Source: Candidatus Nanopelagicales bacterium
GTDB taxonomy: Bacteria > Actinomycetota > Actinomycetes > S36-B12
Assembly (NCBI GenBank): GCA_030726915.1
Contig: JANRCR010000023.1
Span: 26,777 to 81,437, forward strand
Length of the DNA stretch: 54,661 nucleotides
Reading direction: 5' to 3'
Of the stretch, positions 1 to 54,661 are shown piece by piece. Under the pieces are notes generated by a model. It saw only the letters and a list, made by a program, of their open reading frames with translations, ran no database searches and was not told the origin of the DNA. Positions within the stretch are counted from its first letter, which is position 1. Each line of letters begins with the position of its first letter. The position numbers and the translations under genes are program-made.

Positions 1-1070
1 GGGATGAGGTGCACGGCCGTACTTTTGATCACGGCCGTGACGTGTCGGCCCGGTGCAATCGCGAGTTCTGCAGCCGCCGGGCGGGTGATCACCGAGGTGA
101 GGTGTACGCCAGCATCGAGACTTATGCGCACGACAGCCCCCTCCTCAATGACACCCGTCACGATGGCAGGCAGGTGGTTGCGTGGTGAGGTGCCGGCACC
201 GCCGGGGCCGACCTCAAGACTGATGTCTTCGGCCCGTATGCACACGTACACATCATCGCCCGGCACTGCGGGGACATCGAGGACCGCCGTGAGGTAGTGC
301 CCGCCCAGGAGCACGCGAGCCAGTCCCTGGTCGACCCCCACCACGGTTGCGGGGAGGGCTGTCTCGACCCCCACGACCCGGGCGACATCCGCGTCAACGG
401 GGCGGTCGAAGACCTCGGCCACCGGCCCCACCTGGCGCACGGAGCCGTCGACCAGCACCACGGCGGTATCCGCGAGTGCCAGTGCCTCCGATCGATCGTG
501 CGTGACGACGACCGAGGGGATGCCCTCCCGGGTGAGGATGTGCCGAACCTCTCCCCGCAGGCTCAGGCGCGTGGGGGTGTCCAGGGCCGAGAGGGGCTCA
601 TCGAGCAGGAGCAGGTGGGGTCGGGGTGCGAGGGCGCGCGCGAGGGCGACACGTTGAGCCTCACCGCCGGATAACCCGTCGACGCGTGGACGACCGGACA
701 GGTGAGCCGCGCGTACGGCCTGAAGCGCCTCATGGATGCGGGCAGCCCGCGTGTCGCTGGATTGGCGGTGCAGGCCGTAGCCCACATTGGCGTCGACCGA
801 CATATGCGGAAATAGCGCATGGTCTTGAAAGAGCAGTCCGACGTGTCGAGAGCGTGGCGGGGTGATGCGTCTGCCTCCGTCATCCCAGACCACATCACCC
901 CAGCGTATGCACCCGGCATCGATGCGATCCAGTCCCGCGAGGCACCGCAGGATGGTGGTTTTGCCAGATCCCGAGGGCCCGAAGAGCACGGTGACATGAC
1001 CGGGAGTCAGATCGATGTCTATGCGGGCATCCACCATGTGACGTTGGATGCTGGCATGGAGTGTGGTCAT
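1..1070 (-). CDS. modC: Molybdate ABC transporter ATP-binding protein ModC (3' end cut by window edge)
   Basis: ATPase that would energise molybdate import through ModB at the cytoplasmic membrane. The frame is open from an ATG at 1070 to the window edge, at least 356 codons. Residues about 32-39 form the Walker A GPSGSGKT; the signature LSGGEAQRVALARAL and Walker B LLLLDEPLSALD follow. The last third looks like a TOBE/Mop domain (RAEDISLEV, later TAVIKSTAVHLI), typical of ModC and absent from many other ABC ATPases. The start ATG shares one base with the modB stop (TGATG), so translation is probably coupled. Specificity for molybdate rests on the ModA neighbour and the Mop-like tail; tungstate is an alternative. 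Confidence 0.93.
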   Translation of the reverse strand, partial: MTTLHASIQRHMVDARIDIDLTPGHVTVLFGPSGSGKTTILRCLAGLDRIDAGCIRWGDVVWDDGGRRITPPRSRHVGLLFQDHALFPHMSVDANVGYGLHRQSSDTRAARIHEALQAVRAAHLSGRPRVDGLSGGEAQRVALARALAPRPHLLLLDEPLSALDTPTRLSLRGEVRHILTREGIPSVVVTHDRSEALALADTAVVLVDGSVRQVGPVAEVFDRPVDADVARVVGVETALPATVVGVDQGLARVLLGGHYLTAVLDVPAVPGDDVYVCIRAEDISLEVGPGGAGTSPRNHLPAIVTGVIEEGAVVRISLDAGVHLTSVITRPAAAELAIAPGRHVTAVIKSTAVHLI

Positions 1071-1759
1071 CACATCGCCCACCGGGTCAGTGCTCGTCGG
1101 TTGCCCCCGCGTCGCTGAAGTGAATACACGCTGACGAGTACCGCCATGGAGAAGGCGAGAAGGGCGAGACTGGTCCGGCCGGCGGCGGCGTAGTCGAAGG
1201 CTTGAACGTCGTCGTAGATATCGATGCTCACGGTGCGGGTGACTCCGGGAATGTTGCCACCCACCATGAGCACAACTCCGAACTCACCAATGGTGTGGGC
1301 AAAGGTCAAGACCGTGGCTGTTGCGACGCCGGCCCGGGCACCGGGCAGCACCACGCGCATGATGGTGGTGGGCCATCGTCGACCCAAGACGGACGAAGCC
1401 TCGATCAGCCGGCGGTCGATCCCGGCAAAGGCCGCCAGCATGGGCTGGACGGCGAAGGGCAGGCTGTAGAGGATAGATGCGATGAGCAATCCGGTGAAGC
1501 TGAAGACGAGCGTGGAGCCGGTCACATCGGTCCACCAACGTCCGAGGGGGGATTGGGCGCCCAGCGCGACGAGAAGGTAGTAGCCCAGCACCGTCGGCGG
1601 GAGAATGAGGGGCAGCGCAACGATCGCCTCGATCCCTACGGCCCATCGGGCACGGGTGTACGCGAGCCATGCGGCCAGGGGGATGCCGATGGCGAGGAGG
1701 ATCACGGTGGTCAGCGCAGCCAACTGCAGACTCAACATGATGGATGGCCAGTCGAACAT
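1070..1759 (-). CDS. modB: Molybdate ABC transporter permease ModB
   Basis: Inner-membrane permease of the molybdate importer. The protein of 229 residues starts MFDWPSIMLSL and has about five hydrophobic segments, with the permease EAA-type loop around ASSVLGRRWPTTIMRVVLPGARAG and the ModB-typical FAHTIGEFGVVLMVGGNIPG. The frame is open further upstream, but those codons lie antisense-like over modA in another frame. The ATG at 1759 is preferred because it overlaps the modA stop by one base and begins at the family's usual N terminus. Length is normal for ModB (about 220-230 residues). Confidence 0.93.
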   Translation of the reverse strand: MFDWPSIMLSLQLAALTTVILLAIGIPLAAWLAYTRARWAVGIEAIVALPLILPPTVLGYYLLVALGAQSPLGRWWTDVTGSTLVFSFTGLLIASILYSLPFAVQPMLAAFAGIDRRLIEASSVLGRRWPTTIMRVVLPGARAGVATATVLTFAHTIGEFGVVLMVGGNIPGVTRTVSIDIYDDVQAFDYAAAGRTSLALLAFSMAVLVSVYSLQRRGGNRRALTRWAM

Positions 1760-2517
1760 CAGGCCTCCGGCAGAGTGAATCCGTAGCGGGCCAAAATATC
1801 GCGCCCCGCGGGTCCGGTGATGATGTCGCGGAGGACGCGAGCGCCGGAGGAGTCCGTGATGAGCGCACCACCCTGCGCGATCGCGGGGAAGGTGTTGACC
1901 GGAATCTCCCACCACTCGCCGACATCGCGCAGAGGGTCGGAGAGCACGAGTGACAGTGCGACGACCCCGGCATCCGCATTGCCGGTCATGACGAATTCCG
2001 CCGCCTGTGCAACGTTTTCTCCCAGGACCAATCGGTTGGACACCTCGTCGTAGATCCCCGCCGTCTCCATCGCCGAGACAGCCGCGCGCCCATAGGGTGC
2101 ATGCTCGGGGTTGGCGATGGAGATGCGTCGAGCATCGGCCAGCACGCTGAGTCCATCGCGCGGATCTAGTGGGGAAGCCTCGGGCACCCACAGGACGAGG
2201 CGTCCGATGGCGTAGGGGAATGGGTCCGTGGCCAGCCCCTCATCCACGAGTTGCTGGGGGAAGGCCTCATCGGCTGACAGATACAGATCAAACGGCGCGC
2301 CATTGACGATCTGCTGGAGGAATTGACCCGAGGAGCCGTAGGTCACGGCAAACTCCGTCTCGGGATTGGCGTCCTGCGCGAGGGCGATGATCTCATTGAG
2401 TGCATAGCGCAGGTCTGCCGCAGCGGCGACGTTCACGCGTTGCGTCGTACCGCCGGAGCACGACACCAGTGCGAGAGTGACCACGGCAGCGATGCCGACG
2501 CCCCACACACGTCTCAT
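1759..2517 (-). CDS. modA: Molybdate-binding lipoprotein ModA
   Basis: Extracytoplasmic substrate-binding component of the importer. The first 20 residues form a lipoprotein signal (MRRVWGVGIAAVVTLALVSC), with Cys20 as the probable lipidation site. The mature part has ModA features: VNVAAAADLRYAL near the N terminus, the TYGSSGQFLQQI ligand-binding loop, FDLYLSADEAFPQQL, and a later VVALSLVLSDP segment. The length of 252 residues is normal. The start ATG overlaps the stop of the upstream regulator by 4 nt (ATGA), so regulator and transporter are probably one transcript. Tungstate cannot be excluded as substrate. Confidence 0.93.
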   Translation of the reverse strand: MRRVWGVGIAAVVTLALVSCSGGTTQRVNVAAAADLRYALNEIIALAQDANPETEFAVTYGSSGQFLQQIVNGAPFDLYLSADEAFPQQLVDEGLATDPFPYAIGRLVLWVPEASPLDPRDGLSVLADARRISIANPEHAPYGRAAVSAMETAGIYDEVSNRLVLGENVAQAAEFVMTGNADAGVVALSLVLSDPLRDVGEWWEIPVNTFPAIAQGGALITDSSGARVLRDIITGPAGRDILARYGFTLPEA

Positions 2518-2921
2518 CGGCCCTGCACTTCCACGCCGACATTGGTCGCCTTCACTGTCGCGATGGCGAGAGAGCCGACATCCAGTCCCAGTTCATCGAC
2601 GGCCTCGCGGCTGAGGAGGGACACCACACGATGGGGTCCAGCCTGGATCTCGACCTGGGCCATGACGGTGTCTTTGACGACCCGGACGACCACGCCCGCG
2701 AATCGATTGCGGGCTGACCGGCCCACGATGGGAGCTGATTCAGCGCCGATCGGCTGCGGGGCTGATGCGCGCATGAGTCGGGCGATCTCAGCCCCCTCGA
2801 CCGCCTGGCGACCCCCTTCATCCACGACGGCAGTGAGCCGCCCAGCCTCGATCCACCTGCGCAGGGTGTCATCGCTGACGCCGAGGTAGCTGGCGGCCTC
2901 AGATATGCGTAAATGCGTCAT
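2514..2921 (-). CDS. Molybdenum-responsive HTH-Mop regulator
   Basis: Small two-domain protein of 135 residues, probably a molybdate-responsive regulator or binding protein. Residues about 3-50 form an excisionase/MerR-like helix-turn-helix (LRISEAASYLGVSDDTLRRWI). Residues about 68-134 form a single Mop/TOBE domain (SARNRFAGVVVRVVKDTV, then AIATVKATNVGVEV), which in known proteins binds molybdate oligomerically. It is the first gene of the mod operon. The start was set at the second ATG (2921) because a TAGAGT -10 box ends 8 nt upstream of it, which suits a leaderless mRNA, and the HTH begins right there; an upstream ATG at 2945 would add 8 residues. It differs from E. coli ModE in HTH type and in having one Mop domain. 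Confidence 0.82.
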   Translation of the reverse strand: MTHLRISEAASYLGVSDDTLRRWIEAGRLTAVVDEGGRQAVEGAEIARLMRASAPQPIGAESAPIVGRSARNRFAGVVVRVVKDTVMAQVEIQAGPHRVVSLLSREAVDELGLDVGSLAIATVKATNVGVEVQGR

Positions 2922-2935
2922 AAATGAATACTCTA
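2922..2935 (-). promoter_or_regulatory. Candidate leaderless promoter of the mod operon
   Basis: Read on the minus strand, TAGAGT is followed by 8 nt (ATTCATTT) and then the ATG at 2921. This is the TANNNT-to-start spacing seen at other starts in the window and implies transcription beginning at or next to the start codon. It is AT-rich compared with its surroundings. Confidence 0.5.
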
Positions 2936-3026
2936 AACCGTACATGCGGTGATTTGGAGGGGATTTGTTTGATTGTGCGGATGTAGACCGGATGTGCCCC
3001 GGGGAGCGGGAGATCCGGTGCGGGGC

Positions 3027-3055
3027 TTGCCGTCGAAGACTGGTGCCCCTAACCT
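3027..3055 (+). promoter_or_regulatory. Candidate sigma-70-type promoter of the dksA-like gene
   Basis: TTGCCG at 3027-3032 and TAACCT at 3050-3055 are separated by exactly 17 nt, the ideal spacing for a housekeeping sigma factor. Transcription would begin near 3062, leaving a leader of about 60 nt before the ATG at 3123. That leader contains GC-rich short inverted repeats. The 201 nt between the mod operon and the dksA-like gene hold nothing else I can identify. Confidence 0.5.
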
Positions 3056-3122
3056 GCAGTCTCGATTCGCCGGTCGGCGGGTCATTCGACTATGCGGCGC
3101 CGGTCGCTGGAGCGGAGTAGGC

Positions 3123-3890
3123 ATGGCGTCCGCGCGCACGACGGCAAAGAAGGCGGCCCCGGTCAAGAAGGCGGCCCCCGCGAAGAAGGCGGCCCCCGCA
3201 AAGAAGGCAGCCCCCGCGAAGAAGGCGGCCCCGGTGAAGAAGGCGTCCCCGGTCAAGAAGGCGTCCCCGGCGAAGAAGGCCGCCCCGGCAAAGAAGGTGG
3301 CGCCGACAAAGAAGGCGGCCCCGGTCAAGAAGGCGGCCCCGGCAAAGAAGGCGGCCCCGGTGAAGAAGGTGGCCCCGGTGAAGAAGGCCGCCCCGGCAAA
3401 GAAGGTGGCGCCGGTCACGAAGGCCGCCCCGGTCAAGAAGGCGGCCCCCGCGAAGAAGGCGGCCCCGGTCAAGAAGGCAGCCCCGGCGAAGAAGAAGTTG
3501 GCGGTGCGCGAGGACGAATCGCCTTGGTCGCCGGCCGAGATCGCCGAGGTGCGCACGGCGCTGGATGCCGACGCCATCCGACTGGCGGAGGAGATCGCAA
3601 TCACGGACGCCGACATCGCCGAGTTGATTGCTGATTCCGGTGATGGTGCTGGAGACGACCAGGCCGATACGGGCAGCAAGACCTTTGAGCGGGAGCATGA
3701 GATGTCCCTCGCCAATAATGCGCGCAACATGCTCCAACAAACAGAGCATGCGTTGGCGCGCATTGACAATGGGACCTACGGAATCTGCGAGGTGTGCTCG
3801 AGGCCGGTGGGCAAGTTTCGACTTCAGGCCTTCCCTCGGGCGACGATGTGCAAGGCCTGCAAGGAGGTTGAGGAACGCCGCGCCTACTGA
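3123..3890 (+). CDS. DksA/TraR-family RNA polymerase-binding protein with lysine-rich repeat tail
   Basis: The C-terminal 130 or so residues match the DksA/TraR family: a helical segment (SPWSPAEIAEVRTALDADA), then FEREHEMSLANNARNML, and a C4 zinc finger (CEVC 18 residues before CKAC) with the family signature DNGTYGICEVC. Such proteins act in the RNA polymerase secondary channel. The N-terminal half (residues about 9-122) is instead 19 tandem hexapeptides of the type KKAAPV/KKAAPA, resembling histone H1-like tails and likely to bind DNA or RNA or be disordered. The ATG at 3123 follows a GGAG motif 6 nt upstream; the longer open frame upstream lies in non-coding sequence. Length is 255 residues, about twice a usual DksA-like protein because of the repeats. 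The regulated genes are unknown. Confidence 0.85.
   Translation: MASARTTAKKAAPVKKAAPAKKAAPAKKAAPAKKAAPVKKASPVKKASPAKKAAPAKKVAPTKKAAPVKKAAPAKKAAPVKKVAPVKKAAPAKKVAPVTKAAPVKKAAPAKKAAPVKKAAPAKKKLAVREDESPWSPAEIAEVRTALDADAIRLAEEIAITDADIAELIADSGDGAGDDQADTGSKTFEREHEMSLANNARNMLQQTEHALARIDNGTYGICEVCSRPVGKFRLQAFPRATMCKACKEVEERRAY
3147..3488 (+). repeat. Coding tandem repeat, 19 units of 18 nt
   Basis: Nineteen in-frame 18-nt units, each near AAGAAGGCGGCCCCGGTC, encode KKAAPx hexapeptides with x mostly V or A. Variants are KKASP (two units), KKVAP (three) and TKAAP (one). Nearly all changes are silent or conservative, so the repeat is maintained at protein level. Units this alike could change number by slippage, so copy number may vary between strains or be mis-assembled. 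Confidence 0.95.
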
Positions 3891-3908
3891 TCGACCCCGC
3901 CTCTCCCG

Positions 3909-3914
3909 TAACCT
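3909..3914 (+). promoter_or_regulatory. Leaderless -10 element (TAACCT) of lspA
   Basis: TAACCT lies 6 nt before the GTG start at 3921. No Shine-Dalgarno sequence precedes that start, consistent with a leaderless transcript. Confidence 0.5.
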
Positions 3915-3920
3915 GGACGG

Positions 3921-4484
3921 GTGACCGAAGAAGCCACTGTCGTGCAGACGCGTCGGCCACGCCTTATCTGGCTCACCGTCGGCGTTGCTCTGGCGGTGAT
4001 TGTGATCGACCAGGTGACCAAGGCCTGGGCACTCGCCACACTTCAGCCCCGCATCGCTGCGGGAGAGGGTCCGGTCGAGGTGGTGGGCAGCTGGTTCCGG
4101 CTGACGTTTGTCGAAAACACCGGCGCGGGATTCGGTATCGGTGCGGGGTTTACGTGGCTCTTTGCCATCATTGCCGCCGTTGTTGCCGTCGTGATTTTGC
4201 GTACGGCGACCAAGCTGGGCAGCCGAGCCTGGGCAATCGCGCTCGGTGGCCTGCTGGGGGGTGCCGTGGGCAACCTCATCGATCGGCTGATGCGACCGCC
4301 CGGCTTTGGGGAGGAATACTCCGGGCCAGGGCAGGGGTACGTGGTCGACTTCTTGCAACTGCCCTACTGGCCCGTCTTCAATGTGGCGGACATGGCGATT
4401 GTCGGGTCGGCGATTCTCATGGTGGTCCTGACCATCCGCGGTGTGGAGATGTCCGGACGTCCCCGGGTGACAACTGATGCGTGA
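3921..4484 (+). CDS. lspA: Lipoprotein signal peptidase (signal peptidase II)
   Basis: Membrane aspartyl protease that removes signal peptides from prolipoproteins after Lgt has lipidated them; lgt itself lies at 25250. The 187-residue protein has four hydrophobic segments and the family motifs VIDQVTKAW (29-36), FVENTGAGFG (63-72), GGAVGNLIDR (113-122, catalytic Asp121) and FNVADMAIVGSA (153-164, second catalytic Asp157). The N terminus carries a short hydrophilic extension usual in actinobacteria. The GTG start is supported by TAACCT 6 nt upstream and the absence of a ribosome-binding site. It is followed 24 nt later by rluD, a linkage common across bacteria. Confidence 0.96.
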   Translation: MTEEATVVQTRRPRLIWLTVGVALAVIVIDQVTKAWALATLQPRIAAGEGPVEVVGSWFRLTFVENTGAGFGIGAGFTWLFAIIAAVVAVVILRTATKLGSRAWAIALGGLLGGAVGNLIDRLMRPPGFGEEYSGPGQGYVVDFLQLPYWPVFNVADMAIVGSAILMVVLTIRGVEMSGRPRVTTDA

Positions 4485-4508
4485 GACGTCACATGTCTGA
4501 GGTGCGCG

Positions 4509-5432
4509 ATGTCTGAATCCCGCCGACTACCGGTCCCCGAGGGTCTCGTCGGTGAACGCATCGATGTGGCACTGTCCCGCATGCTGGGCCTGTCCCGATC
4601 GGCGGTTGCCGAATTGTGCGCGCAGGGTGCTGTGCACGTTGATGGCCACGTTGCCGCCAAGTCGGATCGGCTACTCGCGGACCATTGGATTGACGTCGCG
4701 ATACCCACACCGGTGGTGCCGGGGGATCCGGAGCCGGTCGAGGGCATGCTCATTCGGCATGACGATGATGACCTGGTCGTTATTGACAAGCCCGTGGGCG
4801 TGGCTGCGCATCCGAGTCCCGGCTGGACCGGTCCGACGGTGATCGGTGGTCTCGCCGCTGCGGGCTACCGCATCTCCACGTCGGGAGCGGCGGAGCGACA
4901 GGGAATAGTGCACCGATTGGATGTCGGCACGACGGGGTTGATGGTTGTCGCCAAAAGCGAGCGCGCCTATACCGATCTCAAGCGGCAGTTCAAGGAGCGG
5001 ACCCCCACCAAGATCTATCGGGCGATCGCGCAGGGCCTCCTGGATCCCCTCACCGGCACGATTGATGCACCGATTGATCGGCACCCCACGGCCGACTACC
5101 GCATGGCTGTGGTCTCGGGCGGCAAACCCAGCGTCACCCACTACGAGACACTCGAGGCCTTCCCCTATGCGAGTCTCCTGGAAGTGGATTTGGAGACCGG
5201 GCGCACCCATCAGATCCGTGCGCATATGTCCGCCATGCGACACCCGCTCGTCGGTGACTCGATGTATGGCTCTGATCCGACGCTGGCGGATCGGCTTGGA
5301 TTGTCGCGGCCAGCGTTGCACGCGGCCCGACTGGAGATCGACCATCCGGGGACGGGCGAGCGTCTCATCATGGAGTCGCCGGACCCGCCTGATTTTGACG
5401 ATGCGCTAAAGCGACTGGCTGACACGCACTAG
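4509..5432 (+). CDS. rluD: RluD-family 23S rRNA pseudouridine synthase
   Basis: Converts specific uridines of 23S rRNA (RluD family: positions in helix 69) to pseudouridine. Residues about 8-65 form an S4 RNA-binding domain (GERIDVALSRMLGLSRSAVAEL), and the catalytic core follows with HRLDVGTTGLMVVAKS near residue 135, whose Asp138 is the expected catalytic residue. Later motifs include RTHQIRAHM and HPLVGDSMYG. At 307 residues the length is normal. The ATG start follows a GAGG motif at about 4499-4502. RluA/RluC paralogues share this architecture, so the exact target positions are inferred from family and the lspA linkage. Confidence 0.92.
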   Translation: MSESRRLPVPEGLVGERIDVALSRMLGLSRSAVAELCAQGAVHVDGHVAAKSDRLLADHWIDVAIPTPVVPGDPEPVEGMLIRHDDDDLVVIDKPVGVAAHPSPGWTGPTVIGGLAAAGYRISTSGAAERQGIVHRLDVGTTGLMVVAKSERAYTDLKRQFKERTPTKIYRAIAQGLLDPLTGTIDAPIDRHPTADYRMAVVSGGKPSVTHYETLEAFPYASLLEVDLETGRTHQIRAHMSAMRHPLVGDSMYGSDPTLADRLGLSRPALHAARLEIDHPGTGERLIMESPDPPDFDDALKRLADTH

Positions 5433-5464
5433 TCACGCGCCGGTCACGTAAGGGGCCGGCGTGA
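5433..5464 (+). terminator. Stem-loop after rluD
   Basis: Directly after the rluD TAG, TCACGC-G-CCGG pairs with CCGGCGTGA (5456-5464), a 9-bp stem with one bulged G and a 12-nt loop. There is no U tract, as is common for actinobacterial terminators. It separates rluD from the dnaE promoter. Confidence 0.45.
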
Positions 5465-5523
5465 CGGGTGGGGCGGGGTGCGCCTCGGCGAGTCGGCCGT
5501 CGCAGGGCGTCGGCCTCCCGGCA

Positions 5524-5529
5524 TAGGGT
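5524..5529 (+). promoter_or_regulatory. Leaderless -10 element (TAGGGT) of dnaE
   Basis: TAGGGT ends 6 nt before the GTG at 5536. No credible Shine-Dalgarno sequence lies upstream of that start. No clear -35 was found. Confidence 0.5.
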
Positions 5530-5535
5530 AGGCGG

Positions 5536-8500
5536 GTGACTTCAGGAGGCAGTGACTTCGTCCACCTCCACGTGCACACCGAATACTCCATGCTCGACGG
5601 CGCGAGCAGGCTGGACGACCTCATGGCGGCGGCTGTCGAGCAGGGCATGCCCGCCATCGCGATGACCGATCACGGCAATCTTTTTGGCGCCTATGACTTC
5701 TATACGTCGGCGAGGTCCGCTGGCATCAAACCCATCATCGGACTTGAGGGCTACTTCGCACCCCAGGGTCGCTTCGAGCGCCGCGCATTCGACTTCGGTG
5801 GCGGATTCGATGAGTCATCATCCGAGGATGGTGCCGGCGGGCGCGGCACCCAGAGTTACACCCACATGACGCTGTGGGCGGAGAACACAGCGGGCATGCA
5901 CAATCTTTTTCGGGTGTCCTCACTTGCCAGCCTGGAGGGCCAGTACTTCAAGCCACGGTTCGACAGTGATGTCTTGTCGACGTATGGCACAGGGCTGATC
6001 GGCACGACAGGATGTCCCTCGGGAGAGGTCAATCGCTGGCTGCAGGCAGGGCAGTATGACAAGGCTCTCCAGACCGCTGCCGATATGCGTGACATTCTCG
6101 GTCCGGGCAACTACTTCTGCGAGGTCATGGACCACGGTCTCGCGATCGAGCGGCGCTTCCGCGAGGACCTGTTGCGTATCGCCCGATCACTCGACCTGCC
6201 CCTCGTCGCCACCAACGATCTGCACTATGTGCGCGCGAGCGATGCCGACACTCACGATGTCTTGCTGTGCATCGGCACCCGGACAACGATGGATGATCCC
6301 AAGCGTTTCCGCTTCGATGCTCGAGACTTTTATCTCAAGACGTCTGCGGAGATGCGTGAGGTGTGGCGTGAGTTGCCGGAGGCGTGCGACAACACACTCC
6401 TCATCGCTGAGCGTTGCGATGTCACCTTCAACGAGGGTGCCAACCTCATGCCCCAGTTCCCCGTCCCGGCGGGGGAGAGCGAGGAGTCCTGGCTCGTCGC
6501 CGAAGTCGAGCGCGGCCTTGCTCGCCGATACCCCACGGGGGTGCCGGATGAGGTGCGCCGTCAGGCGACCTATGAGTTGGGCGTGGTCATCCAGATGGGA
6601 TTCCCGGGCTACTTCCTCGTGGTCGCTGATCTCGTCCGCCATGCCAAGGACAACGGCATTCGGGTCGGTCCGGGACGAGGCTCTGCCGCGGGAGCCATGA
6701 TTGCCTTCGTGCTCGGTATCACGGATCTCGATCCCATCCAGCACGGGTTGCTCTTCGAACGTTTCCTCAACCCCGAGCGCATTTCGATGCCCGACATCGA
6801 TATCGATTTTGATGAGCGTCGCCGCTCCGACATGATCCGCTACGCCACGGAGAAGTACGGCGAGGAGCGGGTCGCGCAGATTGTCACCTTTGGATCGATC
6901 AAGGCGAAGGCAGCCATCAAGGATGCTGCGCGTGTTCTGTCCTTCCCCTACTCCCTGGGGGATCGCATTACCAAGGCGATGCCGCCTTCCGTCATGGGCA
7001 AGGACATCTCCCTGTCCGGCATCTTCGACACGAGCCACGCGCGCTACGGCGAGGCGGCGGAGTTCCGCACCCTGTATGCATCCGATCCTGATGTCGCCAG
7101 GGTTGTCGACACGGCACAGGGTCTTGAAGGGCTGAAGCGTCAGCCCGGTGTTCACGCTGCGGGCGTCATCCTCTGCCGTGAACCGCTCATGGACGTCATT
7201 CCGGTCTGGCGGCGAGAGCAGGACGGTGCCGTCATCACGCAGTTCGACATGGGCGCGTGTGAGGCTCTGGGCCTGCTCAAGATGGACTTCCTCGGCCTGC
7301 GCAATCTCACCGTGCTGGATGATTGCCTCGCCAACATCCACCTGAATCGCGGTGAGACCGTGGTGCTGGAAGATCTCGCTCTCGAGGATGGCCCCGCGTT
7401 CGAACTGCTGTCCCGCGGTGACACCCTCGGCGTGTTCCAACTCGATGGTGGGCCTATGCGGGCGCTCCTGCGCTCGATGCAGCCCGACTCCTTCGAGGAC
7501 ATCTCCGCCGTCCTGGCCCTATATCGACCCGGTCCCATGGGCGCCAACGCTCACAACGAGTACGCCGACCGCAAGAACGGCCGCAAGCCTGTCGTCCCCA
7601 TCCACCCCGAACTCGCGGAGCCCCTCGCGGACATTCTTGGCGACACCTACGGGCTCATCGTGTACCAGGAGCAGGTGATGGCGATAGCGCAAAAACTTGC
7701 GGGCTATTCGCTCGGCAAAGCGGATCTGCTTCGCCGCGCCATGAGCAAGAAGAAGAAGGACATTCTCGACAAGGAGTACGTCCCCTTCCGCGAGGGCATG
7801 CGAGTCAATGGCTATTCCGAAGCGGCCATCCAGACTCTGTGGGACATCCTCGTCCCCTTCTCCGACTACGCCTTCAATAAGGCCCACACCGCCGGATACG
7901 GGCTGGTGTCGTTCTGGACGGCCTACCTCAAGGCTAATTTCCCGCAGGAATACATGGCGGCACTGCTGACGTCGGTGAAGGACGACAAGGACAAGAGCGC
8001 GATCTACCTCAATGAGTGTCGGCGCATGGGGATCAAGGTATTGCCACCCGATGTCAACGACTCCGACTTTGACTTCACGCCTCGGGGCAGCGATATTCGC
8101 TTCGGCCTCTCGGCCATTCGCAATGTGGGCGCGAATGTCGTGGAGTCCATCATCGCGACTCGCCGGGCCCGCGGGCGCTTCGCCAACTTCCTGGACTTCG
8201 TCGATGCGGTCGAGGTCTCCGTGTGCAATAAGCGCGTTGTGGAGAGCCTCATCAAATCGGGTGCCTTTGATTCCCTCGGTGACACGCGCCGTGGCCTCGT
8301 AGCCGTGCACGAGCAGGTCATTGATGCTGCGGTGGAGCTCAAGCGTGCGGAAGCCATCGGGCAATTTGACCTGTTCGGTGGCATGGGTGACAGCGATGCG
8401 GTTGATTCCGGGCTTCGGGTGATGCCGGACATCCCACTGGGTGAGTGGGAAAAGTCGGTGCTACTCGCTCATGAGCGAGACATGCTGGGGCTCTACGTAT

Positions 8501-9081
8501 CCGATCATCCACTGCACGGGGTCGAGCAACTCCTGGCTCAGGTGACCGACTGCTCAGTCGCGCATCTGCATGCGGGTGATCGGCCCGAGGGGCAGGTGGT
8601 CACGGTCGGGGGTCTGGTGACGGCGGTCCAGCGCAAGACGACGAAGCAGGGTTCCGTGTGGGCCATTGTCACGCTGGAGGATCTCGATGGTGGCGTGGAG
8701 GTCATGGTGTTTCCCCAGATGTACGCCGCGGCCGGCACCCTGCTGGTCGATGATGCCGTCGTCCTCGTCCGTGGTCGCATTGATCGACCGGATGAGGACG
8801 CACCGCGCCTGGTCGCGATGGAGATCAGTCAGCCGGACGTCAGTGAAGCTCACACCGGGCCTGTGCGACTGACCCTTCCGGCAGCCCGATGCATTCCTCC
8901 GGTGGTGGAGAGGCTCAAGGAGATTTTGGCCGTGCACCCCGGCACAACAGAGGTGCATCTGCATTTGTTAGCGCCCGGGCGCACGACTGTTCTACGCCTT
9001 GATGACCGCTTGCGTGTGACCCCCAGCCCCGCTCTCTACGGCGACCTCAAGGCCCTTCTGGGGCCGACGTGTCTCACCTGA
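5536..9081 (+). CDS. dnaE: DNA polymerase III alpha subunit (DnaE1)
   Basis: Replicative DNA polymerase catalytic subunit, 1181 residues. The N-terminal PHP domain is intact ([17 protein letters not shown] at 10-26 and [14 protein letters not shown]), so a PHP-linked proofreading exonuclease as shown for mycobacterial DnaE1 is possible. The family-C polymerase active site [12 protein letters not shown] lies near residues 418-429. Further polymerase motifs are [19 protein letters not shown] and [21 protein letters not shown]. An OB fold at about 1018-1090 ([11 protein letters not shown]) completes the usual order. Length and intact motifs fit essential DnaE1 rather than the damage-tolerance paralogue DnaE2. 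The GTG start is supported by TAGGGT 6 nt upstream. Confidence 0.97.
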   Translation: [1181 protein letters not shown]

Positions 9082-9599
9082 GTATGCGTTCCATCGTCTC
9101 CCTGGCCGTCGCCCTCGTGGCCACCCTCGGGCTCGGTGCCCTGCTCGGAATCGTCTGGGAGGCCCTCGCCCCGCGGGTCACCCTGATCGTCGCTTCGGAT
9201 GGTCTCGCCTATCCGGAGGGATTCCAGCCGGAGGGCTACGCGACCGACGATGGCATCGCCGCCATCCTGTGTGTGGCGGCGGGCATTCTCATCGGGCTCA
9301 TTGCCGTCTGGATAACTCGACGGGCGCTCCCGCCCGAGCGTGCACTGCCTGTCGCCCTCGCGCTCGTGATCGTCCTGGGCATCGTGGGGTCCCTCGCACT
9401 GTGGTGGGTGGGCGAGCACCGTGGCGGGTTTGACCTCACGGAGGCCGTGAGGATGGCCTCGCAGGGGGATGTCATCACGGCGCCCCTCGACCTGCGCATG
9501 TCGGGCGTCCTCGTGCTGTGGCCCGCCTCCAGTGTTCTCGTGATCTTCCTGGCGGCAACGGGTGAGTGGTTGCGCGGACGGCATCCCGCCGGCCGCTAG
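9069..9599 (+). CDS. Conserved membrane protein (DUF2567-like)
   Basis: Function not recognised. The protein of up to 176 residues has four predicted membrane segments, near residues 8-28, 60-82, 94-114 and 148-166. The stretch between the first two (APRVTLIVASDGLAYPEGF) looks extracytoplasmic. The pattern resembles the actinobacterial DUF2567 membrane family, but I hold that loosely. It overlaps the 3' end of dnaE by 13 nt if the GTG at 9069 is used; an ATG at 9084 lies 3 nt after the dnaE stop and is equally plausible. It is probably co-transcribed with dnaE and is followed by a strong stem-loop. Confidence 0.7.
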   Translation: MSHLSMRSIVSLAVALVATLGLGALLGIVWEALAPRVTLIVASDGLAYPEGFQPEGYATDDGIAAILCVAAGILIGLIAVWITRRALPPERALPVALALVIVLGIVGSLALWWVGEHRGGFDLTEAVRMASQGDVITAPLDLRMSGVLVLWPASSVLVIFLAATGEWLRGRHPAGR

Positions 9600-9607
9600 T
9601 GGCCGGC
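9588..9607. terminator. Bidirectional stem-loop between convergent genes
   Basis: GCCGGCC (9588-9594) and GGCCGGC (9601-9607) form a perfect 7-bp stem around a GCTAGT loop that contains the stop codon of the upstream gene. It lies between a plus-strand stop (9599) and a minus-strand stop (9616), so it can serve as a shared terminator. It has no U tract. Confidence 0.55.
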
Positions 9608-9615
9608 TGTGCGGA

Positions 9616-10275
9616 CTAGTTGACGCCGAAGGATTCCCGTGCCAGGTCGACGGCGGGCAGGGAGGGCACCTGGGCGATGAGGGCTGTCTCGCTGCGCAGG
9701 AAACGCAACTCCTCGCGCAGGCGCTGGGAGTCATCATCAGCCTCAAGGAATGCCTGGCGTCGCGGCAGGTCTGCAACGACTGCGGCCGCCACGAGGTAGG
9801 AGAGCACGCGGGGGTCATCCGGGAGCTCAACGTCGTCTTCCTCATCGCTGAGGAGTGCCCTGTACTCCCCGAAGTGCGCCGCCACGGACTGGGCAAGTGG
9901 CTCTGCCGCATCACCCGGCTCTTCGGGCAGTGGCATGACCTCCGCTTGAAGATACGACGATCCTTCAAGGAGGCGAAGGACACGAAAACGTTCGGTCCCC
10001 ACCGTCACGATGTCGGATCTGCCGTCGTCGTAGAGGGTGATCTCACGTAGGGATGCGAAGGTGCCCACGTCGAAGAGAGCGCTGACACCGTCGGTGCCCA
10101 CCTCGTGCCCCTCGCGAATCGCAATGATGCCGAAGCCCCGATCATCCTCGGGGAGCACCGTCAGATCATCGACCATCTGACGGTAGCGGGGTTCGAAGAT
10201 GTGCAGTGGGAAGACCAGGCCGGGTACGAGCACGCTTCCGAGGGGAAAGAGCGGGATGACGCGCGACTGGGTCAC
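9616..10275 (-). CDS. LON peptidase substrate-binding domain protein
   Basis: The 219-residue protein is a stand-alone version of the N-terminal domain of Lon protease. Diagnostic motifs are [28 protein letters not shown] at residues 7-34 (cited in parts: [13 protein letters not shown] and [13 protein letters not shown]), then [14 protein letters not shown] and [16 protein letters not shown]. The second half is helical ([17 protein letters not shown]). There is no ATPase or peptidase domain, so it is not a protease; such proteins have no firmly established role. It starts with GTG and has TAGCCT 6 nt upstream, pointing to a leaderless mRNA. It is transcribed divergently from hisD. Confidence 0.88.
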
Positions 10276-10304
10276 ATCAGCAGGCTAGTCCTAGAATGAG
10301 TCCC
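10276..10304. promoter_or_regulatory. Back-to-back leaderless promoters (LON-domain gene and hisD)
   Basis: Only 29 nt separate the two GTG start codons. On the minus strand TAGCCT (10282-10287) sits 6 nt before the GTG at 10275. On the plus strand TAGAAT (10292-10297) sits 7 nt before the GTG at 10305. The two -10 boxes are 4 nt apart, so each -35 region must lie inside the other gene and the two polymerases cannot bind at once. Confidence 0.55.
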
Positions 10305-11612
10305 GTGATTCAGCGCATCGATGTGCGGGGCTCCACAGTCGACCCTCGGACCGTGCTTCCGCGTGCCTCCGTCGACGTGGAGCAGGCAACAGCGACCGTG
10401 CTTCCCATCGTGCGAGATGTCCACGCTCGCGGGGCCGAGGCGGTCCTGGACTGGACCGAGCGCCTCGATGGTGTGCGACCGGTGCAGCTGAGGGTGCCCC
10501 AGGCGGCCATCGACGCTGCCGTGGAGGGCGTCGACCCCGTGGTTCGTGCCGCGTTGGAGGAGTCCATCCGCCGGGCGCGCATCGTGCACGCGGATCAGGT
10601 CCGCGCATCCACGACGACCCGGGTCGTGGAGGGCGGCTCGGTGACGGAGACCTGGGTCCCCGTGGCTCGCGTCGGGCTCTACGTCCCCGGGGGGCGAGCC
10701 GTCTACCCGAGCAGCGTGATCATGAACGTCGTTCCGGCGCAGATTGCCGGTGTGGATTCAGTCTGCGTGGTCTCACCGGCTCAACGTGACCACGGTGGTC
10801 TGCCACACCCCACCATCCTCGCCGCATGCGGCCTGCTCGGAGTGGACGAGGTCTATGCGGTCGGGGGCGCGCAAGCCATCGCCATGCTCGCCTACGGCGT
10901 GGACCTGCCCGGGGGAGGTCGATGTGAGCGAGTCAACCTGGTGACGGGCCCGGGCAATATCTGGGTCACCGCCGCGAAGCGCGTCCTGAAGGGCCAGATC
11001 GGGATTGATTCCGAGGCGGGTCCCACCGAGATTGCGGTGCTGGCCGATGACAGCGCCGACCCGGCCCATATCGCGGCTGACCTCATCAGCCAGGCCGAGC
11101 ACGACACGTTGGCCGCGGCCATCCTCGTCACAACGTCGCCCGAGTTGGCGGAGGCGGTTGAGGCTCAGGTGGCTGATCAACTCGTGCGAACCAAGCACGT
11201 GGAGCGCATCTCTGAGGCTCTGGGTGGTCCGCAGAGTGGCATCGTCCTTGTCGACGATATCGACCAGGGTCTGCGCGTTGTTGATGCCTACGCCGCTGAG
11301 CACCTTGAGATTCACACGCGGGATGCGGGCACTGTGGCACGCCGTGTGCGCAATGCCGGAGCGATCTTTGTGGGCACTCACGCACCGGTGTCACTCGGGG
11401 ATTATTGCGCCGGCTCCAATCACGTGCTCCCGACCGGTGGTTCGGCCTCACACGCCTCCGGACTGTCCGTGCAAACATTCCTGCGCGGCATCCACATCAT
11501 CGAGTACGACGAGGCAGCACTGGCCGATGTCGCCGATCACGTCGTCGCATTAGCCTTCGCCGAAGACCTCCCGGGGCATGCGGCCGCCATCACCGTGCGC
11601 TTCCAGGACTGA
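10305..11612 (+). CDS. hisD: Histidinol dehydrogenase
   Basis: Catalyses the last two steps of histidine synthesis, oxidising L-histidinol to L-histidine with NAD and zinc. Motifs include [64 protein letters not shown] and [15 protein letters not shown]. The length of 435 residues is normal. An ATG at 10296 would add three residues, but GTG at 10305 is preferred: it gives MIQRIDVRG, matching the usual M-x-x-RIDLRG family start, and TAGAAT ends 7 nt upstream. It opens the his operon; the next gene starts 2 nt after its stop. Confidence 0.96.
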
Positions 11613-11614
11613 CG

Positions 11615-12730
11615 GTGGTCTGGTCACCTCCGGTGCGGGAGGATCTGCGTGATGCCGTCCCCTACGGTGCGCCGCAGATTGACGTCCCGGTGCGGCTGAA
11701 CACCAATGAAAACCCCTTTCCCCCCTCGGCGGCGATGGCGACCGCGACCGGGCAGGCCGTGGCTGCCGCGGTTGCTTCACTCAATCGATATCCCGACCGT
11801 GAGGCGTTAGATCTGCGAACCGACCTGGCTGACTACCTCAGCCGGGAGTCTCATGTCAGCGTCGATGCATCAAGCGTGTGGCCGGCCAACGGCTCCAATG
11901 AGGTCATGGAACACATCTTCTCGGCGTTCGGAGGACCGGGCCGACTCGCCATGTCGTTCTCCCCCACGTACTCCATGTACGAGCAGTACGCGCGGGACAC
12001 CTTCACGAGGTATCGGACCGTGGGTCGCCGAGCCGACTTCAGCCTGGACGCCGCCATGGCGGTGGCCGCGCTGATTGGCGGAAACCCCGACATCGTCATC
12101 CTCACATCGCCCAATAATCCCACGGGAACAGCCCTGACCCTGGATGTCATCGCTGCCACGTGTGCGATGTCCGCGGGTGTGGTGGTCGTCGATGAGGCCT
12201 ACGCCGAATTTCGTCGGCCGGGGTCACCGACGGCGCTCAGCCTCCTCGAAGCGCACCCGAATTTGATCGTCACGCGCACGATGAGCAAGGCATTCGCCCT
12301 GGCGGGAGCTCGGCTCGGCTACGCCGTAGCGCAGCCGGATGTGATCGATGCGCTACGGATCGTGAGACTGCCGTATCACCTGTCCACGGTGACCCAGGCT
12401 GTTGCGCGCACAGCGCTCACCTTCAGTGATGAACTTCTCGGTCAGGTCGCTCTCATCCGTGAGGAGCGGGATGCTTTGGTCACGTGGTTGCGAGAGAATG
12501 GTCTCTCCGCGGTTGACTCCGATGCCAACTTTATCCTCGTGGGCCAGTTCGCAGACCGGCATCGCGCCTGGGCGGAGTTGCTGGCTCGAGGCGTTCTCGT
12601 ACGCGAGGTGGGTCCCGAGGGCTGGTTGCGCGTGACGGTCGGCACTCCAGCGGACAATGCGGCCTTTCGCACCGCACTCACCCAGGTGATAGGCCTGGAC
12701 GGCATGATGGAACCCGCCTCGCCCGCGTGA
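11615..12730 (+). CDS. hisC: Histidinol-phosphate aminotransferase
   Basis: PLP-dependent transaminase converting imidazole-acetol phosphate to histidinol phosphate with glutamate. The 371-residue class I/II aminotransferase shows RLNTNENPFPPS (27-38), TSPNNPTGTA (164-173), VVDEAYAEF (191-199) and the PLP lysine in RTMSKAFALAGARLGYA (Lys225). The GTG at 11615 was chosen because it follows the hisD stop by 2 nt and gives the family's N-terminal length. The frame extends upstream over hisD, but those residues are arginine-rich shadow sequence. Some actinobacterial HisC paralogues act on aromatic amino acids; the operon position argues for HisC. Confidence 0.95.
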   Translation: MVWSPPVREDLRDAVPYGAPQIDVPVRLNTNENPFPPSAAMATATGQAVAAAVASLNRYPDREALDLRTDLADYLSRESHVSVDASSVWPANGSNEVMEHIFSAFGGPGRLAMSFSPTYSMYEQYARDTFTRYRTVGRRADFSLDAAMAVAALIGGNPDIVILTSPNNPTGTALTLDVIAATCAMSAGVVVVDEAYAEFRRPGSPTALSLLEAHPNLIVTRTMSKAFALAGARLGYAVAQPDVIDALRIVRLPYHLSTVTQAVARTALTFSDELLGQVALIREERDALVTWLRENGLSAVDSDANFILVGQFADRHRAWAELLARGVLVREVGPEGWLRVTVGTPADNAAFRTALTQVIGLDGMMEPASPA

Positions 12731-12756
12731 GGCGCCACCCCTGGAAGGACGGATCC

Positions 12757-13368
12757 ATGAGTCGCACGGGCCGGGTCGAGCGCTCGACCAAGGAGAGCCG
12801 CGTGCTCGTCGAGATCGACCTTGACGGGTCAGGACATGCCGACGTGCAGACCGGCGTTCCCTTTTTTGATCACATGCTCGCGCAGTTGGGCAAGCACGGA
12901 GGTTTCGACCTGACCGTGCGGACGACCGGAGACCTCGAGGTCGATGCCCACCACACCGTCGAGGACACCTCCCTCGCTCTGGGGACGGCCTTTCGAGAAG
13001 CCCTGGGTGATGCCGCCGGCACCCGTCGCTTCGGAGATGCCCTGGTGCCGCTGGATGAGTCCCTCTCCCAGTGCGCGGTCGACCTCTCCGGGCGCCCCTA
13101 CCTCGTGCATGTCGAGCCGGAGATCGTCGAGCTCATCGGCACCTACGACACCAGCCTGACGCGTCATATCTTTGAGTCCTTCGTCGCCACCGCGCAGATC
13201 ACCCTCCACGTGCGCGTGCTCAACGGTCGCAATGCGCATCACGTCGTTGAGGCGCAGTTCAAGTCCTTCGCGCGAGCCCTGCGTGATGCTGTGGCGCTTG
13301 ATGCTCGTGTCGTCGGGGTGCCATCGACCAAGGGGACCCTTTCCAGTCGTGAGTCCGTGGAGCCCTGA
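12757..13368 (+). CDS. hisB: Imidazoleglycerol-phosphate dehydratase
   Basis: Monofunctional dehydratase converting imidazole-glycerol phosphate to imidazole-acetol phosphate with two manganese ions. The 203-residue protein has the two pseudo-symmetric halves, each with its metal-binding histidine clusters: [19 protein letters not shown] and DAHHTVEDT in the first, TRHIFESF and [19 protein letters not shown] in the second. There is no fused phosphatase domain, unlike E. coli HisB. The ATG at 12757 follows a clear AAGGA about 9 nt upstream. Its stop shares one base with the next small gene's ATG. Confidence 0.96.
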
Positions 13369-13529
13369 TGCAGTGGACGGCGGTCCTCCTGCTCGCGCTC
13401 GCGGCGTTCCTCGGTGGGGGCGTCTATTCCTTCGCTTCGCAGGGCAAGCGCAACGCCGCGGTGATCCTGGGAATCCTGGCGGTGATGGCGCTGATCGGGG
13501 GCGCCCTATACGCGTGGGATGCCATGTGA
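13368..13529 (+). CDS. Small two-helix membrane protein in the his operon
   Basis: A 53-residue protein starting [15 protein letters not shown], with two hydrophobic segments (about 4-22 and 32-50) joined by a short polar turn (SQGKRNAA) and almost no other domain. Its ATG shares a base with the hisB stop (TGATG), and its own stop overlaps the hisH GTG by 4 nt (GTGA), so it is embedded in a run of coupled genes. Small membrane ORFs between hisB and hisH are known from other actinobacterial his clusters; no function is established. The junctions and hydrophobicity argue that it is real. It might be regulatory, or help membrane association of the pathway (inference). Confidence 0.72.
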
Positions 13530-14167
13530 CCTCGGTCGTCGTTCTCGACTACGGATCCGGCAATGTGCGCTCCGCGCAGCGCGCTTTGGAGCGCGTGGGC
13601 GCGGATGTCACCGTCACGGCCGATCCCGCTGCCGTGGCCGACGCGGACGGCCTTGTGGTCCCGGGCGTGGGTGCGTTTGCCGCCTGCATGGAGGGTCTGC
13701 GCGCGGCTGACGCTCCCCGTCTCATCGGCCGCCGTCTCGCCGGGGGACGCCCTGTGCTCGGCATCTGCGTGGGCATGCAGGTGCTATTTGAGACCGGTGT
13801 GGAGCATGGAGTTGTGACGCAGGGGCTGGGGGAGTGGCCGGGCACCGTCGAGCGGCTGACGGCTGATGTGCTGCCACACATGGGCTGGAACACGGTGGAT
13901 GCGAGCCCGGATTCTGTGATGTTGGCGGGTCTGGATGACGCCTATTTCTATTTTGTTCACTCCTACGCTGCACGGGAGTGGCAGCTCGTCCCGGATGTCT
14001 CGTCCCGTGTTCCCCGCGCATCCGCGCGGGTGAGTTGGACGACGTACGGTGCCCCGTTTGTCTCAGCGGTGGAGAATGGCCCGCTGTGGGCGACGCAGTT
14101 CCATCCCGAGAAGTCCGGGGACACCGGTGCCGAACTCCTGGCGAATTGGTTGCGGACCCTGGCATGA
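13526..14167 (+). CDS. hisH: Imidazole glycerol phosphate synthase glutaminase subunit
   Basis: Glutaminase that hydrolyses glutamine and channels ammonia to HisF. The class I amidotransferase of 213 residues begins [13 protein letters not shown]. It has the nucleophile Cys81 in [12 protein letters not shown] and the His-Glu pair in TQFHPEKSG near residues 192-200. The GTG at 13526 overlaps the upstream stop by 4 nt and gives the family N terminus; longer readings in frame run antisense-like over hisB. Length is typical. It must pair with HisF at 15318, two genes downstream. Confidence 0.96.
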
Positions 14168-14184
14168 GGGGGCTGTGACCCGTC

Positions 14185-14514
14185 ATGGCCAAGGAGAGAG
14201 CTCGCCGCCGCGCCGAGCGAGAGGCCGCAGCCGCACGCGATCGCGACATGCGGGCGAGGCAGCGCAACCGTCGAGAGCGGGTCACGCGCGCTAAACGTGC
14301 TGTTGCATCGGCGGTGCCCGACGCACCGCGACGCACCCCCGGACTGCTCGCGGCCCGTCGTCGTCGACGCCTCATGGCCTTCGTGCTCGGGATCATCGCC
14401 ATCCAGGTCATCCTGTGGCCCTTCCTGCCGTCCTGGGGGGCTCGCCTTCTGACCCTGGGGCTGACCCTGCTCGCGGCGCCGGTGGTGTGGGTGCTGTCCT
14501 TCGGTCGGGTGTGA
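14185..14514 (+). CDS. Basic small membrane protein in the his operon
   Basis: Not recognised by function. The 109-residue protein has a very basic, arginine-rich N-terminal half (MAKERARRRAEREAAAARDR, then RARQRNRRERVTRAKRA) probably forming a cytoplasmic helix. It is followed by two membrane segments (about 64-82 and 86-104). It lies between hisH and hisA, 17 nt after the hisH stop and about 30 nt before hisA. Similar short basic membrane proteins occur beside his genes in other actinobacteria (family memory, moderate). The strong positive charge suggests contact with nucleic acid or acidic phospholipid at the membrane face (inference). Confidence 0.75.
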   Translation: MAKERARRRAEREAAAARDRDMRARQRNRRERVTRAKRAVASAVPDAPRRTPGLLAARRRRRLMAFVLGIIAIQVILWPFLPSWGARLLTLGLTLLAAPVVWVLSFGRV

Positions 14515-14532
14515 CCGCCAGGGAGCGCCGGT

Positions 14533-14538
14533 TAGGCT
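14533..14538 (+). promoter_or_regulatory. Leaderless -10 element (TAGGCT) of hisA/priA
   Basis: TAGGCT ends 6 nt before the ATG at 14545, and GTGACC at 14511-14516 is a possible -35 with 16-nt spacing. It would give hisA-hisF an internal promoter separate from hisD. Confidence 0.5.
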
Positions 14539-14544
14539 CGCATC

Positions 14545-15321
14545 ATGCCTGCCCCCACGCGCTTTGAGCTCATTCCCGCTGTCGACATCGCCGACGGTAC
14601 GGCGGTGCGTCTGGTCCAGGGCGCCGCGGGGACGGAGACGTCCTACGGCGATCCGGTGGCGGCTGCCCTGCAGTGGGTGGACCAGGGGGCCTATTGGCTC
14701 CACGTGGTCGACCTGGATCGCGCGTTCGGTCGCGGCACCAACGTCGATCAGGTCGAGGCGATCGTGGCCGCAGTGCGTGCCCGCTGCCACGTGGAGGTGG
14801 CAGGGGGGATCCGTGATGACGACTCCCTGGCTGCGGCGCTCGCCACCGGTGCCCACCGGATCGTGATCGGGACCGCAGCCTTGGAGCAACCCGAGTGGGT
14901 GGCCGCGGTGATCGCAGAGCACGGTGACCGCATCGCCGTATCCCTCGATGTGCGTGGCACCACCCTTGCCGCCCGCGGCTGGACCACGGAGGGCGGTGAC
15001 ATCTTTGCTGCGATCGACCGACTCGACGCCATCGGGTGTCGTCACTACATCGTCACGGATGTGGAGCGCGATGGGACGATGCACGGGCCGCACTTCCACC
15101 TTCTGCACCGCATCTGCAAGCACACATCCACGCCGGTCATAGCCTCGGGCGGCATTGCCACCCTGGAGGATGTCCACAAGCTGGTGGAGATGATTCCTCA
15201 GGGGATCGTCGGTGCGGTCATCGGGCGGGCCCTGTACGACCAGGCCTTCACCTTCCCCGAGGTCGTCGCGGCTATTGAGCCCCGCATTGACCTGTGGACC
15301 TGGGGTCCCCCCCAGCCGTGA
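14545..15321 (+). CDS. priA: Bifunctional phosphoribosyl isomerase (HisA/TrpF, PriA)
   Basis: TIM-barrel isomerase of 258 residues. It should isomerise ProFAR in histidine synthesis and probably also phosphoribosylanthranilate in tryptophan synthesis. HisA family features are [18 protein letters not shown] (Asp14 as expected general base) and [13 protein letters not shown] (Asp176 as expected general acid). The loop [10 protein letters not shown] (143-152, with Arg144 and Trp146) matches the mobile loop that gives mycobacterial and streptomycete PriA dual specificity. No trpF is present in the trp cluster of this window. I use priA for the isomerase; it is unrelated to the primosomal protein at 49042. 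The start is supported by TAGGCT 6 nt upstream. Confidence 0.92.
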
Positions 15322-16088
15322 CCCTGGCTGTCCGGGTGATTCCGTGCCTCGACGTTGATGCGGGACGCGTCGTCAAGGGTGTGAACTTCGAGGGTTTGCG
15401 AGATGCCGGTGACCCTGTCGCGTTGGCTCGCTTCTATGACGCGGAAGGTGCCGATGAGCTCGTTTTCCTCGACATCACCGCCTCATCGGGGGATCGGGAG
15501 ACGACGTACGACGTCGTGCGCCGGACGGCTGACGAGGTTTTTATCCCACTGACGGTCGGGGGAGGCGTGCGCAGCCCCGATGACTTTGATCGCCTGCTGC
15601 GCGCGGGGGCGGACAAGGTGAGTCTCAGCACGGCTGCCGTGCGCACCCCCGATCTCATCGATGAGGCTGCACGACTCTTTGGATCCCAATGCGTTGTGCT
15701 CTCCGTGGACACACGCCGCAGCACCAGGACGCCATCCGGTTTTGAAGTCACGACGCACGGTGGTCGCGAGGACACGGATCGGGACACCATCGCCTGGGTG
15801 CGGGAAGCGACCGATCGCGGCGTAGGGGAAATCCTGCTCAACTCCATGGATGCCGACGGCACGCGCTCAGGCTTTGACCTCGACCTCATCGCACGAGTGC
15901 GCGAGACCGTCGATGTGCCCATCATTGCCAGCGGCGGCGCGGGGGGTGTTGAGCACTTCGTCCCCGCGGTGTTGGCCGGGGCCGACGCCGTCCTGGCAGC
16001 GAGCATCTTCCACTTCGGTGACGTGTCCATCGCTGAGGTGAAGCGCACGATCGCCGACGCCGGATTGACGGTCCGGCCACGTGGCTGA
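15318..16088 (+). CDS. hisF: Imidazole glycerol phosphate synthase cyclase subunit
   Basis: Synthase subunit that uses HisH-derived ammonia to make imidazole-glycerol phosphate and AICAR. The half-barrel-duplicated TIM barrel of 256 residues carries the catalytic pair Asp12 ([16 protein letters not shown]) and Asp131 (VLSVDTRR), plus phosphate-binding glycines in LTVGGGVRS and IIASGGAGG. The GTG at 15318 overlaps the hisA stop by 4 nt (GTGA), so translation is coupled. Length is typical. No anomaly was seen. Confidence 0.97.
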
Positions 16089-16142
16089 GACGCGTCACGG
16101 TCCCTGTGGCGCCCACTGATCGGCGTGCCGGACAATAGGGGT

Positions 16143-16481
16143 GTGTCCGAGGTCCGATTCGACGAGCGCGGGCTCGTGCCCGTGGTCGTACAGCAGTGGG
16201 ATACCGGTGAGGTGCTCATGATGGCCTGGATGGATGCGGAGGCGCTGGCTCGCACTCGCGCATCAGGTCGAGCCACATATTGGTCGCGAAGCCGGGGCGA
16301 GTACTGGATCAAGGGGGCCACGTCCGGACACGCCCAGCATGTGCGCGAGGTGCGGATCGACTGTGACGGCGACACGCTCCTGCTCCTGGTCGATCAGGTC
16401 GGTGCGGCCTGTCACACCGGTTCGCGGACGTGTTTCGTGCCGCTGAACTCGGACGACGTGGACTCGGATGACGTCGAATGA
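16143..16481 (+). CDS. hisI: Phosphoribosyl-AMP cyclohydrolase
   Basis: Opens the purine ring of PR-AMP in the third step of histidine synthesis; zinc enzyme. The 112-residue single-domain protein has [32 protein letters not shown], the metal-binding segment [15 protein letters not shown] and the CHTGSRTCF cysteine motif. There is no fused HisE domain, so hisE/hisG must be elsewhere. A GTG at 16125 would add six residues, but the GTG at 16143 gives the family-like start [15 protein letters not shown] and has GACAAT 6 nt upstream, a fair leaderless -10. Its stop overlaps the trpE ATG by 4 nt, linking histidine and tryptophan genes in one transcript. Confidence 0.93.
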
Positions 16482-18043
16482 GGCAGCCCATCGCCTGGGG
16501 CTTTCCCCTCCCTGCTCCCGGGGGGACTGCTCCGGATCTTGACCGATTCCGGGAGTTGGCTCCGGGTCGACGGGTGATCCCGGTTGTGCGACGACTCCTT
16601 GCCGATGGCGAGACGCCGGTGGGCCTGTATCGCAAACTCGCGCAGGAGCGCCCGGGCACCTTCCTCCTGGAGTCGGCCGAGCAGGGCCGCTCGTACTCCC
16701 GCTTCTCGTTTATCGGTGCCCGGTGCACAGCCATGCTCACGGAGTCGAATGGTGTGGCGAGTTGGTGGGGCACACCACCCAACGATGTCCCTCAGGGGGG
16801 TGATCCCCTGGAAGCGCTTCGGGACACGGTGGCCCTCCTGCGGACCGATCGACCCGCGGGGTTGCCCCCGCTCACGGGAGGCATGGTGGGCTATCTCGCC
16901 TATGACGCCGTGCGTCGGTGGGAGCGACTCCCGGATGCGAATCCGGACGAGTTGGCGGTCCCTGAGTTGGGCTTCCTCCTGGCGACAGATCTCGCCGTGC
17001 TGGATCACGCTGACGGGACGGTGCTGCTGATCGCCAATGCCATCAACTCCGACAACACCGATCACAGAATCGATGAGGCATGGGCTGACTCGGTGCGGCG
17101 TCTGGACACGATGGAGGATGACCTGCGTCGTGCCGCCCCGTCGACGGTGTCCACATATGACCCGCTAGCCGAGATTCACGTCGATAGTCGTACGACGTCC
17201 GTGGACTTCCGCGCCAGCGTGGCACGGGCGCAGGAACACATTCGCGCGGGCGACGCCTTCCAGGTTGTGGTCTCCCAGAGATTCGATGCACCCTGCACCT
17301 CATCAGCCCTGGATGTCTATCGGGTCCTGCGCGTGACCAACCCCAGCCCCTACATGTATCTGCTGCGCATCCCCGATGTCGACGGCACCGACGTTGCCTT
17401 TGACATCGTGGGGTCATCCCCGGAAGCGCTCGTCACCGTGCAGGAGGGGCGCGCTCGCCTCCACCCGATTGCCGGGACTCGGGCGAGGGGCGCGACGCCC
17501 GAGGCTGACGCCGCCCTCGCGGAGGAGTTGCTCGCCGATGACAAGGAGCGTGCGGAACACCTCATGCTTGTCGATCTGGGACGCAATGATCTCGGTCGCG
17601 TCTGCGCCCCCGGCAGCGTAGAGGTCGTGGAGTTCATGCAGGTCGAGCGCTATTCGCATGTCATGCATCTCGTCTCGACCGTCGTGGGCGACCTGGCTGA
17701 GGGGCGATCGTCCTACGATGCGCTCGCGGCCACATTCCCCGCCGGCACGTTGTCGGGAGCACCCAAGCCGAGCGCCATGGCCATCATCGACGACCTCGAG
17801 CCATCGCGTCGCGGCCTGTACGGCGGCATCGTTGGGTACGTCGACTTTGCAGGTGACATGGACACGGCTATTGCGATCCGCACCGCCCTCCTCCGCGACG
17901 GCATTGCGCACATTCAGGCCGGGGCGGGAGTCGTCGCAGACTCCGACCCCGCTGCCGAGGATGGCGAGTGTCGGGCAAAGGCGGCCGCCCTCATCCGCGC
18001 GGTGGCCATCGCCGGATCACTGCGCACGATTGCTGATCGATGA
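16478..18043 (+). CDS. trpE: Anthranilate synthase component I
   Basis: Makes anthranilate from chorismate using ammonia supplied by TrpG, which is not in this window. The 521-residue protein has the N-terminal feedback domain ([24 protein letters not shown] is the usual tryptophan-binding patch) and the chorismate-binding core. Core motifs are [53 protein letters not shown] and [20 protein letters not shown]. Pabenzoate synthase PabB is the main alternative, but the LLES motif and trp context favour TrpE. The ATG overlaps the hisI stop by 4 nt. No leader peptide with tandem Trp codons precedes it. Confidence 0.95.
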
Positions 18044-18690
18044 CCACCCGGGGTTTCCTGGGAGCCCTCGTGGCTTTGGCCGTGGGCTCCGTGCTCGTGG
18101 TGGTGTCGTTTGGAGCAACGTGGGCAACCGTGACCGTGGCCGCCCTCTCGGGAGCCACGAGTCCCGCCGACCCCGTCTCGACCGTGGCCCTGACCGGACG
18201 TGACCTCGCGCCCCTGGGCGCCACGATGGGTTGGGTCGGTCTCGCCGCCGTGGCGGCTCTGCTCGCGACGCGCACCTGGGGACGTCGCTTGACCGGAGCG
18301 CTGGTCGTTGTGGCGGGCGGCAGTGCGGGCGTCACGGCCGTGGCCTTTGCCCTCACCGATGCCGCGTCGGGCAGTGGCGATGCCTTCATTGAGGCAGCGC
18401 TGGGGGCTCGCGCTGATGGTGATGTGCTGTCCGTCGCGGTGACCGCGTGGTGGCTCCCCGCCATGGTCGGTGGCCTCCTGATGCTGGTGTGCGGCATCCT
18501 CGCGGTCGCTGTGGGGCCCGCATGGCCTCGACTCTCCTCGCGCTACAACCGTGCGGGAGCAGGTGACGTCCCCGTGAGCGCGGCAGCCACGTGGGACGCA
18601 CTGGATCGCGGTGAAGACCCCACGGCGGATGTGAAGGACCACACCCATCCTGGTTCAATGGAGGGACCCAACCCGGAGGAGAAGCGATGA
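18040..18690 (+). CDS. Trp biosynthesis-associated membrane protein
   Basis: A 216-residue integral membrane protein with four hydrophobic segments (about 5-25, 62-80, 88-106, 143-164) and a polar, acidic tail. Position and topology match the actinobacterial family annotated as Trp-associated membrane protein (TIGR02234), always found next to trpE/trpC but of unknown function. The loop between the first two helices contains two WATVTVAAL-like stretches. The ATG overlaps the trpE stop by 4 nt, and its stop overlaps the next gene by 4 nt. A role in tryptophan or anthranilate transport or sensing has only contextual support. Confidence 0.8.
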   Translation: MTTRGFLGALVALAVGSVLVVVSFGATWATVTVAALSGATSPADPVSTVALTGRDLAPLGATMGWVGLAAVAALLATRTWGRRLTGALVVVAGGSAGVTAVAFALTDAASGSGDAFIEAALGARADGDVLSVAVTAWWLPAMVGGLLMLVCGILAVAVGPAWPRLSSRYNRAGAGDVPVSAAATWDALDRGEDPTADVKDHTHPGSMEGPNPEEKR

Positions 18691-18899
18691 TTGCAGGCAG
18701 CCACGGCTCCACACCTGCCGCCTGGACCCTCGTGGTTCTCATTGTGCTCGGTGTCATCGTGTCGACGGTCGCCCTGGTCCTGGGTTCGTGGCTCGGGTTC
18801 TGGATCGGAGTCGTCGTTGTGGCTCTGGGAGCGATCGCCGGGGGCGTTTTGAAGGTGGCCGGCTTCGGCAAGCCCCGTTCCCACACCGACGCCCACTGA
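18687..18899 (+). CDS. Small HGxTPAAW-type membrane protein
   Basis: A 70-residue protein beginning MIAGSHGSTPAAWTLVV, with two hydrophobic segments (about 12-34 and 36-58) and a short polar tail ending in SHTDAH. The N-terminal HGxTPAAWT motif is conserved in small actinobacterial membrane proteins lying between trpE and trpC (similar to DUF6704; I am not certain of the number). ATGA overlap with the upstream stop indicates coupling; an AGGAG motif lies about 9 nt before the ATG. Function unknown. Confidence 0.75.
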   Translation: MIAGSHGSTPAAWTLVVLIVLGVIVSTVALVLGSWLGFWIGVVVVALGAIAGGVLKVAGFGKPRSHTDAH

Positions 18900-18900
18900 C

Positions 18901-19587
18901 ATGGACGCCGGCGCAACGCGTCCGGTCATCCTGGTTGTCGAAGATGAAGAGCCGATCGCCGATGTGCTGCGGCTCTACCTCCATCGCGCCGGTTACGACG
19001 TCCTGGTCGCCCGCGATGGCATCTCCGCATTGGACGTGATTCGGCAACGGCGTCCTCAGGCGGTGATCCTGGATGTGGGGTTGCCCGGGATGGATGGCAC
19101 CCAGGTGTGCCGCACGCTGCGGGCGGAGGGGGATTGGACACCGATTCTCTTTTGCACAGCACGCGATGATGAGGTGGATCGGGTGCTGGGACTTGAGCTC
19201 GGTGGGGATGACTACATCACCAAGCCGTTCAGTCCCCGCGAAGTTGTCGCGCGCGTCACCGTCGCCCTGCGACATGCGCGGCCGGTCGACACCGGCGACG
19301 TGCTCCACGTCGGGCAGATCACCCTCGATCGATCGAGCCGCCGGGTCACGGCGGACGGGGTGGAGATTGCCCTCACCGCGACCGAGTTCGACCTCCTGGC
19401 CTACCTCATGGCGCACCCGGGACGGGTGGTGTCCCGAGATCGCCTCCTGGAAGAGGTGTGGGGCTACGCCGCGGTCGTGGGCACGCGCACCGTGGATGTT
19501 CACGTGGCACAGGTGCGCGCCAAACTCGGGGAGGCCAGCCCGATTCGCACGGTGCGTGGGGTCGGCTACGCGGCGGAAACGTCATGA
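18901..19587 (+). CDS. OmpR/PhoB-family response regulator
   Basis: Two-component response regulator of 228 residues. The receiver domain (about 9-120) has the acidic pocket VVEDEEP (Glu14, Asp15), phospho-acceptor Asp58 in ILDVGLPGMDG, and Lys108 in DDYITKPFSP. The DNA-binding domain (about 135-228) is the winged helix of the OmpR type: LTATEFDLLAYLMAHPGRVV, RLLEEVWGY, TVDVHVAQVRAKLG and TVRGVGYA. The ATG lies 1 nt after the upstream stop, and its stop overlaps the kinase ATG. All catalytic residues are present. Targets are unknown; its place among trp genes is unusual. Confidence 0.95.
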   Translation: MDAGATRPVILVVEDEEPIADVLRLYLHRAGYDVLVARDGISALDVIRQRRPQAVILDVGLPGMDGTQVCRTLRAEGDWTPILFCTARDDEVDRVLGLELGGDDYITKPFSPREVVARVTVALRHARPVDTGDVLHVGQITLDRSSRRVTADGVEIALTATEFDLLAYLMAHPGRVVSRDRLLEEVWGYAAVVGTRTVDVHVAQVRAKLGEASPIRTVRGVGYAAETS

Positions 19588-20936
19588 GGAGACCGGGCAT
19601 CGTCGCGAGCACCGTCTTGCTGGCGGTGGCGGTCGCCACCATAGCCGTGGTCGTCGCGGCGCTGGTCTCTCTCCCGTTGATTCGCAGCAACGCCGAGGCC
19701 GTGGCGACAGCCGAACTCTCGCGTATCGCCGACATCACGGCGACGTCCCTGCGTGTGGATCGCGAGGGCCGCTATCTGCTGCCTCCCCGCGTTGCGTCGG
19801 TGCTCCAGGCGGAGGAAGTCACGGCGTACATCGTGACGCCCGGCGCGACGGATCTCCCGTCGGGTGTGACGTCCGGTGACGTGTCCTCGGTGACGCAGGG
19901 CGACAGTGTCGAAAGACGCGCCGATGCTGAGGCGGGCCCCGTCATCATCGTCGGACGCCCCTTCGAGCCAGGCATCGGCGTCATCCTCATCCAGCCGTCC
20001 GCTGTCGCCGGGGGTACGGCCACTGATGTACTCGTGCGGCTGGGGGTGGCACTCCTGATCGGACTCGCGATCGCGGTGGCCATCGCCCTCGTCGCCGGAG
20101 CCCGGTTGACCACGCCGCTGCGCCGCGCTTCCGATGCCGCTTTGCGTCTGGGCCGTGGCGAGCGCGGCGTCCACGTCGCGCTTGAGGGTCCGGCGGAGAT
20201 CGCCGACATGGCCGATGCGCTGAATCACCTGGCTGCCGCCCTGGCCGTGTCGGAGGGGCGCCAGCGTGAGTTCCTGCTGTCGGTATCCCATGAGTTGCGC
20301 ACCCCGATGACATCGGTGCGCGGCTATGCCGAGGCCCTGGCTGATGGTTTGGTTGCCCCGTCGGATGTGGCACGCACCGGTGAGGTGATGGTGGCCGAAA
20401 CCCAACGGCTTGATCGCCTGGTCAGTGATCTGCTTGATTTGGCTCGGCTGCGTGCTGATGACTTCACCATCACGGTGGTCAACGTTGATCTGGCGCGTGT
20501 GCTGGCGGATGCGATAGACGTCTGGAGTGATCGCTGTGCTCGCGCGGATGTGAGACTCCTGGGGGAGCTGACCTCCGGGGAGGTGATGGTGCGGGGTGAC
20601 CCCTTGAGGCTGCGGCAGGTGATCGACAACCTCGCCGAGAACGCCCTGCGCCTGGTGCCCGCGGGCGGCGTCATCGTTATGGGGGCGCGAGGGGACGGTG
20701 ACTGGGGGGTGATCGACGTCCGTGACTCAGGCCCCGGCCTCAGTGCGGAGGATTGTGACGTGGCTTTCGAGCCCGGGATCTTGCATGAGCGCTATCGGGG
20801 TCTGCGGCCCGTGGGCACCGGCCTCGGACTCGCCCTGGTCGGGCGGCTCGCCAGCGGCATGGGGGGTTGGGCACGCGCTGACACGGCTCCGGAAGGCGGG
20901 GCGGCCTTCCGGGTCGGGGTCCCCTTGGCTGATTAG
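19584..20936 (+). CDS. Membrane sensor histidine kinase
   Basis: Cognate kinase of the adjacent response regulator, 450 residues from the ATG at 19584, which overlaps the regulator stop. A membrane helix (about 6-32) is followed by an extracytoplasmic sensor region of about 115 residues without a recognised fold, a second helix (about 149-174) and a HAMP linker. HisKA has its phospho-acceptor His236 in LLSVSHELRTPMTSVRG. The HATPase domain has the N box DNLAENALRL, G1 DSGPGLS, F box FEPG and G2 GTGLGLALV. All parts appear functional. The 13-residue-per-turn aliphatic sensor gives no hint of its ligand; a signal from the neighbouring membrane proteins is conceivable. Confidence 0.94.
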   Translation: MRRPGIVASTVLLAVAVATIAVVVAALVSLPLIRSNAEAVATAELSRIADITATSLRVDREGRYLLPPRVASVLQAEEVTAYIVTPGATDLPSGVTSGDVSSVTQGDSVERRADAEAGPVIIVGRPFEPGIGVILIQPSAVAGGTATDVLVRLGVALLIGLAIAVAIALVAGARLTTPLRRASDAALRLGRGERGVHVALEGPAEIADMADALNHLAAALAVSEGRQREFLLSVSHELRTPMTSVRGYAEALADGLVAPSDVARTGEVMVAETQRLDRLVSDLLDLARLRADDFTITVVNVDLARVLADAIDVWSDRCARADVRLLGELTSGEVMVRGDPLRLRQVIDNLAENALRLVPAGGVIVMGARGDGDWGVIDVRDSGPGLSAEDCDVAFEPGILHERYRGLRPVGTGLGLALVGRLASGMGGWARADTAPEGGAAFRVGVPLAD

Positions 20937-20949
20937 CACATCGTTGTGC
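20936..20949 (+). terminator. Short stem-loop after the histidine kinase
   Basis: GCACA-TCGT-TGTGC begins at the last base of the kinase stop: a perfect 5-bp stem with a tetraloop. The next gene has its own -10 box 10 nt downstream, so a weak terminator here would make sense. Confidence 0.35.
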
Positions 20950-20958
20950 CGATGCGCG

Positions 20959-20964
20959 TAGTCT
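20959..20964 (+). promoter_or_regulatory. Leaderless -10 element (TAGTCT) of the DUF2752 gene
   Basis: TAGTCT ends 6 nt before the ATG at 20971, and no Shine-Dalgarno sequence is visible. It marks a likely new transcription unit after the two-component genes. Confidence 0.5.
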
Positions 20965-20970
20965 GCCGTC

Positions 20971-21435
20971 ATGGCGAGAGCCCTCCCCGTCGAGACCACG
21001 CAGGCGCGCATCGATGCGCGGCCGAGACTGCGCCGTCTCGCGGGACCGGTGGGGACCGCTCTCGGTGTCCTCGCTGCGACCGCCTACATCCGCTCCGTCA
21101 ATCCCAATGAGCCCGGTCACTACCCGCTATGTCCCACCCTCGCACTGCTGGGCATCGACTGCCCGGGATGCGGAGGTCTGAGAGCGACCCATGCCCTGGC
21201 CCATGGCGACATCGGTGCGGCGCTGGATAACAATGCGCTCTTCGTGGTGCTCGTGCCCGTCGTGATAGGTCTGTGGGCGGTGTGGACCTATCGGGCGTGG
21301 ACGGGAGTGTCTCCGGCACGCACGCCCCGACGTGAGCTGATTTCTCGCGGAGCCCCCATGGCCTTCCTGGTCGTCATGATGGTGTTCGCTGTCGTGCGTA
21401 ATTTTGTGCCGTTCTTGGGCTCAGGGGTCGGCTGA
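20971..21435 (+). CDS. DUF2752 membrane protein
   Basis: A 154-residue membrane protein with three hydrophobic segments (about 27-43, 87-106, 128-146). The DUF2752 hallmark CPGCGGLRATHALAHGD sits near residues 62-78, after CPTLALLGID. In this family the motif usually lies in a membrane-adjacent loop; its function is unknown, though the CxxC and histidine suggest metal or redox chemistry. The ATG is supported by the leaderless TAGTCT box. DUF2752 genes are frequent neighbours of trp genes in actinobacteria (family knowledge, moderate). Confidence 0.82.
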   Translation: MARALPVETTQARIDARPRLRRLAGPVGTALGVLAATAYIRSVNPNEPGHYPLCPTLALLGIDCPGCGGLRATHALAHGDIGAALDNNALFVVLVPVVIGLWAVWTYRAWTGVSPARTPRRELISRGAPMAFLVVMMVFAVVRNFVPFLGSGVG

Positions 21436-21453
21436 TCCTCACGACACTTCCTG

Positions 21454-21477
21454 TGGCACGCTGACCACGTGGGAGCC
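21454..21477 (+). promoter_or_regulatory. TGGCACG promoter-like motif upstream of trpC
   Basis: CACGCT (21457-21462) stands 6 nt before a GTG at 21469. The 24-nt stretch agrees at 20 positions with the one at 49027-49050, which stands at the same distance before the primosomal-protein GTG. Both fit a -10 box of form xANNNT with leaderless spacing. Confidence 0.4.
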
Positions 21478-21516
21478 GGCAGAGCGCCAAACGGGTCGTT
21501 GAGGAGCCAGTCATGA
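21469..21516 (+). CDS. Candidate 15-codon leader ORF overlapping the trpC start
   Basis: From the GTG at 21469 a short frame reads [15 protein letters not shown] and stops at TGA 21514-21516, overlapping the trpC ATG by 4 nt (ATGA). A promoter-like box at leaderless spacing precedes it. Translating it would deliver ribosomes to the trpC start. It has no Trp codon, so it is not a classical attenuator peptide. Too short for certainty. Confidence 0.3.
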
Positions 21517-22322
21517 CGGTCCTCGACGACATCATGAGCGGTGTACGCAGTGATCTTGATCTGCGCATGGCGTCGGTGCCGCTGGATGAACTCAAGGCCC
21601 AGGCGTCGCGCATGCCGGCACCGCGTGACGCCGAAAGTCGCCTGCGTGAGCCCGGGGTCGGTGTCATCGCGGAGGTCAAGCGGGCGAGTCCAAGTAAGGG
21701 CCGCCTGGCCGAAATCGAAAACCCCGCGCAGTTGTCACGTGATTACGAAGCCGGTGGGGCGCGTTGGATCAGTGTCCTCACCGAGCAGAGACGGTTCGGT
21801 GGATCGTTGGATGACCTGCGCGCCGTGCGCTGCGCCGTCGATATCCCCGTTCTGCGTAAGGACTTCATCATCAGCAGTTACCAGTTGTGGGAGTCACGCG
21901 CCTATGGGGCCGACGTGGTGCTCTTGATCGTGGCCGCGCTTGATGAGAACGCCCTCGTTAGCCTCATTGAGCGAACCCGATCGATCGGCATGACACCCCT
22001 CGTCGAAGTGCACGATGAGGCCGAGGTGGATCGTGCGGTGGACGCTGGCGCAACGATCATCGGTGTGAATGCGCGCAACCTCAAGACGCTCGAGGTGGAT
22101 CGTTCCACCTTCGCTCGTGTCGCCCCCCGCATCCCGCACTCATGTATTCGTATTGCCGAGTCGGGCGTCCGGGATCCACGTGACCTCATCGCGTACGCCG
22201 AGTCGGGTGCTGATGCTGTGCTCGTGGGTGAAAGCCTCGCGACATCGCCCGACCCGCGCGCGGCGGTCCATGACCTTGTGACGGCGGGATCCCACCCGGC
22301 CCTGCGGGGATCGCGTGACTAG
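21513..22322 (+). CDS. trpC: Indole-3-glycerol phosphate synthase
   Basis: Closes the indole ring from CdRP, the product of the PriA isomerase. The monofunctional TIM barrel of 269 residues has [13 protein letters not shown] (52-64), the acid-base lysine in [32 protein letters not shown] and [13 protein letters not shown]. It is not fused to TrpF, consistent with PriA taking that role. The ATG follows GAGGAG at about 21500-21505. Its TAG overlaps the trpB GTG start, indicating tight coupling. Confidence 0.96.
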
Positions 22323-23535
22323 CGCGCCCGTGGCCACGGGCCACTTCGGCCCCTATGGCGGACGATTTGTGCCGGAAGCCTTGACCGCCGCGCTGGATGG
22401 ACTGGATGCAGCCTTCCAGTCGGCCATGGCGGATGCGTCATTCCTGGCGGAGTTGGAGCACCTGCAGCGGACGTACAACGGTCGGCCGAGTCCGCTGACC
22501 GAGGCTGTCCGCTTCGGACAGGAGCACTGCGGCGGAGCACGGGTGTTCCTCAAGCGTGAAGACCTCAATCACACGGGCTCCCACAAGATCAACAACGTCC
22601 TGGGTCAGGCATTGCTCACCGTGCGCATGGGGAAGAAGCGAGTGATCGCAGAGACGGGAGCCGGCCAGCACGGTGTCGCCTCCGCGACGGCTGCCGCACT
22701 GCTCGGCCTGGAGTGTGTCGTGTACATGGGCGAGGAAGACACGCGACGCCAGGCGCTCAATGTGGCACGCATGCGGTTGCTGGGTGCCACGGTCGTCCCA
22801 GTGACAGCGGGGAGTCGCACGCTCAAGGACGCCATTAACGAGGCGATGCGGGATTGGGTCACGACGGTTGACGAAACCCACTACATCCTCGGCACCGTGA
22901 CGGGACCGAGCCCCTTCCCCACGATGGTGCGCACCTTCCAATCCGTCATCGGCGTTGAGGCGCGCGAGCAGATCCTCGCGGAGGTGGGCCGCCTCCCGGA
23001 TGCCATCGCCGCCTGCGTGGGTGGCGGGTCCAACGCCATGGGGATTTTCGCGGCTTTCCTCGACGATGCCGATGTTGCCCTGTGGGGCTTTGAAGCAGGT
23101 GGCGATGGAGTCGAGTCCGGCCGTCACGCCGCTCGGTTTGCGGGGGGTTCACCGGGTGTGCTGCACGGAACTCGCACGTACGTCATGCAGGACGATTGGG
23201 GGCAGACCGTGCCATCCCACTCCATCAGTGCGGGCCTGGACTATCCCGGTGTCGGACCTGAGCATGCGTGGTTGCACGACACCGGCCGAGCGCTGTACGC
23301 CCCGGTGACGGATGCTGAGGCGATGGCGGCTTTTGAGCACCTGTGCCGCACCGAGGGAATCATCCCGGCGATCGAGACGGCCCACGCACTCGCCGGGGTA
23401 ATGCGCCTCGGTCATGAGCTGGGTACCGAGTCTGTGATCCTGGTCAACCTCTCGGGCCGCGGTGACAAGGATGTGGCGACGGCGGCGCGTTGGTTTGGAC
23501 TCGATCCGATCAATGAGTCTGCCGAGGGTCGATGA
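22315..23535 (+). CDS. trpB: Tryptophan synthase beta chain
   Basis: PLP enzyme condensing indole with serine. The 406-residue TrpB1-type protein has [11 protein letters not shown] at the N terminus, the PLP lysine in [11 protein letters not shown] (Lys91), [13 protein letters not shown], the phosphate cup [10 protein letters not shown] and [12 protein letters not shown] near the C terminus. The GTG at 22315 overlaps the trpC stop by 8 nt; an internal GTG at 22330 would start seven residues before GGRF and is less likely. The next gene, trpA, overlaps by 4 nt, as expected for subunits of one complex. Confidence 0.97.
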
Positions 23536-24353
23536 CCACGCTGAACCAGGCATTTGCGCGGGCCCGCAGCGAGGATCGGGCAGCTCTCATCGGCTACCTC
23601 CCCGCCGGGTTCCCCACCCTCGAGGGCAGTGTGAGGTTGATCCGCGCCATGGTGGAGGGCGGTGTCGACATTGTCGAGGTGGGATTGCCCTATTCCGACC
23701 CGCTGATGGACGGGCCTGTCATCCAGGCTGCTGCGGAGCAGGCGCTGCTCTCCGGCATCACGCCCGCGGGCGTGATTGAGGTGGCGGGCGAGGCCACCCA
23801 GACCGGTGCGGCCACGGTGATCATGTCCTACTGGAATCCGGTTGAGCGATACGGAGTGGACGCCTTCGCGCGCGATCTCGCCGCCGTTGGCGGATCCGGT
23901 GTCATCACACCGGATCTCACGCCGGAGGAGGCTGCCGACTGGACCACGGCGACACGCGCCCATGGCATCGATCGCATCTTCCTGGTGGCCCCCTCCAGCA
24001 CGGATGACCGCTTGCGTGTGGTGAGTGGTGCCTGCAGCGGATTTGTCTACGCGGCCTCCACGATGGGCGTCACCGGGGTAAGGACCGAGGTGTCGGACCG
24101 TGCGGGGACCCTCGTGGCGCGGACACGCACGATCACGGACCTGCCCATCGCGGTGGGGCTCGGGGTGTCGACCGGTGCCCAGGCGCGCGAGATTGCCGAA
24201 TTCGCCGATGGCGTCATCGTCGGCTCGGCGTTCATCAGGCTCGTCCAGGAGGCTGGATCTCTGGCTGAGGCGGAGGAGGCCGTCGCTGCACTGGCGAGGG
24301 AACTCGCGGCCGGGGTGCGGCGTCGCACACAGGACATGACCCCCGTACCGTAG
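23532..24353 (+). CDS. trpA: Tryptophan synthase alpha chain
   Basis: Cleaves indole-3-glycerol phosphate and passes indole through the tunnel to TrpB. The TIM barrel of 273 residues has catalytic Glu49 and Asp60 within [20 protein letters not shown], then [24 protein letters not shown] and [18 protein letters not shown] overlap with trpB. It is the last trp gene here; trpD and trpG are not present and must lie elsewhere. Confidence 0.97.
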
Positions 24354-24368
24354 GGGACTGATCTCAAC

Positions 24369-24382
24369 CGAACCACGGTTCG
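24369..24382. promoter_or_regulatory. Inverted repeat upstream of the DsbA-like gene
   Basis: CGAACC and GGTTCG, separated by AC, form a compact dyad 17 nt upstream of the ATG at 24399, just before the GGAGG ribosome-binding site. It could be an operator or a small hairpin that affects access to the site. No protein can be named. Confidence 0.3.
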
Positions 24383-24398
24383 CTAGCGGAGGACGGCA

Positions 24399-25214
24399 AT
24401 GGCCAAGGACAGGGAGACCAAAAGCACGCGCGACAAGGCTGCGGCGGCTCGAGCAGAGCAGGTCGCAAGCGAGAAGCGCCGAGAACGCACAGTGCGGATC
24501 ATCGGAGCGATCGGTGTCGTCGTGGTTGTCGTGCTCATCATCGGCCTCGCGGTCGTCGTCCCTCGGCTGTCGGGTGACACAAATGCCGGTGGCACTCCCA
24601 TGCCTGCTCCTGATCCCACGGCTGCCGTGCCGACGGGTGTCTTTACTGCCGACGATGAGGTGCCCTGGGGTGTGCCCATCGGTGCAGCACCCGCATCGGC
24701 TCCGCTACTGGAGATCTGGGAGGACTTCCAGTGTCCCGCGTGTGGATCGCTCGAGCAGATCAATGGCGCGGGCATCAAGAGCCTCGCCGACGAAGGCGCG
24801 GCGCGACTGGTCTACCGACCCACCGCCTTCCTGGACAACAACCTGGGCAACACCTCATCCGCGGCAGCCATCAATGCGTGGGGCTGCGCGATCGATGCCG
24901 GCAAGACCGTGGAGTACCAGCAGATTGTCTACGCCAATCAGCCCACGGCTGAGGGCGAAGGCTGGACGCCGGCTCAATTCGTCGGTTTCGCCGAAGAGGC
25001 GGGCATTGTCGGTGTGCCGCTGGAGCAGTTCAACGATTGCCTGACCAGCAACAGGTACCTCGGCTGGGCGGCCAACTCAACCCAGGCCTTCTACGACGCC
25101 AATGTCGAGGGCACGCCGCGCGGGTATCTCAATGGCGTGGTCATTGACGGTGCTCAACTCGCAGATCAGGCCCTCCTCGCGGGCCTCGTCGCCGAAGCGG
25201 CCAGCGCGCAGTAG
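24399..25214 (+). CDS. Membrane-anchored DsbA-like thioredoxin-fold protein
   Basis: A 271-residue protein with a basic cytoplasmic N terminus (about 1-32), one signal-anchor helix (33-54), a Pro/Ala linker and an extracytoplasmic DsbA/Thioredoxin_4-like domain. The redox motif WEDFQCPACGS places Cys112 and Cys115 at the active site, and EGTPRGYLNG near residue 231 matches the cis-proline loop. It likely forms or exchanges disulfides in secreted proteins. The ATG follows GGAGG 8 nt upstream. Genes of this kind sit between trpA and lgt in several actinobacteria, so it is probably co-ordinated with protein export or lipoprotein maturation. Confidence 0.87.
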   Translation: MAKDRETKSTRDKAAAARAEQVASEKRRERTVRIIGAIGVVVVVVLIIGLAVVVPRLSGDTNAGGTPMPAPDPTAAVPTGVFTADDEVPWGVPIGAAPASAPLLEIWEDFQCPACGSLEQINGAGIKSLADEGAARLVYRPTAFLDNNLGNTSSAAAINAWGCAIDAGKTVEYQQIVYANQPTAEGEGWTPAQFVGFAEEAGIVGVPLEQFNDCLTSNRYLGWAANSTQAFYDANVEGTPRGYLNGVVIDGAQLADQALLAGLVAEAASAQ

Positions 25215-25249
25215 CCCCGAGCTGATAACAACGCCGAGCTGACATCACC

Positions 25250-26212
25250 GTGGACCTCTTCGCTTCCCTACCGAGTCCGAGCCAGGGTTCGTGGGCTCTC
25301 GGGCCCATCCCCGTGCGGGCGTACGCCCTGCTCATCATTGTGGGCATTGTTGTCGCCATCGTGGTCGGCTCACGCCGGTATGTGGCCCGGGGTGGCAGCC
25401 CGGGAGTCATCGGCGATATCGCCATCTGGGCTGTTCCCTTCGGGATCATCGGTGGCCGCATCTACCACGTCGCCTCGGACTGGCAGTTGTACTTCGCCCC
25501 CGGTGGCTCAGGCTTCATCGGGGCGCTTCGGATCTGGGACGGAGGTCTCGGCATTTGGGGGGCGGTCGCCTTTGGAGCACTCGGTGCCTGGATCGGTGCC
25601 CGTCGACTCGGTGTGGCACTGCCACCCATCGCTGATGCGGTGGCACCGGGAATCGCCCTCGCTCAGGCCATCGGTCGCTTCGGCAACTACTTCAACCAGG
25701 AACTCTTCGGTGCTCCGACCACGCTGCCCTGGGCGCTGGAGATTGCACCGCAGTTCCGTCCCGAGGGGTACGTCGAATTCGAGACCTTCCACCCGACATT
25801 CCTCTACGAATCCCTGTGGATGGTCGGTGTGGCGCTCATCCTGATCTGGGCGGATAAGCGCTTCCGCATGGGACATGGTCGTGTCTTTGCCCTGTATGTC
25901 CTGCTCTACTGCCTGGGCCGGGTGTGGATCGAGTACTTGAGGATCGACACGGCTAACACGATCCTCGGCGTCCGTCTCAACGTGTGGACGTCCCTCCTCG
26001 TCGGAGTTGGGGCGCTGGTCTACCTCATCGTGTCCGCTCGGATGCGTCCCGGCCGCGAGGACGTGCTGCCACCTCGGCGATACGTCGAACAGGAGCAACG
26101 TGAGCAGGCGCGGGAGTCCATCGCTGCACCCAAGGATGCCCCACGGGTGACGGAGATCGTCCCCGGCGATGAGGCCTCAGCCGCCCCGGAGCCCGGGAGT
26201 CCCGGCACGTAG
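25250..26212 (+). CDS. lgt: Prolipoprotein diacylglyceryl transferase
   Basis: Transfers diacylglyceryl to the lipobox cysteine, the step before LspA (3921); ModA here is a likely substrate. The 320-residue protein has seven predicted membrane helices. The Lgt signature appears as [17 protein letters not shown] (near residues 139-155), with [11 protein letters not shown] and the C-terminal [12 protein letters not shown] also present. The C-terminal 55 residues are hydrophilic and Pro/Glu-rich, an extension common in actinobacterial Lgt. The start is a GTG at 25250 with only a weak GAGCTG upstream; the start is less certain than the identity. Confidence 0.95.
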
Positions 26213-26227
26213 CCGCCGGACCGGTGC

Positions 26228-26282
26228 TAACGTTCCCTCACGGGCCAATGGCGTCCCGTCTTCGGCTCCGCATCGGCGGAGC
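26228..26282 (+). promoter_or_regulatory. gltB promoter candidate and leader hairpin
   Basis: TAACGT at 26228-26233 could be a -10 box, giving a leader of about 65 nt. The leader holds a perfect 7-bp hairpin, GCTCCGC (26265-26271) with GCGGAGC (26276-26282) around ATCG, ending 11 nt before the GGAGG at 26294-26298. No nitrogen-regulator box was recognised. Confidence 0.4.
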
Positions 26283-26307
26283 GCGATCGACGTGGAGGTG
26301 TGGTCCG

Positions 26308-29300
26308 ATGATTGTCCCCCCGGCACGGATGCTTTTTTCGGCGTTGCCCCCGGCCCAGGGCCTGTATGACCCCTCGGGTGAGCACGACGCCTGTGGTGTT
26401 GCCTTCGTCGCCACACTGACCGGCATCGCCTCCCACACCATCGTCCAGCAGGCGATGATGGCCCTGCACAATCTCGATCATCGCGGTGCCTCCGGCGCCG
26501 AGCCGGATTCCGGCGACGGTGCCGGCATGCTGATCCAGATCCCGGATCGATTCCTACGCCGCGTGGTGGGGACGGCACTTCCGCCCGTGGGGGAGTACGC
26601 GGTGGGCATGGCCTTCCTTCCCGACCATGACGAAGACGAGACCTCAGCGCGCACCCGTATCGAGTCCATCGCCCACGAGGAGGGGTTGGAGATCATCGCG
26701 TGGCGCGATGTCCCTGTGCGCCCCGAGGGTCTCGGTGAGACGGCGCGCAGTGTCCTGCCTCGGATGCGTCAACTGTTTGTCCGTGCCGCGGGTGAGCCCC
26801 TCGCCGGACTTGACCTGGAGCGTCGAGCCTTCTGCCTGCGCAAGCGCTCAGAGGCCGAGGCGGAGGTGTACTTCTCCTCGCTGTCCAGCCGCACCCTGGT
26901 CTACAAGGGGATGCTCACCACGCACCAACTGGGTGAGTTCTATCCCGACCTATCCGATCCCGATGTCGAGTCAGCCCTGGCCCTGGTGCATTCGCGTTTC
27001 TCCACCAACACATTTCCCTCGTGGCCACTCGCGCATCCCTACAGACTCATTGCCCACAACGGTGAGATCAACACGGTCAAGGGCAATCGCAATTGGATGC
27101 GTGCACGAGAGGCGATGCTCGCATCGGATGTCATCCCCGGAGACCTCACCCGGCTGTTTCCGATCTGCACGACGGGTGGCAGTGACTCCGCATCCTTTGA
27201 CGAGGTGCTGGAGCTGCTGCACCTGGGGGGACGCTCCCTCCCGCACGCTGTGCTCATGATGATCCCCGAGGCGTGGGAAAACTCCGTGGACATGGATCCG
27301 CAGCGACGGGCCTTCTATGAGTTCCACTCCACGGTGATGGAAGCCTGGGACGGCCCCGCGAATGTGTCCTTCACCGACGGGACGGTCATCGGGGCTGTGC
27401 TAGACCGCAATGGGCTTCGTCCGGGGCGATTCTGGGTGACCAACGACGGACTCGTCGTCCTCGCATCCGAAGCTGGCGTCCTGGAGTTCGATCCGGCATC
27501 GATCGTCCGCAAGGGCCGCCTCCAGCCCGGTCACATGTTCCTCGTGGACACCGCTGCGGGTCGCATCGTTGAGGACGCTGAAATCAAGGCCGGTCTGGCT
27601 GCCGAGGCTCCCTATGCCGAGTGGCTGCACGGGGGGCTCGTGCACCTGGACACCCTGCCGGAGCGGGAGCACATCGTCTACACCACGGCCTCTGTGGCGC
27701 GCCGTCAGCAAACCTTCGGCTACACCGAGGAGGAGTTGCGGCTGATTCTGGAGCCGATGGCCACCAGCGGTGCGGAGCCCATTGGATCCATGGGGTCGGA
27801 CAGCCCCGTCGCAGCATTGTCGGCCCGCCCGAGGTTGCTGTTCGACTACTTCCAGCAGGCTTTCGCCCAGGTCACGAATCCTCCGCTGGACGCCATCCGC
27901 GAGGAGATCGTCACGTCCTTGTCCACGGCCATTGGGCCCGAAGGCAATCTTCTTGAGTCCACTCCCGCGCACTGCCGGCAGGTGGTGCTGCCCTTCCCGA
28001 TCATCGACAACGATGAGTTAGCCAAGATCCTCCACATCAACTCCGATGGAGACCTCCCCGGGTTTGCTGCCGCCAAGGTCATGGGCTTGTACGACGTGGA
28101 TGGGGGAGCGGTGGCACTCGAGGCGCGCCTGGAGGAGATCTTCGCGGAGGTGGATGCCCTCCTGGATGCTGGGGTGCGATTTATTGTGCTGTCGGATCGC
28201 GATTCCACCACAGACCTTGCACCGATCCCGTCGCTCCTGCTGTGCTCGGCTGTTCATCATCACTTGGTACGACGTAAGACACGCACCCAGGTTGCCCTGA
28301 TTGTGGAGGCGGGAGATGTCCGTGAGGTGCACCACGGCGCCCTCCTCATCGGGTATGGAGCGGCCGCGGTCAATCCCTACCTGGCGATGGAATCCGTGGA
28401 GGATCTGGTCCATCGCGAGGTCATCACGGGCATCCCTTCCGAGCAGGCTGTGCGCAACCTCGTCAAGGCGCTGGGCAAGGGGCTGCTCAAGGTCATGTCC
28501 AAAATGGGGGTGTCCACGGTCGGTTCCTACCGGGGAGCGCAGATCTTCGAGGCGGTGGGCCTTTCACACCTGTTGGTGGAGCGCTACTTCACCGGGACCG
28601 TCTCCCGGCTCGGTGGTGTTGGCCTTGACGTCCTGCATGCTGAGGTGCGCGCCCGACATGACGTCGCCTACCCGCCCAGCGGCATCTCGCCGGCCCATCG
28701 ACGCCTGGATGTCGGCGGGGAATACCAGTGGCGCCGCGAGGGCGAACCCCACCTCTTCGACCCCGAGACGGTCTTTCGACTCCAGCACGCGACACGGGAC
28801 AAGCGATACGACATCTTCCGCCAGTACACCGATCGCGTGGATGATCAGACTCGCCGACTCATGACCCTGCGGGGACTGTTTGAGTTCCGCGATGGTGCGC
28901 GACCGGCTGTGCCCATTGAGGAAGTCGAACCCATTGCCGACATCGTGCGCCGTTTTTCCACCGGAGCCATGTCCTACGGTTCCATCTCGCTCGAGGCGCA
29001 TGAGACGCTCGCCATCGCGATGAACCGACTGGGTGCCAAGTCAAATACCGGTGAGGGGGGTGAGGACGCCGAGAGATACATCCCCATGCCCAACGGTGAT
29101 TCGAAGCGGTCGGCCATCAAGCAGGTCGCCTCTGGCCGTTTCGGCGTCACCAGCGAATACCTCGTCAATAGCGATGACATTCAGATCAAGATGGCCCAGG
29201 GCGCCAAACCTGGCGAGGGTGGACAGTTGCCGGGACACAAGGTGTACCCATGGATCGCGAAGACCCGCTACTCCACTCCCGGGGTCGCGTTGATCTCCCC

Positions 29301-30849
29301 GCCACCCCACCACGACATCTACTCCATTGAGGATCTGGCCCAGCTCATCCACGATCTTAAAAACGCCAATGATCGCGCCCGGATTCACGTCAAGTTGGTG
29401 TCCGAGGCCGGCGTGGGGACCGTGGCCGCCGGAGTCGCCAAGGCGCACGCGGATGTCATTCTCATCTCCGGGCATGACGGTGGCACGGGAGCATCGCCGT
29501 TGACGTCCCTCAAGCATGCCGGCACGCCCTGGGAGTTGGGCCTTGCCGAAACTCAGCAGACGCTGCTGCTGAATGGTCTTCGCGATCGTGTCGTCGTCCA
29601 GACGGACGGCCAACTCAAGACGGGCCGTGACGTCATCGTGGCTGCACTGCTGGGAGCGGAGGAGTTTGGCTTCGCGACGGCACCCCTGGTTGTCATGGGA
29701 TGCATCATGATGCGCGTGTGCCACCTCGACACGTGCCCGGTCGGAGTGGCAACCCAAAATCCGCAGTTGCGGGCCCGTTTTGACGGCTCACCCGAGTTCG
29801 TGGTGACGTTCTTCGAGTTCATCGCCGAGCAGGTGCGCGAGCACCTCGCAGCACTGGGCTTCCGATCCCTGGACGAGGCCATTGGCCAGGTAGAAATGCT
29901 GGATGTCCGTCCCGCCATCGATCACTGGAAGGCGCGCGGGCTGGACCTCTCGCCCATCCTGCACGTGCCTCGGGGGGTGGGGGCACGTCGGTGCGTGACC
30001 CGTCAGGATCACGGGCTCGCCCGGGCATTGGATCGCGAACTCATCGACCTGTGTGCCCCCGCATTGGAGTCGGGTGAACCCATCCGCGCACGTCTGCCCA
30101 TCCGCAATGTCAATCGCACGGTTGGCACCATGCTGGGTGCCGAGGTCAGCCGACGCTATGGCGGCGAGGGCCTTCCCGACGGCACCATTGATCTCACCTT
30201 CGTGGGATCAGCCGGCCAATCCTTCGGTGCCTTCCTGCCCCGTGGCATCACTGTGAGACTGGAAGGTGACAGCAACGACTACGTCGCGAAGGGACTCTCG
30301 GGAGGTCGCATCGTTGTGCGCCCCGACAGGTCAGCCACCTTCCCGGCCGAGGACAACATCATTGCCGGCAACGTCATCGGCTACGGCGCCACTCGCGGTG
30401 AGGTCTTTATCCGCGGGGTGGTGGGTGAGCGATTCGCCGTGCGCAACTCCGGCGCCACCCTCGTGGTGGAGGGTGTTGGCGACCACGCGTGTGAGTACAT
30501 GACGGGCGGTCGTGTCCTCATCCTCGGCCCGACCGGACGCAACCTGGCGGCAGGGATGTCGGGAGGGGTGGCCTACGTGCTTGATCTTGCCGCTGACCGA
30601 GTCAATCCCGAGATGGTGGACTGCGGTCCGCTGACGACCGACGACGCCGACGTTGTGCGCGATCTCCTGGAGCGCCATCGCGATGAGACGGGATCGCACA
30701 TCGCGGCTCAGATCCTGGAGTCGGGTGACCTGGATCGATTCACCCTGATCATGCCCCGGGACTACCGTCGTGCGCTCGAGGCGCAGCGTCGTGCCGAGTT
30801 GGACGGCCGGGACCCGGCCGAAGCTGTGATGGAGGCTGCTCGTGGCTAA
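26308..30849 (+). CDS. gltB: Glutamate synthase large subunit
   Basis: Large subunit of NADPH-dependent GOGAT, forming two glutamates from glutamine and 2-oxoglutarate. From the ATG at 26308 the protein has 1513 residues. A 28-residue propeptide precedes the N-terminal nucleophile Cys29 in [12 protein letters not shown]. The glutaminase domain is followed by the central domain, the FMN barrel ([32 protein letters not shown]), the 3Fe-4S cysteines in [15 protein letters not shown] near residue 1132, and the C-terminal beta-helix. This start was chosen for its GGAGG 9 nt upstream; the longer frame from 26224 lies in the leader. gltD overlaps its end by 8 nt. Confidence 0.96.
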
Positions 30850-32293
30850 CCCCCGTGGATTCCTCACCACCCCGAAGGAGCTCCCCACCCGCCGCCCGGT
30901 GGATGTCCGCATCCAAGATTGGCGGGAGGTGTACGAGGAGTTTCCCAGCGAGCGCCTCCAGGACCAGGCGGGACGCTGCATGGATTGCGGCATACCCTTT
31001 TGCCACAACGGCTGTCCGCTGGGCAATCTCATCCCCGAGTGGAATCACCTCGTGTGGCGCGGCGATTGGCGGGCGGCGGCAGAGCGCCTCCATGCGACCA
31101 ACAACTTCCCCGAGTTCACGGGGCGGCTGTGTCCGGCCCCGTGTGAGACGGCCTGCGTCCTCGGGATCAATGCTGATGCCGTGACCATCAAGCAGGTGGA
31201 GGTCTCGATCATCGACCGCGCCTGGGAATCCGGCTGGGTCGAACCCCAGCCGCCGGATCGCACGACCGGCAAGGCCGTGGCGATTATTGGTTCGGGTCCG
31301 GCGGGACTCGCCGCGGCACAGCAACTCGCCCGTGCTGGTCACACGGTCGTGGTGTACGAACGGTCCGATCGGATCGGCGGGTTGCTCCGATATGGCATCC
31401 CCGAATTCAAGATGGAGAAACATCATCTTGATCGCAGACTGCGTCAGATGTCGCAGGAGGGTGTGAAGTTCCGTTCGGGTGTCGAGGTCGGCGTCGACAT
31501 CACCCTGGCTGCCCTGCGCAAGCGCTACGACGCGATTGTCCTCGCGGTGGGTGCCACCCAATGGCGCGCATTGACCATCCCCGGCCACGATCTTGATGGG
31601 GTCCACCAGGCGATGGACTACCTTCCGGGCGCGAACCGAGTGCAGGAGGGTGATCTGGAACAAGCGCCCATCCACGCCGCGGGCAAGCACGTCGTCATCA
31701 TCGGAGGCGGCGACACGGGCGCTGACTGCCTGGGCACGGCGCATCGCCAGGGGGCGGCATCCGTGACCCAGTTGGAGATCCTGCCGACTCCACCCGTTGA
31801 TCGCCCACACGAGCAGCCGTGGCCGACGTACCCCATGACCTACCGGGTCTCCAGCGCCCACGAAGAGGGTGGTGAGCGGGTGTTTGCCGTATCGACGGAG
31901 GAGTTTGAAGGTGCGGACGGCATGGTCACCGGACTGCGGCTCGTCGATGTCGAGTGGGTGCAGGGTCGATTCACCCCGGTCGAGGGGAGTTCGCGGGTCC
32001 TTCCCGCGGACCTGGTCTTCCTGGCCCTGGGCTTCACCGGGCCCGAGGCCGAGGGACTCGTGGAGGGGGTGGATCTGCCGCTGACGGATCGCGGCTCCAT
32101 CGCCCGCGCTGATGACTACACCACCTCGCTGGAGGGAGTCTTCGTCGCCGGGGATGCCGGACGTGGTCAATCGCTCATCGTCTGGGCGATTGCCGAGGGT
32201 CGTGCCGCCGCCGCGTCGGTGGATCACTTCCTGATGGGTGAGACGAATCTGCCCTCGCCGGTGGACGCATCGACGCGACCCCTTACGGTGTAG
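30842..32293 (+). CDS. gltD: Glutamate synthase small subunit
   Basis: Supplies electrons from NADPH to GltB through FAD and 4Fe-4S clusters. The 483-residue protein has N-terminal cluster cysteines ([17 protein letters not shown] and CPAPCETAC), the FAD-binding [18 protein letters not shown] near residue 150, the NADPH-binding [15 protein letters not shown], and a C-terminal [18 protein letters not shown]. It starts with GTG 8 nt before the gltB stop, implying coupled synthesis in 1:1 ratio. A TACGGT sequence over its stop may be the -10 box of pyk. Confidence 0.96.
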
Positions 32294-32317
32294 CACTACC
32301 CAGTCCCAAGGAGTTGC

Positions 32318-33751
32318 ATGCGCCGCGCGAAGATCGTTGCCACGCTCGGACCGGCGACCAGTTCCTATGAGCAGATCCTGGAACTAGCCGAAGCTGGCAT
32401 GGATGTCGCTCGACTCAATCTCAGCCACGGGTCATATGAGGATCACAGTCGTGCCTATGACTACGTGCGCAGAGCGAGCAACGAGTCCGGTCGAGCGATC
32501 GGCATTCTCATTGACCTGCAGGGACCCAAGATCCGTCTCGGGAGGTTCGCTTCGGGTCCCGTCCTGCTCCGGGCCGGTGACGCCTTCACCATTACGACGG
32601 AGGAGGTCCCGGGGGACTCCGCGTGTGCCTCCACGACGTACGCCGGTCTCCCCGGTGATGTAGCCGCGGGGGACGCCATCCTCATTGACGATGGCCGTGT
32701 CGCCCTGGAGGTCGTCGCCGTTGTCGGTCCGCGCATTGAGACGCGGGTGGTCGAGGGGGGGCGCATCTCTGACAATAAGGGCATCAATCTCCCGGGCGTC
32801 GCGGTGAGTGTCCCGGCAATGTCGGAAAAAGACGTTGATGATCTGCGCTGGGGATTGCGCGCGGGAGCCGACCTCGTTGCCCTGTCCTTCGTGCGTTCTG
32901 CTGCGGACATCGCTGATGTTCACCGTGTCATGGATGAGGAGGGCTTGCGGGTCCCGGTGCTTGCGAAGGTGGAGAAGCCACAGGCCGTTGACAATCTCGA
33001 AGAGATCGTCGCAGCCTTCGACGGTGTCATGGTGGCTCGCGGGGATCTCGGTGTCGAACTCCCGCTCGAGGCGGTGCCGCTGGTGCAGAAGCGCTCCATC
33101 GAGCTGTGTCGTATCGCGGCCAAGCCTGTCATTGTGGCGACGCAGATGCTTGACTCCATGATCACGGCGACGCGCCCCACCCGGGCCGAGGCCAGTGATG
33201 TTGCCAACGCGGTGCTGGATGGAGCCGATGCACTCATGCTGTCGGGGGAGACCAGCGTCGGTGAGCATCCACCGCTGGCGGTATCCACGATGGCGCGCAT
33301 CATCGCCCACGTCGAGGACAACGCACTTGATCGTCTCTCGATCCTGCCTCCGGATCCCCCCGGATCCACCGCGCGGGCACTGACCAAGGCCGCGGTGGAC
33401 GTCGCGGGTGCCGTGAGTGCGGCGAGCCTCATCCCCTTCACCGAGACTGGCTCGTCCGCGCGGCTGATTGCCCGCTGGCGTGCACCCGCTCCCATCCTGG
33501 CATTCACTCCCAATCCACGGGTGCGCAGTCAACTTGCCCTGGTGTGGGGGGTGGAGACGTTCCTCGTCCCCTCGGTGATGCACACCGATGACATGGTGGT
33601 GCAGGTGGACAAGGCCCTGCTGGATATTGGTCGGGTCACCTACGGTGAGCGGGTCGTTATCGTCGCCGGCGTGCCCCCCGGGATTCCCGGCACGACCAAC
33701 GGCATGCGGGTTCACCTGATTGGCAGCGCAGGGCGGGGCGGCGGGGTGTAG
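32318..33751 (+). CDS. pyk: Pyruvate kinase
   Basis: Final glycolytic step, phosphoenolpyruvate to pyruvate with ATP formation. The 477-residue protein starts MRRAKIVATLGPATSS, with ARLNLSHGSYEDH (near 31-43), ILIDLQGPKIRLG, the active-site segment VEKPQAVDNLEEI and GVMVARGDLGVELP, and the signature VATQMLDSMITATRPTRAE near residues 272-290. A C-terminal regulatory domain of about 120 residues completes the usual A-B-C layout. AAGGAG lies 4 nt before the ATG. Possible -10 TACGGT at 32284-32289. No anomaly was seen. Confidence 0.97.
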   Translation: MRRAKIVATLGPATSSYEQILELAEAGMDVARLNLSHGSYEDHSRAYDYVRRASNESGRAIGILIDLQGPKIRLGRFASGPVLLRAGDAFTITTEEVPGDSACASTTYAGLPGDVAAGDAILIDDGRVALEVVAVVGPRIETRVVEGGRISDNKGINLPGVAVSVPAMSEKDVDDLRWGLRAGADLVALSFVRSAADIADVHRVMDEEGLRVPVLAKVEKPQAVDNLEEIVAAFDGVMVARGDLGVELPLEAVPLVQKRSIELCRIAAKPVIVATQMLDSMITATRPTRAEASDVANAVLDGADALMLSGETSVGEHPPLAVSTMARIIAHVEDNALDRLSILPPDPPGSTARALTKAAVDVAGAVSAASLIPFTETGSSARLIARWRAPAPILAFTPNPRVRSQLALVWGVETFLVPSVMHTDDMVVQVDKALLDIGRVTYGERVVIVAGVPPGIPGTTNGMRVHLIGSAGRGGGV

Positions 33752-33754
33752 TTT
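33749..33754 (+). promoter_or_regulatory. Leaderless -10 element (TAGTTT) of the ZIP gene
   Basis: TAGTTT overlaps the pyk stop codon and ends 7 nt before the ATG at 33762. No ribosome-binding site precedes that ATG. Confidence 0.5.
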
Positions 33755-33761
33755 CACCGCC

Positions 33762-34595
33762 ATGCTTGAAGCAGCACTCTTCGGCGCCGTCGCGCAGTCG
33801 GCCCTCCTTGTCGGCGCACTCCTCGTCTGGAAATTCCCCCACCTGAAAAAGCCGAAGTACGTCGGGGGTCTCATGGCCTTTGGCGCGGGCGCGGTCATCT
33901 CGGCGGTCACCATCGATCTCGTCTCGGTGTCCTACGACGAGGCAGGGGCGGGCCCCACCGCCATCGGCATCGGGATCGGCTGTCTCATCTACTTTGGCAT
34001 CATCGCCCTCCTCGAGCGCAAGGGCCACGACACGCAGCCCGCTGAGGTCATCGAGGCTGAGATGGCCGCTGCCGAGGCAGGGACCGAGCCGGGTGCCGGG
34101 ACTGCGGCGCCCGCCCCAGCGACCCATGACGGTGAGGTCCACGGAGCCACGAAGCAGGAAGCTCGCAATATGACCATCGGGATGGTCATTGATGGTGTGC
34201 CGGAGTCCGTCGCCATCGGACTCACCCTGCACACCGCCACCGTCGGCGTGTCCGCTGCGCTGGTGGGCTCGATCTTCATCGCGGCGATACCCGAAGCCAT
34301 CGGCATCGCTGCGGCTCTCCTGGCCGGTGGCATGGTGCTCGGAAAGATCCTGCTCAGATTTGCCGTGATTGTGGTCATCGGAGCCGTATTCGCCGCCCTG
34401 GGCTACTCGGTCCTCTACGGGGCATCCGACGCGACCCAGGCCCTCATCCAATCCATCGCCGCGGGCGCACTGCTGGTGGTCGTCATCAATGAGATGATCC
34501 CCATCGCCGTCCGGAGCGTGAAGCAATGGGCCGGCCTCATCGGAGCGGCCGGTTTTGTCTTCTCAGCGGGACTGACCTGGGCAACGGGCGGCTGA
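33762..34595 (+). CDS. ZIP-family metal transporter-like membrane protein
   Basis: A 277-residue membrane protein with about eight hydrophobic segments. Between helices 3 and 4 is a long acidic, Ala/Pro/His-containing cytoplasmic loop (AEMAAAEAGTEPGAG, then PATHDGEVHGATKQE). Two ZIP-like helices follow: DGVPESVAIGLTL and IAAIPEAIGIAAAL, which align with the HxxPEG and ExxHExP metal-site helices, though the histidines are replaced by Asp/Pro-Glu patterns. Zinc, iron or another divalent metal may be moved, but the altered ligands leave substrate and even activity open. The ATG at 33762 is supported by the leaderless TAGTTT box; an upstream in-frame start at 33720 lies inside pyk. Confidence 0.72.
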   Translation: MLEAALFGAVAQSALLVGALLVWKFPHLKKPKYVGGLMAFGAGAVISAVTIDLVSVSYDEAGAGPTAIGIGIGCLIYFGIIALLERKGHDTQPAEVIEAEMAAAEAGTEPGAGTAAPAPATHDGEVHGATKQEARNMTIGMVIDGVPESVAIGLTLHTATVGVSAALVGSIFIAAIPEAIGIAAALLAGGMVLGKILLRFAVIVVIGAVFAALGYSVLYGASDATQALIQSIAAGALLVVVINEMIPIAVRSVKQWAGLIGAAGFVFSAGLTWATGG

Positions 34596-34683
34596 TCGCT
34601 CCACGGTGGGCGGTGCGCTCATCATCGTGCGTCACTCGCGTCCCATCGAGCGGGGTGGCGACAGCCGATCCGGTCAACCCCGT

Positions 34684-34737
34684 TAGGCTCTGCCTCAACA
34701 TCCTTTAACGACCCGTCCTGTGAGGCGGGGAAGGAGG
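34684..34737 (+). promoter_or_regulatory. pyr promoter and PyrR-binding RNA leader overlapping the Shine-Dalgarno
   Basis: TAGGCT (34684-34689) is a likely -10 box. In the leader, CCCG-T-CC-TGTGA-GG-CGGG (34712-34729) matches the PyrR binding-loop consensus with its conserved UCC-NGNGA-GG. The stem can extend by CCTT (34702-34705) with AAGG (34731-34734), and that AAGG is part of the AAGGAGG ribosome-binding site 8 nt before the pyrR ATG. PyrR bound with UMP could thus hide the site, as described for mycobacteria, rather than act by attenuation. Confidence 0.7.
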
Positions 34738-34745
34738 TCGAAGAC

Positions 34746-35294
34746 ATGACGGCTGCCGATGCGCCACACCAGGCTCCGGTGCTGAACGCCGATGACATTG
34801 CCCGCGTCATCGGGCGTATCTCCCACGAGATCGTTGAGCGTGCGCACGGAGCTGCCGACGTCATCCTGCTCGGCATCCAAACACGCGGTGTCCCGCTTGC
34901 CCGTCGTATCGGAGCGCGCATGTCCGATATCGAGGGCCAGCCGGTGCCCACCGGAGCCCTGGACATCACGATGTATCGCGATGATCTGCGCACGCGGGGT
35001 GCGCGCGCCCTGCACGTCACGGATATTCCGGCGGAGGGCATCGATGGTCGGCTGGTCATCCTCGTGGATGACGTCCTCTTCTCCGGCCGCACGGTCCGAG
35101 CAGCGCTGGATGCCCTCAGTGACATGGGGAGGCCACGGGCGGTGCAACTTGCTGTCCTGGTGGATCGCGGTCACCGCGAATTGCCCCTGCGCGCCGACTA
35201 TGTGGGTAAGAACATTCCGACGTCACGCGATCAGGCTGTGCGCGTGAGACTCCGCGAGATGGACGGGGTTGACGAGGTCGTGGTGGAGGGGTGA
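34746..35294 (+). CDS. pyrR: Pyrimidine operon RNA-binding regulator PyrR
   Basis: Uracil phosphoribosyltransferase fold repurposed as a UMP-responsive RNA-binding repressor. The 182-residue protein has [16 protein letters not shown], the PRPP motif [18 protein letters not shown] (near 98-115) and [13 protein letters not shown] near the C terminus. It is the first gene of the pyr operon and its own mRNA leader holds a fitting PyrR-binding loop, so it should autoregulate the operon. Residual uracil phosphoribosyltransferase activity is possible. AAGGAGG precedes the ATG by 8 nt. Confidence 0.95.
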
Positions 35295-36262
35295 TGCGAC
35301 ATTTGTTGAGCGCGGGCGACGTATCCCGTGACGATGCCATCACCATCCTGGACACCGCCGCTGAACTCTCCCGCGTGACCGACCGTGCGGTGAAGAAGCT
35401 GCCGACCCTGCGGGGCCGCACCGTGGTCAACCTGTTCTTTGAGGACTCCACCCGCACGCGTATTTCCTTCGAGGCCGCGGCCAAAAGGCTCTCAGCCGAT
35501 GTCATCACCTTCAGTGCCAAGGGCTCGAGCGTCTCCAAGGGAGAGAGCCTGAAGGACACGGCTTTGACCCTGGAGGCCATGGGCGCCGATGCCGTGATCG
35601 TGCGCCACGGGGCGAGCGGAGCACCCCATCGCCTGGCGCATTCCGGCTGGATCGAAGGGGTCGTCATCAACGCGGGGGATGGCACGCATGAGCATCCGAC
35701 GCAGGCACTGCTCGATGCCTACACCCTGAGGAGTCACCTCTGCGATGGCGAGGGCGACCTGGGTGGCCAGCGCATTGTGATCGTGGGCGATGTCCTCCAC
35801 AGTCGTGTGGCACGTTCGAATGTGCTGCTCCTGCGGACACTCGGCGCGGACGTGACCGTGGTCGCCCCGCCGACGCTCCTGCCGGTGGGTATCGAGTCGT
35901 GGCCGTGTTCGGTGTCCTATGACCTTGACGAGGCACTCCCGGGTGCCGATGCGGTCATGATGCTTCGGGTCCAGGCCGAGCGTATGAATGCCGCATACTT
36001 CCCGACAACGCACGAGTATGCGCGCCGCTATGGCTTGAATGCTCGACGTGCTGAACTCCTGTCCAGCCGAGGGATCGTGCTGCATCCAGGGCCGATGAAT
36101 CGAGGGATGGAGATCAGTGCCGAGGTCGCCGACGGGCCTCGATCAGTGATCGTTGAGCAGGTGACCAATGGCGTGCACGTGCGCATGGCCGTGCTCTATC
36201 TCCTCCTGGGTTCGGCAGACGCCACGAATGCCGCTGAGGCAGTAGAGGAGGTAGCGACATGA
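35294..36262 (+). CDS. pyrB: Aspartate carbamoyltransferase catalytic subunit
   Basis: Joins carbamoyl phosphate to aspartate, the first committed step. The 322-residue protein has the carbamoyl-phosphate site [19 protein letters not shown] (near 51-69), [34 protein letters not shown], and [12 protein letters not shown]. There is no pyrI regulatory subunit, as usual in actinobacteria. The ATG at 35294 shares a base with the pyrR stop; a GTG directly before it at 35291 would add one Met. GGAGGGG lies immediately upstream. Confidence 0.97.
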
Positions 36263-37545
36263 GCACCGTGCTGCGCGATGTTCGGCCCTACGGGGGTTCG
36301 CCTGTTGACATTGTCGTGACAGACGGCATCATCGGCGAAATTGTCCCCGCGGGTGGCGGATCTGAAGCGGACCTCGTCATCGAGGGGCGCGGCGGGGTGG
36401 TTCTCCCCGGCTTCGTCGATCTCCACACTCATCTGCGCGAGCCCGGCCGCGAGGATGCCGAGACGATCGCGAGCGGGACGGCCGCGGCTGCCCTGGGGGG
36501 ATTCACCGCCGTGCACGCGATGGCCAACACCATGCCGGTGGCGGATTCGGCCGGGGTCGTGGAGATGGTGTGGCGCCGAGGCCAGGAGGCGGGGCACTGT
36601 GACGTCCATCCCGTCGGAGCCGTCACGATGGGTCTCGCGGGTGAGCACCTGGCCGAGTTGGGTGCGATGGCCGACTCCGCCGCCCGGGTGCGCGTCTTCA
36701 GCGACGATGGTGTGTGCGTGAGCGACCCGCAGCTCATGCGGCGCGCACTGGAGTACATCAAGGCATTCGACGGAGTCATCGCCCAGCACGCGCAGGATCC
36801 GCGCATGACGGAGGGCGCCCAGATGAATGAGGGCGCCCTGTCGGGTGTCCTGGGGTTGCGGGGGTGGCCCTCGGTTGCCGAGGAATCCATCATTGCTCGA
36901 GACGTCCTGCTGGCCGAACACGTGGGCTCTCGCGTGCATATCTGTCACCTGTCCACCCGGGGGTCGGTCGATATTGTCCGTTGGGCCAAGGACCGTGGCA
37001 TCGATGTCACCGCCGAGGTGACTCCCCACCACCTCATTCTCACCGAAGAACTCGCCCGCACCTATGACCCTCGCTACAAGGTCAATCCGCCGCTGCGTAC
37101 GGCCGATGACGTCGAGGCGGTGCGTGCGGGCCTGGCCGATGGCACGATCGATGCGGTCGCGACAGATCATGCACCGCATGCTCGTGAGGACAAGGATTGC
37201 GAGTGGGCTGCGGGTGCCTTCGGAATGCTCGGACTCGAGACGGCCTTCTCCGTGGTGATGGAGACCATGGTCGTCGAGGGGCGACTGGACTGGCACGGGG
37301 TCGCTGACCGCATGTCGGTGCGACCCGCGCGCATCGCTCGGATCGCAGATCAGGGCAGACCCATTGAGGTGGGGGAGCCCGCCACGCTGGTCGTTGTTGA
37401 CCCCGCAGGCACCTGGCGAGTCGATGCGGATCTGTCAGCGTCGCGCAGTGCCAATACGCCCTTTGCCGGTCGGGAGTTTCCCGGTCGAGTGCTGCACACG
37501 ATCCTGCGGGGTCGACCCACGGTGATCGACGGAGTGCTCACATGA
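36259..37545 (+). CDS. pyrC: Dihydroorotase
   Basis: Zinc amidohydrolase cyclising carbamoyl-aspartate to dihydroorotate. The 428-residue type-I enzyme has [18 protein letters not shown] (near 54-71), [31 protein letters not shown], the metal-binding histidine segment [11 protein letters not shown], and the catalytic aspartate in [15 protein letters not shown]. Length and motifs match bacterial type-I dihydroorotase rather than allantoinase. ATGA overlap with pyrB and with the next gene. Confidence 0.96.
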
Positions 37546-38117
37546 CCCCGGGCGTCGGGATGCTTGTGGCAGCCACGTCGGCTCCCGTCACCCAGTGGCC
37601 TGAGCGGCTGATGCTCGTCGGGTTAGTTCTTGTGGCGATCCTGGCTGCACTGTGGGGCATGCGTCGCGGATGGCGTCGTCGCGCCGACCGCCAGGTCGAC
37701 CTGAGCGCACCGGCCCCCGCCCCATCGGCGCTCACATCGGTGGATCTCGGCCCGGTGCCCGGTGTGTACCTCGGGTCCACCTTTCACGGTGACTGGCTCG
37801 ATCGCATCGTGGTGCATGAGATGGGTGTTCGCAGCAGGGCCTCGTGCGAGGTGGGCTACGAAGGGATTCTGCTGCGACGAGAAGGAGCTCGCGATCTCTT
37901 CGTGCCCGCAGAAAACCTCTTCTCGGTCGGCACGGCCCGCGGCATCGCAGGCAAGGCCTACGAGCGGGGCGGGGTCCTGGTCGTCACCTGGGACCTAGGT
38001 GACAAGGTGGTGGACACCGGCTTCCGAGCCGATGCTGCCGAAGACCAGGAGAGTCTCCTCGCCGTTCTGCAGGGTCTCGTCGGACAGCAGACACCTGCAG
38101 AGGAGGGCACGACGTGA
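37542..38117 (+). CDS. Pyr-operon membrane protein with a PH-like domain
   Basis: A 191-residue protein with one membrane helix (about 22-41), a basic stop-transfer stretch ([11 protein letters not shown]), a Pro/Ala linker and a soluble domain of about 120 residues with alternating strands ([55 protein letters not shown]) suggestive of a PH-like fold. A membrane protein in exactly this place, between pyrC and carA, is conserved in actinobacteria, including mycobacteria. Its role is not established. It overlaps both neighbours by 4 nt, so it is likely made with the pathway enzymes. Confidence 0.8.
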
Positions 38118-39265
38118 TGGCGCGTTCCATCGACCCCGCCGTTCTCGTCCTCGAGGATGGGCGCGTCTTTCGTGGATACGCCTACGGCTCGCTGGGATCG
38201 ACCCTGGGTGAGGCCGTGTTCTCCACGGGCATGAGCGGCTACCAGGAGACCCTGACCGATCCCTCCTACCGCGGCCAGGTGGTCGTGATGACGGCTCCCC
38301 ATGTGGGCAATACGGGCATGAACGACGAGGACATGGAGTCGCGGCGGATTTGGGTGGCGGGTTATGTCGTGCGTGATCCCTCACCTCTGGCCTCCAACTG
38401 GCGGTCGGAGCGCACGCTCGAGGATGACCTGGTGGAAGCGGGAGTTGTCGGTATTCGCGATATCGATACCCGGGCACTGACGCGACACCTGCGCGATCGC
38501 GGTGCCATGCGAGTGGGCATCTTCAGCGGTGCCGCACTGGTGGATGACGAGTCGGAGTTGATGTCTCGGGTCCAGGCGGCGCCGTCCATGGCGGGGTGTG
38601 ACCTCACCGCTGATGTTTCCACCGCTGAGGCCTACACCGTGTCAGCCCAGGGTGATGAGCGATTCGTCGTCGCCGCGGTGGACCTCGGCATCAAGTCGAT
38701 GACTCCGGAACTCATGGCGGAGAGGGGCATAACCGTCCATGTCCTGCCCGGTGACGTGAGTGCCGAGGAGATGCTCAACCGAGGTCGCGACGGAGTGTTC
38801 TTCTCCAATGGTCCGGGCGATCCGGCGGTCGCTGACCATGCCGTGAGCCTTGTGCGCGCGGCCCTGGATGCACGACGACCGGTGTTCGGAATCTGCTTCG
38901 GGCACCAGATGCTGGGCCGGGCCCTCGGATTTGGGACCTACAAGTTGCGCTTCGGGCACCGGGGAATCAACCAGCCCGTGAAGGATGTCACCACGGGCAG
39001 GGTCGCCATCACCGCGCACAATCACGGCTTCGCGGTGGATGCCCCCGCGGGTCAGACGCTGCAGACGCCGTACGGTCGCGCGGAGGTCAGTCACATCTGC
39101 CTCAATGACGAGGTGGTCGAAGGATTGCGCTGCCTGGATGTCCCCGCCTTCAGTGTCCAGTACCACCCTGAAGCTGCTGCGGGTCCGCACGACGCTGCCG
39201 GGCTCTTTGATGAGTTTGCCGCGCTCATGGCATCCCCGGGAGGTCCCGATGCCACGCCGCGATGA
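38117..39265 (+). CDS. carA: Carbamoyl-phosphate synthase small subunit
   Basis: Glutaminase subunit feeding ammonia to CarB; supplies carbamoyl phosphate for both pyrimidines and arginine. The 382-residue protein has the N-terminal CarA domain ([19 protein letters not shown]) and a class I amidotransferase domain with [14 protein letters not shown] (nucleophile Cys near 259) and [15 protein letters not shown]. The ATG at 38117 shares a base with the previous stop; a GTG at 38114 would add one residue. carB begins 17 nt before its end. Confidence 0.96.
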
Positions 39266-42200
39266 CATTTCCTCCGTCCTCGTCATTGGATCTGGACCGA
39301 TCGTCATCGGGCAGGCCTGCGAGTTTGACTACTCGGGCACCCAGGCCTGCCGCGTGCTCAAGGCCGAGGGCATTCGAGTGGTGTTGGTTAACTCCAATCC
39401 CGCCACCATCATGACCGACCCTGAGTTTGCCGATGCCACGTACGTCGAACCGATCACTCCGGACTTTGTCGAAAAGATCATCGCCCGCGAGCGTCCCGAC
39501 GCGCTCCTGGCGACCCTGGGTGGACAGACCGCGCTCAATGCGGCGATGGCCCTGCACCGCAGTGGCGTCCTCGAGCGATACGGCGTCGAGCTCATCGGCG
39601 CCGATGTGGACGCCATCGAGCGGGGCGAAAACCGCGAACTCTTTCGCACCATCGTCGAGCAGGTGGGAGCCGAGAGTGCACGCTCGGCCGTGTGCCACAG
39701 CATTGACGACTGCCTCGGCGCTGTCGGTGACCTCGGCTACCCCGTCGTCGTACGCCCTTCATTCACCATGGGGGGTGCCGGATCCGGCATCGCGTACAGC
39801 GAGGCTGATCTGCGACGGATCGCGGGCACCGGCCTGCAGGCGAGCCCGACCAGTGAGGTGTTGCTCGAAGAATCCATCATCGGATGGAAGGAGTACGAGC
39901 TCGAGCTCATGCGTGACCGTCACGACAACGTCGTGGTGGTCTGCTCCATCGAAAACCTCGATCCCATGGGTGTCCACACGGGTGACTCCATCACCGTGGC
40001 GCCGGCCATCACGTTGACCGACCGCGAGTACCAGCACATGCGTGATGTCGCCATCGACATCATTCGCGCCGTGGGCGTCGACACGGGTGGGTGCAACATC
40101 CAATTCGCGGTCGATCCGCGAGACGGTCGACTCATCGTCATTGAGATGAATCCGCGGGTCTCCCGCTCCTCGGCGCTGGCATCAAAGGCCACCGGCTTCC
40201 CGATCGCCAAAATCGCCGCTCGCCTGGCGATCGGCTACACGCTGGACGAAATCCCCAATGACATCACGCGGGAGACTCCGGCATCCTTTGAGCCATCCCT
40301 GGACTACATCGTGGTCAAGGTCCCCCGATTCGCCTTCGAGAAGTTCCCGGGGGCGGATCCGATCCTCACCACCACGATGAAGTCCGTGGGGGAGGCGATG
40401 GCCATCGGGCGCAACTTCACCGAGGCACTGCAAAAGGCTCTGCGTTCCCTTGAGCGCGCCGACGCCGTCTTCGCCTGGCCGACGGATGTCGATCACACCG
40501 CGCTGATGGCGTCCATACGCGTCCCGCACGACGGCAGGTTGCGCGAAGTGCAGCAGGCGCTGTGGACGGGGGCATCGATCGCGGATGTTCACGAGGCGAC
40601 GGGTATCGACCCGTGGTTCCTGGCGCAGATCGAGATCATCAATGACCTGGCCGATGAGGTGCGTGACGCCATCGACCTCGATGATGTCCTGCTGCGTCAG
40701 GCCAAGCGGCACGGCTTCTCCGACCAGCAGATTGGGCGGTTGCGCGACCTATCCGAGGGGGATGTGCGCGCACGACGACATGCGATGGGCATCCGGCCCG
40801 TTTTCAAGACCGTGGACACGTGCGCGGCTGAATTTGTCGCGCGAACGCCGTATCACTACTCGTCGTACGACGAGGAGACCGAGGTCGAGCCCAGCGATTC
40901 CCCCAAGGTCATCATTCTTGGCTCAGGACCGAATCGGATCGGTCAGGGCATCGAGTTCGACTATTCCTGTGTGCACGCGTCGCTGACACTGCGCGAGGCC
41001 GGATACGAGACCGTGATGGTCAATTGCAATCCGGAGACGGTATCCACCGACTACGACACCTCCGACCGGCTCTACTTCGAACCCCTCACGCTCGAGGATG
41101 TCCTGGAGGTGGTCGAGGCGGAGCGTGCCAGTGGCACCCTCGTGGGCGTCATTGTCCAGCTCGGTGGCCAGACGCCCCTGGGTCTTGCCCGGGGCCTGCA
41201 TGAGGCCGGTGTGCCCATCGTGGGGACATCACCCGAGGCCATCCACCGAGCGGAGGATCGCGCGGAGTTTGGTGCCCTGCTCACCCGGGCGGGCCTTCCG
41301 GCGCCGCGCTTCGGCACGGCGTTCTCCTTTGCCGAAGCCCGCACGATTGCCCAGGAGATCGGCTATCCCGTGTTGGTGCGCCCGTCCTACGTCCTGGGTG
41401 GGCGCGGGATGGAAATCGTCTACGACGACGACATGCTGCGGGACTACCTCGCGCGGGCCGCGGAGATCAACCCCGAGCATCCGGTGCTCGTGGATCGCTT
41501 CCTTGACGACGCGGTGGAGATCGATGTTGACGCGCTCTTCGATGGTGAGGATCTCTTCATCGGAGGCATCATGGAGCACATCGAGGAGGCAGGCATCCAC
41601 TCCGGGGACTCCGCGTGTGCCCTGCCCTCGGTGTCTTTAGGACCGCGGGAGATCGACCGCATCCGCGAATCCACACGAGCCCTAGCCGAAGGCATCGGTG
41701 TCCTGGGATTGCTCAACGTGCAGTTCGCTCTGGCCGGGGGCATGCTCTATGTCCTCGAGGCCAATCCTCGGGCCTCTCGCACAATTCCCTTTGTGTCCAA
41801 GGCCACCGCCGTCCCCCTGGCAAAGGCCGCCGCGCGGGTCATGCTGGGTGAGCGGATTGCGGATCTGCGGCGTTCGGGTCTCCTGCCCATCTCCGGCGAT
41901 GGCGGCACCCTCCCGCCGGGCAGCCCGATCGCGGTCAAGGAAGCCGTGCTCCCCTTCGGCCGATTCCACGGTGTTGACACCATCCTGGGGCCCGAGATGC
42001 GCTCAACCGGTGAGGTTATGGGCATCGACCGTGATTTCGGCACCGCATTTGCGAAGTCGCAGGAGGCCGCCTACAGCGGTGGTCTCCCCACCAGCGGGAC
42101 GGTCTTTGTCTCGGTGGCCGACCGTGACAAGCGCGCCATGATCTTCCCGCTGAAGCGGCTGTCGGACCTGGGATTCGACATCGTTGCGACGGAGGGGACC

Positions 42201-42554
42201 GCCGAGGTCCTGCGACGCCATGGCCTGAAGGTTGGCGACCTGCGCAAGCAGCGTGAGGGGACGGGCTCCCAGGGTGAACCCACTACGGTGGACGCCATCA
42301 TGGCCGGCGACGTTGACCTCATCATCAACACGCCCTTCGGTGTCGGCCCACGCCTAGACGGCTACGAGATTCGGACCGCGGCCGTCCTCAAGGGGATCCC
42401 CTGCATCACGACAATCCAGGGCCTGGCCGCCACCGTGCTGGGAATCGAGTCGCTCCTGGCATCTTCACCCGCGGGGCGCCCGATCGGCGTACGGTCCCTC
42501 CAGGAGTACGCCGTGGACATTGATCAATTGCGCAAGGCCGAAGGTGGTGGGTGA
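39249..42554 (+). CDS. carB: Carbamoyl-phosphate synthase large subunit
   Basis: Two ATP-grasp halves make and phosphorylate carbamate. The 1101-residue protein shows the duplicated signature [20 protein letters not shown] near the start and [18 protein letters not shown] at the second half. Each half has ATP-grasp motifs ([33 protein letters not shown]), and a C-terminal MGS-type regulatory domain contains [17 protein letters not shown]. The ATG at 39249 follows GGAGG and overlaps carA by 17 nt; a longer frame upstream duplicates the carA antisense-like reading and is rejected. UMP or ornithine regulation is inferred from the family. Confidence 0.97.
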
Positions 42555-43417
42555 TGCCGGTCCAGGTCCGCGGTGAGGTCGTATCCCTGCGGCGTGCGGG
42601 GTTGTACACCGTGCTCACCGTCACGGCACCCGGTGTCCCGGAGATCACGCGCCCCGGCCACTTCGCCGCGATCGCGATCGGCGACCTAGATTCATCCGGA
42701 CTCATCCTGCGCCGGGCCTTCTCGATTCACGGAGTGCAGTCGCGGGGAATCTATGGCGGCACCATCGATCTCGTGATTGCTGATTCCGGTCCGGGCACCC
42801 ACTGGCTCACCCAGCGTCGACGCGGTGACGCCCTCGACATTGTCGCTCCGCTGGGACGGCCCTTTTCCCTGCCCCGCGATCCGGTGTCCTGCGCGCTCGT
42901 GGGAGGCGGATATGGAGCAGCACCCCTGGTGATGCTCGCTGAGCATCTGCGGGAGCGAGGGTGTCGGGTCGATGTCGTCCTGGGCGCGTCCACGGAGGAC
43001 AAGCTCTTTGGCGTGCTGGATGCCAAGCGCATCGCCTCCACGGTGACGATCACGACCGAGGACGGCTCGGCGGGTGTGCCGGGCCGGGTCACCGATCCGC
43101 TGGTCGACATCATGGCGCGGGCCAACACCGATGTCGTCTATGCCTGCGGACCCATGGGGATGCTGGCGGCCGTCGCTGACGTGGCATCCCAGGCCGGCAT
43201 CCTCAGCCAGTGCGCCGTGGAGGAAGCCATGGCCTGTGGGATCGGCGTATGTATGAGTTGCGTGCTGCCGGTCATTGGGGACGACGGCATCACGCGCATG
43301 GTGAGGTCGTGTGTCGAAGGTCCTGTCTTCCGGGGTGATCGCGTCCGTTGGGCCGACATCGGCACCGTGCCGCCCGACACCCTCGGTGCGCCATCGAGTG
43401 AAGGGATCCCTCGATGA
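42554..43417 (+). CDS. pyrK: Dihydroorotate dehydrogenase electron-transfer subunit
   Basis: FAD and 2Fe-2S subunit that passes electrons from dihydroorotate via PyrD to NAD. The 287-residue ferredoxin-reductase fold has LILRRAFSIHGV (FAD), ALVGGGYGAAPLVMLAE (NAD site) and the cluster motif EEAMACGIGVCMSCVLPV with a further cysteine in MVRSCVEGPVF, the 2Fe-2S pattern of PyrK. ATG shares a base with the carB stop; GTG at 42551 would add one residue. Its presence shows that the adjacent PyrD is the class 1B, NAD-linked type. Confidence 0.93.
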   Translation: MPVQVRGEVVSLRRAGLYTVLTVTAPGVPEITRPGHFAAIAIGDLDSSGLILRRAFSIHGVQSRGIYGGTIDLVIADSGPGTHWLTQRRRGDALDIVAPLGRPFSLPRDPVSCALVGGGYGAAPLVMLAEHLRERGCRVDVVLGASTEDKLFGVLDAKRIASTVTITTEDGSAGVPGRVTDPLVDIMARANTDVVYACGPMGMLAAVADVASQAGILSQCAVEEAMACGIGVCMSCVLPVIGDDGITRMVRSCVEGPVFRGDRVRWADIGTVPPDTLGAPSSEGIPR

Positions 43418-44445
43418 CTCGCGCGGTGCTCCGACATCCTCATGACGAGGCGACCCCCACACCCCGGATCGACATGACGACTCAGCTCGCAGGCATCGAC
43501 CTGCCCGGGCCGGTCCTCACCGCGTCCGGATGTGCTGCGGCCGGCAAAGAGCTCGATCAGTTCTTTGACATCACCGCCATCGGCGCCGTGGTGACCAAGA
43601 GCATCATGATGGAGCCGAGATCGGGACGCGCCACTCCTCGGATGGCCGAGACGCCGAGCGGCATGCTGAATTCCATTGGGTTGCAGGGCCCCGGCATTGA
43701 GGCGTTTCTCGAGCACGATCTGGCGTGGTTGCGAGAGCGCGGAGCCCGAGTGATCGTGTCGATTGCGGGAGGCACGACACAGGAGTTCGAGGCCATCGCA
43801 CACGTGCTCCGCCAGCATGATGGATTTGATGCCATTGAGGTCAATATCTCCTGCCCCAATGTCTCTGATCGAGGTCAGGTCTTCGCCTGTCGCGCCGACT
43901 CGGCCGCGGGGGTCATCGCGAGCGTACGCCGCGCCTCCGATCCGGCCATCCCCATCTTTGCCAAGTTGTCTCCGGATGTCACCGACATCGCAACGATTGC
44001 CCAGGCATGTGAGCGAGCTGGCGCCGATGGCCTGTCTCTCATCAACACCACCCTGGGGATGGTCATCGATGTGACCACGATGCGGCCGGCGCTCGCGGGC
44101 GTCACCGGGGGACTGTCAGGGCCCGCCATCCGCCCCATTGCCGTGCGATGTCTGTGGCAGGTGCGTGAGGTGCTCCCGGACATTCCCATCATCGGCATGG
44201 GTGGGATACGCAATGGCTCCGATGCGTTTGAGTTCATCCTGGCGGGTGCCAGCGCCGTGTCGGTCGGCACCACGGTCTTCCACGATCCCTCCGCACCGAT
44301 CCGCATCCAAAATGAACTCGCCTCCCTCGCTGCCCTGAGGGGATTCACCCGTCTGCGTGATGCCGTGTCCTACGCCCATCGTGACCCCGATCAGGCGAGG
44401 GTTGAGGACGCCGATGGCGATCTAGAACTCCCGGAGTGGGTGTGA
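43414..44445 (+). CDS. pyrD: Dihydroorotate dehydrogenase, class 1B catalytic subunit
   Basis: FMN enzyme oxidising dihydroorotate to orotate. The 343-residue protein has the PyrD1 barrel: TASGCAAAGKELDQFFD, the catalytic cysteine in AIEVNISCPNVSDRG (serine in quinone-linked class 2), AKLSPDVTDIA, GADGLSLINTTLGM, and GMGGIRNGSDAFEFILAGAS. No membrane-anchoring N-terminal helix is present. The first 20 residues (MTRAVLRHPHDEATPTPRID) are poorly conserved-looking, and an internal ATG at 43474 could be the true start; the ATGA overlap with pyrK and AAGGGA upstream favour 43414. Confidence 0.93.
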   Translation: MTRAVLRHPHDEATPTPRIDMTTQLAGIDLPGPVLTASGCAAAGKELDQFFDITAIGAVVTKSIMMEPRSGRATPRMAETPSGMLNSIGLQGPGIEAFLEHDLAWLRERGARVIVSIAGGTTQEFEAIAHVLRQHDGFDAIEVNISCPNVSDRGQVFACRADSAAGVIASVRRASDPAIPIFAKLSPDVTDIATIAQACERAGADGLSLINTTLGMVIDVTTMRPALAGVTGGLSGPAIRPIAVRCLWQVREVLPDIPIIGMGGIRNGSDAFEFILAGASAVSVGTTVFHDPSAPIRIQNELASLAALRGFTRLRDAVSYAHRDPDQARVEDADGDLELPEWV

Positions 44446-45149
44446 CCCGGGCACCGATTGCCGTTGCGTTGGATGCGCCGAATCTCGCCACGGTGACGGA
44501 CTGGGCGCGCGAGGTCGGTCCCTTCGTCAGCACCCTCAAGGTGGGTCTGGAGGCCTACCTTCGCGACGGACGATCGGCCGTGGACGCGGCACGCCTCGCT
44601 GCCCCGGACTGCGCGATCTTCCTGGACCTCAAATTGCACGACATCCCCGCGACCGTGGCGGGGGCGGCACGGGCGATCCGCGATGTGGCGCCCGATCTCC
44701 TGACCGTCCATGCGGCGGGGGGCTCGGCCATGATTGCGGCTGCCGTGGAGGCCTTACCCCGGACGCGCATCGTGGCGGTGACCGTGCTGACCTCGCTCAC
44801 CGATGCCGATCTTGTCGCTTTGGGACTGCAACAGGAGGCCACAGCATCGGCACGGGATCTGGCGGTGCGCCTCGCGGTGGAGGCGGTCGCCGCGGGTGCG
44901 GGCGCCATCGTCTGTTCGCCTGAGGAGGTGGCCGATATCCGTGCGGCCGTGCCCTCCCGCGATGTGCTCCTCATCACTCCCGGAGTGAGGCCGGCGGGTG
45001 CTGATCTCGTGGACCAGCGCCGTGTTGCGACCCCCGCGGAAGCACTGCGCAGGGGTGCCGATCTCCTGGTGATCGGGCGACCCATCACGGGTGCGGATGA
45101 CCCGGCGCGTGCCGCCGAGGCCATCGCCCGGGATCTCACCGATGGGTGA
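44442..45149 (+). CDS. pyrF: Orotidine 5'-phosphate decarboxylase
   Basis: Last step to UMP. The 235-residue TIM barrel has [14 protein letters not shown], the catalytic Lys-Asp array in [33 protein letters not shown] and [18 protein letters not shown]. The DxKxxDIP form is of the short (E. coli-like) family, whereas mycobacterial PyrF belongs to another subfamily. The GTG at 44442 overlaps the pyrD stop by 4 nt. Its last 8 nt overlap the next ORF, whose ATG lies at 45142. Confidence 0.95.
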
Positions 45150-46032
45150 TCGCACATCCTTGGACGATGACGCGCGAGCCCGGGGCCGAGAGCGTGCCCT
45201 TGAGGCGCGGCGGACACGTGCCCGGGTGAAGCGGGACCTCGCCGCAGGGTTCCCCCCGACGGACATTCTCGACCGGCGCCTCGATGATCCGGCGGTGGGC
45301 CGGATGCGCGTGCGGGACCTGGTCGAGTCATGTCCGGGGATCGGTCCCGTGCGAGCCAGCCGCATCCTCGAGGAATGCGGTATTGCCGAGTCGCGCAGGC
45401 TGCGGGGGTTGGGTGAGCATCAGGCGCGCGCGCTGGCTTCTGCCCTGGGCGGTGCAACGACGAGACGGGGTCGCCTCGTGGTGCTCTCCGGCCCATCGGG
45501 TGTCGGCAAGTCCAGCGTGGTGACGTACCTGCGTGGTCACCATCCCGAGGTTGTCTTCTCCGTGTCAGCGACGACCCGCTCGCCACGGCCGGGTGAGGTC
45601 GATGGGGTGCACTACCACTTTGTCGATCCGGTCCGCTTTCAGGAGTTGATCGATGATGACGCCCTCCTTGAGTGGGCGGAGTTCGCCGGTCATCGCTACG
45701 GCACGCCCGCCCAACCGGTCGAGCGAGCACTCGCTGCCGGTCACGATGTGCTGCTGGAGATTGAGCTCCAGGGCGCTCGGCAGGTGCGCAGATCCGCCCC
45801 CGAGGCCCTGCAGGTCTTCCTCGCCCCGCCCTCATGGGACGTCCTCGTGGACAGACTCGAGGGGCGGCGCACGGAGAGCCCCGACGTCATCGCCCGCCGC
45901 CTGGAGACAGCCCGCATTGAGTTGGCCGCGGAGCCGGAGTTCGATCGCAGCGTGATCAACACGTCTGTGGGGCAGGCGGCGGAAGACATCCTGGACCTGC
46001 TCGGGGCGAGCCAGCCCCGGCCGGGGGGGTAG
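45142..46032 (+). CDS. gmk: Fusion of actinobacterial integration host factor (mIHF) and guanylate kinase
   Basis: A single 296-residue frame holds two normally separate proteins. Residues about 1-104 are an mIHF-type nucleoid protein: basic [15 protein letters not shown], then the helix-two-turn-helix region [22 protein letters not shown] and the signature [14 protein letters not shown]. Residues about 110-290 are guanylate kinase: [14 protein letters not shown] (Walker A 117-124), [49 protein letters not shown] and the VINTSV segment. Hardly any linker separates them. No in-frame ATG or RBS stands before the kinase, so a separate start is unlikely. In mycobacteria mihF and gmk are adjacent separate genes. 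Start ATG overlaps pyrF by 8 nt. Confidence 0.9.
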
Positions 46033-46035
46033 ACT
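46030..46035 (+). promoter_or_regulatory. Candidate -10 box (TAGACT) of rpoZ
   Basis: TAGACT overlaps the gmk stop codon. Transcription would begin near 46042, giving a leader of about 54 nt before the rpoZ ATG, so this unit is not leaderless. No clear -35. Confidence 0.4.
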
Positions 46036-46095
46036 CCTGACCGCGGCGCCCGGTCCGGCGAACCGCCCAGTCCCACATTCGGTGAGAGGTTGACC

Positions 46096-46410
46096 ATGCC
46101 AGGCTCCGTGCGTCCCGAGGGCATTACCTTCCCGCCCATCGACAACCTGCTCCAAAGGTCTGACTCCAAGTACTCCCTGGTTATCTACGCCGCGAAGCGT
46201 GCGCGCCAGATCAATGCGTACTACTCCCAGTTGGGCGAGGGCCTCCTGGAGTACGTCGGACCGCTCGTTGAGACACATGTCCAGGAGAAGCCGCTGTCGA
46301 TCGCGATGCGCGAGATCGACGCTGGTCTGTTGACGTCTGAGCCATTTGATCCCGCAGCCGAGGCCGAGGCTGCCGCCGCGGTGGTCATCGTGGAAGAAGA
46401 ACTCACCTGA
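46096..46410 (+). CDS. rpoZ: RNA polymerase omega subunit
   Basis: Structural subunit assisting assembly of the beta' subunit. The 104-residue protein has the actinobacterial omega core: [36 protein letters not shown], quoted in parts as [20 protein letters not shown] and [18 protein letters not shown]. The C terminus is acidic and Ala-rich. The ATG at 46096 follows GAGAGG; a TTG two codons upstream is less likely. The gmk-rpoZ-coaBC order is widely conserved. Confidence 0.95.
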
Positions 46411-47630
46411 CCGCACGTGTCCTCCTCGGCGTCTCAGGGGGTATAGCGGCCTACAAGGCCTGCACCCTCCTGAGGCTCCTTCGCGAGTCTGGTCATGAGG
46501 TTCGTGTCGTTCCCACCGCATCCGCATTGCGGTTTGTTGGTGCGCCGACCTGGGAGGCACTCTCGGGACATCCCGTCAGTGATTCGGTGTGGGATGACGT
46601 TGCGTCCGTGCCCCATGTCGGTCTCGCCCGATGGGCCGACCTCATCATCGTCGCCCCCGCGACCGCGGATCTCCTTGCCCGTGCAGCGATCGGGCGCGCG
46701 GATGATCTGCTGGCCGCCACCTTGTTGACCGCCACATGTCCGGTCCTCCTCGCACCCGCGATGCACACCGAAATGTGGGAGCACCCAGCCACACGAGCCA
46801 ATGTTGAGACGCTGCGTTCTCGCGGAGTGCAGGTGATCGAGCCCGCGATTGGTCGGCTCACCGGGGGTGACTCGGGACCGGGTCGGCTGCCCGAGCCTAC
46901 GGAGTTGATGCGCCTGGTCGAGGCATCCCTTCAGCCCACCGTGCGCGATCTGGAGGGGCGCACGCTCGTGGTGTCGGTCGGGGGCACGCGTGAGCCGCTG
47001 GATCCTGTCCGCTACCTCGGCAACCGCTCCAGCGGGCGACAGGGCTTCGCCGTCGCTGAGCGCGCTCACACTCGTGGGGCTCGGGTCACCGTCGTGCGGG
47101 CCCACGTCGAGGTGCCCACCCCGGTGGGCCTTCAGGTGATCGACGTCGAGACGGCAGAACAACTTCACCGGGTGATGCTCGCGGAGCAGGCCGGTGCCGA
47201 CGTTGTGGTGATGGCGGCCGCCGTCGCCGACTTCCGGCCGGAGTCCTCCGCCGCGACCAAGATCAAGAAGGTCGACGATCAGGAGCCGGATCCGGTCATC
47301 CTGGTGCGCAATCCTGACGTGCTCATGGACCTGGTGCGCGATCGTCGAGACGGCCAGGTCATCGTCGGTTTCGCCGCGGAGACATCCGCATCCACGGACG
47401 ATTTGCTCGCACTCGGGCGAGCCAAGATCACGCGCAAGGGATGTGACCTGCTCGTCGTCAACGACGTTGCGGGGGAGCGCGTCTTTGGTCAGCCCGTGAA
47501 TGACGCCTATGTGCTGTCCCGGTCCGAGGACGGACCTACCCTGCTGGCACACGTCAGTGGGAGCAAAGTCGAGGTCGCGGACACCATCCTGGACGAGATT
47601 GCTAAGCGCCTGCCTGCACGCTCTGGCTGA
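46407..47630 (+). CDS. coaBC: Coenzyme A biosynthesis bifunctional protein CoaBC (apparent CTG start)
   Basis: Bifunctional phosphopantothenoylcysteine synthetase/decarboxylase, about 407 residues. The N-terminal flavin-dependent CoaC domain has [14 protein letters not shown] (which requires reading back to about 46416), [16 protein letters not shown] and [15 protein letters not shown]. The CoaB domain has [26 protein letters not shown], given as [19 protein letters not shown], then [11 protein letters not shown]. No ATG, GTG or TTG is in frame upstream of TTG 46527, which would delete the essential flavin site. The CTG at 46407, overlapping the rpoZ stop as CTGA with GGAAGAAGA upstream, is therefore proposed as start. 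A frameshift or sequence error is the alternative. Confidence 0.9.
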
Positions 47631-47654
47631 CTCCGGTCGGGTAGGGTCTGCTCC

Positions 47655-47732
47655 GTCAAGAGCGCCAGCGTTAAGCCCCGGCTCGCTGGCCGGCAACCCT
47701 CGCACCGCGGTGGGGTGCCCCGGGTGAAGACC
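47655..47732 (+). promoter_or_regulatory. SAM-IV-type riboswitch upstream of metK
   Basis: The region has the core of actinobacterial SAM-IV riboswitches: CCAGCG (47665-47670) pairs with CGCTGG (47684-47689); conserved AAGCCCCGGC and CCGGCAACCCTC follow; the CACCGCGGTG hairpin, GGGGTGCCCCGGGTGA and closing GAC (47729-47731) complete it. TAGGGT at 47642-47647 is a fitting -10 box. Downstream are hairpins GCCCGC-ATCC-GCGGGC (47735-47750) and GGGTC-GTAA-GACCC (47757-47770), likely the expression platform, then AAGGGA 5 nt before the start. SAM should repress metK. Confidence 0.85.
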
Positions 47733-47787
47733 AGGCCCGCATCCGCGGGCAAGCGCGGGTCGTAAGACCCAGACCGAAGGGACGCAC

Positions 47788-48984
47788 GTGGCACGTCGAC
47801 TTTTCACCTCGGAGTCCGTCACCGAAGGCCATCCCGACAAGATGGCTGACCAGATCAGCGATGCCATCCTCGACAGCCTGCTTGAGCAGGATCCCCGCAG
47901 TCGAGTGGCCGTCGAGACGCTGTTGACCACGGGTCAGGTGCACGTCGCGGGTGAGGTGACAACCAAGGGCTTTGCCGACGTCATGTCGATCGTGCGCGAT
48001 GTCGTTCTGGACATCGGATATGACTCCTCAGAGAAGGGCTTCGACGGCAAGTCATGCGGTATTTCGGTGTCGATTGGCGCCCAGTCACCCGATATTGCCC
48101 AGGGGGTCAACGACGCCATCGAGGAGCGCGAGGGCCACAGCACCGACCCCCTCGACCGGCAGGGGGCCGGTGATCAGGGGCTGATGTTCGGATACGCGAC
48201 CGCGGAGACTCCGACGCTCATGCCGCTACCCATTTCACTGGCACACCAGTTGGCCGAGCGACTGACGGCGGTGCGCAAGGACGGCACGATGGAGTATCTG
48301 CGCCCCGACGGCAAGACCCAGGTGACGATTGAGTACGACGAGTCTGATCGCCCGGTGCGCATCGACACGGTCGTCGTGTCCAGCCAGCACGCCGAAGGCG
48401 TGGACCTGGAGGCGCAGTTGGCGCCGGAGATCCGCCGGCACGTGGTTGATCCCGTCCTGGCGGGTCTCAACCTCGACAGCGACAACTACCGCCTGCTGGT
48501 CAACCCCACCGGACGCTTCGAAGTGGGTGGGCCGATGGGTGATGCCGGTCTGACCGGTCGCAAGATCATCGTGGACACCTACGGAGGCATGGCACGTCAC
48601 GGTGGGGGCGCCTTCTCCGGCAAGGATCCGTCCAAGGTGGATCGCTCGGCGACGTACGCCATGCGCTGGGTCGCCAAGAATGTTGTCGCCGCTGGACTGG
48701 CTGACCGCTGCGAGGTGCAGGTCGCCTATGCCATCGGCAAGGCTCATCCGGTGGGGGTGTTCGTGCAGACCTTCGGCACGGGTGTGCTGCCCGATGAGCG
48801 CATCCAGGAGGCCGTCCTCGAGGTCTTCGACCTACGCCCGGCAGCGATCATTCGGGATCTGGACCTGCTCAGACCCATCTACCGGCCCACCGCGGCCTAC
48901 GGGCACTTCGGGCGCGAGCTTCCCGACTTCACCTGGGAGCGCACCGATCGGGCCGATGCGCTCACGGTGGCCGCCGGGTCCTAA
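47788..48984 (+). CDS. metK: S-adenosylmethionine synthetase
   Basis: Makes SAM from methionine and ATP. The 398-residue protein has [24 protein letters not shown] near the N terminus (cited as [17 protein letters not shown]), [12 protein letters not shown], the phosphate-binding [19 protein letters not shown] and FETFGTG-like [10 protein letters not shown]. The GTG start has AAGGGA 5 nt upstream. A SAM-IV-like riboswitch precedes it, closing a feedback loop on the product. All motifs are intact and length is usual. Confidence 0.97.
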
Positions 48985-49026
48985 CCGCGTCCGAGGTGGC
49001 ATCGCCGGGGGCCTGTCGCACCCGGG

Positions 49027-49050
49027 TGGCACGATCACCTCGTGGGATCC
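49027..49050 (+). promoter_or_regulatory. TGGCACG promoter-like motif before the PriA gene
   Basis: CACGAT (49030-49035) ends 6 nt before the GTG at 49042, the leaderless spacing used elsewhere in the window. The 24 nt agree at 20 positions with those at 21454-21477. Confidence 0.4.
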
Positions 49051-50967
49051 GTAGCGCGCGTCATCGTTGACGTGTCCCTGCCGCACCTGGACCGGCTGTT
49101 CGACTACAGCATCCCGGATGCGATGTCGTCGCAGGTCGTGGTCGGATCCCGGGTTCGCGTGCGCTTTTCCGGGCGCCTCGTCAATGCCTTCGTCGTGGAC
49201 GTCACCGACACGAGTGAGCATCGACTGCAGCCCATTCAGCGCGTCACCACCGACTACGCCGTACTGACACCCGATGTCCTCGAGCTCTGCCGCGCTGTTG
49301 CCGATCGCTACGCGGGATCACTGTCGGATGTCGTGCGTGCCGCCGTGCCGCCGCGCCACGCGCGAGCTGAGACCTCCGTGATGGCGAGTGAGACCGAGCC
49401 GGTCGATCTGGCCGGGCTGGCCGAGAGCAGTCCGCTCAGCACCTGGTCGGACTACGCGGGGGGTGAGTCCCTCCTACGTCGCATGGCCGACGGTGAGCGA
49501 GGCCTGCGCACCGTGCTCACGTGCGCCCCGGGGGCCGCCTCTGACCCCGCCGGAGATTGGCCGTCGCTGCTGGCCGATGTCACCGCCGTCAGCGCCGCGC
49601 ACGGTGGAGTCATCCTCGTCGTACCCGACGCTCGAGACCTCGCCCGCGTTGACGTAGCACTGGCATCCGCGCTGGGAGCCGATGCCTACGCGGTGCTCTC
49701 GGCTGATCTCGGGCCGCAGCGTCGCTATGCGCAGTTTCTGCGCATTCTCACCGGCAGGGTGCGCGTGGTTCTCGGCACCCGGGCCGCGGTCTTCGCCCCC
49801 GTCGTTGACCCGGCACTCCTCATCATCTGGGATGACGGAGATGAGTCGTTCGCTGAGCCTCACGCCCCCGGCTGGCATGCGCGCGAGGTGCTCGCCCTGC
49901 GCTCACACATCAGCGGGGCCGCACTCCTCGTGGGGGGCTACACCCGATCGGTCGAGGCACAAGCCTGGGTGGCGAGTGGATGGGCGGCAGCACTCTCACC
50001 CACGCGTGACGTCATCCGGCGCGTGGCGCCGCGCGTGATCGCTGACAGTCCGGCAGACAGCGCGGCGCGCATACCGCGTCGCGCCTATGAGTCTGCACGC
50101 GATGCCCTCAGCGACGGCCCCGTCCTGATTCAGGTTGCCCGTCGCGGCTACGTCCCCACGCTGGCGTGTCAGCAATGCCGGATGCTGGCCGCCTGCCCGG
50201 CGTGCGGGGGGCCGCTCGCCCTCGGCTCGGACGCCGCGGTGCCCACCTGCCGATGGTGCAGCACCCGGGTCGTGCCCTGGCGATGCCGATCCTGTGGCAG
50301 TGATCGCCTGCGTGCTCTCGCCGTGGGCTCGGGGCGCACCGCGGAGGAGCTCGGACGTGCCTTCCCCGGCATCCCCGTCATCACGTCCACCGCGGACCGG
50401 TCGATCGCGACGATGGGGCCGGAGCCGGCGCTCGTCGTCGCGACCACGGGCACGGAGCCATGGGCTGAGGGGGGTTATGCCGCCGTCGTGATTCTCGATG
50501 CGGGCGTGCAGGTGTCCCGGGTCGCCCTCCGGGCAGGGGAGGAGACGGCGCGCCGTTGGTTCACGGCCGCGGCGCTCGCTCGATCGGGTGCCCCCGTCGT
50601 GATCACGGCGGATGCGGGCCATCCCATCGTCCAGGCCCTCATCCGCTGGGACCCCGCCTGGTTGGCCTCCCGCGAGCTGGAGGAGCGCCGCGAGCTCCGA
50701 CTGCCGCCGATTGTGCGCTCGGCCACCATCACGGGGGATCCGGCCGTGCTGGAGGGTGTTGCTGCTGGGCTGCCATCGCAGGCTCGGGTCATCGGACCGC
50801 TCCCTGCCGTCGACGGCGAGCACACCCGATTGCTCATCACCATCGACCGTCGCCACGGCCCCGATCTGACGCAGGCCCTGCACGCCATGATGGCCGTGCG
50901 ATCGGCGCGCAAGGACCCTGATCGACTGCAGGTCACGGTCGACCCGCCCGACTGGGGAGGGGACTGA
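49042..50967 (+). CDS. Primosomal protein N' (PriA), helicase-motif-degenerate
   Basis: The 641-residue protein aligns in layout with PriA. The N-terminal DNA-binding domain starts ARVIVDVSLPHLDRLFDYSIP; a central helicase-like region has VRVVLGTRAAVFAPV; the zinc domain holds CQQCRMLAACPACGG, CRWCSTRV and CRSCGS (from about Cys376). The Walker A GxTGSGKT is missing; the matching segment reads LTCAPGAASDPAGDW, and the DEEH box is IIWDDGDESF. ATP-driven unwinding is therefore unlikely. Degenerate PriA of this kind is known in mycobacteria and other actinobacteria. It may keep a structural restart role. Gene symbol left empty to avoid confusion with the isomerase PriA. Confidence 0.85.
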   Translation: MGSVARVIVDVSLPHLDRLFDYSIPDAMSSQVVVGSRVRVRFSGRLVNAFVVDVTDTSEHRLQPIQRVTTDYAVLTPDVLELCRAVADRYAGSLSDVVRAAVPPRHARAETSVMASETEPVDLAGLAESSPLSTWSDYAGGESLLRRMADGERGLRTVLTCAPGAASDPAGDWPSLLADVTAVSAAHGGVILVVPDARDLARVDVALASALGADAYAVLSADLGPQRRYAQFLRILTGRVRVVLGTRAAVFAPVVDPALLIIWDDGDESFAEPHAPGWHAREVLALRSHISGAALLVGGYTRSVEAQAWVASGWAAALSPTRDVIRRVAPRVIADSPADSAARIPRRAYESARDALSDGPVLIQVARRGYVPTLACQQCRMLAACPACGGPLALGSDAAVPTCRWCSTRVVPWRCRSCGSDRLRALAVGSGRTAEELGRAFPGIPVITSTADRSIATMGPEPALVVATTGTEPWAEGGYAAVVILDAGVQVSRVALRAGEETARRWFTAAALARSGAPVVITADAGHPIVQALIRWDPAWLASRELEERRELRLPPIVRSATITGDPAVLEGVAAGLPSQARVIGPLPAVDGEHTRLLITIDRRHGPDLTQALHAMMAVRSARKDPDRLQVTVDPPDWGGD

Positions 50968-50974
50968 GCGCACC

Positions 50975-50980
50975 TAGACT
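50975..50980 (+). promoter_or_regulatory. Candidate -10 box (TAGACT) upstream of def
   Basis: TAGACT lies 7 nt after the PriA stop. With a start site near 50987 the def mRNA would carry a leader of about 100 nt, holding the 18-nt tandem repeat at 51003-51038. Confidence 0.35.
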
Positions 50981-51002
50981 GCTGCCACGATTCATGTTCA
51001 GC

Positions 51003-51038
51003 CCCATGTCACCCTGACCACCCATGTCACCTTGACCA
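51003..51038 (+). repeat. Two tandem 18-nt repeats in the def leader
   Basis: CCCATGTCACCCTGACCA (51003-51020) is followed at once by CCCATGTCACCTTGACCA (51021-51038), 17 of 18 identical. The repeats are intergenic. They could be operator half-sites one and three-quarter helix turns apart, or a recent duplication. Confidence 0.8.
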
Positions 51039-51088
51039 GATGTCCGGATGGGTCCACCCCGAGGATTCATCGGATGAAGGGAGTTCCC

Positions 51089-51634
51089 GTGGCCGTGCAG
51101 CCGATCCGCCTCTTCGGCGATCCCGTCCTGCGGACACCGGCCGAGCCCGTGGAGACCTTCGATAAGGAACTCCGCAAACTCGTGGCGGACCTCACCGACA
51201 CGATGCGTGAGGCTCCCGGGAGTGGCCTTGCAGCACCCCAGATCGGTGTGTCACTGCGTGTCTTCACCTGGTGGGTTGACGACGAACTCGGCCATCTGTG
51301 CAATCCGCAGTTGGATCTGTCCGATGAGATCCAAGACGGAGAGGAGGGCTGCCTGTCCATTCCCGACCTCGCCTTCGAGACCCCGCGCGCCTGGCGGGTG
51401 GTGGCCAAGGGTTTTGACATGCACGGTGAGCCCGTTGTCATTGAGGGCAGCGACTTCCTCGCGCGAGCGATCCAGCACGAGACGGATCATCTTGACGGCA
51501 TCCTCTTCATCGATCGCCTGGATGCTGCGACGCGCAAGGAGGCGATGAAGGCCATTAGGGAGGCGGAGTGGTTTGGCCAGCCGGCACCCGAGGTGCGCAT
51601 CAGCCCCCACACCGTCTCAGCCCGCTGGCTCTGA
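51089..51634 (+). CDS. def: Peptide deformylase
   Basis: Removes the N-terminal formyl group from nascent proteins; partner of Fmt, the next gene. The 181-residue metalloenzyme has motif I GSGLAAPQ (44-51), motif II EGCLSIP (Cys88 metal ligand) and motif III QHETDHLDG (His130, Glu131, His134). The GTG at 51089 was chosen because it gives MAVQPIRLFGDPVLR, the usual actinobacterial start, and AAGGGAG lies 5 nt upstream; the upstream ATG at 51074 would place that RBS inside the gene. fmt follows 4 nt after its stop. Confidence 0.96.
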   Translation: MAVQPIRLFGDPVLRTPAEPVETFDKELRKLVADLTDTMREAPGSGLAAPQIGVSLRVFTWWVDDELGHLCNPQLDLSDEIQDGEEGCLSIPDLAFETPRAWRVVAKGFDMHGEPVVIEGSDFLARAIQHETDHLDGILFIDRLDAATRKEAMKAIREAEWFGQPAPEVRISPHTVSARWL

Positions 51635-51638
51635 CCGG

Positions 51639-52559
51639 ATGCGCCTTGTTTTTGCCGGCACCCCGGATGTCGCCGTACCCAGCCTCGACGCGCTGATCGG
51701 CTCCCGTCACGAGGTCGTGGCCGTCCTGACCCGTCCCCCCGCGCGAGCCGGTCGTGGCCGTGAGCCACGCCCCAGTGCCGTGCACCTGCGGGCGGAGAGC
51801 CTCGGCATCCCGGTCCTGACGCCCGTCGACCTGCGCGAGGAGGGCAGCGCAGAGGACCTGCGGTCCCTGGCCCCGGACTGCTGCCCCGTCGTCGCCTACG
51901 GGCGGCTCATTCCCGCCGACGTCCTCGATGTGCCGACCCGGGGTTGGATCAATCTGCATTTCTCCCTGCTGCCGCGGTGGCGTGGTGCCGCCCCCGTGCA
52001 GCACGCCATCCGTCATGGGGATGCCGTCACGGGTGTGACGACATTCCGCATCGACGAGGGTCTCGATACCGGGCCGATCCTCGACAGCAGGACGACCCGC
52101 ATTGAGGAGCGCGAGACAAGCGGTGACCTCCTGGCGCGTCTGGCAAGGGACGGTGCTGATCTGCTCGTCGCCACGATGGATGCCATCGAGGCGGGCCGCG
52201 CGGTCGGGCATCCCCAATCGAGTCGGGGGGTGACGTTGGCGCCCCGCATTGAGGTCGACGATGCGCGCATCGACTGGTCTGCTCCGGCCGCGGACATTGA
52301 CCGACTCGTGCGCGCCTGCACCCCCCACCCGGGTGCGTGGACGACCCTGGGGGACCTGCGCCTGAGACTGGATCCGGTCGAGATCACCGACACCGTCGGC
52401 GCCCCGGGAGTGATGCACGTGACGAAGCGCGAGGTGCTGATCGGCACCGGCACCACGGCGGTGCGACTCACCACCGTGACCGCCCCGGGCCGACGCCCCA
52501 TGGCTGCGCCCGATTGGGCTCGGGGCCTGCGTCTCGATGCTGATGCGGTCTGCACATGA
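51639..52559 (+). CDS. fmt: Methionyl-tRNA formyltransferase
   Basis: Formylates initiator Met-tRNA with 10-formyl-tetrahydrofolate. The 306-residue protein begins MRLVFAGTPDVAVPSLDAL and has the catalytic-site segment INLHFSLLPRWRGAAPVQ, with a later GVTTFRIDEGLDTGPIL containing the catalytic aspartate. The C-terminal OB-fold domain covers about residues 210-306. Four nt separate it from def, a coupling found in many bacteria. The ATG is chosen over an upstream in-frame frame in def's shadow. Confidence 0.96.
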   Translation: MRLVFAGTPDVAVPSLDALIGSRHEVVAVLTRPPARAGRGREPRPSAVHLRAESLGIPVLTPVDLREEGSAEDLRSLAPDCCPVVAYGRLIPADVLDVPTRGWINLHFSLLPRWRGAAPVQHAIRHGDAVTGVTTFRIDEGLDTGPILDSRTTRIEERETSGDLLARLARDGADLLVATMDAIEAGRAVGHPQSSRGVTLAPRIEVDDARIDWSAPAADIDRLVRACTPHPGAWTTLGDLRLRLDPVEITDTVGAPGVMHVTKREVLIGTGTTAVRLTTVTAPGRRPMAAPDWARGLRLDADAVCT

Positions 52560-53932
52560 GTGGGGTGAGCAAACCACGTCGCGATCGCGGTCGTCGACGC
52601 ACAGCGCGAGGTGCGGCGTACGACCTCTTGCACGCCGTGCACGTCGATGATGCCTACGCCAACCTCGCCCTCCCGGAGATCTTGGATCGCGCCGGCCTGT
52701 CGACCCGGGATGCGGCCCTCACGACCGAGTTGGCTTACGGCACGCTGCGCTGGCAGGGCCTGTACGACGCGGTGTTGGGCACCTGCGTTGATCGACCCCT
52801 GAGCGAACTCGATGGGCGATTGCTCGATGTGCTCCGGCTCGGCTGCCATCAGGTACTCGCCATGCGCATCCCGGCGCATGCGGCTGTCAGCGAGACGGTC
52901 GCGCTCGCCCGTGACGTCGTGGGAGAGGGTCCCGCGCGACTGGCCAATGCCGTCCTGCGCAAGGTGGTGGATGGAGGCGATCGTGACGCCTGGATCGAGC
53001 GTGTCGCACCGGGTGACGGTGCGGTCGCCCTGGCCACCGCGACCTCGCACCCGGCCTGGATTGTTCACGCGTTCCACCAGGCACTCATGGCACATCGAGG
53101 ATCTTCTGACCCACAGGAGTTGCGTGCCCTGCTCGATGCGGACAACGAGCCTGCCCGACCGGTGCTCGTCGCCCGCGACATCACCGGTGCTGAGCTGTGT
53201 GCGTTGCCCGGCGTCGAGCCGGGGCGTTGGTCACCCCGCGCGGGAGTACTCGTCGAGGGTCGTCCTGATGATCTGTACCAGGTGCGCAACGGGGCGGTGG
53301 GCGTCCAGGACGAGGGCAGTCAACTCGTCGCGCTCGCCCTGGCTGCTGCGCCCGTGGAGGGTCGCGACGAGGTGTGGGCGGATCTTGCTGCCGGTCCCGG
53401 GGGCAAGGCCGCGTTGCTCGCGCGCATCGTTGCGGAGCGAGGTGGACACCTGGTTGCGGTGGAGATGCATCCGCACCGCGCGGATCTGGTGCGCCGCTCA
53501 CTACCCGACGGACCCCACGAGGTGCTCGTCGGCGATGGTCGAACGGTGCTTGAGCCATCATCGGCTGATCGCGTCCTGGTCGACGCCCCGTGCACGGGGC
53601 TCGGTGCGCTCCGGAGGCGGCCCGAAGCCCGCTGGCGACGCAGCTCCGCTGATCTCGCGACCCTCGGTCCCCTGCAGCGGGAGCTCCTCGACGCGGCCCT
53701 TGATGTTGTGCGTCCGGGTGGTGTCGTCATGTATGCGACGTGTTCACCCCATGTCGCAGAGACGGATCTTGTCGTGCAGGACGTGCTCAAGCGACGGTCA
53801 GATGTCGTGCAGGAAGATGTGCGGCCCCTGCTGCCCGGACTGAGTGATCTTGGTCCGGGGCCCTCCGCTCGGCTGTGGCCGCACGTGCACGGCACCGACG
53901 GGATGTATCTCGCTCTCCTGCGTCGCGTCTAG
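52556..53932 (+). CDS. rsmB: 16S rRNA cytosine-5 methyltransferase RsmB
   Basis: Methylates C967 of 16S rRNA (E. coli numbering) with SAM, made by MetK upstream. The 458-residue protein has an N-terminal NusB-like RNA-binding domain ([20 protein letters not shown]) and a Rossmann methyltransferase domain: [27 protein letters not shown] (SAM loop), [21 protein letters not shown] (first Cys near 345) and [13 protein letters not shown] (catalytic Cys near 395). The first Cys pair is complete. ATGA overlap with fmt. Confidence 0.95.
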
Positions 53933-53937
53933 GGATT

Positions 53938-53956
53938 CGTGGGCACGATACCCACG
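53938..53956 (+). terminator. Stem-loop after rsmB
   Basis: CGTGGG (53938-53943) pairs with CCCACG (53951-53956) around a 7-nt loop, 5 nt after the rsmB stop. No U tract follows. It precedes the rpe -10 box, so it may end the def-fmt-rsmB transcript. Confidence 0.4.
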
Positions 53957-53972
53957 CACCGCGGGGGATCGC

Positions 53973-53978
53973 TACCCT
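53973..53978 (+). promoter_or_regulatory. Leaderless -10 element (TACCCT) of rpe
   Basis: TACCCT ends 6 nt before the GTG at 53985, matching the spacing seen at lspA, dnaE and hisA. No ribosome-binding site is visible. Confidence 0.5.
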
Positions 53979-53984
53979 GCCCGG

Positions 53985-54661
53985 GTGGGCATTCAGATTT
54001 CGCCAAGCATCCTCGCCGCTGACTTTGCGCGGCTGGGGGAGGAGATGGCGCGCGTCCCCGATGCTGACTGGATCCATGTTGACGTCATGGACTACGACTT
54101 TGTCCCCAACCTGACCATCGGGCTGCCGGTCGTGGAGAGTCTGGTCCACGCGACGTCCATCCCACTGGACTGCCATCTCATGATCCGCGACCCCGACCGC
54201 TGGGCGCCGGGCTACGCGGAAGCGGGTGCGGGGAGCGTCACCTTCCACGTCGAGGTGGCTGCTGCCCCCGTGCGTCTCGCTCGGAGTCTGCGCGCATTGG
54301 GCGCGCGGTCAGGGATCGGGATCAATCCGTCGACGCCCGTGGCACCGTACGTCGACCTCCTGCCTGAGGTCGACATGGTGCTGCTCATGACCGTGGAGCC
54401 GGGCTTTGGCGGCCAGCCCTTCCTCGAGATGGTGCTGCCCAAAATTCGCGAAGCCCGCGAGCTGGTCCGCCGCAGCGGCTGTGACATCTGGGTCCAGGTC
54501 GATGGCGGGGTGAGTGAGGCCACCATCGAACGGTGTGCGGATGCGGGTGCGGATGTCTTCGTCGCCGGGTCGGCCGTTTTTGGTGCCGATGATCCTGACC
54601 GGATGGTTCACACCCTGCGTGACATGGCCACGCGCGCCTCGGCCACGCGTGCCTCGGCCAC
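53985..54661 (+). CDS. rpe: Ribulose-phosphate 3-epimerase (3' end cut by window edge)
   Basis: Interconverts ribulose 5-phosphate and xylulose 5-phosphate in the pentose phosphate pathway. The frame is open from the GTG at 53985 to the window end, at least 225 codons. Motifs: [38 protein letters not shown] (first His and Asp metal ligands), [23 protein letters not shown] and VQVDGGVSE. The usual MDxHFVPN has Tyr-Asp where an Asn/Gly-His is common, next to the metal site. The tail ends in TRASA repeats and continues past the edge. Start supported by TACCCT 6 nt upstream. Confidence 0.94.
54627..54661 (+). repeat. Tandem 15-nt coding repeat at the rpe 3' end
   Basis: GCCACGCGCGCCTCG (54627-54641) and GCCACGCGTGCCTCG (54642-54656) are tandem, followed by GCCAC up to the window edge. 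They encode ATRAS/TRASA units. The array may continue beyond the window. Confidence 0.7.

Follow-up and report, generated by a model that had tools for sequence, protein, structure and literature searches.

A 54,661-nt stretch of a draft genome of a Candidatus Nanopelagicales bacterium (contig JANRCR010000023.1, positions 26,777 to 81,437; the window) encodes a DksA-like protein with a long N-terminal tail rich in lysine, alanine and proline (the KAP tail), and, judged by sequence and gene order, this gene is the local ortholog of the actinobacterial DdbA (SCO2075). The DksA-like domain appears to retain the feature that acts on the polymerase active site without the main features that couple DksA to ppGpp, and the protein is probably a secondary-channel factor that a non-specific cationic leash tethers to the nucleoid. 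The tailed architecture itself has already been published for DdbA and is not a new kind, which the preliminary description of the locus, drawn up from the DNA letters, did not recognise; that description is partly supported in its interpretation. What is new is that the tail is distributed patchily among the class orthologs, that residues of the ppGpp site 2 are missing and that the sigma factor carries tails of a matching type. DdbA consists of a histone-H1-like N-terminal domain and a C-terminal DksA domain (PMC9043899), and it affects nucleoid compaction and stress (PMC11942623; the compaction/stress role also in PMC11229371 and PMC9043899). The loss of DdbA leads to looser spore nucleoids (PMC11229371; PMC11942623). 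The main text of the Streptomyces nucleoid proteome study has no mention of SCO2075, DksA, TraR or DdbA (PMC3784963).

The coordinates of the gene, its parts and its neighbours are collected in the table. The 255-aa reading frame opens with an ATG preceded by GGAG five bases upstream; this start is putative, with a longer frame from a TTG at 2973 as the alternative. Residues 9-122 are made of hexapeptide units in an exact 18-nt register, and Tandem Repeats Finder placed the array at 3142-3494 with a period of 18, 19.6 copies, 83% matches and no indels. The description of the tail as 19 KKAAPx units holds for the number and the register and is slightly idealised in the motif, as only 13 units read exactly KKAAP[A/V] and six are variants (three KKVAP, two KKASP and one TKAAP). 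The 122-residue tract contains 38 lysines, one arginine and no acidic residue, and all 37 lysines of the array are encoded by AAG, so that the lysine codons carry no silent change. The array itself and its conservation in relatives exclude a chance origin, and the tailed DksA-like gene is confirmed as a real observation. A Pfam match of the protein to a fission-yeast repeat (DUF963) was rejected as a low-complexity match, and long open reading frames on the other strand and in other frames across the array were rejected as a by-product of the GC-rich 18-nt period.

Features of the tailed DksA-like gene and its downstream neighbours (positions in the window)
Feature	Position	Strand	Evidence
DdbA-type protein, 255 aa, KAP tail and DksA-like domain	3123..3890	+	ORF/translation; PF01258, 32.3 bits
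N-terminal tail of 19 KKAAPx units (18 nt each, in frame)	3147..3488	+	Tandem Repeats Finder; unit table
Predicted first coiled-coil helix, residues 137-171	3531..3635	+	AlphaFold2 model; fold match to DksA
Tip of the coiled coil: D179 and D182 (D71 and D74 in E. coli), G184 (A76 in E. coli)	3636..3674	+	Alignment; 72/72 family and 88/88 class orthologs
Predicted second helix of the coiled coil, residues 179-216; E. coli R91 and K98 replaced by N199 and Q206	3657..3770	+	Alignment; AlphaFold2 model
C4 zinc finger, cysteines 222, 225, 243 and 246 (Pfam match residues 217-252)	3771..3878	+	PF01258
lspA (lipoprotein signal peptidase), next gene downstream and conserved there	3921..4484	+	PF01252, 122.9 bits; 68/72 family orthologs
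RluD-type pseudouridine synthase, next gene, same direction	4509..5432	+	PF00849, 107.4 bits, and S4 domain
ORF of 1181 aa after the RluD-type pseudouridine synthase	5536-9081		DnaE by inspection

The tailed gene ends 30 nt before lspA. Divergent from it, the minus strand at 1759-2945 carries a gene for a substrate-binding protein and, upstream of that, a gene for a regulator with a helix-turn-helix and a TOBE domain; the pair resembles a molybdate transport operon. A SAM-IV riboswitch (97.8 bits) was found farther along the window, at 47654-47761.

The C4 zinc-finger DksA-like domain that had been noticed behind the array was borne out by a PF01258 score above the cut-off of 24.9 bits and by the presence of all four zinc cysteines. 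In a phmmer search the domain matched 6ptg (Dks of Chlamydia), 4ijj (DksA2 of P. aeruginosa) and 1tjl (DksA of E. coli). The AlphaFold2 model, calculated from an alignment of 34 rows of which 33 relatives were taken from the best 80 loci, has a mean pLDDT of 82.7 and predicts the two long helices followed by the zinc-finger end; the part of the tail included in it (residues 104-122) has a pLDDT below 50, which is consistent with disorder. Foldseek returned five matches with E < 0.001, every one of them DksA or DksA2 (4ijj, 7khi, 1tjl and 5vsw with E from 4.5e-6 to 1.5e-4). The model thus predicts a two-helix coiled coil with a globular zinc domain, the fold shared by E. coli DksA and P. aeruginosa DksA2 together with the DxxD tip. 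To our knowledge, neither of these two proteins has such a lysine tail.

Membership in a named family is less direct, because none of the NCBIfam models reached its own cut-off with the window protein. The top score belongs to YteA (TIGR02890; 75.2 bits against a cut-off of 134.4), which spans residues 180-252 and model positions 47-119 of 159; the YteA-type relatives thus provide the best model, yet one below its cut-off, and the matched part has no lysine tail. The DksA equivalog cut-offs were missed as well (65.6 against 105 for DksA_like and 50.7 against 115.5; models NF033459 and TIGR02420), and the protein is best described, on these scores, as DksA-like and not as a DksA equivalog. The histone H1-like model NF038053 gave 19.5 bits against a cut-off of 80. 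The likeness of the tail to histone H1-like proteins and HupB, which had been proposed from the start, is borne out in composition, and for the H1-like proteins it appears to be a likeness of composition only. The third and the fourth zinc cysteine are each replaced by aspartate in two of the 88 class orthologs described below, and the fourth is an aspartate in 12 of the best 80 loci, which leaves an incomplete C4 finger in some relatives. The source genome has a second DksA/TraR-type zinc-finger protein, on another contig (C43, L012), which is tail-less and, by eye, has no DxxD tip; of the two PF01258 matches in this genome only the tailed one has the tip.

A profile search with the domain detected orthologs, at a domain score of at least 186 bits, in 72 of the 85 genomes of the family; another 11 had no match and two (G004 and G046) had a weak paralog only. 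Orthologs were also present in 88 of 118 class genomes, a set that includes the source genome and two others of its family, and 30 genomes had none at E 1e-25. The gene order is strongly conserved: lspA lies within 800 nt in 68 of the 72 family orthologs and downstream within 1000 nt in 87 of the 88 class orthologs. In Streptomyces, lsp is SCO2074 (PMC4941574) and ddbA is SCO2075 (PMC11942623), and the Streptomyces loci among the best 80 have an lspA match downstream, so that synteny and sequence make the window gene an ortholog of the Streptomyces gene next to lsp, the S. coelicolor position being taken from the papers. Domain identity is 58-74% across the best 80 loci, many of which are from Streptomyces; the nearest named loci among these 80 belong to uncultured Actinomycetes, followed by Catenulispora, Streptomyces, Phycicoccus and Knoellia. 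The window protein and Streptomyces DdbA have in common the N-terminal lysine-rich domain, the C-terminal DksA-like domain, the lsp neighbour and about 60% domain identity. They differ in the tail, which is irregular and rich in K, A, T and G in Streptomyces, with lengths that depend on the chosen start codon, whereas that of the window protein is a regular 18-nt hexapeptide array. In two loci, each of which apparently appears as two records (L115/L027 and L172/L029), lspA lies about 3 kb downstream with something inserted between. Two metagenome bins labelled Rubrivirga sp. (L020) and Bifidobacterium breve (L029) carry the locus of this family; they seem to be the records underlying L113 (G036) and L172 (G026), and their labels are probably wrong.

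The alignment with E. coli DksA pairs D71 with D179, D74 with D182, A76 with G184, R91 with N199, K98 with Q206, R129 with F237 and K139 with K247, with five residues inserted ahead of the coiled-coil tip. Both tip aspartates are invariant in the family (72/72) and in the class (88/88); since one of the two patterns that retrieved the best 80 loci includes the first tip aspartate, the counts for the tip are taken from the class draw. The alanine of the tip, A76, is important in E. coli DksA, and it is glycine in every one of the 72 family and 88 class orthologs. D74 is required for the function of E. coli DksA (PMC6488371). At site 2, the ppGpp phosphates are coordinated by K98, R91 and K139, and the K98A or R129A variant loses site-2 ppGpp binding and retains polymerase binding (PMC7676912). 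In the orthologs, the equivalent of K98 is glutamine in 72/72 of the family and in 86 of the class, with glutamate in the other two, and is never lysine (0/88). The equivalent of R91 is asparagine in 71 family orthologs (serine in one) and in 67 class orthologs (serine in 12, others in the rest, with the residues itemised for 85 of the 88), and that of R129 is phenylalanine in 69 (tyrosine in two, valine in one) and in 80 (arginine in five, others in the rest), respectively. Only K139 is kept, in 72/72 and 86/88. Because these site-2 residues are lost, E. coli-style ppGpp coupling of the tailed factor seems unlikely. A 2025 review lists DdbA among the factors acting with ppGpp (PMC11942623); we argue that such action, if true, would not proceed via an E. 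coli-type site 2. R91 may also help to keep DksA of E. coli in place on the rim helices of beta-prime (PMC6488371), and its loss makes polymerase binding by the window protein less certain.

The tail was followed through the relatives with a start-independent tract score. This score rewards K, A and P and penalises acidic residues, which partly builds in the composition values given here. Of the 72 family orthologs, 45 have an upstream frame that is closed, and 44 of these have a KAP tract of at least 25 aa; the other 27 have no closed frame and stand outside this count. Tract length in the 45 has a median of 100 aa and a range of 11-146, and the 44 tailed members have a median lysine fraction of 0.31, with 30 acidic residues among 4121. 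The units include KKAAPA, KKAAPV, KKAPA, KPVKK, KKSAV and irregular ones, and the expectation that the repeat number can vary holds between species. The lone exception (L163 in G032) has an 11-aa stub with the domain and the lspA neighbour intact, and is thus a natural tail-less member. In one of the 44 tailed members (L122, from the 5-contig assembly G039), the tail is spread across three reading frames, owing to sequencing errors within the repeat or else to genuine frameshifts.

Across the class the picture is different. With a tail defined as at least 30 aa containing at least eight lysines, 54 of the 88 orthologs are tailed, 27 are tail-less and seven are undecided, as their frame is open to the edge of the available stretch. 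In two of the 27 (L217 and L220), a stretch of 94-98 aa is rich in A and P and contains 6-7 lysines, and 26 of the 27 have lspA downstream. Two families (f6 and f77) each contain tailed and tail-less orthologs, so that, if they are natural groups, the tail was probably gained or lost more than once. In a wider draw of 197 genomes of the phylum, lysine-rich stretches were seen by eye in nine of 18 distant loci (L138-L155). Conservation of the tail in related genomes, which the preliminary description had proposed as a check, is thus found within the family and fails in the tail-less part of the class; it is lineage-bound.

An expanded or collapsed mis-assembly of the repeat deserves consideration, because 27 of the 72 family contigs break off in the 500 nt ahead of the domain, and one does so on the downstream side. 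The source genome is itself a 2.2-Mb draft of 56 contigs, 95% complete. The clustering of contig ends at the array makes the copy numbers in draft genomes unreliable, and the 19 of the window may be off. It is barely credible, though, that the tail as such arose in assembly: of the 20 ortholog-bearing genomes that consist of a single contig, 13 have the tail, six lack it and one is undecided; the units of the window array differ among themselves; and the array sits within a 103.6-kb contig. The tail is therefore not an assembly artefact, the point on which the earlier proposal could have fallen. Nine single-contig genomes of 1.2-1.4 Mb from one family (f76) are all among the tailed, and their tracts have 25-43 lysines.

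The preliminary description had also read the silent substitutions in the array as a sign that selection acts on the peptide, a claim that the window array taken alone does not establish and that stands for the pooled arrays of the family. In the window, 22 of 38 differences between units and consensus are silent, against a null mean of 12.9 (P = 0.001), in units that are not independent; counted as distinct kinds of change, six of 11 are silent against 3.9 under the null (P = 0.12). The window array by itself is no proof of selection on the peptide. Among the 72 family arrays, 20 qualified by having six or more KK...P units in register, and in these 85 of 132 distinct changes from the array consensus are silent where 40 are expected if the same base changes are placed at random, with none of 5000 draws as high. 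As KK and P served to select the units, a fair test looks at codons 3-4 only, and it gives 40 silent changes of 61 against 23.5 expected, again with 0/5000 as high. Over the 20 pooled arrays, the excess of silent changes indicates that the tail peptide is selected. In the family, the lysine codons of the tail (AAG 1715, AAA 258) have the same proportion as those of the domain (342, 51).

Lysine-rich tails are known from other chromosome proteins, including HU and TopA (PMC11229371; PMC7398561). HupS/HupB and the actinobacterial TopA resemble the window protein in their lysine-repeat tails and differ from it in that the tail is C-terminal and the folded domain is another one. In the source genome, one of two HU matches (L199, contig C17, 93-359) has a KAP tail that breaks off where the contig ends and the other (L200) has none, and TopA has a lysine-rich C-terminal end. 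The AlgP and PhaF proteins of Pseudomonas carry a K-P-A repeat tail likened to histone H1, with a variable repeat number in AlgP (PMC9239181); their folded domain is unrelated, the unit is a KPAA tetrapeptide and they are granule-associated, and AlgP shares only composition with the window protein. A similar tail was found on the primary sigma factor, the N-terminal region of which is the subject of a study in M. tuberculosis (PMC10011835). This factor was found in eight of 11 genomes of the genus (L292-L299), and all eight carry a KAP-type N-terminus, which in three is truncated at the edge of a contig. A search of the source assembly found no primary sigma factor; its contig C3 ends within an N-terminal KAP tail (L205, last bases), and the sequence flanking that gene on its 5' side matches the one beside the primary sigma-factor gene in relatives (tblastx E 1e-105 to L292). 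The tail of the genus sigma factor is of the KKAAPx/KKAPA type like that of the window protein, the folded domain is unrelated and there is no excess of DNA sharing. Gene conversion between the two tails was considered and rejected: in five genomes with both tails, one DksA tail being cut, the shared 15-mers were 0.075 within and 0.068 between genomes (P = 0.41). It is a doubtful though conceivable idea that the KAP tail is a portable nucleoid address tag shared by the sigma factor, the DksA-like protein, HU and TopA, and that the tailed factor has swapped E. coli-style ppGpp control for control by location.

The explanation that we favour combines these observations as follows. The DksA-like coiled coil would most likely enter the RNA polymerase secondary channel with the DxxD tip foremost, and the disordered chain of 19 units would most likely be a non-specific cationic leash holding the factor on the nucleoid. 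Such tethering could raise the local concentration of the factor near transcribing polymerase; the length and exact sequence of the leash would be free to vary, with its composition under selection. The nucleoid association proposed from the tail agrees with the papers on the Streptomyces ortholog (PMC11942623; PMC11229371; PMC9043899). Several findings speak against this explanation: the domain occurs without a tail in many lineages, as in the 27 class orthologs and the family stub; the tip alanine is replaced throughout and residues are inserted before the tip; and the best NCBIfam model is YteA and not DksA, with all models below cut-off. The replacement of R91 in most orthologs bears against polymerase binding in particular.

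The tail has no feature that favours DNA over RNA or polyphosphate, and the main rival explanation is that it binds polyphosphate or RNA and places the factor in starvation granules or at ribosomes. AlgP, whose tail repeats KPAA, is associated with polyphosphate granules and sets their spacing, and the study that describes this considers an interaction of lysine with polyphosphate (PMC9239181). The resemblance to AlgP is one of composition, however, the Streptomyces ortholog affects nucleoid compaction (PMC11942623), and the similar tails of the lineage belong to proteins that act on DNA (a sigma factor, one HU and TopA), and we regard this explanation as unlikely. Alternatively, the tail may for the most part be a by-product of tandem duplication that the cell tolerates, in which case any cationic and soluble stretch would be acceptable and its functional effect small. 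The tail-less orthologs, the stub, the wide variation in length and unit and the genome with the frame-shifted tail would all fit such a by-product, but its retention in nearly the whole family and in the nine small single-contig genomes, and the depletion of replacement changes over the 20 arrays, make it a distinctly unlikely account. Phase separation, suggested in the preliminary description, would have the tail drive polymerase or nucleoid condensates together with its KAP-tailed partners. Four proteins of the lineage bear similar tails, and the tail is repetitive and of low complexity; tails of like charge repel one another, however, so that a shared polyanion would be needed, and no link at the DNA level between the sigma and DksA tails was seen within a genome in the 15-mer comparison. 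Condensate formation is accordingly regarded as very improbable, and the nucleoid leash is retained as the preferred explanation.

For the patchy class-wide tail, the missing site-2 residues and the sigma-factor tails, no earlier report was found in a literature search mostly of papers open without subscription, which covered DdbA through three later papers. An architecture that has been studied in spore-forming Streptomyces turns out to be widespread in Actinomycetes and is kept even in genomes of 1.2-1.4 Mb, which makes it unlikely that spore compaction is the only function of DdbA; the tailed lineages with small genomes presumably do not sporulate. The loss of the K98 equivalent in all 88 class orthologs leads to the prediction that the factor would act on polymerase without ppGpp at site 2, and the tail-less orthologs found in nature offer ready-made controls for the contribution of a cationic tail to a factor acting on polymerase.
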